Origin: Daucus carota subsp. sativus
Lineage: Eukaryota; Streptophyta; Magnoliopsida; Apiales; Apiaceae
DNA length: 64,000 nt
Assembly: GCF_001625215.2 (NCBI RefSeq)
Contig: NC_030384.2
Location: forward strand, 37,234,390 to 37,298,389
Reading direction: 5' to 3'
A program made the position numbers and the translations under genes. The notes under the pieces were generated by a model, which saw only the letters and a list, made by a program, of their open reading frames with translations, had not been told where the DNA came from and ran no database searches. The stretch's first letter is position 1; each line of letters starts with the position of its first letter. Below, piece by piece: positions 1-64,000 of the stretch.

Positions 1-419
1 TATTAACAAAAAAAACAAAATTATATTTAAGTACTGTTTGGATATTTACATACTCTGAGGTTGGTGACTTTTTGTAGATGTCAGTAAGTAGTTTTCATTA
101 GTGACTCGGTGTGTAGTTATTTGTAATATGAATGAGTCGGTATCACAACTTTGTAGCAGTTTCCTTCTTTTGTCTATGTATTAAGCTCAGGCCTACTTGC
201 ACCTTTATACCAATGAGAGGAAAAAAGAAAGATTTCAAATATCAGTGACATGACATCTAACTGGAAGCACTTAACAATTAGATTCAAGTTGCAAATGCAC
301 TAATCACTATGTTATGGACTCTAAATGATCATAAAATGTAACATCCTCAGAAAATGGCTGTTTTCACTTTCCTTTTTGCATTGAAGATTTTTGTGGTTTG
401 GAATATTGGATACTTTGTT

Positions 420-677
420 TGTAGAATATAAAACTGATTTTTTTATTAATTCTTGTTCCTCTGAAAAAGAGATTACATCCATATTTAAAACAAACGTACT
501 TGACTCCTAACAATACTCTGCTACTTCTAATAATCTCCTAAAACAAGATAGACTCAATACCTCCTACAAACTCTCTAAAACTCCAACAATCATCCAACTA
601 CTTCAATCTAAAATTAATCCTCAAAATAAATAACTAAACAAATAATAATAATAACTAAATTTAAGATTATTCCAACA
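420..677 (-). repeat. 3' LTR of the TRIM (minus-strand sense)
   Basis: 258 bp; begins TGTAGAATAT and ends ATTCCAACA on the plus strand. It matches the copy at 1196-1453 throughout as far as I can align by eye. The adjoining purine-rich tract at about 678-690 marks it as the 3' LTR of a minus-strand element. Confidence 0.9.
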
Positions 678-716
678 ATCACTCCCATAATCTTAAATTT
701 ACTTAACAGAATTTAT

Positions 717-907
717 AAAGCACTTCTCTTCATTTTGTGATGCACTTCTCACCACCACCAATATGTTAATGCACTTCTCATTAACACCAATTTGTTGATG
801 CACTTCTCATCAACGCCAAATTTACTGGAGCACTTATCTCCAGGTTCACATAATCACCCATAATTCTAATGTTCTCTCCAGGTGCACATAATCACCCATA
901 ATTCTAA
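717..907 (-). repeat. array of hairpins with a constant loop, plus a 38 bp tandem duplication, inside the TRIM
   Basis: Five successive inverted repeats enclose the loop CACTTCT (last one CACTTAT). The stems are AAG/CTT (718-730, weak), GTGATG/CACCAC (737-755, one A-C mismatch that becomes G-U on the minus strand), GTTAATG/CATTAAC (765-785), GTTGATG/CATCAAC (794-814) and CTGGAG/CTCCAG (825-843). The stem sequence changes while pairing is kept. They are followed by a 38 bp-period direct duplication (838-869 and 876-907). The minus strand is the element's transcribed sense, on which the G-U pair would be tolerated. Confidence 0.75.
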
Positions 908-1181
908 AGGAGAGGTTCTCCCTCTACTCCGTCAAAAAAAAAAACGCAAGATCCATCTCGTTCTGCATGGCACTCTATCTCATTTTCTGCCTTCAGCACG
1001 CTTCTCCGGCATTGCCTCGTCTTTCTCGGCAGCCCCATACTACACATGCATCCCATACTACACATGTAGCTTTGCCACCATCCTTCCGCAACGCCAACCT
1101 GAAACTACCTCGTCGGACACTTATTCCGCGCCTCCACCACCGGCGGCGTCTTTACCACCGGCGGCGGAACAACAAAACCTC

Positions 1182-1193
1182 GCTCTGATGCCA
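1182..1193 (-). other. primer-binding site for initiator tRNA-Met
   Basis: The minus strand reads TGGCATCAGAGC; the usual plant tRNA-Met site is TGGTATCAGAGC, so 11 of 12 bases match. It is separated from the LTR by two bases, the normal spacing for reverse-transcription priming. Confidence 0.8.
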
Positions 1194-1195
1194 AG

Positions 1196-1453
1196 TGTAG
1201 AATATAAAACTGATTTTTTTATTAATTCTTGTTCCTCTGAAAAAGAGATTACATCCATATTTAAAACAAACGTACTTGACTCCTAACAATACTCTGCTAC
1301 TTCTAATAATCTCCTAAAACAAGATAGACTCAATACCTCCTACAAACTCTCTAAAACTCCAACAATCATCCAACTACTTCAATCTAAAATTAATCCTCAA
1401 AATAAATAACTAAACAAATAATAATAATAACTAAATTTAAGATTATTCCAACA
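1196..1453 (-). repeat. 5' LTR of the TRIM (minus-strand sense)
   Basis: 258 bp copy of 420-677. It is the 5' LTR because the primer-binding site (1182-1193) lies just inside it. Confidence 0.9.
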
Positions 1454-1975
1454 TTGTTAACTGTGATCAGGAATTCAGGATGTGAAATGCTTTATTACCT
1501 GGACTCGCTACATATCCAAGTGTTGGCCTCAGCAATTTTTTTAAAATTATACATGTTTTTGACCTAAAATAAGTGTCCGAGTGTCCATATTCATGTCCCA
1601 GTGTCGAGTGTCCGACACGGTATTGGAGTTGAGTGAAGAGTCGGGGTGACAAAGGTGATTTATGTTCTTTGTAGAATAAGATTTCAGTTGTGTTTCCCTT
1701 GTTCTGTGACAGAACAAATGTTATCCCAAATACACTAATACTGAATGTTGGCCTTAACTGAGCTGTTGTGGTAAATTTTATTTCGTTCTATATCTATGGC
1801 AAAATAAGAGAAAGATGAAATACACATTCTTTTAGATAATTTATTAGTTTACTGAGACCATGAATGTCTTTAATGGAAACTAAGAAGTCTAAAACCACCA
1901 ACTTTTTGGAACAGCCAGAGTACTAATTATGGTTCCTTTTCTTGTATTTGAATTGATTATATTCTTTTTTTGTAG

Positions 1976-2961
1976 GCTTGCTTTGAAGGTAACCCATTTA
2001 AGACAGTTCCAGGCCCTTTTAAGCTCTTCTACCGCTGCATGCGCTCAAAACCTGGGTACTTATACTCTTTCATTGCTTTCCGCAGGATTTGAACTTTAAT
2101 GGCTGATTTCTAATTATTTCTGCATCAGAGTTTATATCTGTTCAGCAATCTCGATTACTTGTTATTTTATCATAAAGACCTGCATACTGCTAAGCTAAAC
2201 TATAATGTTGTATCATGTGTTTCTATGTAAAATTTATGTTCTATTGGTTTGTTGCAATTAAATAATATAAAAAGATAATGTACTATCTAGGCTATTTTGT
2301 TACTATTGAAGCATAAATTGTCTTTATGATGTCATATTGTCATTCTAGTCCAGCAAATTACTGTTAATACATTTTGCCAAAAAAATTTAAAAAATAAATC
2401 ACCCTCAATATTTTTTCTCCGGTTTCACGTGCTCCATCCTCAGATTCTGTAAGCTTCACATATTTGTCATATTTGTCTTGCACTCCATGTCTCCACCGTC
2501 CCACCACCATCACTTTTAATCTCTTTCATCCGTTTTAACCCTTACATTCCTGCCCTGTCGTATTTCAATCAATTAAAATGTTTGATAAGTTAGGAGGGAG
2601 TTAGTATAAATGATAATATATCTGTGTACTTGATACTTTTTTCTAATCATATGACTGTGCAAAACCCTGTTAGTAGCCTATGCCCCAGAAGTCGTATAAT
2701 CTGCCAAACCAGCATTTTAATTTAGTGTTAGTTCTTAACAGGGTGGCATGATAAACTCATATCCACTCAACTTGTGAGTTTTACCTGTCTTTCTATTCAA
2801 CCTTTTGCAAATGGCTGTAGCAATTAGTCCTGAACATCGATCGTTAAGCATTTTATTATTACTGAAAAATGCATTGGATGTTTTAATGCAGGGAAGAGCC
2901 AACTGAGCCATTCTCTTATTTGCAATTAGACCCCCCAAAGCGGGAAGTAAAACTCGAGTAA
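1976..2961 (+). CDS. C-terminal two exons of an unrecognised plant gene (5' part lies left of the window)
   Basis: Two exons join cleanly: 1976-2055 (after a TTTTTTTGTAG acceptor, ending at GT) and 2892-2961 (after TGCAG, ending in TAA). They encode the last 49 residues of a protein, beginning ACFEGNPFKTVPGPFKLF, continuing YRCMRSKPGEEPTEPFSYL and ending KREVKLE. The phases match (two bases carried over, completing a Gly codon), and composition differs sharply from the AT-rich surroundings. No complete upstream exon is visible between 1 and 1975, so that stretch is read as intron and the rest of the gene as lying off the left edge. I do not recognise the family. The tail looks soluble, basic and proline-rich, without a membrane segment. 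An LTR element (420-1453) sits in the preceding intron on the opposite strand. Confidence 0.7.
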
Positions 2962-3480
2962 AGGCCATCTAGATATCCCTTGTACTGCTATGTTTTTTCA
3001 ATTTTAGTTCAAGTCCAATGTAACTTTTCCATGTTGACTGTCCTAATAAATTCTCAGCCTTGTGAATTTTATCACAAATTATTGATGTTGATGGTTTCTT
3101 ATTGATGTTAAACATCGGCACCATCCCGATGTCTCAGTCAAGTTTGTCGCTATTTTAAAATCGCAGCTGAACTATGAAAATTTTATTACTAAAATATAAT
3201 TTGCAATTATAGATGGTCTGTAATTGTTTGCAAAATATGGTTTAATTAGGAGTGTTGTCGAAGACCAAGTACATATATGTGAATGTTGTGAAGGATTAAT
3301 GTGAGTGTTATGGATGGCGTATTATATCTTGAATTTAGAATATAAAGTATATAAATGTCACAGGGAATTTAGTGTTGTAAACGGTTTGGTATATCTGACT
3401 TTGTGAATAGGGCTGATTTGAAGTGTTTTGGCCCTGAATACCGGTATATTCATCATTAATGTCTTAAATATCAAGATCTT

Positions 3481-3645
3481 GAAAAATGACCCCCAAATAT
3501 CATTTAGTAACACTAGATCGTGTAGCGTTTTGATTATTCACCAAAAACGCCAGACGATGTAGTGTTCTGTTAGGTTATCATGTAGCGATTTGCTGGGGTT
3601 GAAACAGCAAAAAACTACACGATCTAGTGTTTTCATCCCAAGATT
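3481..3645 (+). repeat. dispersed hairpin-array repeat, copy 1
   Basis: Similar to 51471-51722. It starts with the same leader (GAAAAATGACCCC, then AATA and CATT) and contains short inverted repeats such as AACACTA / GATCGTG / TAGCGTT, separated by a spacer resembling CTGGGGTTGAAA. Terminal repeats and a target-site duplication were not found, so class is unknown. Confidence 0.6.
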
Positions 3646-4645
3646 GTAAACGTTAGATTATCGACGTCTCTGACAGGTATTTGGGGCCATTTTTTCCAAC
3701 TCTGTTATTTTGGGCATTACTTCAAGAATATTTGAGATTTGAGGCCATTTTTCTGATTTAAACAGAATTACTGAATAGTGAATGAAATATCGACTAAGCA
3801 CAAAAAAACCTCAAGTTGCATCTTCGCGAATTAAGAACTGAAATAGTTTCGATTATTATATCGAATCGAATTTAATATTTTTGTAATATTGAAGATTGGA
3901 ATAATAAACCAAATTGTTTAAAAAATGATAACATTATTTTCATATTAGAAAAAAGGACAAAATTAAAAATAATTTCTTTATTAAAATTAGTATTTCAAAC
4001 TAAGTAACTATCGATCACACGTTAATAATACTTATATAAATATCAACTCGTATTACTTGAAAATAATTAGATGAAAAATTATAAAATATCGTTACATGAA
4101 ATGAATAAAATACTATAAATCGTAATTCATGAAAATAAATTAATTCAGACTTTTGTAAATATATTCTTCTATATATATGATAGAATTATTGACATTAAAT
4201 TTATTTTATTAATATATTTTGATCATTCATTATTTCGGTTAATTCGATAAAAACTGAAAACAGCAATATATTATAATATAAGAAAAATCATATTGAATTA
4301 TTCTTATCGGTTAATCGAATCAAATTATTTCGATTTGCTATTCAGTTAACTATCCGTTTTGATTAGTCATTATAAAATATTTTCATACGTTGGAAGTACT
4401 TGATTTTGAAGATATGACATTATTATTTATTTTTTTTGAAAATAAATATGACATTATTATTTTAAAATACTTACTAGTACTATTTTCTTTTACGCGACAA
4501 CATACATGATTAAAATTAATATAAATCACATTATAAAAAATATTTAGAATAGATCTCTAAGAAGAGAAAGAATATCAAAACTAATCCCACCAAAAAAATT
4601 AATTATTTTTTTGTTTACTCAAAGATATTCAAATATTCAGCTACC

Positions 4646-4653
4646 TATAAATA
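4646..4653 (+). promoter_or_regulatory. TATA box of the CGR1-like gene
   Basis: TATAAATA in an otherwise pyrimidine- and A-rich stretch, 86 bases before the start codon, leaving about 60 bases for the 5' leader. Position and sequence fit a plant TATA box. Confidence 0.6.
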
Positions 4654-4709
4654 CAAAAATATATCAGCTCATACATCTTCTGGCCTCTTTCCTCCCCGCC
4701 GCTACAAAA

Positions 4710-4739
4710 CTAGGGTTTTTCATCACAACAAAACCCTAA
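4710..4739 (+). promoter_or_regulatory. pair of telo-boxes in opposite orientation
   Basis: CTAGGGTTTT (about 4710-4719) and AAAACCCTAA (about 4730-4739) flank the start codon. Telo-boxes are a known element of plant ribosomal-protein and ribosome-biogenesis promoters, which matches the predicted nucleolar role of the gene. Confidence 0.55.
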
Positions 4740-5332
4740 TGGCTTGCACAGTCGATCTCAGATTCCTCGATGAAGGCTTCGGCGGCAAAACCGCCAAGCG
4801 AAAGCGAGCAGAGCAAGAGCACAACAATCACCTCCTCCACCTCTCGCAGCAGAACCTAAACGAAGACGTTTCAATGGAGATCGACCTCACCGAGCCTCCT
4901 CCGGCGGCGAAGCGCCAAGCAGTGCCTTCCTCCGACGATCCTAACAAGCCTGTGTTCGGCAATCCAACCTACGACGGCGTTATCGCCGGAAAAGTTTCCG
5001 GCCGGAGGTGGAAGCAGGTGCGGACTCACCGGTCGTCGGCGACAAAGGTGAGCCACAAAGGAACGACGTTCGAGCAACGAGCGAAGCAGAAGGAGATAAA
5101 GAAGGCGTATATGGAGAAGAAGAATGAGTTGAAGGAGGAGATTAGGAAGCATAAGGCGGAGAAGAGGAAGCATAAGGAGGAGAAAGATAAGAAGAAGCAG
5201 GAGAATATTTTGCGCACAGGCTCTAAACTTCAGATTATTAGCAATCCTAAGACGCTTAAGAAGATCCAGAAGTCTAAGCAGAGGAAGTTGCTAAAAGTGG
5301 TACCTGATCATTTGGTTAAGAAGTCTAATTGA
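4739..5332 (+). CDS. rRNA-processing protein CGR1 / CCDC86-like, nucleolar
   Basis: Intronless ORF of 197 residues. The N-terminal half (1-75) is acidic and proline-rich with short basic nuclear-localisation-like clusters (KRKR, AAKRQ). The C-terminal half begins with the conserved GKVSGRRWKQVRTHRSS segment (about 84-100), followed by a long, highly charged Lys/Glu helix (about 108-155) that should form a coiled coil, and a basic tail. This is the layout of the Cgr1/CCDC86 family; yeast Cgr1 is needed for large-subunit pre-rRNA processing in the nucleolus. The start codon has a TATA box 86 bases upstream and telo-boxes around it, in keeping with ribosome-biogenesis co-regulation. The function is inferred from the family. 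The antisense frames over the Lys/Glu region are shadows. Confidence 0.85.
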   Translation: MACTVDLRFLDEGFGGKTAKRKRAEQEHNNHLLHLSQQNLNEDVSMEIDLTEPPPAAKRQAVPSSDDPNKPVFGNPTYDGVIAGKVSGRRWKQVRTHRSSATKVSHKGTTFEQRAKQKEIKKAYMEKKNELKEEIRKHKAEKRKHKEEKDKKKQENILRTGSKLQIISNPKTLKKIQKSKQRKLLKVVPDHLVKKSN

Positions 5333-7106
5333 ATTTGACTGTTATGTGGTTGATTTAGTGAGATTGTTGCGGAATTTATGCTGTTTTGTTTCAAGTTTTA
5401 TAAATGCCGTGATTTATGTTTTCAGTTTTGTTTGCTGGATGATTAGTGAAGACTGATGATGGTAACTATCTGTTGAATGAAATTTATACACCTTTATTCT
5501 CTGGAATTGTTTGTTCTTTAATCAGAATTGCTTATTTTGTAAAGAAAGTTGTGCATGTGTTTAGAATGTGAGTTAAATTGGCATGGACGCTTGGAGAGTC
5601 GGAATTCTAATCCCATTGTTCTCGTGTCTACTATTATATCTCTGTTTTGGCTCTGAAGATCTTCAGCAGCATTAGTGAGATTATGTGGAATCACTGAAAT
5701 TTTATTGACACACAATTTTTTAATGTCATGGGATTGCAGCTTTAGTTTTACCCTCTTATGTCGAATTGTGACTGCTTACACTTTTTTCTAAATCTTGTTA
5801 CTAGGCCCGTGTTACCTTTTCAACTTAATGCAACTAGCCTGCTCTTCAGTGTCTTATTTTTGTCTGTTTACTTCCTAGAAAGGTCTTGATCATTATGAAT
5901 GTCAGGTGAGTGCAGAGCTAATGACCACACTATTTCATCAGGCTCAAATGGCATCAAACTTATACATACATTGACTGGTAGGTTTTTGCACATTGCTTAT
6001 TGGACAATCCCTGAAGTGTTTACAAACAGTAAAAATAATCTGGATGTAATTCTGAATCATCTTCATGGTATGACTGTTCCGGTTTCAAATCACTTGGCAT
6101 TACATGAATCTAGTTATCACTGCATAGATCCTTTGGACCATTAAGACATAGCTAACTGCTAACTTTTCCTAGGAGATTTTATTTTTGGCTATATCTAGGA
6201 GTAGACTAGTTTTTTTAATGCGGTCCATCTTTTAAGTACTAGGATAGCATTGCACTCTTATGGCACAGAATGACAGGATCATAGATGTATTTGCTTTCAA
6301 AAGCTATTGCTCCATCCCAATTGGGAGGATGGAATGAGGTAAATGTGCAATGTGAAAAGTGACCACAGGGAAATGTGCAATGTGAGAAGTGACCGCAGGG
6401 AAATGAGTCCAACCAAATATAATACAGTAAAAATTTTCTTTTCGTTCCTTCAATCTAGCAGACAGTAGGAATTGGAGCCAAGGGAATGCGTGTTGTAGTA
6501 TCAGACAACCAAGCAACCATATTGGTCAAATCATACGCTAGATTTATTGTGTTATGCTGCTCATAAGGGTTGCACTTTCAGACTACGGTTCATGTACAAT
6601 CAAACCTATTTCTCGACTCAATAGAAGCCAGAGAGGTGAATGACTTCTAAACAAGCAGGTCTGATTACTACGTCTATTTCTAATCCATCCTAATCCTAAA
6701 TGTAATGCAACGACGTAGGTCTTCATATCTAAACAGAGTATCTAATTTTGGATATGATCTATAGCTTTATTCCGGTCTGGGTATGTCATTTAAATTGATA
6801 TAGGGGCCATATATATTTTAAACAAATGAAATTTTAATAATATCATTCGTGATTAGATGAACACCTGAAAAAAAGGAGTGAGGGTTCAAAGAAAGTTGCA
6901 CGCATGGCAAACTACTGCAATCAAAAGAAAATTAGCATATACTGTATATGATAACCACTGATCTTCATCGGACAAGACAACACTTTGAAAACATAGAAAG
7001 AACAACACATATACAATTCATTGTTCGATGCTCATCACTTAAAAATCCAGCATTATTCATTCCATGTTTAAAGCTAAGTATTTGCGGAACATTTAAATCT
7101 TGAAAC
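5333..7106. other. intergenic between convergent genes
   Basis: Contains the 3' ends of the CGR1-like gene (from the left) and the RNF10-like gene (from the right). I see no third gene. A 30 bp tandem duplication lies at 6341-6370 / 6371-6400 (unit AAATGTGCAATGTGAAAAGT plus ten bases). Confidence 0.5.
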
Positions 7107-10100
7107 TTAATAGCGTCGACCACCGGCTGTTGAAAGGAGGACTCGGCTCGGCTTTTTTCCTCTCTTTCCTGTCTCACTAATCTTGGATTCAACAGGCTTT
7201 GCTCTTGATATTACATTGGCAAATGATTGTGTACCTGTTTTTCAGAAGGCCAAACATAGAAGGAATAAGTTGATAACTCCCAAATTTGCAGAGTGAGAGC
7301 TCACTCTGGTAAAGAACATTTTTTAGTTGCCCAGCCAGCATACCGCAAATGACTTTAGAACTTGATGGTGATAAGTTGGAAAAATGATATACTTACCACT
7401 TGGACTAGAATTAGTGGCAACATCTGTTCGGGTAAGACTGCTGGGTTCCTCAAATTTCAAGGCTGGAGAATCATGTGCTGCAGCAAAACCTAGTCTTGTG
7501 ACGTTTGAGAACAGAGGCCTTTCACCTACAGGAGGGCTCACTGACACCACAGCAGAGCTTCCTAACGCTGAAATGCTCAAAACATAAAACTGAGTAAATC
7601 ACTATTAATAGGTATTGTTTAGAGACCCTCTTCCTTTATACGAACATTCAAAAGAACAAATTTCGGAGAAAGTACTCAGATCTTAGGATTGGAGGGCAGT
7701 GGTAATACAAGGGTCAATCATTTACAGCCCTAGGGGAAAACTAGGTTGCATTAAAACTCTATCATGAGAAGGACCAGAACAAACTATTACTTTCCTTTAT
7801 ATCTACAAAGGATAACTTTAGAAGGACCAGAACAAACTATTACCTTCAAAGTCATCCATGGAGAAGTTAGGGGAGAAATCATGAGAAGGTTGTGCAAAGT
7901 TATACGGCATAGTCAAAAATTCTGTTGCAGCAGCAACTTCAGCCTTTATTTTCTCCTCTTGCTCCTGAAGTTTGACACAAAAAGCATTATTGTACAGAAG
8001 TTGTGTAAAGCCCAGCTACGGTAACTTAGAAAAGGTGACAGGTTTCAGAGAAGTTCCGAGAAGGTGTAATACCATATACAGGAACAATTACACATCCTCC
8101 GAATCATGGAGATAAAATGTTAATAAAAGCAAGTACTCATCATTAAAATATATTGAAGCAATACCTTCCGAACCAACACTCACGTTTACATTCTGCATTC
8201 TACTTCTTTTACCATGTTAATAACTGGCTAACCCATAAACATGTTCCCGGTTTTGTAACTGTCTAACAGTCAATTTTATTTACTTTTTACCGGTTCCAAT
8301 AATACCATCCAGACTGCATAGTTTAGTATTTAATGTGCGGTAAAGTGACACAAACACAATTGCACTATTTCCATTAAATAATATTTAAGTGGAAGATCTG
8401 CAGATTACTAACACAGTACATGATCCCAACCCAATTGGTATGTTTTAATTTCTTTAGAGTAAGCAGTTTGTCTCTAATTAGTCAAATTCTGATGAAAATG
8501 TCATAAAGGGCGATCCCTTACTGGCTCAGAATTATTGTTTTAACTTTTTATAACCATACTGCCCTATTCAAAGCGGAAATGGTAATGTCTACATCCTCAC
8601 CAAAGGATATGAAACAAATGATATACCCCTACCAGGGAAATATGAAAAGACAGATAAAACAAACAAAAGCTCCCCTGGTAAATGTTCTCACCTTCCTAGC
8701 GACCCGCTTCCGCTGCTTTTCTCTATTTTTTATTTCATCAATGAATGGAGAAAAGGCATCAAGAGGTAGACTGTCACTGAGATCAATCTCACAAAGCTGA
8801 AATTTTAAGGAATATTAATGTAGAACTCCCATGTAGATTACAAGGTTAAAAATGTGTTTAAGCACACATTCTGGTGACTACCTGAAATGTTTTTAAAAAA
8901 AATTGGCTCAAATAACGGTAAACATGTTTTAATGACTACCTGAAATGTTGTAGTTAAAGAAAAATGGCTCAAATAACGATAGCGCTTCCTCATTGCCTCT
9001 GATTGTGTCACAGTCTCCAACTGTACAATCTTTCCATGAATTCTGCAAATTAAAAACTTTAACTAAGATACCTGATGACATAATAACAACAAAAAACACA
9101 AGAGATTGTTCATGTTTGAAAAAATGCCGAGGCGCAAAAAATTTCAAAGTAACTTTGACATCATCAATTTTGAACAAATTAAGGGTATACTATATAGTGG
9201 TGATTTCAATTAGCTAGTGCCCACAGCCCACAGTCCAGTAAGAGCACGACACACACACAGAGCCTTTTTCTGTTTTTTATCCATCACAATCACGAGAATA
9301 CCTTTTTCTAGGTGCCTTACTCAGGTGTACAAAACAGTAAGCACAAAAACAACAAATACTAAAGCTTAAAGGATCAGTGACAAATCAGGAATATCCTCCC
9401 ATTTTGCATCTAGGAGTGACCTCGGAAAGGGGGGGGGATATATGAATGCTATGAACACATGCACTCCCAAATTGACATATGAAGCTACTATATCATATTA
9501 TCAGCTTTATGAAGTTCCGTATACAAAAAAGAAAAACCTCTTTTGCCCCATTTAGGCTGAAATTAATGAGCATAAGTAACTTGCATGGAGCAGGGTGAAT
9601 TCTTTTAAACCTGTGCGGAAGCCTGTCGTAGCTCCCATAGTGGTGTAGAAGACACTTTAAGTTTATTGGATGAAGGATGAGGTGCTGACCATCAACTGCC
9701 TGGAACAGCCAAATGAACTTAGCTTAGTTGCTTCAAATTGAATCGAGTATACATACAGGAGAACAGAACTGGTGATGGCAGAAGAGATGATAAATATTTT
9801 ATGCAGTGACATGATAATAATGTATAACACTATGGTAAGCCAATGATACTCCTTAAATCTTCAGCCAGTTTTATACGACTACTCTGAACACAAGCACAGA
9901 ACAGAACTTCTCTAATTCAACGAACTTCAACAGCTATTTATAGCTTCAGCCTTTAAGATATGTATTACATGTCTTACACACACTAGCAAGTACATGATGC
10001 TGATACACTGATACTTAAATATTCTACAAGATTTCACAACTATAAGATGCACACAAAGAGGTATTAATGGTGTAACATATGTATGTGGGTAGAAATTCTA

Positions 10101-12983
10101 ATACCCGACATATATATACATAGGGTCGTACTCCAATACAAACCTTCTTAAAATACAAACTACAAACTAAAAAAAAATCTAAATCCTTTGCATATATGGT
10201 ATTGGTATGCAAATTGATCGTTGGGAGATGAAGAAAAATACACTGTAGTCAGATTTCAGAAAAAGCTTATCAATTGACGGGAAAAATCAAATTTAAAACG
10301 GAAAGGTTTATGTGGGGTCATGTGTGAGAAAGCGTATTTTAGTTGTGTGTGGTGACTTATAGGGGGGCATTAGATTAGATTCTATCTAAGGGCTTAGATT
10401 AAGTTTGTAGCTTGCACTCTAATTTGGTTCGTATTTGAGCAATTGCCTACACACACACACACATATATACACATAAACACACACACACACACACACATAT
10501 ATATCAATCCCTGTCCCAACGATGCTTACAAAAAGATTTTAAAGGGGCCTCTACTGATTCATATAGTACACCATGGATACTCTTACACTTAACTGGATTA
10601 TATAGTAAATCTGAAAGTTTAGACCAACCTCAAGGGAAACTCAAAAAGTGCACGTACAAGATTGTGTGCATAAAGCTAAAAAAAATACTTACAGGACTAC
10701 GATATATTCAACAGTGTTACCTCAAACTTATAATTATTGGCATAATCTATCACGCTGTAAATATGTTTTTTTCTTCTTCTATATCTTGTTGCGTACAGAA
10801 CAATAATTGCATTTTGCAAGCTAAAATATGTCAGTAACAGGAATAGCTTAAAATTAAAACCGAAGAATACTAAGCACCTGATAAAAATTGTACGAGTCAT
10901 TTTCCTTTTTATCCCTGAAGTCATTTCCTTGCATCTGCACACTTTTGTCGTCATTAAATGATGAAGATAAAGATTCATCGCAAACTTCAGGTGATCCAAT
11001 CGCATCACTGACTTGAGCCATAGTAGACTTTCCATCTTTTAAACTGTAACTTGGGATCCCAGAACCTGTTGGCTTATCATTGACACTAGAAGAAACTATT
11101 CCCACTGTAGAATTCTTTGCTAATGGAGAACTTGTATGCCCAGTACTGTTTCCTGACATGTCATCACCGTTACCAGCTTGATGCTCATTCCAATTTGCCT
11201 TCCTTTGCTCTAGTTGTTCCCTTGCAGCACAAACATATGGAAGCATTGACATGTCATCAACAAGATTGGAATCTGCTCTAGCTAGCCAATTATCAAGCTC
11301 GGATATAACTTCTCTAACTGAGAGGTCAACATCTGAAGTGAAAGTAAACTTTGAAAAGGAATCGTTAACTTCCTCAACACTACACATCCCTTGTTTATTC
11401 TTGAGAGCTAGAGTAAATGAATCCTTTTGACGCGTAAGAAGCATAAACTCTATAACATCACCAAGACGATACTGCTTCACATTTTCAATGTAGATGGTGT
11501 ACAAATCCTTGACTGATATTACCATGAAACACAGAGGGCATTTTTTGGAGCATTCAACTTTAAAATCATCTTCACCCGCTAAATACCTTAAGATACATGG
11601 AAAACAAAAGATATGTCCACACGAGGTTATCTGTGGACATAAGGGATCTTCTAGACATATTGGGCAATGGACAGGAAGAGGGGTAGAATACTTCACACAT
11701 ATAATATCCTCCCAGTGCAGAGCTTTATCTGGATCCATTGTCTCAGGTGCATAGTTTCCAGAATCTAAGAGAACAAACTTGTAATTTGCTTGAAGGAACA
11801 AATCCTTGTTGTATGGCCTTCTCTTTTGCTGTTTTCTTGGAGGTATAGGTGAATCCCTTGATCGAGAACGAGAAATAGGATCGTAATGAAAATTCAGCAA
11901 GTGGTTCCCATTAACCATTTGACCCTTTCTTCCAGATGAAGGTGTAGACACAGAAGGCTGCTGGCTGCCAGCAGAACCCATAGCCTCATACTTTCCTCTG
12001 TGTTGAGGAGAAGCGGCCCCCGTGTGACCAGTATTTGGACGCTGAAAACTTGTCCCAGCAGTATGGTGAGCATAACCCTTTTTACCATACAGTTTCCTTG
12101 CTTCATTCATCTGCAACAAGAGGAAACAATCAAATATATAGCAATTTTTACATTGCACATAGTTAGAGACCTATACTCAACATCATTGCGATGCATAAAC
12201 ACATAAACCTAGGCTCAAGATTTGGTAATATTTCAAGTTGAAAATTCTGTCATCTTAAATCTCCTGGCACATTGATGTTATCTATTCAAGAACTTCATAG
12301 CACAAACTCAGGAACGTTATATGGCTAATAGACAGTTCTACAAGTCTACACATAATAAAACGTAAGCAAACCAGCATTGATGTTCTACTCAACTTGCATT
12401 AGCAATACGCGCCATAACTATTAATTTAGGAGGAAAACAAGAAAGTTGACCTTTTTGGAAGATCCACCAGAATGTTGTGCAGTTTGAGCCACTGATCCTG
12501 TCAAAAAGAGCAACGAAAACGCTAGTAAGTCATACGTAAAATCAACATTACGCCTAATCCCCAAAGTCCAAAACCAAACCTGTACCGCAAACTTAAATGA
12601 AAATCACTACCGAAGTTACAACAATAATTGTTCACTTCTCTATTCTATGGTCAATTAGAATTCCGCAGCTGAGTTTCCCAACCTAACCCCTCTATATACA
12701 CAGTAAATCACCTACAACTAGATAACTACAGTACAACATGACATATATAAGCAAACCCTAAGACACAAGATTAAAAGAGCATAAAAGGACGAAAATGACC
12801 TGCCACGTGGCGTTCTCCGACGGAGAGGTGGTCGGAGATGTGGAGGGATTGGAAGGGGGCATGGTCGGAGTTTGAAAATTGAAAAAGGTGTTGTTGAGCT
12901 CCATTGTCAGAAGAATTAGGGTTCGTAAATTGAAGATTAGAGGCTGAAGAATCGGTTGAATTCGATGAGGGCAAGATGGACAT
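7107..12983 (-). CDS. RNF10-type RING finger protein (putative E3 ubiquitin ligase)
   Basis: Nine exons in phase: 12983-12800, 12497-12451, 12110-10878, 9699-9611, 9042-8940, 8796-8692, 7964-7844, 7567-7397, 7234-7107; 726 residues. A C3HC4 RING lies at about 226-271: C226, C229, C241, H243, C246, C249, C268, C271. The N terminus is Ser/Asn-rich and low complexity. After the RING come segments typical of RNF10 relatives: ILHPINLKCLLHHYGSYDRL, then SEAMRKRYRYLSHFSLTTTF, then EIDLSDSLPLDAFSPFIDEI with a Lys/Arg-rich helix. The protein ends LLSTAGGRRY. The start is the first ATG in exon 1 (ATGTCCATCTTGCCC); a TTG 51 bases earlier extends the frame but is an unlikely start. RING proteins of this kind transfer ubiquitin; the substrate is unknown. 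All introns are GT-AG. The largest intron (9700-10877) carries a dispersed repeat and a CA/TA microsatellite. Confidence 0.9.
8875..8978 (-). repeat. duplicated 3' end of RNF10-like exon 5, including its splice donor
   Basis: The end of exon 5 with the donor CAG|GTAGTCA (8933-8978) is repeated 58 bases downstream (8875-8917) with a few differences. The copied donor is intact. Using it would lengthen the exon by 58 bases and shift the frame. Confidence 0.75.
10195..10448. repeat. dispersed repeat, copy in an RNF10-like intron
   Basis: About 250 bp clearly related to 15021-15256: shared AAATTGATCGTT, AAAAATCAAATT, TTAGATTAGATTC and AGCAATTGCCT blocks in the same order and orientation, with small indels. 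No coding capacity or terminal repeats seen. Confidence 0.65.
10449..10504. repeat. CA/TA microsatellite
   Basis: Interrupted (AC)n with short (AT)n runs, directly after the dispersed repeat. Confidence 0.9.
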
Positions 12984-13170
12984 GAAATTCCGGTGAGGAT
13001 AATTTGGGGGTTGTTCGGGGGTGTCGCTCTGCAACTCTGAAGCCTTTTTGGGTTGTGAATTAGATTTGTTGATGCCTTTTTATTACACCTTCATATATTC
13101 ACTCGGACCATCCGACTAGTGCATCAGATTTTCCCCCAATTTTTGGTTTGCTTTGCGTTTCTTTTATGTG

Positions 13171-13725
13171 CAGGGTTAAAAATGGGGCGGGTTCGGGACT
13201 TCATTTCCCAGCCCCGCCCCACATAATTTTTTTCTGCCCCATCCCCGCCCTATTCCTCATGGGGATTTATTTTTAATCCCCATCCCCGTCTCACCGGGGA
13301 TTTAATATAATTCCGTCCCGCTCCGCTTCTATAATATTACACTTTAAATAATTACTTTAAAGTTAAGTGATTTTTTCTTCAGAATTTAATAAAAAAAATA
13401 TACGAAACATGTATATTAAAAGCAAAAAACTAATTATAATAGAAATAAAAAAGACATGTTATACATTGTAAAATTATAGTTTTGTGTATTAAAAATAATT
13501 ATATTAAATATAATAAATATATTATATTAAATATAATTATTTATTTATAATAAATATATGCGGGGCGAGGAATCCCCGCGGAGATTCAACAAATACCATA
13601 CTTACCCCATATTTTGGCGGAGCAGAAAATCATTCCTCGTCACTACCCCATTCCCCATATTAGCGGGACGGATCTGCCCCATTCGGGGCGGGTTCCCCAT
13701 TTTCCCCACCCCATTTTTAACCCTA
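13171..13725. mobile_element. GC-rich hAT-like MITE
   Basis: About 555 bp. The left end CAGGGTTAAAAATGGGG and the right end CCCCATTTTTAACCCTA are inverted repeats. Near-matching 8 bp duplications flank it: TTTATGTG (13163-13170) and TTTATGTC (13726-13733). Both arms are packed with GGGGCGGG/CCCCGCCC motifs while the centre (about 13330-13560) is AT-rich and palindromic. The 8 bp duplication and CAGGG terminus point to the hAT superfamily. The short ORF at its right arm is not a gene. Confidence 0.75.
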
Positions 13726-14580
13726 TTTATGTCCATTCTCACATCTTATGGTAATAGAGTATTAAAAAATACATATGGATCAATTTATTTTTATAACATG
13801 TAATTTCAATGAAATAGTTTAAAAATATAGATTTTAAGTAATATCTTTAATTTTACATGGATATTTTTTTATTAATATTCTTTCTCTATCAATCAAGTTT
13901 TTAATATATTCACGATCTATCATTTTTATAATATCTTCGCATTAGTTTTTACAAGTTCCTCTTTTATAATATCAAGACAAAATATGTGACCAGGAAGCAC
14001 TTACTTTTCAAATATTTATCTTTTGATTTTTTAACTGTCATTTTTAAGACGTATTTATTATATAATTAAAATTATTACAGTTCAACATAACTTATAAAAA
14101 ATGCTAATAACTAATAAATGAAAAGTTAATTATAAGTGAGAAATGACTTTTGTTTTATAAGTTTAGATAAAATTTTTGATGTTTACAACTTGCTAGGTAT
14201 AAAATTATTAAAGATAATAATAAATTATAATAGATTGTTTTCCTAAATAGACCTCTATATATTTTTGTAAAATCAAATTTTAAAAATAAAAATAAGTCAT
14301 TGAAAAATGTTAAGATTTTCAAATTCTCGAATTCCGACTTATAAATTCGTTACACAAATCATACGTTTTAACTAATGACCTGATTCTAACTTGTAAGTCC
14401 AAACAAGCTAAGTTTATAAGCACAGCCAACCACACACCTGTATTTGAAAAGACCTTAAAATCTGGTAGTACAACTGGGAATATATTTATTTGAGAAAGTA
14501 CAATCGGGAATATGCTCTTTTTATGCACATGTACATGTTTTTCCAGTTCTGTCTATATCATCCTTGCCACTGCTGCTTAG

Positions 14581-15802
14581 TCAGCTGCAAAAAAATAACA
14601 CATCGCTGTCAAATTTACCAAGGAACATTCTTATAGAACCATAACTATAGGTCATGCGTTAATTAAATCGAGACATGATGATTATAAGTGGACGTGTGAT
14701 GATAGTACCATACAATTATAAAGCTTAAATTGTGAGGAGAGGGGGAAAGGAGGCCGGGAGATGTGTTTAAAGTCCAAAGAGAAGCTATAAGAAGCCAATA
14801 TTAAGCAAATTTTTAACAGGCAAAACAAATCAAAGATATCAAATGTGTGGCCAAAAGACTATTTAACCTACATTATGAACAAAATTCATTATAATCTGAT
14901 GCAAAATTACCTTGATTACAAGATTAGGAGTCTCCGTTGACCACACTTTTGAAAACAATTACCTCATATACTGAGTAGAAGAAATACATAAACTAGACAC
15001 AGGTGCACATATACAGCACATATGGTATGTAAATTGATCGTTCGGAGATGGAAAAAAAACACAGTGAAATCAGGTTTAAAACAAACACTCATACATTGAC
15101 TTGGAAAAATCAAATTGAAAACGAAGGGGATCATGTGGGGGGTATATTTTAATTGTGTGTTGACTTCTAGGAGGCCATTAGATTAGATTCATTTAAGTGC
15201 TTAAATTAGTTTGTAGTCTTTATTTCAATTTTGATTTGTATTTCAGCAATTGCCTGTATATACTAGGAAAATTTCTGTGACTTTATTTTTGTATGTTCTG
15301 AGTTCCAACAAACAATTTGTTTGCCAATTTTGTGCCAATAAAGGTACTCTTTTTCCTAGTTTACCCAGTCTTTAATATATTCCAGCTGACAAGACAGCAG
15401 ATTATAATTTCAACCTGAGTAGTGAGTACATTGCCACATTTCATGCTGCCATCCACTATTTTACAGGTAGATGAGAATCACATATTTGCAAACGAGGAAG
15501 GTAAAGATTACCTGAGATTACCACTCATGCCATCGATGGTAGTTCCACCTGTATTCTCCTCCCATCTAGTGTACTGAGGGTTCAAGCCTTTATCAATGTG
15601 CCTGCCTATATATATCCTCATGCACATTATCATTAATACATAAACAAAACATATTAGCTTACGTCACATAGTTATGCACAATAACAAAAACTATCATCAA
15701 TGAAAAGATAATTACTAACCTGTTCCCACCAAAGGTTGACTCATAAACAACACAGTTGTATTCTAAAATTTGGCAACTTGCATTGTATAACAGAGATCCC
15801 AT
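14581..15802 (-). CDS. doubtful small spliced gene, 58 residues
   Basis: Three segments join in phase with good splice sites: 15802-15720 (ATG, ends before GTTAGT), 15601-15512 (acceptor TATAGGCAG, donor GTAATC) and 14584-14581 (acceptor TTTTTTTGCAG, giving Ser then TGA). The predicted peptide starts MGSLLYNASCQILEYNC, contains GLNPQYTRWEENTGGTTIDG and ends MSGNLS. I do not recognise it. The 927 bp second intron contains a dispersed repeat. It could instead be the tail of a larger or decayed gene, or chance. Confidence 0.2.
15021..15256. repeat. dispersed repeat, second copy
   Basis: Counterpart of 10195-10448 in the same orientation; roughly three quarters identical by eye. Confidence 0.65.
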
Positions 15803-16619
15803 GTTAACTTTGAGAAGCGTCAGGAAGGAATGGAGTAACAAGAAGAAAGGATACGTACATAAAGAAGAATACACGCAGGTGGTGTTAGTTCCTTCCAGAA
15901 TTTTAAACACCAATTTGCAGCTATCAAAAATATGGGCAGCAAGTCCAGTCCTCTAATTACATTGCAACTAGTCTGGTAAATAGCCACTAAAGGAAATTTG
16001 AGGCCCTAAGCGTAAATATATTATTTGGCCATCTTAAATAAACATTTTTTTTAAAAATTCGGTAAAATTACTAGTATTAAGCAAAACATAAATATTTTAC
16101 TTGTAAATTGCTATAAATTTTTAGAAACAAAATAAGTAAATATGTTACATCCATTCTTTTTTTTCAAAAAAAAAAATTTCTCGATTTCCATTTGCTAGTT
16201 TTTAAAGGTACTATGGTAATCAAATAATATTCGCTGCTTTTAAGTTTTACAAAAGAAAGAAAAAACAAATATCATGTGTATCTATTAGCAAGATATTTTA
16301 TAAATGTAAGATAATCGAAGTGAATTCACTTTTTGAAAACGCTACTAATTTTACTAAGAGCTCTCATTTGTTTGTAAATCAATTATTGTGTTTTAATAAA
16401 CTTTATATCTCATTAGACTTTATTTTAAAAGAGGAAAGATAACTTATAATAAGTAAATAATCATATATTTATTTAGCAAAAAAAAAAAAATCATATATTT
16501 ACGCGCAATAATGAAGCTTTAATAAAGTGTGAGATCATATGTGGTTGCTTTGTTTGCCTTGTATGAGCCGGCGATGGTAAATAGTCCATCTACAGAATGA
16601 AAAGAAATAATTATAATTT

Positions 16620-16760
16620 AAGGCTTCTAGCCTGGTGGTTAAACATCTTCTTTAAGTTACTTTACTATCAATAAGATTGTTGTAGAGGATTCAAGGCTTT
16701 AGTGAGGTAGGCGTGCAAGTATTTAAATTCTTGACCCAACTACTTTAGGGGAAGGTGGGA
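16620..16760 (+). mobile_element. possible tRNA-derived SINE
   Basis: TAGCCTGGTGGTTAA resembles a pol III A box, and GAGGATTCAAGGCT about 60 bases later resembles a B box (GGTTCRANNCC). No clear 3' tail or target duplication was found. Confidence 0.3.
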
Positions 16761-18046
16761 TATGATTTGTCAGTTTACATCATTGATCGAAGGATAGCAA
16801 CAACTATAGTACTATAACAAATAGATGTCAAGAACAAATCATTGTTATTGTCTCTGTACAAAGATCTACTCTACGTGTTTATAAACTAACAAGATAATAG
16901 CTGACTTAGCTACATAGCGATATAGACAATTTATTCTTGTTTATCATATGGACAATATAGAACCCTATTATAGTGGTAATAAACCAAAAGTTGCAGAACT
17001 AGGCCCTAGCTCTACTCCTAAGTCAACAAGGTCACTTTGTGCAAAAACAAGATTAAAAAGTACTCCGCATACTTTTATTTGGCCAAACAAAAAAATGAAA
17101 GTATACCACCTGTAAAATGCATTGGAAAATTAATATAAACTAAAGGGAAAAAGAAAAGCTAACCATGCATTGCTTGCCCGTGAAATGGCAAATGGGAAGA
17201 CTTTGTCGCCTTAAGTTTCTGACTCTGTCAGATAGGTGTGTACTCCTTGTGTAACCGGACCAAAATCTGGATTTTCTAATTTAGATTTACATAATAATTT
17301 ACCTGCCGCAAGTAAAATAAAAGGAAAAGATGGACGAGAATGTCAATAAGTTCACAACAGAAAATTGAGTTTGTAAAAACGAATTTAGTCAGTGAATGAG
17401 TAAAGAAAAATGTCAAATTTGGATGAGATTGTAATAAGTATAACTAGTGAAAGACTGTAAATAGAGTTTGTAAAATGGAATGAATACAGTCAGTGAATGA
17501 GCAAAGAAAAAGATCGAATTACCAAGACAAAGAGAGGAAAGCGGAAATATTCCACATGGAAACAAGAGTTCTGGTGATGTTGCTGTAATCTTATGCTAGT
17601 AACGACATCTTCATCAATCCTGCCAGTGTCAAGATGCTAATGAGAAGAGTTAGAGACAGAGTTACACTTTAGTCACCGCACTCAGTAATATGGTTACTAG
17701 TCATCAGGTAAAGTTTCTTCCCCTCAGTACAGACCACAAAAAAAATTTCATCAAACAAAACTTTACATTAATCTACACCCTGATATTATTCTTCTTCCTG
17801 GAAAATGGGATTTATTTAAAATTAATTTTTGGTAAATTTTTACCAAATTTATTTGCTTTAAGCATACCCTGAGGAACTTTGATAAAATAATTTCAATCAA
17901 AAATTGTGATTATACAGTATATGCTAGCCTCATTCCCTTCCTAGGCAGACAGTATAAAGAATACAGTTAATATACTATGCTAACTTTCAAGTTGTTCAAG
18001 TCGTATAGCTGATAAACATGGCAGTTTTAGCAATTATTTGTCAAAA

Positions 18047-20479
18047 TCACCAATAATCATCACAGGAGCAAAGACCATTTTTAAAATGGTGAAATCTGCT
18101 TGAATCTCTGACTGTGATATCCCTTCCAACAATTTTGGAAATTATTTTGATTGCCGCATGGCAGTCTGTGCATGCTCGCAAGTTCTTCATCACTAGTATA
18201 GGTGTCCCTTCAGGTGTACTGATCAGTGAATAGGCAATAGCTAACCTCTCACTATGATATTTAAGAGATTCTATTTTGATATCCTCATCTACATCGTGAA
18301 GGGCACAACTTGTGTCAGGTTTGTACCCTTCTCTTTCCATCTTTATATCCAAAGTGTCTATCTTTCTTTTAATCTCCTCAAATTGTGGATGAGTCGTATC
18401 ATTAGCTGTGAATACATGAAACTTGTGCTTAATTTCAACCCAACTATATGCAGGCACCTTCTTAACTCCTCGCTCCCTCATTGCCTTCTTTACCTTGCCA
18501 ACTTCATTCCACTGGCCTGCTGCTGCATATATGTTAGACATGTTGACGTATGCAGCAGCATCTCTGAGAACATCCATGTTAAAAAGTTTGTCCGCAGCCT
18601 TCTTAGCAAGGTCTTCATTCTTATGAATCCTACATGAGTTTAAAACTGATGACCACATTATCTCATCTGGCTCAAATGGCATGTTACTTATTAGGTTCTC
18701 TGCATCATCAAATTTTCCCTTTCTACATAACACGTCAACCACAGATGCATAATGCTCTTTCTTTGGAACAAGTTTGTAGCTCTCGGTCATAGAACTGAAG
18801 AACCACAGTGCTTCTTGGACAAGCCCCCGATGGCTACAAGCAGTTAGAACACAGAGAAAGCTTACAGAATCTGGTTGTAGACCTGAATGAATCATCTCAT
18901 TAAATAACCTGATTGTGGCTTCACCGTCCCCGTTTTGTGCATAAGCTGAGATCATTGCATTCCACGATACTACATTCCGAATAGGCATCTCTTGAAAAGA
19001 GAGCATTGCATCCTTTAAGGAACCGGATTTAGCATACATGTCCAGAAGTGCGCTACCAGAGAAAACATTCGACATAAATCCCGAACGAATAATAGACGAG
19101 TGTATTTGTTTCCCTAGTGAAATTAAAGACAAGCTTGCACAAGCCTTTAAGGTGCTAGCAAATGTTGCTTGGTCACCCCAAACATTGGTTCGACGCATCT
19201 CATTAAACAGTGCGAGGGCTTCTTCATGACATTCATTTTGAACATATGCAGAGATCAAAGCTGTCCATGGCACGGAGCTTCTGTAGGATAGATTTGCAAA
19301 AATAACATTGACTTCCCTGAAGCTGTTGCATTTGGCATACATGTCAACCAAAGCATTGCCTACCAGTATATCTGTATCAGCTTTTGTTAGTATGGTCTGA
19401 GCATGAATTTGTTTACCCATTTCCACATCAGTTAAATTAGCAGCTAAACTCAACATTGTCGCAAATGGGAACTGTCTCCGATCAAACCTGGTTAACTGCA
19501 AGTCACGAAAGAGACCAAATGATTCCCTCAGCAGCCCTTGCCATGCATACGCTGTTATGACTACGTTATATGACACGCCATCCAACTCCGGCATCTCATC
19601 AAAGAGCTTCCTGACATCATCCACACAATCATGCTTCGAGTAGAAATCCAGCAATGCATTGCCAACATATACATCACAAACGAAATTGGCCTTGACCACA
19701 AGACTGTGAATTTGCTTAGCAAGACCAACATCATCCAAACCCGTACTAGCACATAACACTGCAGCAAAAGTAAAATCAGAAGGCCTCAGACCCAAATGTT
19801 GCATTTCCTTAAAAAGCTTTATCGCTAGTTCATCCATTCCATCTTTCGAATACCCACTTATCATTGCATTAAAAGTCACAGAATCCCTCACTGGCATTTC
19901 CTTCAGTAACTGAAAACCCAAAGCAAGCAAATGTGATTTACAGTAAGAATCAACCAAACTATTACAAACCTTAAGCATAGAATCAAACCCCAGTTTAACA
20001 ATATGCCCATGAACCTGAACAATCTCTTTTCCCATCATGGATTCATAACAGCCCGATAAAAGGGTGGGAAATGTCACATGATCCGGCACAGTCCCATACC
20101 TACACATCTCTCTATAAAGCTTAAAAGCCTCAACAGGTCGTTTCCGCTGTGAATACCCACCAATCAATATCGTCCAAGACACTGCATTTGGATCACTTAT
20201 ACCATCAAACAACTCCCTGGCAACATCAACATCACCCAGTTTAACATACCCAGAAATCAACATGTTTGTTGAGCAAGTGTTTCTATGAGGCATCTGATCA
20301 AACAACTGGCGTGCATGATGAATCCGGCCTCTCTCAATCAAGTTCTTTAGCTGAAAATTTGTGCGGCATGTGTTGGGATCGAAACCTGTCTTGATGCTAC
20401 GAGCATCTGCCGAATATGAAAAAGTACGCATTTGAAATGAACTTTTTAACGTAGCTTGACAACTTCTGTAAAGTTTCAT
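18047..20479 (-). CDS. PLS-class PPR protein with E and DYW domains (organelle RNA editing factor)
   Basis: Intronless ORF of 810 residues, usual for the family. The N terminus ([15 protein letters not shown]) is basic and Ser-rich, consistent with mitochondrial or plastid import. A continuous run of P, L and S repeats follows, with recurring motifs such as [23 protein letters not shown] and [10 protein letters not shown], then E/E+ motifs. The last ~95 residues form a DYW domain with HSE (proton shuttle), CTDCH (zinc) and the C-terminal CSCDDYW. DYW domains are cytidine deaminases that convert C to U in organelle transcripts, and the repeats bind the RNA just 5' of the edited base. The order of segments looks like the Arabidopsis At2g01510 type, but this is a memory-based match. 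The edited site cannot be told from the sequence here. No frameshift or lost catalytic residue seen. Confidence 0.93.
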
Positions 20480-21529
20480 AACACAAAGTCATGAACACAC
20501 TAACGGGGATTACAAGACGTGGTGTTCGTTTTCGCGCTCAATTCCCTAATTGTTTGTTTAAAAAAATAAAGTTGTATTATTTTCTCCAAGGATAAAATTT
20601 TGGGATATATTCGATATCATTACATTTTTTATTCATGTACTTATAAATTTTCACATATAATATTTTTATGTTATTAATATTTAGATTGGTTATAATAAAA
20701 CATACTAATTTAATATAATAATAAATGATGTGTAATAGAGGTTTGATAAATATAATAATCTATAAAAGTGTCGCTAAAATTATAAACGGACGTGAGAAAA
20801 TGATTGGAGTGTGATATTTTCCAGATATTTTTAATTTTTTTTATTTTTTTATGGCATCCCTAACCCCACTTTTCAGATTAAGATTTCGATGGTCAAATAA
20901 GGAGAATAAAAACAATAATTTTAATTTTTAAATTGTTCAAGGGTCTTCTCTTTAGTCTTTAGTGTCGAAAAAAATATGAAAGGGATTTGATTGAAAAAAA
21001 TATAAAATAATAACTAATCAAATATGTAATTGAATAATTAGATATTTGATTAATTTATTAGATTGATTGAAAGCGGGTTTGGGGTAGCCAATCTATTTTC
21101 TTTAACAGCACTTCTCACACTTGTTTTTTGTTTGGACAAACCTTTTGGAACAATAACATCTTTATTTCAGGGATATTCATAAAAAACATCGATTAATTCG
21201 TTTTTACAATTTTGAAATAACAAAATTCTTTTATTTTAGTGACATGTCCAATACGGTTTGAAATTGAAAAGTTGTCACAAGCATACTTTCTCTTTTTTAT
21301 TACACAAAACTAAGAAAAAGTCTTGCCTTGCCACACATAAATTCCATTCGACCTTTCAGGTTTGTTGATGGCTTTGCAAAATATATAATGATAATTGTAT
21401 AAGGAAAAGCTACCAGGCTTTAAGAAAACCCAAGGAAAATACCACTGTTGATAAAAATCAAGCACCCAACATATGAAAATGTTATTGCAATCAAGTCATC
21501 AGCAACATCCAAAACAACAATGGAACATC
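20480..21529. other. intergenic between two minus-strand genes
   Basis: Promoter side of the PPR gene and 3' flank of the SUVH4-like gene. AT-rich; no feature recognised. Confidence 0.5.
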
Positions 21530-24500
21530 TCAAAACATCCTCTTCCTACAATCTGCTGCACCACAAAAGCACTCTAGCTGTTTTATATTTCCGTCTGGAC
21601 CAACTACACTATCCAGTGCATATGCATAATCATAAGAAAGCTCCTGCAAACAATCAAATTAATTATGTCTCAGTGCACGGATGATTAGTGTGTTGTCCAA
21701 TATCACATAATACAGTTATCAGTCATGTATCACTTTGTTCTATATCACCCAATTTCGATCAATATCACCCATATAGAAGTATATAACTACTTAACAACTT
21801 ATAATTCCTTTTCTCATTCTATCAGATGCCATGTTAAGTACAGCTTTCTTTCTGTAATCTGCTACCTGGAATAATCCGACTATTTTATAAGCTTAAGTCA
21901 GTTACATAAATCTCACTTTACAAATGCAACAGATTTATTCTATAATGCATGCCAGCTTATACTTTTTGGGTCCAGAAATGTTCTGCTCTCTTTGTTTCAT
22001 ATTATAAAGACAACTTTTCCCCAGATCATTTTGGTGAAGAGGATGGCTAGAAAGATGGATCAATATCCACAATTTTGAAGTTATTTCTCAATTAACGAGT
22101 GACACGAACATTGTAAGACTAAAAACAACTCTGTTTGAGAGGATGGTATATAAGAGCAACTCCAGCGCGGACCCAATTCATGCATTGGGCCACGTGAAAT
22201 GGTTTTAAAATGGTAAAAAGAAAGTATCCTCCGTTGGAGCAAACCGATAGAAAGTGGCTAGTCCCACTTCGCTGACCCCGTCTTACTTGAGTATCTTATT
22301 GGTTCAAATGTGAAAACATGATAAAGCATTGGTGTTTTCTCTACCGGGTGTCTTTACTTTTGCCGTTGAGAACTGGGAAATGGGCTGTATGATTGGAGTA
22401 ACCCGGCCAGTTTTTCATTGAGTCCTATTTTTCCTTACGTGGGTGGGGTCTAAAAAATATAAAAGTGACCCTAAGCGTTGTGGATGCTCTAATTAACACT
22501 TCAAAAAGAAATCTGATGGCACCCACCATCCCCAAAACACATTTACAAAGTTATTTACCATTGTCTATATTCAGGAATGAGTCACTAAAAACTTGCAACA
22601 CATAGATTGTATTGACTTGAAGAACAGTGAGAACGGAATATCATGAGAAATCATTATGAATAAAATTCAAAGGGAAATAAATTGTGAAGAGAATAATGAA
22701 CATGGAGTTGGAGGAATAGAAATTTGGGTGTGCACAAGCAAACTGCTTTGTTTGCGCTTTAGTTGCGGATTAAAAAAAATCCACTTAAAAGCTGGTAAAC
22801 ATATTGTTTAAGTCCCGTGTAGGCTCTATGAAAATCCATTCTATAGCTCAAAATTTTCTCACAGATGACAGAACCCTACTCAACTAGGAAACTCTTTTGT
22901 ATCAACATAACTGCAGAATTACTTGTATAAAGAGGGTTAAGGAGCAGTTATCATGATGATCAGCATATCACAATAGAAAGCAAGTTGAAGCACAGAAAAG
23001 GAAATCATTTTTCTCCTGGGAGCAAAAAGAAATCAATAGAATAAACGAGTGTACACTAATTGCACATCTTCTATCTTTGAGAGGAGAAGATACCTTCAGG
23101 GGAGGTATGTTTTCAGAGGCGAAGAGCAAAACCCGAGCCAGCTTTGCATCATGGTGGCTGCTCAACACGCATTGCACAAATAAATTCGGCTGACAGCTGT
23201 GATTGATGAACCTAGCAACATTGCCACTACTGCCCGCATCTAGGCAATATTCTGGTCCCCTGTCCATCTCGCCATCATCCGCCATGTGTGATGGTAAAGA
23301 CACAGCTCCCACCCGCTTCTGTTGGACATAAGTTACTCCAACAAATGAGTAAGAAACTAAATACATTAAACAAGATGAAAATAAAACAAAAACCACTAGT
23401 TAATGGAGACAAGTTGCATGTTTTAAATAAACAAAAAAATTTGAGAGATTTACTGACTTATATGAATAAAGTTAAATACAGTGTCTGCTAAGATAACAGA
23501 ATAAGTAGTTTGGCTGGGTTATTTTGAGGAGCACATCTAGTAAGTTTGATCTAGTTAGTTTCCATCAGTGTGTTATAGGCAAAAAGCAAAAAGCTTTAGC
23601 ACTTCAAACTAATTGTAAAATGCAACTCATTTGAAAAACACCTAAATAATCAACAAGATTTCAAAAGTTAACATTCATACCTCTCTTCCATCTAAACCTT
23701 TCATTGTCTGCAAACAATCTATATCGAAGACATAGTTGTTCTCCGGATCAAGATCTTCGGATGTCCTTCTCAGCTTCCCAATATATTCGATCACAGGGGC
23801 TCCAGATGGAATAAAATCCCACGATCTAACAGCCCATCCTTTCTTTGCAGTACGAAAGACCTGAAAAGATATATTGCAATTATATTATAACCTTTGGGCA
23901 ACAAAAATATAGAACATCAAGGACAATTTAAACTATTGACAAAAGCTAGCAGTACCTCAAGTCGGTACTTAAGTCCCCTTTGAGAAGCCCTATTCACACA
24001 ATCAGGGCCACATCCACATTTTGGCCCACATTCAAAAACAACAGCCTTCGGCTCAATAATCCTGGGGAAGAAGTAGAATGAAACTAAATAATATATACAA
24101 ATAATATACCAAGGCAATTCAGGATATAAGATAAAGCACAGTTTTGCAACTGATTAAAACATGTTTAAGCTGTTTTCAGCAAACTTAGCAGATGTACATG
24201 AAAAACAAGAACAGGTTTAAAACAATTAACATCCACAAACCTGCCTCCATCACGATGGACATACGCGAAGTCTTCCCCATTGAGCTTAGCACAACTGCAA
24301 TCACCGGAATTTACACAATTGCCCTGACAATCACATCCGGGAACTTGTGTTGGGAGCGTCATGCTTGCAGGCACTTCAATCTTGGTGCTGTAGGTGAATC
24401 CTGTAGTTTGAATTTATTGTTCAAGATATCAATAAAATAAAGAAATGCAGGTACCTATTAGTGTGTTGGGAAGCAAATCATCGAAGTTGCAAAAAGACAG

Positions 24501-27500
24501 TTGAAAATATTGATAAACAAAAGTTTTTTAAAACTATGAAGGCAAGTGCACATAACAATTCTTGAACCCGTCTAGATAAAATTTCTAATTTGTAAACTTG
24601 CCTGTTGGTGCAACAGGTGGGTCATCTACCACATTTGTAGCAGGGATCGGAATATTCTCTTGCCCTCCAGAAATGTCCTCGCACACCAGCCTAAGTAAAG
24701 ATAAAGAAGGATATCCCGTGATTATGATTCCATAAATAGCATAATAAAAGGAGATAATACTCAATAGAAGAGCAATTGTCATACCCGCGTATTTCAGAAA
24801 CCGAATTAGGAATTTGCCCGCGAGTAAATTGGACCTGTCATGAATGCATAGATCAGATTTAAAACTGGCATCATTATCAAAATTAATTTTAATTATGTTT
24901 CATATTTAAAAATGTATCTATAATTATCACATAAAAAGCACAGTAGGTCAACATGAACCCCAAAATCAGGTTTAACAGGAGGGAGAGCCAAAGAAGGCTA
25001 ATTTTTATGAAAAAAAGAGTGGCTGATAAGGACATGTGGGTATTTTTTTTCTGTAAATCATTCCATTAGAAGTTGAATGCCTCAAATAGAACAGGATTTG
25101 AACATCATAATTAGTTGATGCAAATGCTAAAAGGCAAAGTATTGGTCAAACAAGTAAGAAATTGGTTTTCCCTATAATTGAAATTCACCCTAAAGACCAG
25201 TAAATTACTAAATTTTCTTGAAGCACATCTGCTTTATGAAAACGAGACGCTAAATTAAAGTAATGACAGAATTTGCTGGCATGTAATTCCAATAAAAGAG
25301 CAAATAATTTTGTAACACATGCACAAGAGAGAACCTGAGCAGTGGTCAAAGTAGGCTGCCCTTCAAGCCTCTTAAGCCGAAATTTGTATACGGTAAAGCC
25401 GGATATTCCTGTTTCTGCCCAATAATTTACTACCTGCACCACTTAAATGTTACACAATCTGAAAACATAAATGTGCGAACACCCCAACTAGCACAATGAA
25501 TTACCTCGTACAAGCCATCATAGGTGTACACCTTTCCAACATAGCTAATCTTAGATTCATGCCCACGAATAACTCTCACAGGAACTTTCTGATCCATTGA
25601 ATTCTGAACAATGCAATTAGGAACATATTATTAAATTTGAATTTCTTGTTCCCATGCACAGTTGCACATACACAACACACATATAAATGTAAACCAAAGA
25701 CTCCTTTCTTTAACATAGAATGTGGTGTTTGATCTTCCTTTACATAATTGCATGCTAAATCAAATTTTACATTGTAAAGAACTTAAAAGTAACAGGGCAG
25801 CTTATATTCATAAGTAGGAAAGTTGTCAAAATTTATTTTCCTTCATCAATGTAAATAAAATTCAGTTTGTCATCCTGACAAAGAAAAATAAAAATAAAAA
25901 AACAGCTTATCTTTATAATCGGGTGGGATCCAGGTGTCCAATTTAGTAATAATACATATATTCAGCACTCAAGTTCAACAAAAAACACACAAGCAATCGC
26001 ATGTGTAGCGCAACTTAGTAGTGTACTTTACATGATATCATTTTGCAAAAATGAACTTCTTTATACAAAGTGTAGCTTTGGAGCCCATACAAGAAAAGGA
26101 AATCTAAACATGACATGCCAACAATGACAGGTATTATAATACTTGCATTGAAATTAAATAAATAGACACCTGAAGGCAAATCCCAGTCTCTGCAGAATAA
26201 CATATACATATACTATTGTATTTTTAAATAATTTTACGTCCTAATCTTTAAAAAAAAGGATTTACTAAAATCCGCCATGTTTCATGAATTTATAACCTTC
26301 ACTACTAAATAAAACAAAAATCCTGATTTATAACAAACTGTCTTCGATATTTTTCTGTCTATAATCTGTCACTAACTTCAGTCATCAATCCATCAGTGAT
26401 AGGACTATTTTTTGTACAGAAACAGTATCGAAAATTTATACCTTGAGTCCTAAATTACCGCGCAACAATTTTTGGTCCTTAATTTGGTGTTTGTTGCCTA
26501 GCAGATTATTACCGCCTTGACCAGTATATATAACATCCTCACAATTGTCGAGGTCATCTTCATATTGACCTGAGATCACTATGGCGACGGTAATCGGTAG
26601 TGTATAACGACTAAGATCCTCAATCTGCAAGGAAAACGAAATTTGAAGGTGTCATGGAACAAAAACAATAAATAAATAAAAGGAGTATTTTGTGGGTTGG
26701 CTCATTTCATGTTCCAATTTACACAATTTGATGTCTTGAGACAATCCCTTATTCACCAAACTTGTAATAGGAGATACCATAATGACTTTTTTGGTCTTCA
26801 TTATTTTTGAATGAATGGTAATTATTCAACTGACTCGAATCAACATTTAATAAGTTTTGGGATGTAAAATCTATGAGAGACCATTTCCAAAAAATTTAAT
26901 ATAAAATTCTAATAATACCACGATTTTTCTAAAGAAAACTTACCTTGCTGCCATTTTGCCCAACATAATCTATTCCGTTAAGCCAGTGATTATGGAATCC
27001 AGCAGCAACCATCTCGGCTCGAGAAAAGAATTGATGTCCAACATCTATCCCTGCAATCAAAAATTAACCGTCAAAAACACTAAATAGGACTGAACAATGC
27101 AATTCACTGCACATTTAAAATATTTGCTCTAAATTTCAATATTTAACATAGAATACACACACTATATGATAAAACATTAGAACCACTTTTGGAAGGATTG
27201 GAAAAAGAACATACCCGGAATAGATCCAATCCTATTTGGGCGTAATGCAGATCCTGTTTCAATCATCTGCGTATTATTTCAACAAATATTGTTCGTCATT
27301 GCATATCAAATTTTAGTATTAAGAACATTGCAAATGTTTTACGCCTAGGTAATAATAGTATACACAACAATTAAACTATTAAAAACATGAAACTTACAAG
27401 TTTATTAAATTTAGTTCGGTCATAGAACCAAGTGGGGAATGAATTATGGAATAGCTAACAGCTTATTTGGAGTAAGTATCTAGCTGGGTAATATAATAAT

Positions 27501-29037
27501 AAGGAAATATATATATATATATCAAGTTGAGACAAATGGCTCTCAGTCAAACTAATAATTTGGGAGAAAAATGACATATATTACCTAAAAACTAAGATTG
27601 CCAACTTACAAGGTTATGTGATACCATTTAAAATCTATTAAGAATGGAATCTATGATTATACACTACAAATCAGCATGCAACAGGAAGTTGTGTGCTTGC
27701 TTATTTAAGTCGAGAACTTGAAAAATAAGTGGGAAAAAAATTAATAATTACAAAAAAGAGCAACTGGCAGGAAAATATTGAAGAAAGGAAACTACCTTTG
27801 TTAGTGCCTTTAGATCCGGGCGCCTTGAACTGTTCTTACTGCTGTCTTTAGGCACATCTCCATTTTCCGCAATTTTCTACAATAATAAAAAACCACAAGC
27901 ATGTAAAGAATAGGATGAACCCCGGCAAATTTAAGATGTGACCTTAAACAAAATAACAGCTTGAAATCAAGTGTTCACTACATTTTTACTTTGTTTGAAG
28001 AGATTTAGGCAAGTGTTAGGTTTTATGGAAGGAAATGATGTGATTTAATGCACTTACCACGACAAGAAGGGATAACCAACACATAAGACAAAAAAAATAT
28101 TAACCAGTGCGAAAGAATGTGAGCAATTGTGTAGAGTATGCCTTGAATGGCGTACAAAAACACAATTGGCAGGAAAATGAATGCTTGAAGTATACAAGCT
28201 AACCTTAGTTTTTGAAGCACCTTTGGCAGCTTTTTTATCAGCCTCTGCTTTACCACACCTCTTTTCCTCTTCCTACAGTCAACCACAATGAGTATGCTAA
28301 GTGTCATAACTAGTCATACTCCATATGCATCAAATAAATATAGATTTGAATCAAGGCACAGTGATGTAACACAATTTTCAGATGATGTTATTACATCAAA
28401 ACAATTTATTCAATTAAGAATATCACCCCGTCTGCTGTTAAGTCTATACATACAAGCTGTTAATCAACAACCAAACACTACAAATAACATACGCCTCTAT
28501 TTGCTTTCAAAGGACTATTAATCCCACCTTCACTGTAAATATCGTCAATCCAAAGCAATTGAACTTAAAAACAACTGAATCATCCTCCACAGAATAACTT
28601 AACTACTAAATAAACTACACAACAAACATACTGAAAACCACCAAATACAGAAACCAGACCTGAACAAAATGAAGATAGTGAGTGTAGAAGCATCGAACCG
28701 CTGCCCTAACAACAGCATAAGCGCTTCTGGAGCCTCCTTCATTCTCATTTCCATTACTCTCAGGCTCAGCAGCCGGAACTACATCCTCACCGGCCGCCTC
28801 TGCCACCTCACCGCCATTACTCTCCACAGCTTCGGATGGAGCCTTGACTTGAACAGCCTCCTCGATTTTCGAGCCAGCCTTCGGCTTCTCGATCCTCTTT
28901 CTCTTTACACTCTTCTTCTTCTCTCTCTCTGGCTCCACCTCTTTATACTTGCTCTCCTTGCATCCTGAGAGAGATCTCTCGCTATTGAGCTTCCGAATCC
29001 GAGCGCTGCTCCTCCTCTCGAACATTTCAGGATCCAT
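21530..29037 (-). CDS. SUVH4: SUVH4/KRYPTONITE-like histone H3 lysine-9 methyltransferase
   Basis: Fifteen exons in phase: 29037-28660, 28272-28204, 27876-27796, 27266-27215, 27050-26944, 26624-26442, 25603-25505, 25433-25335, 24834-24785, 24690-24602, 24400-24241, 24061-23956, 23860-23681, 23318-23094, 21643-21530; 663 residues (Arabidopsis KYP about 624). A charged N-terminal region (1-180) precedes an SRA/YDG domain (about 185-345; VGHQFFSRAEM, YTYDGLYE), which binds methylated cytosine. The Pre-SET cysteine cluster (about 415-475; CDCQGNC, FECGPKCGCGPDC) follows. SET is at about 492-640 with NHSC at 590-593, and the post-SET zinc motif is C651-x-C653-x4-C658. The enzyme deposits H3K9me2 at transposons and sustains CHG methylation with CMT3. 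Oddities: intron 10 must use a GC donor (24600-24601); the usual YDYGY reads YDYAY (A633); the last intron is 1.45 kb and holds a MITE. The many-exon structure favours SUVH4 over the mostly intron-poor SUVH1/5/6 types. Confidence 0.93.
22154..22489. mobile_element. Harbinger/Tourist-type MITE in the last SUVH4-like intron
   Basis: 336 bp bounded by GAGCAACTCCAGCG and, inverted, GAGCATCCACAACGC. The 3 bp duplication TAA flanks both ends (22151-22153 and 22490-22492), as for PIF/Harbinger elements. No ORF. Confidence 0.7.
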
Positions 29038-30444
29038 TTTTTTGGAATTAGGGTTTCTGTATTGAGAGATATTAGTAGTCGTGTAAAAGAGAAGGGGGAA
29101 GAATGAGGCGCTAACAAGATGAATGGAGTAATTTGATCGGTTTTTAACGTTGCCTGTTTATTTTCCCGCTGCTACAATTTCGGAGAGTAATCGTGTGTGC
29201 GCGAGACCACCTGTTTCCTATTATGTGTTGCAGCGGGATTGGTTTGGTGTTTGACTTGGGGTAAGTTTATTGAAGTTATCAAATCAGAAGTTTTGAATTT
29301 GAATTTTGAACTGATGGGGTGATTTAAGTTTTAACCGTTGAAAGGGTTTATTTTCCGAGCATTACAATTTGCAAATATTATTTTCTTTTATTTTATTCCA
29401 ATTTTATCTTATTTTATTTTGAAATTTTTCTTATGCAACTTCTATTTTAATGTAATTATATTACTCATGCCAAAAATTATTTATAATAATTGGGGGATGA
29501 AGTATATTTGATTAATAATTGAGTTAATATTCAAGAATTATATTTTATGATGTCCCGTCAACTATGTTCAATGAGTTCACATGCATTTCTTATGCTCGTA
29601 AATCAGAAATTTACTCTTTTTTGTTGGTTGTGTTTTTTTTAATTACATGACATTTTCAATTAAATTTCACTCTCGGCTAAAATTTGTAACCAGTTGGAGG
29701 AATACAGTTTTAATCATAAAATAGACGATTTATTATGCTTAATTATCTAAATATATATATAACCGCCTTCAATGAAGGCTATACTATTTTTATACTATAA
29801 TAGCATTCAAGTAATTTTAGACAAAATTTTTGATAATAAAAATTCGGTAATTCTCGGGGTGAGTCGGGGTCGAACTCGGGTATCCGGGACAACAGAGGAT
29901 AAACCCAACACTAGGCTATCCAATCGTGCCAAATCTAAATTCACTTTTAATGTAAAAGAATATTATACTTCGAGCTTGTTATATGAATGATCTTGATAAA
30001 TGAATAATTTTTTAGTGTTCATTTATCCAGATCTACCTGAATACTAAAAAGATTATCACATTACGTGTGTAATTTATGTAATACAATTTTCTAGACAAGC
30101 ACGCTAGAGTAAGATTAAATTTTCTGGTATTCATGAGTAAAAAAAATGTGATTATATCCTAAATAGTGAAGAACTCTTGGAATTAATTAAAAACAATCTA
30201 AATCAAATTTAACTTAGATATTACCTCTGATTTAGTTTCACTTTCGACATCTTTGAGACTGAAAAAATAGATTCGTCATCCTCCACCGCATTCATCCTTG
30301 TGTCAATTCTCTCACTCGCAAATATAACAAGATATCGATTAGAAAACAAATGATGTGAAATAAAGATATAATGATGAAGTTTTTTGCGAAGACAAAGAAA
30401 GAGAAAGTTTATACACAAAGGGGTGACAATAAGACAAAGTTACA

Positions 30445-30556
30445 GGCGGAGAAAGTCATAAAGTATCAAGTGTGGGCGGAGAAATCCATAAAAACAGGCG
30501 GAGAAATCCATAAAGTATCACGTGTGGGCGGAGAAAACCATAAAATATCACGTGTT
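30445..30556 (+). repeat. short tandem repeat carrying G-box cores
   Basis: Four degenerate units of about 21-31 bp with the core GGCGGAGAAATCCATAAA and, in the longer units, GTATCACGTGTG. CACGTG is the G-box bound by bHLH and bZIP factors; it occurs in two units. Confidence 0.65.
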
Positions 30557-31606
30557 CTTTTTATGTTTAATAATAAAATAAGTAAACACGAGAGCATATT
30601 GGGTGGAACGTTTAATTATAAAAATAAGTAAAAATGAGAGCATATTGGGTCCACCTAGTTTTATTAAAAAGTGATAGAAGTAACAGTTATTGACATCATG
30701 AATAAGAAAATTAAAATCGACATAAGATTTAATCATATTTACATAAACAGAAAAAAAATCATAATATTTTAGCCCTCTCTCGTGAGATAATTCATCAATT
30801 CGTCCAGTGTCTAAACATCTAGAATTCATAATTATTTAGAGATTTGTAAGACCTAGATGGTGGTTCGTTATTGACGGCTCAATAAATTGATCAATTAATA
30901 TATTTATTTAATTATGAAAAATTATTAAAACACCTAATCATTTGGGTCCTCTTCAGGTACCAAACCTCAATTAATACAATATTAAATACATTTTTATAAT
31001 TAAATACATCTTATAGTCATTTACATCACAAAATTATTAAAATTTTATATAATTATTGAACAACATATTGATAAAATATATTTTCAGAGAAATTGTGTGT
31101 GTGTTGGGGTTGGGGGTTATTCATAAAATGTAAAAGAATAATGTTAGAGCTTTCTTAAAAGTTTCGTATTTTTTTTGATATTTATATAACATTCTAAACT
31201 TGCGTACCCGACCCAACAATACATCGTTGGTAGATCAAAAAATATTTGAAAATATCTAATCAATATGAAATGTTCCAATCACTGTCATCAGGATCCAAGA
31301 CCAAGCCGACCGAAAATAAATCGTAACCAACAAACTATCTAATCGTGCTCGGTATATATTAGTTATTTATTTGTGCTAAAATATCACAATCTTTCACATA
31401 AAACAACAATCAGATGTATACAAGAATGAACAGCCCATCACATATTTGTCCAAAAACGTATGTAATTTGACATATATTAATCATTTACATGTCCATATAA
31501 AAGACACTAATAATATTTATTTAAAACGACATGGGATTGTTACCTAATATATTACTACCATATAATTGTAATCATTTTTTATGAACAAACTGAATCGCTT
31601 CTTATG

Positions 31607-31672
31607 CATAATAATAATAATAATAATGATTAATAATAAATAATAATAATAATGATAATATTTTATCATTAT
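31607..31672. repeat. ATA/ATT microsatellite
   Basis: Imperfect (ATA)n runs ending in a short inverted ATT run (ATAATATTTTATCATTATTAT). Confidence 0.85.
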
Positions 31673-33188
31673 TATGACTCATTACATTTGAAAAATTAAC
31701 GAGACAAATAAAATTTTATCATTTACTATCGTGAATTTTGAAGTTACATTTTGATTTTCCAACGTAAATTTCATTAGATTACTGAAATTACAGAGAACTT
31801 TGGCGCTGGTAGCCAAACACGCCTTTATCTGGAACGTGACCTAATTCACAAAATGACTGAAACTCAAGCCTTTGATGAATAAAAATGTATAGGCAATTCC
31901 GTTGTCGCTGATCGGCGAGCCCAATCATCTTCTCCTTCTCGCAAACGTAACCATTTCACTCGTCTCAGGTAATCTTCAAAGCTTATTAAACTCTATATCT
32001 TACTCAATTAGGTTAAAACTCGTTGTTTAACTGTTTCATTACTTTTTATACAACTGTATAGCAACGAACCCTATGTATACGCTCATATTAATAATTGTGT
32101 ATGTTTTACATGTATCTGATTAGTATAATTGTGTTTTAAGTAGATTTTTGTATGGAACATGTAAGTTAGTAACATGAGTGCAAGCGAAAAAAATGCATTG
32201 TTCATAATATATGACAACTTGACGTCTTTGTTAGTTTACGAGAAAAAATTACGGAGCATGTTTACGGTTTTAGCGGGAGTTTAGTTACTTTCATTTGTAT
32301 AATCCGTCTATCTAGTTTCTCACGCGTGCAGATATTGATAGAGGGATTGACCTCAATTGGTGTTATGGCATATTCCTAGTGTAGCTCTTTCGATTTGCAT
32401 ACCTTATACTCCGAAATGTTTATTATTAGTGTTAAGGAAATTGTTTATGGATAAAATGCAACAGGTTGACGGATACATTTGGGGTATGGTATAGTCGTGT
32501 TAGTCTACTTGTCTAGATTGGAAAGCTTTTATGATTTGAAGACGGTACTGTTAACTCTCGGTTGACAAATAAGCTAGTCTGATGCAAAGATATATTGAAC
32601 AAGCACAAAATGCACCAAAATTAAGGGAAAAAAATGAGTTATGGCAAAAAAGAAAACAGAGTCCTCATAAACGTGAAGCTACGGGGTCGTGTTATTTGAT
32701 TGTAATATTATTAGATTTTTTAAACTCGTTTCCGAAGAACGTGGAATCTCACAAAGGAAGGGATATCCACTTTGATGAGGAAATAGTGATATTTAGGCTC
32801 CAGTAACTTAGGTTATCATTAATATCCCAATCAGTTATGGCCTAAAGTCCATCAGGGTTCTATGTTTATACTTTATTCGTACCTTTGTTTCTTTGTACTT
32901 GATTATTGAGATATTGTTGAACATTAAATTGGTTCTCGTATTTGGGTAGCAATCCCTTCTGCGGTCGAGGAACCTCGGGGTAGCGAATTTTCTCCGATTA
33001 CAGTACTTTAAAAGCAATTACAAGTTACGCCTGTTTATATATGACTATCTGAGTTATCAGCTTGCATAGTTTTGCCTGTTTATATATGACTCTCTGGATC
33101 ATCTGTTATGTATATGTTATTGTTTAACAGCTAAAATTTCTACTGGCTATGTCTAAAGAGGCTCTTTGTTTCAGTTTTGCAGCAAAAA

Positions 33189-36100
33189 ATGACGCGCAGC
33201 AAAAAGTCAACAAGGAAGGCCTCTCAAAACTTCCAGTCTAGTAGCAGGGCAATAGAGAAAAGACTCATCCAGAGACACATGCAAAGGATTCCTGCTACAT
33301 CAACGTGTGATTATGCTCCTGCCTATCCAGAGTTTCGCCATGGTATCATACAGGGAGAGTCGATACCTTGCACTGATCAGTTTCCTGGGTATGTATTCAT
33401 GTGCAATGGGAAAACCAAAGCAGATTGCTATAAATACAGAGTTTTTGGTCTTCCCTCGGCAAGGATGGACATGCTTAAAAAAATAAAGCCACACATGAGG
33501 CTTTTCTTGTATGATTTTGACATGAAACTTCTTTATGGTGTATACGTTGCTGCCTCAGATGGAAAATTGGGAATTGAACCAGCAGCTTTTGGAGGGCGAT
33601 TTTCTGCACAGGTGAGATTCTTTGAGTCTGGTCAATTTATAAGATTACTTATGCACGGGTCATAGAGAAGCTGGGAATTGAACCAGCAGCTTTTGGAGGG
33701 CGATTTTCCTTCTCAGCTACATTACCTGTGAGGATAAAAATGAAAATATTTCTTTGATTTGCTGAAGTAAAAAGTTACTTTAAAAATCTGAAATTCTGTC
33801 CAATATTTTGACATTAAACGGCAGCATGTCACGTACTGCCTCTGACCGATGATTTTGTGACTCGTCAATCGGGTTTTTGCATCAGTGTTAAGTTGACTTT
33901 AAAGGATTTTCCATCCTAAATATCCCGTGTGAAACTTTATGTTCTTTGTTTTCCTTTCCTGGATAGAATAATGAAGTTTCTTGACAGTGGCAATTGATTT
34001 TTAAATGGCGTATAATGTGATTTTACAGATTTTCTTCTTCTGAAATAAGACTGATCATCTTTCAGCTCTATCCCTAGACAATTACATTCTCTCCCCGTTG
34101 CAAACATCTGGTTCCATCATTCTTTGTTCCTTAGCACCACAATCTCCACATTGTTGCAATTAAATTAATTTCTTAAAACTCATCTCACATTATCAATGGT
34201 AAGAAGAGAAACAATATGTGTCTTAGTAGACATCTCGAGCTTGTTGCAGTACTAAATGGACAGAGAATGGAGGAATATACATTTAAGTTGTAGAGATGAA
34301 TCTCCAGATCTAGGGAAGAATTGAAGGAGTAAGAGAAAATTGGTCCTTTATTCGCAGTGTCTGTATTAGAGTTCATATAAGTTTTCCACTTCGCCACTAG
34401 AGTTTATTTGAAATCTTATTTTGGTAGATAACATTGTTTTCTTTTTTATTTTGTTGCTGCCAACTTTAATTTCCTAACACTATTTATTATTATGCTTAGA
34501 ACTTAAAAGAGAGAGAGGTTGATCAGGCTGTTTTCATGGGTTAGTGAGTCATGAGTGAGCACTGGGTGGTATTGGTTTACAATCTCACAGGGTTGCTCCT
34601 AGTTTTGAGCTATAATCATTCTTACTTGCGTATTGTGCTTCTCGCAACTCCAATTATAGAGATATCAAATATTGTGGAAAAAATTAGGTTAATAAATTGG
34701 AAAATGTCGTTTTGTGATGCTTTTGAAAGTTGTACTACAGTTTAGCGGCCAAATACATTTAGCTCAGACATTACATATACTAAATAATGATCAGAATCTA
34801 TAACTAGTATAGTATCAGGATGTGAGTGTTGTCAGATATATATTTGTATATGTTGCTGCAAGATGAGAGCGTTTAGGAATTTCTGAAAAATAAATTTATA
34901 GGCAGATTATTGTTAATCTCTAATTGGTAAGTTGATAATTAGTAATTAATTGAATTCGCCATTTCGGTGAATGTAAAATGTGTAGATTTCTGCATACTAT
35001 TGCCTAAAAACAATTTCACGCCTTTGTGTCCCTTTCTCCACACGTAGAAGTCAGACACATATTTTCTCTGTGTAGTTTTCATTTGGTTGTTTTGATGAAC
35101 TTCACTTTGTTTTCAAGCCTCTCTGGACTTATTAAGTTCTTGTCTATCCCCAAAACAAAGCTTTAATGCAGTTCTGATTGTCTGGTGACCCTGTGCCCAT
35201 TAGAAGATCAGCTTAATACCTTTTTTTTTTGGCATGCTAGTGTATGCACTTACTTTCATATTTCCTCTTGGGGATCAATAAAAACAGTTTAAATCACTTT
35301 ATGATTCCACAATGAAGTGATGAGTATTGCTATCAACTTATCAACCTTATATTGGCCACCTGGTTGCTTGGAGATCTAATTGATACCTAAACGATCTGCT
35401 CAGGTGAGATTTGAGATTCTCAGGGATTGCATACCTTTGCCTGAAAGTGTTTTCAAGCCTGCAATTGTTGATAACTACAATGGTGGTTCTAAGTTTAGAC
35501 AAGAACTGAGCAGTAAACAGGCAAGAAGTTTCTTTGCATACTTATCATTCTAACACCCACTTCAATTAACTGATCTTTGTTCCTTTTAAAGCTGATGTAT
35601 GTTGTATTTGCGGTCCGTTGCAGGTAGCTAATCTGATTTTACTATTTCGCCCGGTAGCTGAGCTATCTCCAGGAATTTCTGGACCTCTGATGCCAAACAC
35701 TGTCCAGTCGGCTACGATTATTCCTAGAAGCAGTGAGCTACGATCCCAAACTGCATCTGAACTTTCTCATGAATACAACCAGTATTTAGCTCGATTAAAT
35801 CATACTAATGAGGGAGTAGCAAGTGCTATTAGACATGTTGAACCTGGACTATCTCTAGCAAATGCACCGCATACCCTTAATACAAACAGAGATCTGCCAC
35901 CTGATCTAGTCTCGTCATCTCAGTTTGGCGCGTCTAATGCAGCAGAGGTTTATCAAGCATACCCTTTTGGTAATCCAGTCCTGCACCACAGGTAAAGTCT
36001 TTTCATCAGGTTTGTGATGCCTTAACACTCTATATCGTTGTTTCTGCACAAACATTCATTGTTGCCTGGGTTTGATATCACTGTATATTGTACACACAAT

Positions 36101-38295
36101 TTAGTGGATAAGAAACACCTGTTTCATCAACAATTTATCCAAATTAGTTTAACCTTTCTGTCTTTTTAAAGCTTCTAAATTGGGTAGAAATTAGTTCTTC
36201 GGGATTTATGCTTTGGACATTTTTCTTAAAACATATACATTATTGATTGGTCAACTTTATGTATACATTTCATACATTTGCTCATTACTTTATATTGTGG
36301 TGGTAAAGAGACATGATTTATAGGAATACACACACACACACACAGAGTACTTGACAGAGTATAATCATATTGGCAAAGGAGAGATGCAACATTGCTATAT
36401 GGTGGGTAGGAATACCAAGCTTTAATCACAGTGACAGTCATTTGTGTATTTCAGGATGTTTGACTAAATAGTTTCCTGATGGCTATGATGTTAGTTTTGT
36501 GTCTGATAGAGGTTGTTTATTTATTTAATCCCCATCATCAAATATTATATGTTGGTGTCCCTGAGGAGGTTGTTCATCTACCTCTAAAGATCAAATATAT
36601 GTGGATGAGTCGAATATTCATTTCTTGTTTCTACTAATTTCCCTAGTCAATTCTCAGCGTAGATATAGAAAATTGTTTATGTCCAATGTTTTGTGTTCAA
36701 GTGTTCATATAGTGTCACGTCAGGCAGTTAGATAAGTTAAGAAAAGGAAGTGTAACATATTTGTCTATCCTGGTTCCAGAACTTTACATACTGATAGTGA
36801 TTTAGTATTTTAGCTTTTAAGCAAGTTGTTCATTATTCTGTTGGATTTTAGCACATCCAACTGCTTCTGGGCTAGATTGCCAATGGGTATAAACTGGCAC
36901 TAGGTCTAAGGATCTGTTGCAGACGTAAACAGATGGTTGCTAGCATCTTCAGTGATGGTTGTATTGTTACTTTAGAAAGCCTGCATGCTATAAAAAATCT
37001 GTTGAAACTTGTATCATGGTTTTCTCTCACAGATCCACTGGTATGCCCTATGATACTGGGAGCTTGATGCTGCACCAGTTGGCGCCTAGAAATAATCGCT
37101 ATATGCAGGGAAAGGTACTTAGTATTACTATTTGCTTTGTTCAAGCACATTGCACATGTACTTTTCAGCATCCAGGCATGGAAATGAGCTAATACTATCT
37201 TCATTGCAGACAGCTTCTTACTGGGTTCAGATGGCTTCTGAGAACGAAAAAGGAGGTCATTCGTCTTCTCCAGCAAGCACTGTTATTGGTACTGAAAGTA
37301 TTGGTGCTTCTGATGCAGTGATAGGCCAAGCTCCCTCCACGGTGCAGGAGATAAGTGATAGAAGGACTGTACAGTCAACAATAAATGTACATAATAACAA
37401 CCCCAATGTACTTGCAGTTACCAATGCTGACGCACATCATGCACCAGCAGAGCCAGTCACACAATTACATTCCGAAGCACCATCACATGACCATGCACAT
37501 CTGCATAGTTCGTCCTCTGGATCTGTCTATCGTGAAGTTCAAGCTCCCCAGGACCCTGGCCATATGTGTGCAGGTCCAGATAGGGGACTTCCATTGGCAG
37601 GCTCTGGTTTGGGAGCTAACAGTGTGTCCATCTCTCTCTCCAAAACAGCTCCTGCTGCTGCACTTGGAACAAGTCATACAGAAAGCATTCTGCAAGTGGG
37701 TCATGCACACAACTATAACCCCGGGATGTCAGTCGCATCACCTAATATGCCTGTACAAGTACATGCTCAGCTACTACATCAGGTTCCAGTACAAGCACAT
37801 GGTCAACTGCAACATCAGGTACAGGCACAAGCACATGGTCAACTGCTACATCAGGTACAGGTACAAGCACATGGTCAACTGCTACATCAGGTCCCAATAC
37901 AAGCACATGGGCAAATGCAACCTCAGGTCCCTGCACAATCAAATAGTTCTGCTCATCCGTATTATGAGGACCCGGGTCAAGTCTACCAGTATTATGCTCA
38001 AATGCCGTCATCTGATAACAGTGCTGTATATTGGGCAGGAGTAGCTCATGATCCAAACCAAGCATACCAGTATCCTCATATGCCAGCTTCTGGACACAGT
38101 GCTCCATACTGGACAGGAGTCGCTTATCAAGATCCAGGTCAAGCTTACCAGGATCCCCATCTGCTGACATATGGACAAACTGGTTCATACAATCACAATG
38201 CAGCAGTAAATGATCCCTCCTTGCAAGGACAAGTTTACAATGCTGCATACGGCACCGCAGCATCACACATGCCAATGATGCCGTCCTCGACCTAG
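33189..38295 (+). CDS. DCD (development and cell death) domain protein with a Gln/His-rich repetitive tail
   Basis: Five coding exons in phase: 33189-33611, 35404-35520, 35624-35991, 37033-37114, 37210-38295; 691 residues. A non-coding first exon probably ends at 31968 (CTCAG|GTAATC). A basic N terminus ([10 protein letters not shown]) precedes the DCD domain (about 65-180), with [30 protein letters not shown] and [16 protein letters not shown], closing with [20 protein letters not shown] proteins are plant-specific and linked to stress, hormone response and programmed cell death; the domain's biochemical role is unsettled. The C-terminal half is low complexity: five 12-residue units ([12 protein letters not shown] type) and then Tyr/Pro/Gln repeats ([19 protein letters not shown]), a likely disordered interaction region. 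Intron 2 needs a GC donor (35521-35522). The end of exon 1 is partly copied in the following intron. Start: first ATG after the acceptor; a TTG 12 bases earlier is disregarded. Confidence 0.88.
33568..33708 (+). repeat. 37 bp duplication of the end of DCD exon 1
   Basis: 33568-33604 (exon, ending just before the splice site) recurs without visible change at 33672-33708 inside the intron, 104 bases on. The copy continues into different sequence and lacks the original donor. Confidence 0.85.
37756..37935 (+). repeat. 36 bp coding minisatellite
   Basis: Five in-frame units starting at 37756, 37792, 37828, 37864 and 37900, each encoding 12 residues of [10 protein letters not shown] type. The inner units are most alike. 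Confidence 0.9.
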
Positions 38296-39056
38296 AAGAC
38301 AGAGTAATGACGAAGTTAAAATGTGAAGAACACATGGCGAGGTGTGTTGTCACATCAAATTGTGGTATCATTAGATTGGTTTTATAGGGCAGATTTGCTA
38401 GACTTGGAGGGATTCTTACCTTGCACCTGGTAAATATTGCCTTCCAAGCACTTGTAACTACTTAATTTTTTCATTTTGTTTTTTGGGAGGCAATCCTAAT
38501 CATGATATGCCTATTAGCAATTGTTATAGCTTATTTTGCATCCTTCAAATTTCAATATTCAAATTCTCTAATTGGAGGAAAACATAGAAACTAGAAATAT
38601 ACAACTTGTCAATATGTTTGGTTAGTAGAATACAGGAACATAGTTGACAATATTACTTCTAGTCTCCCTTGATTTTATAGAACTTCAATTTACTAGTATC
38701 TAAGAAATAACTCAAAGTGCCTTGAGCAGCAGGTGAGGCTAGTTCAAATTCTCCCATGTGAAAGTGGGAAACCATGGGTAATCTATCCATTATCTCATTT
38801 TTAAGGCACCATTCACCTGGTTAAAGCTCCCTGTAACTATAAAGTGCAACACCAGTCGAGCATTACACGGCATTTGGAGGAACAAGTATGATTGAACATA
38901 CCACTCATTCATAGTAACAGTTCATTCAAGAATAAATTAAAGACTGTAAATAAATTGACAAAGCATTACAAAATATTTTTAAATACGGGTCTATCATTCT
39001 ACATTTTAGCATATTCCACTTGTTTGTTTGGCTTTAAAAGCTCTAGTTCAATTCGA
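38296..39056. other. intergenic between convergent genes
   Basis: 3' flanks of the DCD and NAA30-like genes. About 38705-38860 has SINE-like features (TTGAGCAGCAGGTGAGG and GGCTAGTTCAAATTCTCCC as possible A and B boxes), too weak to annotate alone. Confidence 0.4.
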
Positions 39057-42000
39057 CTAGTGCCGTTGACTCTCTTCATGTGGCATGTCTTCGTTTTCTA
39101 CTATCAAATGACCAGATGATAACTCTGGTTGACTCTCTTCATGTGGCATGTCTTCGTTTTCTACTATCAAATGACCAGATGATAACTCTGGGCGGGGAAA
39201 TAATAGCTTCAGCCGGAAAGCATCGACACCATTCAAATAGTATCTGAATAGCCTTTTTGCCCTAATGAATCCAAGACGCCCATACAATGCAAGTGCTCCC
39301 TTATTTGTAACTTCTGCTTCTAGTGTTACCTTCATATATGAAATATAGATACATAAAACAAATGAAACATTTTGTTCCACTGGAGGATGCAAGAAAGGAA
39401 AGATAATTCGACAAAAAATACACATTGTGCAGAGCAAATGGAACATTCACACAGCATAAAAAAAGTTTTCATGTTACTTCACAATCAATTTAAATGGAAG
39501 CAACTCTGTCAAAAAAAAAAAAAAAAAAATTAAATGGAAGCACCGAAGCACTATGACACTAAGTAGTAAGTGCAATCTGATTCCCAGGGTCTAGTAACTG
39601 ATATTTGCTTTCAAAAGGTGACTTCCACTGTCAGCTGCTAGACACATATTTAGTCACCTCTAATTCATCTATGCTGATAATTTACAACCAATCATGTCAG
39701 CATGTTGATACCTCAAAACGATGTGAATTGAAGGACTATAAGATGCATTTGGGAAGTTGATCATGAGTTGAGGAACTTAATCATGTTGGTTACTATAACA
39801 TACTGACGTTTCCTTTTACCAAATTAGAAGACTAATGCTCAGTTTGGTTGGAAAAATTGAAATAAGACATGAACAGGATAAAAAATGTAAACAATATAAA
39901 TTAAAGGCATAAGGAAAAATGTAAGAGGGAAGAGTGTTAAAAAAGTACAATTTTTCTGTGGTGAGGTTCGTGAAGATTATGGGATTATTATGGGATGTAT
40001 AATCATTCCCAAATTGGCAGGATTGAGGACTACTTGTATGAAATGAAACAAAAATTATGTATTATCTACTCACAAAACAGAAAATTCCCATCTCCACCTA
40101 TATGTTATCTGTTCCAACTAATGTATTCACTTATATAAATGTAATCAAGGTGAGAAAGGAATGGCTAATGTGAAGAAAAATACAGAAACACAAGCATGTA
40201 GGAGTAAGTTGAAACAAATGTATGAGGGGTACCAATTTATAACTTCAGAGGATGGGACCTGTGAATTGCATGGTGGAAGAAAGGAATGGCAATTCTTTAT
40301 GAAAAACAGAATGGTTGGATCTTGACAGAAACTTACGGAATGGCATGAACTACAAAGAAATAAACATTTGTGCATACATGCCTAGAAGTAGGTACAAGTA
40401 TCATTATAAACGGTGCTGGTCGTTGAATTAAGGGATTCATAGCCACAGGAATGAGCCTAAGTTTACTACAAAAAATCCATGGGGACAACTGATACAGTCA
40501 ATAGTTACTATGGTTGCTTCTACACAAAACTTCCTTGCTTCGCTGCAAAACTGGATGGAACTCACATAAAAATCATGTGAACAGGCTTATAACACACCAT
40601 CTTTGTCCCGCATATATAAATGTAGTTTTGACTTCTAAAAGCTCCAATTAAAACGTTTTTCATGCTTATAAACGGACTGAACACTTTATTATATTCTAGA
40701 AAACCATTGTTGACTATTATCAGGTAATTTAAATTACTAGTGAACTATATAAACTCAGTATATTAATGTCAAAAATGAATTATTGAAAATGTCAATAATT
40801 AAACCAAACAGGTAAGAGATTGATCAAACATTTTGAAAAAGGGAAAGGTACTGCCTACGATACATTCGACATACTGCAGAACTAAAATACAGGAAGTAAT
40901 AAACAAGAGTTTGTTGGTGATAGAAGATCACAAATCCAACAAACAGAACTATAGTCAAACATGCTTATGCCTTTATTATGCACAGTCACTTTCGAATTAG
41001 TGAAAATTATAAATAAGACAATCCTAGCATTGTTCCATCATTTTGTGTATCTTCTGAATCCCGCCCAAATTGAGTACAACATACAGAATTACAGAGACAT
41101 CAGGTTCACAATCTTATCTTCTCTCTATTCTTTGTCACGATCAGGAAGAAATTCAGATGTGTTTTCTCTACAAGTAGATATGATTAATAGATGGATTAAT
41201 ACTTGCTAAAACCTATATCTTAAAGTCCATAGTATTAAGAATATTACATATTCTATCCTCTGGTGATTTTGCTAAGTTGTGCTAAACATGCTCTTCAAGC
41301 TACTACATCTGATGCTGTCCAAGCATTAATACAACTTCTGCTTAAAAAGTGCAGGAAAGTGAGGAAAAGAATTTATCATAGAAAAAAGTCAGTGTGGAGG
41401 GGAGATTAATGTTGAACTCTATCAAGTTCATTGGCACTTACAGCAAAATTATGGATGTATGGTACACATTAAACACAAAGTCATTACAGTATTTTTTCAG
41501 ATGATACTATCAAGATGATCAATATTAGTCAAATTTGCAACTTGGTGGGGATTTGGCTTGCTGCAATTTTAAATAGCCCATAATTATGTATTTTGCTATC
41601 ACTGAAAGACTGAAACCCTATAAGCTCAAGTTCTTTTCTTAACTAAAGGTGATAATGAACTGAAATCAGGCACTTCACAACTTGTTTATCAAGTAACATG
41701 CGCTTTGAACCTAAAGTCATGTTTGGGTAACAGGTAGACCAACAGGATAAGCAACTAGTACATTTGCAGCTAACTCATCTATGAAAACCTTTAAGCAAAA
41801 AATATGCACAATACAAGTATAAAGCAAAATATGTGAAAATACATATATTACAGAGTTAATGATATACCTCTTCACAACCCGATTCCATCATGACCTTGAT
41901 AGATCTTGTAACAAGTTCAGTAGCTGCAAAAATCAGACACCTAAAATTAAATGCCACAACACATAAATTGCAAATCTTAGACTCTTAACTAAACAACAAC

Positions 42001-42607
42001 ACAGAATACTAACTTTTGAATCCTAAAATTGTACCGTGGTATTAATTCGATGCTCAATGGGTGACCTCAAATTTATGCTTGAAACTAAACTTAAAGGCAT
42101 AATCCAAATGGGGTTGCAAAAAAGAAAGTAAAGGTAGAAACTTTACAAGTAAAGAGTAAAAAGTACCAATGCCCTTGCCGCGATAAGGTTTAAGAACCAC
42201 AAGCATAGCAATGTAACCCCGAAAAGTGTTTCGATGCTCCCCCATTTTACATACCACAGTTCCAATGCATTTGCCCTTATGAAAAGCCTGGAATTTTAAA
42301 TGTCAAGAAGTAAAACACGCAGAGATAGCTAGATAAATAGAAAGAGAGGGGGGGGGAGATAGAGGGAGAGAGGGGGAGGGAGGGGAGAGAGAGCGAGGGA
42401 GGGGGAGAGAGAGAGAGAGAGGGTACTTACAAGGAAAGAAAGGTTGGGCCAAAGATAAACAAAGTAACGATAGGTGAAGATGGAGTAGGGTTCACTGAGT
42501 TCTTGATCAACAAGATTCATGATTAAGGGCAAGTGATGTTCTCCTCCATAGCTTACATACTCTATTTCACATTCTTCTTCTCCCTCTTTCACTCTCTCCT
42601 CGTCCAT
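39057..42607 (-). CDS. NAA30: NAA30 (MAK3), catalytic subunit of N-terminal acetyltransferase C
   Basis: Four exons in phase: 42607-42431, 42287-42167, 41923-41868, 39329-39057; 208 residues, somewhat longer than the usual ~190. The GNAT fold is recognisable: [19 protein letters not shown] (about 36-55), [21 protein letters not shown] (68-88), the acetyl-CoA loop RGKGIA (95-100) and the C-terminal strand with [14 protein letters not shown]. In other eukaryotes NAA30 with NAA35 and NAA38 acetylates nascent proteins starting Met plus a hydrophobic residue. Arabidopsis MAK3 mutants have impaired photosynthesis. Odd: a 63 bp exact tandem duplication gives two identical 21-residue units (about 165-185 and 186-206) just before the stop. 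Without it the length would be normal. The first intron begins with a long pyrimidine tract on the sense strand. The last intron (39330-41867) is 2.5 kb and has no other gene that I can see. Confidence 0.93.
39065..39190 (-). repeat. 63 bp exact tandem duplication in the NAA30 coding end
   Basis: Two copies with period 63 (for example GTTGACTCTCTTCATGTGG at 39065 and 39128), identical by eye and in frame. Confidence 0.92.
42340..42423. repeat. GA/G-rich microsatellite abutting the NAA30 intron 1 donor
   Basis: Imperfect (GA)n with G runs on the plus strand. On the gene's strand this is a CT tract starting a few bases after the donor GTAAGTACC. Confidence 0.9.
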
Positions 42608-44082
42608 TGATTGATTTTATTATTGGAGTCTGATTAGCAAATTTCAAATCACTCTTTCTTTTCCTCGGTCTGTTTCTTAATCTGATTGCTTGCTTTGGGG
42701 CAACAGATGACTGCTTCTGCTTGGATCCTCTTTATTCCAAGTTCAACTTTAGCTTTTCTCGTATATCGGGTAAAAAAGAAAAAACATAAGAAAGGGATTA
42801 AACAGCTGCTACTGTATTACTTACAAGTAGTATCTTTTAATATTTTTAACATTAAATCAGATTTTAAATGAATAATTTTTATTTTCTGCATTGTTAGATA
42901 CTCCCTCCGTCTTTAAAAGCTTTTCTCGTTTAATATGTCCTGATTGTCTATGATATGAGACATCTACTCTATAAGACTAAATATACTCATAAGTGATCTT
43001 GTTAGATTCGTATTTATGAATACTTTAATATGGTGAAGTTTTTATATTTAATACTAATACGAAATTTAAAATATTAATGATCAAAAGTGTGTGTTGACAA
43101 GCGTGATAAACAGAAACGGGAAAAGTATTAAGATATGGAGGGAGTATCAATTGATGTCGGCTGTGAGCGGGTGGATACTACTAATGCTTAGAAATACAAT
43201 ATAATATTTGGTTCTAATTTTAATTTGTTTTAAAAATTTGTAGTTAGCAATTGTTTTTAAAAGTAAGAAACGATTGTTCAGATGAAAACAAGTACATATA
43301 TTCAAATCGTTTAGTTGCCTCTCGAAGAAGAAGGGGTCCAACAATAATATTCTTAAACTTCTGTCTAATTTCGATTGTATTTATATATGCCGTATAACTA
43401 TTAATTAATAACTTGATTCCTTTTTATCCAAAAAACATGATATATTACTAAAAATTGGAATAAAATACATCTGTTTTCGACTTCAAATATCGAGTTACAT
43501 TAAAATAATATACAAGTTCCACATTTCAATGCGTCTAATATTTTAAATAAGTATGTTTCAGTTTTAATAATATTATCTAAAAGATTCTTACTTTATTAAA
43601 AAAATATCATTAATTCTTATCTGATTTTTAAAATTCATTCATACGGATCGCTCTCCAAATGTATTAAAAATATTGATTTATCAAAAAATCATAAATAAAT
43701 ATATCAATCGATTGGTTGTATTTCGATTTCGACGATCATAATATGACATATATTATGATTATGATGATGCTGTTTATAAGATAATAACAAATAAAAATTT
43801 GAATAAGATTCTTTTAATGTATCATCTATCATGTATCTGAGACATATAATAACGTGAAAGAATCAAATATACTTTTAAAAAAAAGTGTTTGTGATGAGTT
43901 ATGGAGATGAGGAAACAAGTAAATCGCAAAAAACGTGGACTGGGTTAAGAGGTTAGTTACAATAATCCCCGTTTTATCCTTTATTATTGGAAAACTACTA
44001 TTCTTCTCCTCTCTTGTTTTTCATCCCGCTGTTCTATTCTTTCCCATACCAATAGTAATAAGAGCGGCAACACGGACGAACC
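42608..44082. other. divergent intergenic region, NAA30-like and Rieske genes
   Basis: About 1.5 kb with both promoters and a Stowaway MITE (42901-43144). No other gene seen. Confidence 0.5.
42901..43144. mobile_element. Stowaway-type MITE
   Basis: 244 bp with inverted ends CTCCCTCCGTCT and CTCCCTCCATAT, flanked by TA on both sides (42899-42900 and 43145-43146). AT-rich, no ORF. Confidence 0.85.
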
Positions 44083-47000
44083 ATGTTAAGGCTCCTCGCT
44101 TCTCGACGCCTTTCATCTCTCTCCTCCTCCGCCGCACGCTCCATCTCTCCGCCCTCATCTCTCAATCACTCTCTCCCTTCCCTCATTCCCCCTCTCTTCT
44201 CTCGCGGTTAGTTAACGCCCGCTTTTCTATTTATTTAATTTTTATTTTACGCTTTTGATTCGTTTTGTACATCAATTGAAATAACTGCCTGATTTATTTT
44301 ATCATTTCAATGTTCTGATTTTACGTCGACTGCTGTTTGATTTTTTGCATGAAAGAATGTGTCGCGTATTTGTTCTATTATGCCTTTCGAGATTTATCAG
44401 AATTCAGACGAGATCTTTTACGTTCCGAGGCGTGTTTAAATAGATCTTGATTTGTTAATTCATCTTGTTATGCGTATTGTACTATCCAACACTGGTCATT
44501 ATTCTTAATTAGAGTCTGTCGATCGTTCAATCGAATTATCTGACGACTATAGCACAACATTGTACGATATGTATGTAAAGTGGACACAGAGTTGAGTATT
44601 TTTGGCAGTGTTTAATCAATTTGAAAGATATATGCGACCGAGCTGAATTATTAACCTTGTGTGAATACACGTGAGGCGAAAGAAAATAGGAAACCAACAA
44701 CTGCAGCTCTCTTTTGCACTTCTTTGTTTTTAATAAGACACATCTGTTATCTCTTCAAGTAGATACAATTAAGAGATGGATTAATACTTCAAGTGTCTGT
44801 AGGAACTGTTCTCGATATTTACTAAACCATGTATGCTTTTAGTTAACAAGCCAGGTAGTTGGTTGGGCTGTGGGTATTATGTTCTTTCAAGACCATCTCA
44901 TTAATAGAATAAACAAATTCAAAATGTAATTCAATAAGCTTCTTATGTAACACACAAGAAGCCTTACTTCTGGCAGGAAGAGTTGATACAACAGTCAGGA
45001 TTTTTCCTAGAAATACTTTAAATGGTTGTTTTTTACTTGTCTTTTCTCGGCATCAAGATTATTAATAATTACAAGCTATGGTACCAGTACCTTCATGTCA
45101 ATCTTTGCGGGTATATTTTTAGCAAGTCTTTGTTCCGTACCATTTTCAAAACAGTTGTTCGTGCATTGCCAAGTATTGGGTACAAATACTTCTTGTGAGA
45201 AGGAGATAGTGACTTGGGGCTAGCGGCTTCTTGTCATATTACTTACAGTAAATATATCTTTATTATCCCAAATTTCTCACCAATTTCTTCCTGGAATATA
45301 AGCCATAATCATATCATTCATATTATAGCATGCAGTCTCTCTTCATCTTGTCTAAGTGGTGGATGTTTAACCACACTACAAAACCCTCTTAATCAAATTA
45401 GGTAATGAACAAAATATATTAATAGTCTGTTGACAGCTTATTCTAGCTTTTTATTTTATTTTATTTTTTTAAACTTTGTTGATGATTTATTACTCCCTCC
45501 GTCTCATTTACTTTGGCCTATTTTAAATTTGTTGGGCAAGTTGACCAATTTTTGACCTTAATTAAAAACTTATCATGTGATAAGTTTTTTTTTTTTTAAT
45601 ATGAAAATTGAATCTTATAATACATTGAAAATAGTTTATGATCATAACTTTCAAAATAATTATTACAAGTAATTTTCAATATAAAATTAGTCAATTTCAC
45701 GAGAATCTGGTCAAAGTGACAAAATAGTGGGACGGAGGTAGTATTATCTTTTGTAATAATATTTGTCCTACACCAGCAAAGTATATAAGTTCATTTAATC
45801 AATGGTATCATTTGGGGAAGTTAAATTAATGTTCTTGATGATGGTGCTGTATTTCAAATCAGCAAAAATCTTTAATGTAGTTAATCTCCATCTTGCTTTA
45901 TATTGTTGAATTGATCCATATTGGATCTTGTTTCTTATCTGTTTCTTACTATTGATTTATGGCACCTGATTTATTAAAACTTCTTCACATTGGTAGTTGC
46001 AATGACGATGGGTTGATGGCTTGAAGCGCATACTATAAGCCAATAGATGCATATAAGCTTTGTTTTAGGAGGTGTGGTACATTTTCTTTGAGTAGAGGTG
46101 CTTTGACATTTGTGGTAGCCATTATAGTTTTCACTGGGCACCTTTACCTTGTCTCTGTATCATGAGTTAGTATAAGGTTTTTGTAATGGAGATTTAGTTT
46201 GTAAATCGAAAAGAGACTCGGATTTACTGATTGAATTCCTATGTGGATTTGAGTTCCGAATCTTCCGATTTGATGTCAAAAGGAGAGTCCCGTGGCATAA
46301 GCCATTGTTTGGATTCAAATTTAATAATACCATACACTCTCTAGTTTTACAGGCCAGGATGTCCTAGCACTTCTAATGAATGGCAGGCAAAGTTTGCTCT
46401 TCTATGATGTGTAATTTACAGTTTAAGGTTGTTTTTTGCAGGTTTAATTTCTGATGCAATCACTGGAAAGAATGAGAATCTGTCTATTCCAAGTATTCCA
46501 CCAACCGTTTCAGCTGTGAAGAACCCGAACTCAAAGATAGAATATGATATTTCCAACCATGAGCGATTTCCACCTGGCGATCCTAGCAAAAGGGCAACTG
46601 CTTATCTTGTCTTGACAGGTGGCAGGTTTGTATATGCTTCCCTGATACGCCTCCTCGTCTTGAAGTTTATTCTCAGCATGTGTGCTTCCAAGGATGTTCT
46701 TGCATTGGCCTCACTCGAGGTCGATCTAAGCAGCATTCAACCTGGAACAACTGTGACTGTTAAATGGAGAGGAAAGCCAGTCTTCATCAGGCATCGAACT
46801 CAGGAAGATATCCAGGCAGCAGCCAAAGTTGATGTGAACAGTCTTCGTGACCCACAAGAAGATGGTGTCAGGGTTAAGAATCCAGAATGGCTTGTTGTTA
46901 TTGGTGTCTGCACCCATCTGGGTTGCATCCCTTTACCAAATGCAGGTGATTTTGGGGGGTGGTTTTGTCCATGCCATGGTTCTCATTATGACATCTCTGG

Positions 47001-47085
47001 CAGGATACGCAAGGGTCCAGCACCATACAATCTTGAGGTACCCACATACAGCTTCTTGTCGGAAAACACAATGTTGATCGGATGA
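44083..47085 (+). CDS. Rieske iron-sulfur subunit of mitochondrial cytochrome bc1 complex (complex III)
   Basis: Two exons: 44083-44206 and 46442-47085; 255 residues. Exon 1 encodes a Ser/Arg-rich mitochondrial presequence ([20 protein letters not shown]). Exon 2 encodes the mature protein: a hinge and membrane anchor (about 88-113; [20 protein letters not shown]) and the [2Fe-2S] domain. Ligands are visible: box 1 C198-T-H200-L-G-C203 and box 2 C217-P-C219-H220; C203 and C219 form the usual disulfide. The subunit passes electrons from ubiquinol to cytochrome c1 in the inner membrane. The C terminus ([15 protein letters not shown]) is the standard plant ending. Exon 1 is GC-rich compared with its surroundings. 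The 2.2 kb intron falls at the presequence/mature boundary and holds a Stowaway MITE. No missing residue. Confidence 0.96.
45493..45741. mobile_element. Stowaway-type MITE in the Rieske intron
   Basis: 249 bp with ends CTCCCTCCGTCTCATTTAC and, inverted, CTACCTCCGTCCCACTATT. TA flanks both sides (45491-45492 and 45742-45743). Same superfamily as 42901-43144 but a different sequence inside. Confidence 0.85.
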
Positions 47086-47767
47086 AATGTTGGCGGTGGA
47101 TCCTTTTTATTATTTAAAGATACCAAGTATTTTAGAATCTTCCAATTTTTTTTGCTATTGAAACTCATGCGACAATTGTAGCAGGAAGAAATTTTTGTTT
47201 CCATGGTTCTGAGCACAACTAAAACTGCTTATGTAACTTGGGTGGCACCAGCTTATGTTGCTGCAAATGGTATCTCTGAATGCCTAATAAGATTTTTTGT
47301 TGTAAGTATACTTTTATTTCTAAGTTTAAACTGCTCTGATCGATAGAATAATTTCCTTGCATTGTCTTGCCTTGATTAAGATTTCTGTATAAGCTGCTAT
47401 TTGGTTCTCAACCCTCAAGCAAACGTGTTATCTGGTATAAATGCATTACATGGTTTAGTTTTTGCCCAAAGAAATTTAGGTTGAGCATCTGATAGTAGAT
47501 TTTCTGAGCTTTAAGATGTCATAGTTTACTTCCAGATAGCATTCACAAAATTATTTCCTAAGAGGGTATAATAAGGTGGAATCAGGAAACTAAAACAAGA
47601 GTGGCACTGCACATCAAAGCTCTTATTAGGGAATAACATTGCTCATCATTACCTCTTCTGACAAGATACTTAAAATTTGTGAATCGTATGTCGAAAAATT
47701 AAAATTCCTCACCAGATGCTAATACATGTGAACTGTTTGTCGAATTATTTTGAACAAGACAGATCTC
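47086..47767. other. intergenic between convergent genes
   Basis: 3' flanks of the Rieske and CCB1-like genes; no feature recognised. Confidence 0.5.
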
Positions 47768-49234
47768 TCATCCTCTCTCAAAGAGTCCTTTGACATAAAC
47801 CATTCCCTTTTCACTTAGCTGAAGCTCCTTCCTCATCTGTTCTACTTGCTGGTCATCGCCTTGGACAACAATTTCTGACAGTGTCCCGTCTTCTGCCAAT
47901 ATCATTTTAACCTTGATCTGCTCTGTTCTTGAAGCGCGCTTCCAATAGTAAGCTCCTCTGTTGAGTTGACATTATATCAGTAATAACTAATAACTTACTT
48001 TTTCAAGTGATTATTCAGATACTACGCTCAAGAATGAAGAATAATAGTCGCTACGACTTACGCTAAAGGGCTTAAGATGGTTAGCCAGAACCAATTGTTT
48101 CCCACCTCAGGATTTGTTATCGTCAGAACAAGGGCAACACTTCCCAAGCTTATGCAGGTACAGAATGTGAGTAGTGCTGCTTGTCCTCGGCTGGGCGCCA
48201 TCATGCCTTCAAATCTACATAGTTCGTAGGTAGTCAAGAGATACATTCACGTAAAACAAGCAATGACGGTCAAGAAAGTTTTCAATAGGAAAACCGAAAA
48301 CAATAGAATTGTTGGGAATGGGAGTCGACAATTAGGTTTTCACCTCGCCTCAGAGAACGCTTAAGCCTAAATAGATTGAATTATGTCACTTAACATTTAG
48401 GAGTCGGGAAGTGAAGGTCATCTTCGAGCTATTTAAGCAAACGTAAAAGTCGGAAACAAATATTGGACAGAACAGAATAAATGGAACTGCGGGTTCTAGT
48501 TTCATTTTGTATGAACAGCAAAACCTTAGGAACGAAAATTAATAAATAACTACCTCACAAGATAACATCAATCTGAACTTGTTAAAATTAAGATACCAAG
48601 CATAGAAGTGAGAATGAGTGGCTCACGTTATGGTCTCTCCCTTATCTAACACCGCAAAGCTGTTGCGAGTGAAAAATGAAAGTATCTCCCCTGCCATTTG
48701 ACTCGGCTTCTTCATTTTACCTTCGCCTTCTCCTATAAATGTCTTCTTCACAATCTGCAAAATTTCAAATCGAACACTCAAATTCAATAGCGAAACCAAG
48801 ACATTAAAAAAAAATCTAGCTAAAATATTTTCAATGTTTTTTTCAATAAAAATCTGACATGCTTAAAATCCGTCAGGACTAGAAAGTATAACTATTGATT
48901 TTTGAAGAGCAGCCGATGCACGTACCTTGGATTTAACCGAGCGCTTGATAAGAGACCAGAGCCCCGGAACAGAAATGACAAAAAGACCGAGAGAAGTGTA
49001 ATAACTTGCAGTTGAGTAGCCCACATTTTCCGAGATTAAAAAGAGAGAAGTTGGGTCTGACAAGAGGGGGTCAGGTGCGAGGGAAGAGACGACTTGAAGC
49101 ACGAGCTTTCTGGGTCGTTTGAGGGTTGGCCATGGCTGGCTGAGCTGGTGAATTGGGGTTGAAAATCTTGGTCGAAACTTAGAACAAGGCAGTGTATGTA
49201 TGGGAGGGATGAGTGAATTAGCTGAGGATGCCAT
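47768..49234 (-). CDS. plastid cytochrome b6f assembly factor, CCB1-like
   Basis: Four exons in phase: 49234-48926, 48754-48627, 48214-48062, 47957-47768; 259 residues. The N terminus (MASSANSLIPPIHTLPCSKF, Ser/Pro/Arg-rich to about 50) looks like a chloroplast transit peptide. Three hydrophobic stretches follow: ASYYTSLGLFVISVPGLW, ALLTFCTCISLGSVALVLTI and NWFWLTILSPLAGAYYW. They are separated by a basic loop (KRSVKSKIVKKTF), and a soluble C-terminal domain ends with KGMVYVKGLFERG. This matches my recollection of COFACTOR ASSEMBLY OF COMPLEX C subunit CCB1, which helps attach heme c(i) to cytochrome b6 in the thylakoid. The family name rests on memory of the conserved YYTSLGLFV-VPGLWSLIKRSVKSK block. 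If wrong, it remains a plastid-targeted membrane protein. All introns are GT-AG. Confidence 0.72.
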
Positions 49235-49717
49235 TGTTAAAGTTGTGATAGATATTCTTTTCTACGTTTTAACGGATAAAACTGATTACGCGCTTACGTG
49301 GACAAAACAGGTACGTTCCCACGGGTGCTTCAATATGATGATGATTGATGAATGCTAAGGAGGATCGGGTTATTCAATTGAGATTTTTTTTAAAAATTAT
49401 TTATTAAATTCGAAGATATTCAATTTATTTTAAAAATGTTTCAGAATTTAAAAGTATTTAATTGAGATTTTAAATTATATTATAAAATTTGCTGTTATTG
49501 AATAAGGATTTTAAATTATATTTCAATATCTGGTTGTATTCAATTGAAATTGTTAAAATTTGAAGGTGTTCAAATGCTAATGATTTTTTTTGACCTCATA
49601 AAATGATGGATTCGTAGGATTCTTCATTGTATTTTAAGTATTTTAAGTCCCAAAAACATTGTTATTAATTTTTTTTTACTATGCCCTCATTGTTCAATGT
49701 AGTAAAGTATTAACAAT

Positions 49718-50837
49718 GGGTTAATTATCAAACTCATCACTGAAGTGGACAAATAGTATCAATTTCATCACTGATCTCCACGCGGTCTCAAGTTGCTCAC
49801 TAAACTCGCTTAATGGTATCAAACTCCTCACTGCCGTTAAAAAAAGTAACGGAGGTTAGACGGAGTGACAGATTGACGGTTGACGTGGCACATTAATAAA
49901 AAAGTCCGAAGAAAAACAAATGAAAGAAAATATAAAAAAGTAGAAAATAGTAATGCCACATAATTTGAAGTTTATATGAAAATAAAGCATGCAAACTTTT
50001 TATTAAATTGATTTTAGGATATAATTATCTAAATAAACGTATCGAATTAAATTTTAATATACTACACAATTAAGATTAAGTTTTATGATTTCTATTAGAT
50101 TATAATTATTTTTGAATAATATTAAAATGTTTTCTCTTTTAATAAATTTTATTTATGTAAATTTTTTATATCACCAACTTTTTTAAAATTTTAAGAAAAA
50201 TCTAGAGATAGAACATAAAGAAATTCATTTCGATTTTTAATACTTCTATTTCTTTTGGAGTTTCTTGTACCAAACAAAAATATGAAAATAAATATATGTA
50301 AATTTAACATATGAAGCAACACACATTGTCCAAATCTTCAAAAACAACACATAATGTTTAAAAATATTTTTTTGCCAACAATAATATTCACATAAATAAA
50401 ATTTATTAAAAGAGAAAACATTTCAATATTATTCAATAATAATTATAATCTAATAAAAAAACATAAAAGTTAATCTTAATTATTTAGTTAATTATATATT
50501 AAAATTTAGTTCCATACATTTATTTAGATAATTATATCCTAAAATCAATTTAATAAAAAGTTTGCATACTTTATTTCCATATAAACTTCAAATTATGTGG
50601 CATTTCTATTTTCTACTTTTTTTTTATTTTCTTTCATTTGTTATTTTTCAGTCTTTTTTATTAATGTGCCACGTCAACCGCCAACCTGTCACTCCGTCTA
50701 ACCTTCGTTACTTTTTTAACGGCAGTGATGAGTTTGATACCATTAAACGAGTTTAGTGAGCAACTTGAGACCCGTGGAGATCAGTGATGAAGTTGATACC
50801 ATTTGTCCACTTCAGTGATGAGTTTGATAATTAACCC
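49718..50837. mobile_element. Mutator-like foldback MITE with long inverted repeats
   Basis: 1120 bp. The two ends (GGGTTAATTATCAAACTCAT at left, its complement at right) continue as inverted repeats for roughly 440 bp each, leaving a short centre of about 220 bp. A perfect 10 bp duplication TATTAACAAT flanks it (49708-49717 and 50838-50847), within the 9-11 bp range of Mutator-like elements. No transposase; short ORFs in the arms are not genes. Confidence 0.88.
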
Positions 50838-51470
50838 TATTAACAATAGAGGAAGTCTATACTAGGGTAATTTCTCATCATAGAAAACGTTCAAGCTAGA
50901 ATAAAGAATATTTAAGAAAAGATCAATGATCATGCCTCAGTATGTAAAGTAAAGATGTCGGCCAGCTACAAATTTGCTACATGTCGACAATTCTATTTGA
51001 TCGACTGTAAACTCAAGATGTTGATAAGTCATTTGATCTATAACAAACTTCTAACGTAAAATCTATATTAGCTTTCAGCAAAGTCATCTATCGTAAATTC
51101 AGGACTCTACTGCAAAGTTGAGTGAAGCTTAGTAAAATCAATTATAACAAACTGAATAATGCTATCATGAAGTTATTTCTAGCAAATTCAATAGAGCTCT
51201 AATAAAAGGGAGATGTCGAAAAGTTGATAAACCTACCACAAAGTATCATATCACTAACACAATATTTTAGTTTTCGACAAGTCAAGTGCAGAGACGATAG
51301 GTCAAGTTTACAACTATGAAATTTACGAGAAGAACGCTTATAATTATTTTAGACAAGTTACGCACTCACAATAATTTGAAAAAAAATAATTCGTAGCATC
51401 GGTACAATTTCAGGGGTGTTGGCCCCCATTATCATAATATCTATTACTGGTGACCAGAATATCACGATCC

Positions 51471-51722
51471 AGAAAAAATGACCCCGAATACCATTCATTA
51501 ACGCTACACGAGTTTTGGATATTTATCAAAAACACTACATCATCTAGCGTTTGTTAGGGTTAAAAGAACAAAATGCTATTTCATGTAGCATTCTGTTAGC
51601 GTTAAAAGAACAAGACGCTACATGATATAGTGGTCTGCGGGGTTTAAAAACCGAACGCTACTTCGTGTAGCCTTTTGCTGGGGTTAAAATAACAAAACGC
51701 TATACAATTTAGCGTTTTAGAA
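51471..51722 (+). repeat. dispersed hairpin-array repeat, copy 2
   Basis: Related to 3481-3645. Successive units carry inverted repeats such as ATGCTA/TAGCAT, GCTAC/GTAGC and AAAACGCTA/TAGCGTTTT (last at about 51694-51719, nine paired bases around a seven-base loop). The spacer between units resembles TTAGNGTTAAAAGAACAA or CTGGGGTTAAAATAAC. Confidence 0.65.
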
Positions 51723-52198
51723 TTGATATATTATTAATATTTTGGATAGTTAATATAATTATCTGCATATTTTTAATATAAGATTTTTTTAAACACAATA
51801 TATTCGATATGTGAAAAAAAATACAATCCATTTAGATATAAAATGATCACAACTGTCATATCTACAACTTGAATTGCAAAGTCGACACCAACTTTTAAAA
51901 TGATATTGTGTAATAATTCTGTTTTATACATGCTTATCTTTTATGGAATTTGCCATGTATACTACTTTTTGAATCTTATTTACAAATATATTATCCTCTC
52001 TAAAATCTTTCAAATATACTATGTTTTGAATCTTATTTTCAAAAATACTACCTCCACTAATTCACCTTTTCATTTCTTTATTACTTATATATCATCCTCT
52101 CTCACCTCGCTCCTTTCTCTCTCTTCAATTTCCCCGTGCATCATCATCTGCCGCGTTGAGTAAGCTTTGATTCAGTTCCAGTAAAGTACTATGATAAG

Positions 52199-52393
52199 CG
52201 ATTGAGAATCTTAAATGTTGCTATCAAAGGATTCACTATTGGAGCTGGTATTAAAGGCAGATTGGCTCTCTTCTCAATTCTAGCTCGCTTTCGTCGCAGA
52301 CAATCACTCCTTTTCACGACTTTCGAGGGGGGATTCAAGTCGGGTCGGGTGAACGGGTTTGATACTTTTATTGGATCTGACAGTGATAGTTAG
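52199..52393 (+). pseudogene. isolated first-exon fragment resembling plant TMEM135/Tim17-like proteins
   Basis: A frame with LNVAIKGFTIGAGIKGRLAL followed by FSILARFRRRQSL resembles the N-terminal region of plant TMEM135-type membrane proteins as I remember them (usual form KGFTIGAGLKGGLALFSILA). There is no usable ATG: an in-frame TGA stands just upstream, and the frame ends at TAG soon after. No partner exons are nearby. Read as a duplicated and decayed gene fragment. Confidence 0.4.
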
Positions 52394-52558
52394 GGTTAGT
52401 TGTTTTATAAAGGAAGGGGGTTATGAAGGTTGCTTTTGAGTTGATTTTTAATTTTTTGTTTTATTTGTTTTTTAGGTTGCATATTAAAATTGGCCTCGCA
52501 TAGGGTTTTTTCGGCCTTTTGCAAACGGTTGCAACTTATTATGCAAACAAATATAGTG

Positions 52559-53085
52559 GGTGTTTGGGTACCCAGAAGAAGCACTTTTTCAGGCTGGGAA
52601 GTCATCTCAATATTTTTAGGTGCGTTTGGACAAAATAAGCAGCGAAGCTTATTTACAGTTTATAAGTGGAAGTTGGGAAGCCAGGTTTCCTAGCTTTTCT
52701 TTTCCTTGCTGAGCTTATTGTAACTACTGGTTCATGGGATAGTACTGGACAGGGCTATCATGCTTACATGAAAATTTAAAATATATATTATAATTTTAAT
52801 TTTTAAAATTATATATTTGTGACTAAAATTTATAATAATAAATTTTGCTGTAGACTAAATTGATTTTTGTTTTGAAAAAGTATTACCTTTTTAAATTCAA
52901 TTATTAACAATCAACTAAATAATAAATTACAAGTAAAATTATCCAAACACATGAAAAATTTATGAGCCACAACATCCAAACACTTTAATAACTTATAAGT
53001 TATTACTCACTTATCACTTATAATCTACTTCTTCACTTTAAGTGAGAAGCAACTTCTTTTAAGTTAAGCCAAACGGCCCCATAAT
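52559..53085. mobile_element. possible hAT-like non-autonomous element
   Basis: Left end TGGGTGTTTGGGTACCCAG and inverted right end TGGGGCCGTTTGGCTTAAC share a GTTTGG core and a following AGAAG-rich block. No clear target duplication, so the limits are approximate. Confidence 0.3.
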
Positions 53086-53401
53086 TTTCATTTTTTTTTC
53101 AAAGTTACATTTCTGGTTGCATGTGGTTGCTAGTGGTTGCTAGCAGTTGCAGATGTGATTGTATATGCAATCACCGTATTTTTGGAAATATTTTCTGGAA
53201 TATAGTGTTTTTGCAATTTATTTTAAAAGGTGATAGTATTTTCGCAAAAAAATTTCAAACTTGGTTATGTATAAAAATGCCCTATCTTTTATTCTTTCCT
53301 ACATACGATTATTATATGTACAAGACATTAAAGTTAGTTTTTCTTGATACATATAATTCAAATTTTATTAAAACATAAAAGCATTGATATAAATTTAAAT
53401 T

Positions 53402-53404
<3 letters not shown>

Positions 53405-53443
<39 letters not shown>
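53405..53443. repeat. (AT)n microsatellite
   Basis: About 19 uninterrupted AT units. Confidence 0.95.
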
Positions 53444-53451
<8 letters not shown>

Positions 53452-53744
53452 ATGTAAATAATAAAATATTAAAATCATTATGAATGAGAAAAGTAGTAGC
53501 ATTAATTAGCAATATTAATATTATACTATCATCGATCATAATTAGTAGTATATAATTTGCACTTTAGTTAACCGTTTATATTTATCATTTTTTGATATAA
53601 TAATATTCGAATCTTTTACTAATACGTATGGTGTAGTGTTGTCAACTATTATAAATGAGAACAATCGAATCTTCTAAATAAAAAATTAAATCCGATAACA
53701 TGTCTAGAATCAAACAAAAAATAATCGTTTAATTTTAAACGGAC

Positions 53745-53789
53745 AATAACGTTGGAATCATAAAAAACCCATAAAACACGGTATTCGTA

Positions 53790-53838
<49 letters not shown>

Positions 53839-54250
53839 GAAAAGAATTATAACTCGAATCAGATGACGATAACGACGTTAGAATCATAAAAGAACCATAA
53901 AACACGGTATTCGTATTTTAATATATATAATAATGAAAAGGATTATAACTCGAATCAGATGACGATAACGACGTCAGAACCATAAAAGAACCATAAACAC
54001 ACTATTCGTATTTTAACATATATAATAAATGAAAAGGATTATAACTCGAATCAGATGATGATAACGACATCAGAACCATAACAGAATCATAAATATAGTA
54101 TTCGTATTTTAACGTATATAATAATGAAAAGGGTTATAACTCGAATCAAATAACGACGTCATAGTCATAAAACAGTCATAAAACATGTTATTCATATTTT
54201 GACGTATATAATAATGAAAAGGATTATAACTCGAATCACATAATCATACT
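53745..54250. repeat. tandem array of ~95 bp units
   Basis: About five units, recognised by ATTCGTATTTTAA at about 53783, 53909, 54003, 54099 and (as ATTCATATTTTGA) 54190, each with AATGAAAAGGATTATAACTC and AATCAGATGACGATAACGAC. Spacing is 94, 97 and 90 bp; the first unit is longer because an (AT)n run (53795-53834) expanded inside it. Confidence 0.85.
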
Positions 54251-56026
54251 CGGACTATAACAAAAAATCACCACCAATCTCGTTAGATAGTAGAATAATA
54301 ATATAAGATAACTAGATAAGTAATAAAAATGGTTACACTTGTGAGAAAAATTCACATAACCGACCTTGGACATGAACCAAGGCTAGGCAGGCCTCGAGGG
54401 TGAGGGAGACAGCAGATAACAGTTTGATTCAACCAAACAAAACAACAACAAACGCATTGGTGTGAGTGAGTGAGTTTAGCATATTAAACACACCCTTTGG
54501 TTTTCGTTCATCCTTTCATATACTTATCTCTCTCCCCCTCTCTCTCCCCCCCCCTCTCTCTCTCTCCTATCTTTTGTGTTTATACATAACATACCTGTGC
54601 GCCCGCCACCACTACCACTTCCTCTTTTATCGTTCCATCTCTCTCTAGCCCCCTTCGTTCTATGCTCTTCTTACGCCTTTTTTCACCGCTCTCACAGGTA
54701 TTCTTTATGACCCCTCTTCAGATTTCTTGTATTTATATTCTCTGTATTTCAATTTTGTATTTTTATCCCAAAAAATGGCGAATTTGGTTGTTCCTTATTT
54801 TTTTTGCAATTGTTATGATTAAGGGTTAAGTGGGAATCGAATGAAATCCTTCTTCGAGTATGTATATGTGTTTTTGTAATTAGTTATCTTTAGGCCTTGG
54901 AGAAGGTTTAATATAATTTAACCGATGTGCATTGTGGAACTTAGTATTGGTTGGTTAATTTTGATTTTGATTTTTTTGTTGATTGTTATTTCAGTAGTCT
55001 GTTTTGTTTAATTTTGGTTGTTTGGGTGGTAATGTTTTAAGCTTTCGAAATAGAGGATTATGTTTTTTGTCTTGTTTGTGATGTTATTGCGATGTTACAG
55101 TTCAGTACACTAGTGGGAACTTTGTAGTCTGTAACTCGTGCATTCTAGGTTCTTATTAGAATTGAAATCAGCTCTCTTTTCTCATTTTGAGGGGAGTCAG
55201 GTGTTTTTGGTTGCATAAGCACATTTTTTTTGACTGTTCTCTTTAGAGTATTTTCAAGAAAGGACAGCTAATGTGGCTTTGAAACTTTTTATGTTATTGT
55301 TGGTTGTAATATAATTTCACGATGGGACTAGGTGGATGGTTAAATTCGTGGGGTAGCTCCATTAATTAATCTCTGTGTCACGCAGTTATATATTGCAGTT
55401 AATTCATTATTATTATTATTAGCAGTATGTAATAGATGATAATGCTGAGATGGAAGGCAAGAGATAAACAAGTTGTGCTGCTAGTCAGAAATTATTTTCT
55501 AAATATAATTTTGGGAATGATTGTCGAAGATGTTTATAAATCAATTCATGAGATTCGCTAGACGTCATGGACTGTTTAGGAAGTGTCATATTTTTCCAAT
55601 GGACCAAAGTTAACTTCTTTTTTTTTTTTAAAGATTTCAATTTCAACTGAATGCTTAAATTTTTTTCAGATATGGTATGCTTCTTTAAAGGTAGCTAAAC
55701 CATTGCTTCTGCATATTATAAAGGTTTTTGACTTCATGCTAATTTCCTTGAAGTGGAAATTTAGAGAGTTTAGTACTTGACGAGAGTCTGATTTGACCAG
55801 ACTCTGTGTTGTAGATGTCGAGCTTTGTTAGTGGTGCAAATTATAGAATGAAAATTTGTAGTTACATATTTCCATCCTTTTGGGCTTGCTAATTTTTTGT
55901 TCCTTTCTAAACGTAGATTATCCAGCGTGCACATGGAGCAAAGTAATTTCTTGACCAAGATCAACAGTGCATCTTTATTTACCTTTTCTACAGAGATCTG
56001 CTTGTAATTTGTACAATATTGTGGAA

Positions 56027-59000
56027 ATGGCTGCTGATCAGTGGAGGAAACGTTTAAGCTCTGCCAGTGTTGTTGGTTACACTTCTCGGCAGCAACACAG
56101 TATGAAAAGGAAGAAATTAGCATCACCACAATGTGATGCAAGCATCGCGTCTACTATAGTTCTCGAGTGGGATGACACTAGGAAGAGTGTCGTGGCCAAG
56201 AAGGAGCAGGTTGGCATTGCGCAGAGAGATTTGTCACCTTTTATTGATGCAGTTCCCAGTTGCCGCAATATATTAGCTGACATAGTCAATGTTCCTCAAG
56301 GAACTTTTGACTTGGAAAATTTGAGTGACGTGCTTTCGTTTGAGGTTAATCCATCATGTTTAAATTCAGAACCAATTCATATCATTCACTTTTTGTACAT
56401 GTTAAAGTGTGCTTTTATTTTCTCCAGGTCTGGCAAACTCATCTATCTGAGAAAGAGAGAAGCTTCCTCACTCAGTTTCTGCCAGAAGGGACCGAGGCTC
56501 AACAAGTTGTCCAAGACTTGCTTGCGGGAGATAATTTTCACTTCGGGAATCCATTTATAAAATGGCAAGTATTATTATCCTGCCTATAAACTGACTAGTA
56601 TTATTAATGCATGTTTTTCTTCAGGATAGTCCTATAATTTGGCTTTTCCCCCCCTTCATTTTATTAATAATAAGACAAGATATAGTTGATCTCATTGTTA
56701 TTGTTTGGATGAGAATTAGAATTAAAATCATGATATGCCAAGAGTTTTATTACTTATTATTAAGGTAAACTCTAAGCATTATGTAGAGAAATGGGTCTTC
56801 CCGAATATACTGGCAAAATTTGGAATTTTGAGTTGATCATGGCTTTGCATTCTACAATCTGCAGGAGTTCCTCACTTTGTTCCGGTGATCTTCATCCTGA
56901 TGCTGTTCTTAAAAAGGAACATCTTGTAAAGGCTAACAAGAAGGTGTATTATTCGGAGCTACAGAATTACCATTATGAGTATGCAAACTAAACCTCCTCC
57001 TTATTGTCTGGCATTGCATTTGATCAATTTATAATACCTTTTACTTTTTTTTTTTTTTTTTACAGTATGATCAAGGATTTACAGATTCTGAAAGCAAGAT
57101 GGTCACAAATGGATCCTGAAAATGATATTGGGCAAAATTTCTGGAGGTGGATGAACTCTATTACTTACTTCACCTGACCTTGATGATTTATGTTATATGT
57201 GGCGTTATACAATCTCGGTAAAATTTATGGATAAAAGGATTATGACATCCGTGCCTCAATTCGGATATATATACAAGCCCCTTTAATAAAATTTACATCT
57301 CAATATGTGTCTAATTGTTAGCTGAAATTGCTAGTTGTTACTGGTTAGCAGGACCATGGTAATTTTTTTTGAAATGCATATTCTCTTATTTTCTGCACAA
57401 GCCAAGGTAAGAATGAAATGTGATTCTAACATATCCTGCATCTGTATATAGTTTGTTGCTTATATAACAACAAAATTTCGTCAAGGTTGCATTGTATACT
57501 TGATTACCCCCACTCCTTTTGTGCATGTCATGATACACAAGCTTAAAATGATACGGGTTTAGGAAAATGAGAGATTTTGATTTGTAATCTGCATCTGAGA
57601 CAGTCAATTGCCTTAAGCTGATGAACTGATTGTGTCAATATTATAAATCTACAATAACCAGTATCTGTGTATTTTCTAACTAGTTATAGAGATCATAATA
57701 TCTGATATAAACGATTATTAAATTTTCTTGACTTAAAAGACTGCAATGTTTTCTTTGGTATCTCTATGGCACTTTTAGCTTCCATTTATCACAACTTTCT
57801 TTTATGCAGGTCCAGGAAGCATGTTGAGAAAGCTTTGCCGACTAATGCAAATAAATTTGCAGTTCATGAATCTGACGAGAACCTTACATCTGAATCTTGT
57901 TCTTCAGCTGCGGGTGACAAAGCATGTAGTGGTGATGAATTGAACTTTAGGTCACTGCAGGAGTCCCAGAAGCGGTAATCATTGTCTGACCTGTTATAGT
58001 TGCTCTTTAGTGTTAGCTATTGCATTGATGTGTTTCTTATATGCTGACCAGTATAATTGTGTCTGAAGCAATTGATTATTTGGTATTTACAAAATCATGT
58101 AGATGTGTAGGTTTGTGCCTATGATTTGCAGGAATCTACAACAGTATTGTTTTTCAAACCTATCTTTGTGTCAAAGATTTCTGAAACTATCTTTTATGTC
58201 AATGACCCAGTTTATGATGGAATTACAAACTTTGTAGAAATTGGTAATGTTGAATATATTATCGCGTTGAGAACCGGAGAGAATAGAAGATGAAGGAAGG
58301 TTGGGTAATCTTCTCCTGTAGTTAGGGTTTTTAAAGGAAGGAGCAGAATGCAGAGAAAAACTCTCCCCATCTTCTTTAAAGGCCTATTGTTTCCTTTCAT
58401 TAATCACTCGGGAGAATGCCCTTAGCTTGTCTGCCTCGTTTGCTAATATTCTGCCACTTTTTGTGAAGTATTGACTTCTTTGTTATCATTAAATACAATT
58501 CCTTGACAAGTTTTGATACTCTGTTCGTTCCAAATAGACTGCATGCTTTAATATATTATCAAATTAGGATTAATGCATCATATTTTAGATTTGCATTGTA
58601 CTTTGTGCGTACTTGATAATATGCAAGTAAGATCAGGACTTTAACTGAAATTCACTTAAATGTCAAGTTGGTGATATTTCTGATGTACTTTGTGCGTGAG
58701 GAGTTTACTTGTTTTTTTCGGCATTAACATATGCAGAAAAGGCTCTATGGAGGATTTTCATGATGATGCATCTGATGGTCTCAAAGTGGTAGCAAGGAAA
58801 AGAAAGGGAGAAAAAATACAGATGCGTAATGTCCAGTCTGGTGATGGTGCCAAGTATATGTCATACATCAAGGTTAGTAATTTGATATGCCTTGATTTGT
58901 ATTATAGAGAAACACTACATATTCTATTATAATCTTCCCGGTTTATATTACGTTTAGTTGGATTTGAAACCTTGACGTGTTGAAGTTTGTATATTTTTTC

Positions 59001-62000
59001 ATACCAAGGGAAAAAGTTAATTATATATTTGTTTAAAATTTTGATTATAAAAATTATCTTATTTTCTGACATTCTTTATATTTTTAGTCGTATAATATTC
59101 ACTTAAAATAATTAACATATTGGAAGTTATATAACTATTGTTTATTTTTATTTTAATAATTGAAGATTATTTTGATGTTTGGAGGTAAATAATTAGAAGT
59201 TCTCACTTCTAGCTATCCAAGACTCCAAGGTACATTTTTTGAGAAGTAAACTCTATGGTTCTAAAGCTTGGATTGGATTAAACTTTAATCATTTAAGCCT
59301 TCTTTTACCCACCTGGCTGAGGGAGGCCGAGGAAAGGTCAAGGGAGTGACCTTTGTTGTTTAGCGTAAATATTACTAAGCACACTATTACAAAAAAAGAC
59401 TAATGGATTGTTTGATGGTCCAAACTTCTATATGCTGATGATGCAGAGGAGAATCTAGAATCTATGATAAAAACCATTTTACTCCGTGTGAATTGTGGAT
59501 CTGTTACAAAATGGGATTAGCTTTTGCCTTATCAGCAACAACATTTCATATTAGAACACTGACAACCCGAGTCAAATCCCGAGTCTTTTTTCCAAAATCT
59601 CATATTCGAAAGTGACAACCCGGGTCAAATCTCGAGTCTTTTTCGAAATCGGGTCAAGTCCTGAATTCCGAATCCGAAAATAAGCCGAAATACACTGGCT
59701 TGTAACAACTTGGGTAATCACACTCCTCGATGTGGGACTGGGATGTTACAAATATAAGTGACAACCCGGGTCAGATCCCGAGTCTTCGAAAATTGGGTCA
59801 AGTCCCGAATTCCAAATCTGAAAATAAGTTGAAATATACTGTCCCCAATGCAACAACTTGGGAATCCACAAGTCCGCCACAGGCCCGCAAAAGATCATGA
59901 TTCATTGATGCAATTGGCAGTAGTAGTATCTATGCTTATAAACTGAAATAAGTCTCCACACTCCATGATGTGGGACTGGTGGTTACAAATTCCTCCACTT
60001 AAATTCTTGACGTCCTTGTCAGGCTGAAACTTATAGCCCATAGGCCCATATCATACCTCTCTAGCCATTGTGGTATAATACCGGTTGGCTTAGTCCACCT
60101 CCGAACTCTTGACATTGTGGGATAATACCATAAGTGACAACTCAGGTGAAATCCCGAGTCTCTCTAGCCATTGTGGTATAATACCGGTTGGCTTAGTCCA
60201 CCTCCAAACTCTTGACATTGTGGGATAATACCATAAGTGACAACTTAGGTGAAATCCCGAGTCGAAAATCGGGTCAATTCCCAAATTCCGAATCCGAAAT
60301 ATATTGTCCCAAATGCAACAATTTGGGTAATTCACAAGCCCACCACAGGCCCCCAAAAGATCATGATTTGTTAATGCAATTGGTAGTAGTACTTGTGCTT
60401 ATAAACTGAACTAAAGCTTTCACACTCCTCGACGTGAGAGTGGGGTGTTACACGAACACTCCCCACTCTCCAGTGAGGTTGTTTCTATATGCCTTCATGA
60501 AGGTCACTAATTTGACACATTGTGTAGATTAAGAAGATGATAGTCAGGTTTCTTCTATCATGTTATGTGCAAAATTCTGATCTGTTGACATGACCATTCA
60601 CCATTGTCAGGTTAGCAAGGAGCAACACCAACGTGTTAAGAGTAGTATGAAGCATTCTAGCAATAGCATTCAGTCCAAGTCACTTAATCATGTTTTAGGT
60701 GACATTGATACATATTATGTGCAACCATACAAAGTGTTTGAGGAGGAAGAGCGCCATAAGTTGCATGTGCACTGGTAAGGATTTCGTCAGGTAAATTTAT
60801 TTTGAAAAACATCCTAGTTGGTTGAAAGTTTTATTATGTTCTTACAGGTCAAAGTTGGCGAATGTAGACATTGCAGCAGCTCTGACAAATTGGAGAAGAA
60901 GGCAAATAGAAAAGCGGCAAGTGATGCAATCTTTAAGCAAAGAACTGGTATGCCAAAAAGTCTGTTTTGCAACCCCTTCTGTTTTGTAGTCCTGTCTTGT
61001 ATTACAAATATTCATGTTATCTGTCATGAAAGAAGACGTCTTCTGTTGCTGTATTTCATTGATATTATTCATTGTAATATGTTGATCAGGCTGAAGATAA
61101 AAAGAGCAATAAAAGCATGTCAGATGATCAGGTTGGTGATGAAGAATCAGATTCAAGTTCAACAGAGGTCTGTTACCCCTGTATTCCTTGGGTCTGATTA
61201 GAATGTAAATTTTCTGTGTTCTGGTAAATTACAGTACTCTCAAATAACCAGAAGACTCATTTCCGACAACGCTTACACAATAATCTACCTCTCCGTACTT
61301 AACAAACTTTACTATATTATGCTGGCTAGCAATTTGACTCGTTTCTCTACCTTTTGGTCAGGATGAGGGAAGCGAGATATCTAATAGATTGCTTGAGGAT
61401 CAAATGAATAATGCAACTACAAAGCGTGAACCATCCATTGCGTTTGAGGTTTGTTGTCTTTTTCATTCTGGATCACCTTTCCTTTTTACTTAAATATTTT
61501 CTTTGTACGTGTGATGGATGTTGAATTTAGCACTAAAAAACAAACATGTTAAAGTAATATCAGTGGTTTTGTTGATAATGGGGTGGGGTGAAGTGGGTTG
61601 AGGACCTTGAAGTTAGAAATAGTAAATCAAAATTATAACATGGTTTTAATCATATGTGAGCTTCCTTTTACAAATTTATTGTACTTGGTTAAATGGTAAG
61701 ACAAGAGGACTGGAATCCTAGTTGATTGTATTATTATCAATAACACGCCTTCCTCTTTGCTTCGATGTTTTGCTGGTCAGGATGGAGAAGAACAAAGTCC
61801 CAATTGCTTATTTCACCAGCAAACTGATAATACAGCAGCAATTAATGAACCGGTTATGGTTGATGGAAGTGATTGTGTTACCATTTTCCCACAGAATCAT
61901 GTGCAACATAATACTGTAGTGGGTGGTAATGATGTGTTTAATGCGATGGATATGGGTTCTGATGAAAACATATTGCCCGGAGCTGATGATTTACTTCCTG

Positions 62001-63067
62001 ATGTATCAAATTTTACAGAAAACATGAGCCAGTTGGAAGTTCCTCTAAGCCAGGAAAACCCTCTATCTGTTGCTTGTGATGTTTGGCCAGCAGCTAGCAT
62101 GTCAAATGCCTACTACAACCCTACTCATGTAAGTCGTGATTACTCATCTGCGAATGATTTTTCACGTGGGTATTCACAAGTTATGGAAGAGCATCCCACT
62201 CAGCTGATAAATCTAAAAACTGACATGCGGAAAGTAGATAATGGGAAAGATTTGATGAGTAGACAAGCAGATGATATTTTCTTAGGTTCTTACCCTAATC
62301 AAGTGCAAAGTGAGCAATTTCAATCATTCTTCAGGGGGCCAGGCAGTTCACAGTATAACTATGAGCAGAAACCTGCACTGTTAAGTTTTCAGCCACTAGC
62401 AAATATGATGATTGAAAATAGTCAACCTGTGGGACATTTCAAGGAGCAGCTGCATCCCGTGGCACTTGATCAGAGGTTGAAGGATCCTTTCATGCATCAG
62501 AGCATACAAGAGAATATGCGTTTAGATGGCCTTAGGCATGCACTTCCAAGGCAAGATCACTTCTCGGCCCCTCTTGCCCCCTCGAATCTTAACATGCAGA
62601 ATTGGGGTGCGGTTGCGAATACCATACAACTTTCAGGAGTATCCCAATCTCATCCGATTGGTGATGAAATGTCAAGTCATAATTGGATTTCTGGAGAGAG
62701 TCAAGGCCGTGGTGGTTGGTCTGGTCTAGAAAACACTATTTGCCAAAACCAGAGCTCTGTAAATGGAGGTATTGGAGATCAGAGCTTGTTTAGTGTTTTA
62801 TCTCATTGCAATAACTTGAATCCTTCTCCTAGTCCTCGTACTTCATTCATCCCTGAACAACGATTTAATCAGCCTGTGAACTACAATGTCGCGGTTCCTA
62901 CAAGTAATATATTACCACAGATGGTTAATCAACGTAGCTACTTGAATGTGCAAGACACTTCAAGTGGCCTAAAGGGCAACAATATGGGATGGACAAGCCT
63001 GCCACATCAGAATACTCCTGTACCTGATTCTACGGGTAAGCCGTACTTGAGGTACTGGAATCACTAA
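56027..63067 (+). CDS. NFRKB/INO80G-like chromatin-remodelling subunit
   Basis: Eleven coding exons in phase: 56027-56344, 56428-56564, 56865-56978, 57066-57146, 57810-57974, 58737-58872, 60611-60774, 60848-60947, 61090-61167, 61362-61448, 61781-63067; 888 residues. A non-coding first exon probably ends at 54697. A basic N terminus (MAADQWRKRL, MKRKKL) leads into a DEUBAD-type domain (about 70-200): FIDAVPSCRNILADIVNVP, LSEKERSFLTQFLPEG, FGNPFIKWSSSLCSGDLHPD. A Ser/Lys/Glu-rich middle follows (with TNWRRRQIEKRQVMQSLSKE), then a long Asn/Gln/Ser-rich tail ending KPYLRYWNH. Human NFRKB is the INO80G subunit and regulates the deubiquitinase UCHL5; plants have relatives annotated as NF-kappa-B-binding protein (At5g13950 type). 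Intron 2 must use a GC donor (56565-56566); any GT choice meets a stop. Intron 6 (58873-60610) is filled by a duplicated repeat. Confidence 0.87.
59555..60455. repeat. nested, tandemly duplicated repeat in an NFRKB-like intron
   Basis: The motif GTGACAACCCGGGTCAAATC followed by a CGAGTC end occurs five times (near 59560, 59612, 59758, 60134, 60237). A 103 bp segment is duplicated in tandem (from about 60059 and 60162). A motif like CTCCTCGATGTGGGACTGG with GTTACA occurs at least three times, resembling termini of plant LTR-type elements. No ORF; class undecided. Confidence 0.6.
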
Positions 63068-63739
63068 GGATATTTCTTTGTTACTTAAAGTTTTGATGGT
63101 GAGAAAAGGCTTTATGTGAAAGCTGTTATACAAAGAAGTTGAGATAGGATTATATACATAAATACACAAGAGCCGATCTGATGCCATGTACATACAGGTT
63201 CTTTGTGGATTTTGGTTCCATAGTTAGACAGCTCTACCTTTCGTGGATTTTAGTTTTGTGTTAGTTTTTAATCACATAGTTAAGACCGTTAACTTTTTTG
63301 GGGATTTTTCTCTGTGTTTTTCTTTCTTCTTAGACGTTTCACTACTTTCTTGCTCATTTAGGTAGACGTGAAGCAAATTGCCAGGGAATATAAGTGCTAC
63401 AAATTAATTAGTTATTTTCAGAAAATATGATGGCTACAACCTCATTTGTTTTAAATACAACTAGAAACAAAAGTTCCCCTTAATTTATTAGATCAAAGTT
63501 TCACTTCTTTTGTCTGGGAGTATTTTGTGGTAAAAGTTAGTATCATTATTACTATGTTATAAATTCTTGTTAGTTTCAAAGTATCAAAATTTCTTTTATG
63601 ACAACTGTATATACACCAATTTCATATTACGATTAAAAGGTTTGTTTGCAATGAAGTATAGAGTGCGTAACTTGTTTGAAATGAACTACAAAGTGCGTAA
63701 ATGTATGAACTTGTCTATCCCCCGCTATTTTTAATCCTA
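63068..63739. other. 3' flank of the NFRKB-like gene
   Basis: AT-rich, no feature recognised before the LINE fragment. Confidence 0.45.
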
Positions 63740-64000
63740 TACCGAGTTTTGGCCTTTTTAGAAGTAGTTGGAATTACAAAATCTCAGTTGCTAGCTAAAC
63801 ATGTTCCAATTCATTCGATCTGTCCAGTTTGCAACGAAGAAGAAGACACAATATTGCAGAGTCTAGTATCTTGTCTTTTGCTAGAAAATGTTGGGCGATT
63901 TTAATCCCAGGTAGACAATGGAATGATAGTGTGGACTTTAAGGCATGGTTGAGGTCGATTTTGCAATCTGAAAACGATCAAAAATTGTGCAGAAAGTATC
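63740..64000 (+). pseudogene. decayed LINE fragment: zinc-binding tail of a reverse transcriptase (zf-RVT)
   Basis: One frame reads TKSQLLAKHVPIHSICPVCN with EEEDTILQSLVSC, the pattern (long spacer, CPxC, E-D-x-x-H/Q-x-L-x-x-C) of the zf-RVT segment found after the reverse transcriptase of plant non-LTR retrotransposons. About 63870-63880 the frame shifts: the expected continuation (FARKCWAILIPG, then FKAWLRSILQ) is in another frame. The fragment runs off the right edge. No intact coding frame remains. Confidence 0.6.

Follow-up and report, generated by a model that had tools for sequence, protein, structure and literature searches.

An array of short hairpins that share one loop on changing stems was identified right before the polypurine tract (PPT) of a TRIM retrotransposon in Daucus carota, and corresponding arrays are carried by further gene-less TRIMs and by elements whose only gene encodes Gag. 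We propose, at a probability of roughly 0.45, that selection maintains the array as a multivalent recognition signal in the RNA of non-autonomous copia-type elements, where it most likely serves Gag packaging or assembly, a proposal drawn from sequence comparison. A selected structured RNA, as suggested by the initial annotation of the 64,000-nucleotide window (the whole stretch of DNA analysed here), is the best reading because several families possess the array and because its loops and stems are more conserved than their flanks. Dimerisation or priming through the loops found no support: the loop cannot pair with itself, and no exact complement of it occurs in any of the eight representative elements, on which grounds kissing-loop dimerisation and loop pairing within an element were rejected.

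The window element and its hairpins

The element is an ordinary TRIM with short LTRs, TG..CA ends, a 5-bp target-site duplication, a primer binding site (PBS) and a PPT that adjoin the LTRs, and a length of about 1 kb without coding capacity (Table 1). Its LTRs, TTGTT duplications, PBS and PPT bear out the initial assignment to a TRIM with a minus sense strand, and its identical LTRs mark it as a recent insertion. The PBS is one base off TGGTATCAGAGC, which we take to be the initiator-Met tRNA type; TGGTATCAGAGC itself is the PBS of two elements described below, L040 and L069. That a TRIM codes for nothing, as had been stated, holds in the window, where the longest sense ORF (minus strand, 904-1065) has 53 aa and no Gag match was found in the element's locus, though close relatives encode Gag. 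This ORF lies directly upstream of the array, and its last residues, EPLL, are also those of the Gag frame in the Gag-only relatives. Because both frames end in this way, the window TRIM looks like a Gag-bearing element that has lost its gene, and the ORF, judged by eye, is likely a Gag remnant. Rfam covariance models gave a single match in positions 1-3000 of the window, far below the gathering score and outside the TRIM; a known RNA family, including the hammerhead ribozyme of retrozymes, was ruled out, as no match reached the threshold.

Table 1. Features of the window element, with positions counted from the first letter of the window
Feature	Position	Strand	Remark
TRIM, non-autonomous LTR retrotransposon	420..1453	-	1034 bp; TG..CA ends, 258-bp direct repeats 776 bp apart
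5' LTR in minus-strand sense	1196..1453	-	258 bp
3' LTR	420..677	-	258 bp, 100% identity to 5' LTR
Target-site duplication TTGTT	415..419	.	borders TRIM
Target-site duplication TTGTT	1454..1458	.	borders TRIM
Primer binding site (PBS) TGGCATCAGAGC	1182..1193	-	one base off TGGTATCAGAGC
Polypurine tract (PPT) GGGAGTGAT	678..686	-	adjoins 3' LTR
PPT-flanking inverted repeat	656..701	-	TAAATTTAAGATTAT (687-701) pairs with ATAATCTTAAATTTA (656-670, U3)
Hairpin A CTGGAG-ATAAGTG-CTCCAG	825..843	-	sequence, fold
Hairpin B1 GTTGATG-AGAAGTG-CATCAAC	794..814	-	sequence, fold
Hairpin B2 GTTAATG-AGAAGTG-CATTAAC	765..785	-	compensated G-C -> A-T at pair 4
Hairpin C GTGGTG-AGAAGTG-CATCAC	737..755	-	one G-U pair
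Hairpin D TGAAG-AGAAGTG-CTTTA	716..732	-	one G-U pair

The array lies on the minus strand at 716-843, between the TRIM interior and the PPT, with the hairpins in the sense order A, B1, B2, C, D. The five same-loop inverted repeats reported initially were confirmed there by sequence and fold, with the loop AGAAGTG in four hairpins and ATAAGTG in A, and the stems do change while the loop stays. Two details had to be amended. The initial annotation had counted a single imperfect pair, turning into G-U on the minus strand; there are two (737-755 and 716-732), both read A-C in plus-strand sense and become G-U only in minus-strand sense, so its strand point holds twice. The hairpin it gave as AAG/CTT is present, but reaches five pairs in the minus sense.

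The five same-loop hairpins compare with an average of 0.69 and never more than 2 among 5000 mononucleotide shuffles, none of which reached five (a hairpin being defined as a stem of at least 5 pairs, G-U allowed, on the same 7-nt loop with one mismatch allowed). The folding energy of the region is less striking (z = -2.05 on the minus strand and -2.51 on the plus strand). When the whole 64-kb window was scanned for perfect 6-bp differing stems on an exactly shared loop, the other matches had only short A/T-only loops, namely five with two members each and TATA inside TATATA runs. Sense-upstream of hairpin A, the stretch 843-907 contains a repeat spaced 38 nt that holds GGTG-ATTATGTG-CACC. By eye, this motif is perfect at 881-896 and mismatched at one position at 843-858, and it may represent another hairpin of this type, though a weaker one; a PPT-like stretch, ATTATGGGTGATTATG, lies within this repeat zone. 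Near the PBS, at 1114-1128, there is a 4-bp hairpin, CGGA-ATAAGTG-TCCG, which is kept in several copies and whose loop is one base off AGAAGTG.

The array is separate from the PPT-flanking hairpin downstream of it, which is already known and ordinary. In the window, the PPT and the start of the LTR lie inside the loop of this linker/U3 inverted repeat, which measures 15-19 bp in eight measured array copies, 13 bp in seven of nine copies with the ANAYG loops described below (7 bp in the other two); it reaches 12 bp or more in 8 of the 11 gag-only ends that have a PPT. Its arms differ between families yet match (AAATTT..AAATTT, AAGTTT..AAACTT, AAGTTTAGATTA..TAATCTAAACTT), and the PPT of most array copies is GGGGGTGAT, with a run of G. 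Such a repeat is described for all but three of the Sireviruses and for almost half of the classic copia elements covered by PMC2829016 and is also discussed in PMC3601003; according to the sections of these papers drawn on here, the arrangement is the same, with the PPT 5' in the loop, the left arm bordering the PPT and the right arm in U3. Of the Sirevirus PPT signature, the window element possesses the inverted repeat and lacks the octamer AGGGGGAG followed by AT/TG, having GGGAGTGAT/TG instead. Sireviruses are further characterised by a large Gag and multiple linker PPTs; the Gag of the window element's relatives has 285 aa.

Element families with and without the array

The 441-Mb genome (11 contigs) was searched with a hairpin-bearing and an array-free query. 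The former gave 45 matches at 40 places (40 scored of 329 candidates), some of which are duplicates (e.g., L011/L012, L024/L025 and L035/L037). All 40 loci have at least three hairpin-like units, mostly ordered A, B (one to three), C, D; exceptions are L008 and L010, without one of C and D, and L011, L012 and L032, without a scored A, and the A unit of L038 was classed as D in the 40-copy hairpin scan. For the array-free query, consisting of the 5' interior alone, the best 30 of 40 scored matches (147 candidates) were examined. The array is present in all 20 of these that have the window LTR type or a relative of it; 14 of the 20 were already among the hairpin-query copies, and four of the other six lie close together on one contig. 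In the ten elements among the best 30 matches that combine the same 5' interior with another LTR, the AGAAGTG array is absent. The core pattern GRTGAGAAGTGCATYA occurs at 411 sites genome-wide against none for the reversed control, and at least 61 of the 411, among the 100 matches listed, fall in one tandem array.

Arrays hold three to six short hairpins, mostly with one loop, at a fixed place right before the PPT; in some relatives AGAAAGUG, AGAUGUG, AAAAGUG or ACAAGUG replaces AGAAGUG. Among copies with 100% identical LTRs, one B unit is found in L007, L009, L028 and L033, two in L001 (the window element), L004 and L018, and three in L015, so the array length is free to vary. Equally abundant and recent copies with fewer or no hairpins would, according to the initial annotation, speak against a selected structure, and what equally recent copies have is this range of one to three B hairpins.

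Several loci have unusual arrangements. Two related copies, L031 and L034, contain an insert of ~550-570 bp between hairpins C and D, and L026 (C9 near 5.40 Mb) comprises two array elements back to back in opposite orientation. L094 (C2:1530300-1530850) holds two inverted array copies ~230 bp apart, with six hairpins on one strand. L093 (C2:15195153-15211858) is a tandem array with a period of ~807 bp, whose unit combines sites resembling a PBS and a PPT with five hairpins, of which two have new stems (GGGTG/CACCC, and CATGGC/GTCATG with the loop ACAAGTG); from its sequence we regard it as a TRIM turned satellite-like. Outside the genome, the one exact IMG/VR match of a two-hairpin pattern, on a G+C-rich contig, was judged to be due to chance.

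The elements fall into three groups that have in common the LTR (mostly 87-97% identical to the window LTR), the array and the PPT, and differ in the rest of the interior: window-like TRIMs; a second TRIM group (L016-L020, L022-L026); and single-gene elements, 1.6 kb when whole (L027-L030, L033, L035-L039). The gene of the third group encodes a copia-type Gag (PF14223, E = 2.5e-35, plus DUF4219) with two CCHC knuckles by inspection, the zinc-knuckle profile scoring just below the cut-off. Its 285-aa frame is intact in seven of ten copies, and L027, which measures 1.6 kb from LTR to LTR, has no second ORF of at least 200 aa. This Gag is under purifying selection: of the 21 pairwise comparisons between intact copies, 18 give a Ka/Ks of 0.10-0.33, the remaining three being two pairs with Ka/Ks 1.25 (few changes) and one identical pair.

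TR-GAG retrotransposons are Gag-only non-autonomous LTR elements. The L027 group likewise combines LTRs, a PBS and a PPT with an intact copia-type Gag as its only gene, pol being absent, and fits the TR-GAG idea, a statement that concerns this group and not the window element. It differs in its 3' linker, which is a hairpin array common with TRIMs; a search of the open-licence PMC literature for TR-GAG retrotransposons together with hairpins found nothing.

A Gag search of the genome gave 170 matches (136 scored of 6159 candidates), at least 14 of those listed covering at least 283 of the 285 residues without a stop. Among the twelve gag-only or gag-like 3' ends obtained in this way (L076-L087), which include near-duplicates, ten have the array; L087 has a decayed one and L083 has none. 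No array was found in L088 and L089 (50% and 38% Gag identity), nor in any of seven gag-pol 3' ends (L072-L075, L090-L092) from about four families with 40-58% Gag identity, among which L073, L090 and L091 end alike, as do L075 and L092. By eye, the gag-pol ends lead into another PPT and LTR type. The array is therefore not a general copia packaging signal, and an autonomous, Pol-supplying partner with the array was not found among these seven ends. One carrier with another LTR, L040, matches the window element only in the array with its upstream repeat, the PPT zone, the first LTR bases and the PBS zone.

Conservation, pairing and a second array

Conservation is several-fold higher in loops and stems than in their flanks. 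The mean fractions of non-majority letters in loop, stem and flank are 0.032, 0.058 and 0.184 for A (36 units), 0.037, 0.028 and 0.139 for B (74 units), 0.004, 0.009 and 0.189 for C (39 units), and 0.011, 0.029 and 0.210 for D (40 units), the flank values being somewhat inflated by length differences. One loop sits on at least five different stems, or six counting the ACAAGTG one. Compensated stems include GTTAATG/CATTAAC in five copies and GGAAG/TTTTA in L038, as well as TTTGATG/CATCAAA (several) and TACGAAG/CTTCGTA (one Gag-only relative) among the relatives, whose loops are unchanged or altered at a single base.

Covariation, which the initial annotation had proposed as a check, is strong between different hairpins; within one hairpin type, it is borderline for B and lacks significance for the other three (A, C and D). 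Between hairpins (54 distinct units), 82.8% of cells are paired against 68.8% after shuffling, and the covariation score is 0.460 against 0.218, neither value being reached in 500 shuffles; versions slid against the frame score at most 0.162. Two of the five between-hairpin measures did not rise above the shuffles (both-side changes, 231/500; further pair types, 485/500). According to RNAalifold, 4 of 47 pairs changed on both sides in 37 tails, with a covariation term of only -0.79; in some of these copies the first hairpin is misaligned (B against A), so the covariation there is between hairpins and not between copies. Alignment A1 omits L031, L032 and L034 (insertion or truncation). Within types, the observed covariation was reached by 537, 1000 and 361 of 1000 shuffles for A, C and D, respectively, and for B by 9 of 1000 including a misfiled C-position unit (L084) and by 105 of 2000 without it; L083, L087, L088, L089, L093 and L094 are omitted from this test.

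Stem changes that disrupt pairing as frequently as they preserve it had been named initially as evidence against a selected structure, and the outcome is mixed. Among changed stem cells of the 40 copies, those that keep pairing (17 G-U and 5 double changes) are about as numerous as those that break it (10 A-C and 13 other), the sums comprising A pairs 1-4, B 1-7, C 1-6 minus the fixed G-U and D 1-5, and counting cells, not events. The decay of dead copies would give such a balance, but it agrees with one half of what had been named initially as refuting. As a test of the strand, 17 G-U against 10 A-C cells in related copies show no clear G-U excess and are not decisive for the RNA strand.

In the ten elements that have the window 5' interior and another LTR (L055, L060, L069 and relatives), hairpins with ANAYG loops (ATACG, AGATG, AGACG and AAATG) precede the PPT on stems such as TGCC/GGCA, AGCC/GGCT and AACC/GGTT; the principle of one loop on many stems therefore recurs with another loop. 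Nine of them were tested, L056 being omitted as no PPT was found in it. ANAYGG sites number 5-14 per element against 1.2-1.7 in mononucleotide shuffles, and those with at least three pairs number 5-12 against a shuffle mean of at most 0.07. Over 31 distinct cores, the share of paired cells is 79.0%, compared with 69.8% when shuffled (0/1000) and at most 43.0% when slid, with the ANAYGG pattern fixing the first base of the 3' arm. Within this family, L069 differs from the window element in having the PPT and attachment site of the Sirevirus type, AGGGGGAG AT/TG, and L069 and L070 (C6 near 13.757 Mb) belong to a tandemly arrayed TRIM in which LTR and interior are repeated at ~990 bp.

Readings of the array

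The array region would form the 3' part of the genomic RNA in both the gene-less TRIMs and the Gag-only elements. There, several copies of one protein could bind the loops at once, and the likeliest binder would be the family's own Gag, the only protein found in an array carrier among the carriers checked. Acting multivalently in packaging or assembly, the array would then admit gene-less TRIM RNA into Gag particles. Hairpin repeats may be gained and lost as whole units, and template switching among co-packaged RNAs may have moved the cassette between families, which would explain its spread. Packaging of Ty3 RNA depends on UTRs or POL, which we count in favour of packaging, whereas the known packaging sequences of Ty1 are at the 5' end, which counts against packaging by a 3' array (both from the passages of PMC4974528 used here).

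Two known systems bear comparison. In the BARE1/BARE2 system of barley (PMC3735527), a copia element without its own Gag is packaged in its partner's particles and keeps packaging signals; in the portion of that paper drawn on, a same-loop hairpin array is not mentioned and the word 'loop' occurs 0 times. In mouse mammary tumour virus, Gag reads unpaired purines on a stem-loop (PMC8096270), a likeness in working only, because that signal, as characterised in the sections cited, is a single bifurcated stem-loop and not a tandem array before a PPT. A bolder version of the Gag reading, which we hold to be doubtful, would make interchangeable 3' same-loop cassettes family-specific Gag codes exchanged through template switching, with AGAAGUG used by the Gag-only elements and the TRIMs that parasitise them, and ANAYG by another set. 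If this were true, a gene-less element could change its partner by changing its loops.

The main rival, in our estimate an unlikely one, is an RNA export, localisation or stability element, in which a host protein would bind the repeated hairpins and move a short, largely untranslated RNA from the nucleus or to the places where particles assemble. Some retroviruses have 3' transport elements that offer a comparison. Such an element would have the same anatomy as a packaging signal, i.e., a 3' non-coding place, repeated identical loops and conservation, and would also explain why TRIM and Gag-only RNAs possess the array and the examined gag-pol elements do not. However, nothing in the sequence data points to a host protein, and a reader specific to the family would account for the different loop of the second family no less well than a host factor.

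We consider it improbable that the array is a neutral by-product, namely a palindromic tandem repeat grown by slippage, whose arms were matched by template-switch (quasipalindrome) correction in reverse transcription. This would agree with the variable number of B units (1-3), with pairing broken as often as kept in changed stem cells, with the weak covariation within types, and with tandem repeats known to be born in plant LTR elements (PMC7004042 and PMC3648361, in the parts consulted). Copying of arms, however, does not account for a conserved non-palindromic loop: conservation of the loop is similar to that of the stems and far above that of the flanks, the loop persists on at least five different stems, and the cassette is found in a family whose LTR is otherwise unalignable (L040).

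A role at the DNA level, as sites for a DNA-binding factor or as satellite-forming units with a dyad symmetry that reflects a dimeric protein, appears very unlikely. Sirevirus LTRs do bear repeated palindromes read as regulatory boxes (PMC2829016, in the part used), and one relative forms the tandem array with a period of ~807 bp, but a fixed asymmetric centre with changing dyad arms is the reverse of a dimer site, and both imperfect pairs of the window array are G-U on the transcript strand only. Scarcely credible, finally, is an aid to plus-strand priming by purine-rich loops acting as accessory PPTs: the loop does start with the all-purine AGAAG and Sireviruses average four PPTs in the linker (same source and part), but the loops are unlike the G-run PPT GGGGGTGAT of most copies and lie between conserved, pairing stems.

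The window element shares with TRIMs as described in PMC4717578 its short length, two short LTRs, PBS, PPT, 5-bp duplication and lack of genes, and the tandem arraying reported there is also seen in some of its relatives. The main text of that paper uses neither 'hairpin' nor 'secondary structure', and the TRIM description drawn on here does not include a shared same-loop array; a search of the open-licence PMC literature found no account of such arrays preceding a PPT. Of 289 subfamilies in the same survey, only 11 had a longer LTR element as a relative, with full proteins in four cases. How gene-less plant retrotransposons enter the particles of another element is largely an open question. 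The repeated conserved loop in TRIMs and in Gag-only elements with an intact Gag provides a concrete candidate RNA-protein pair, and the second family with another loop offers a built-in control of specificity.
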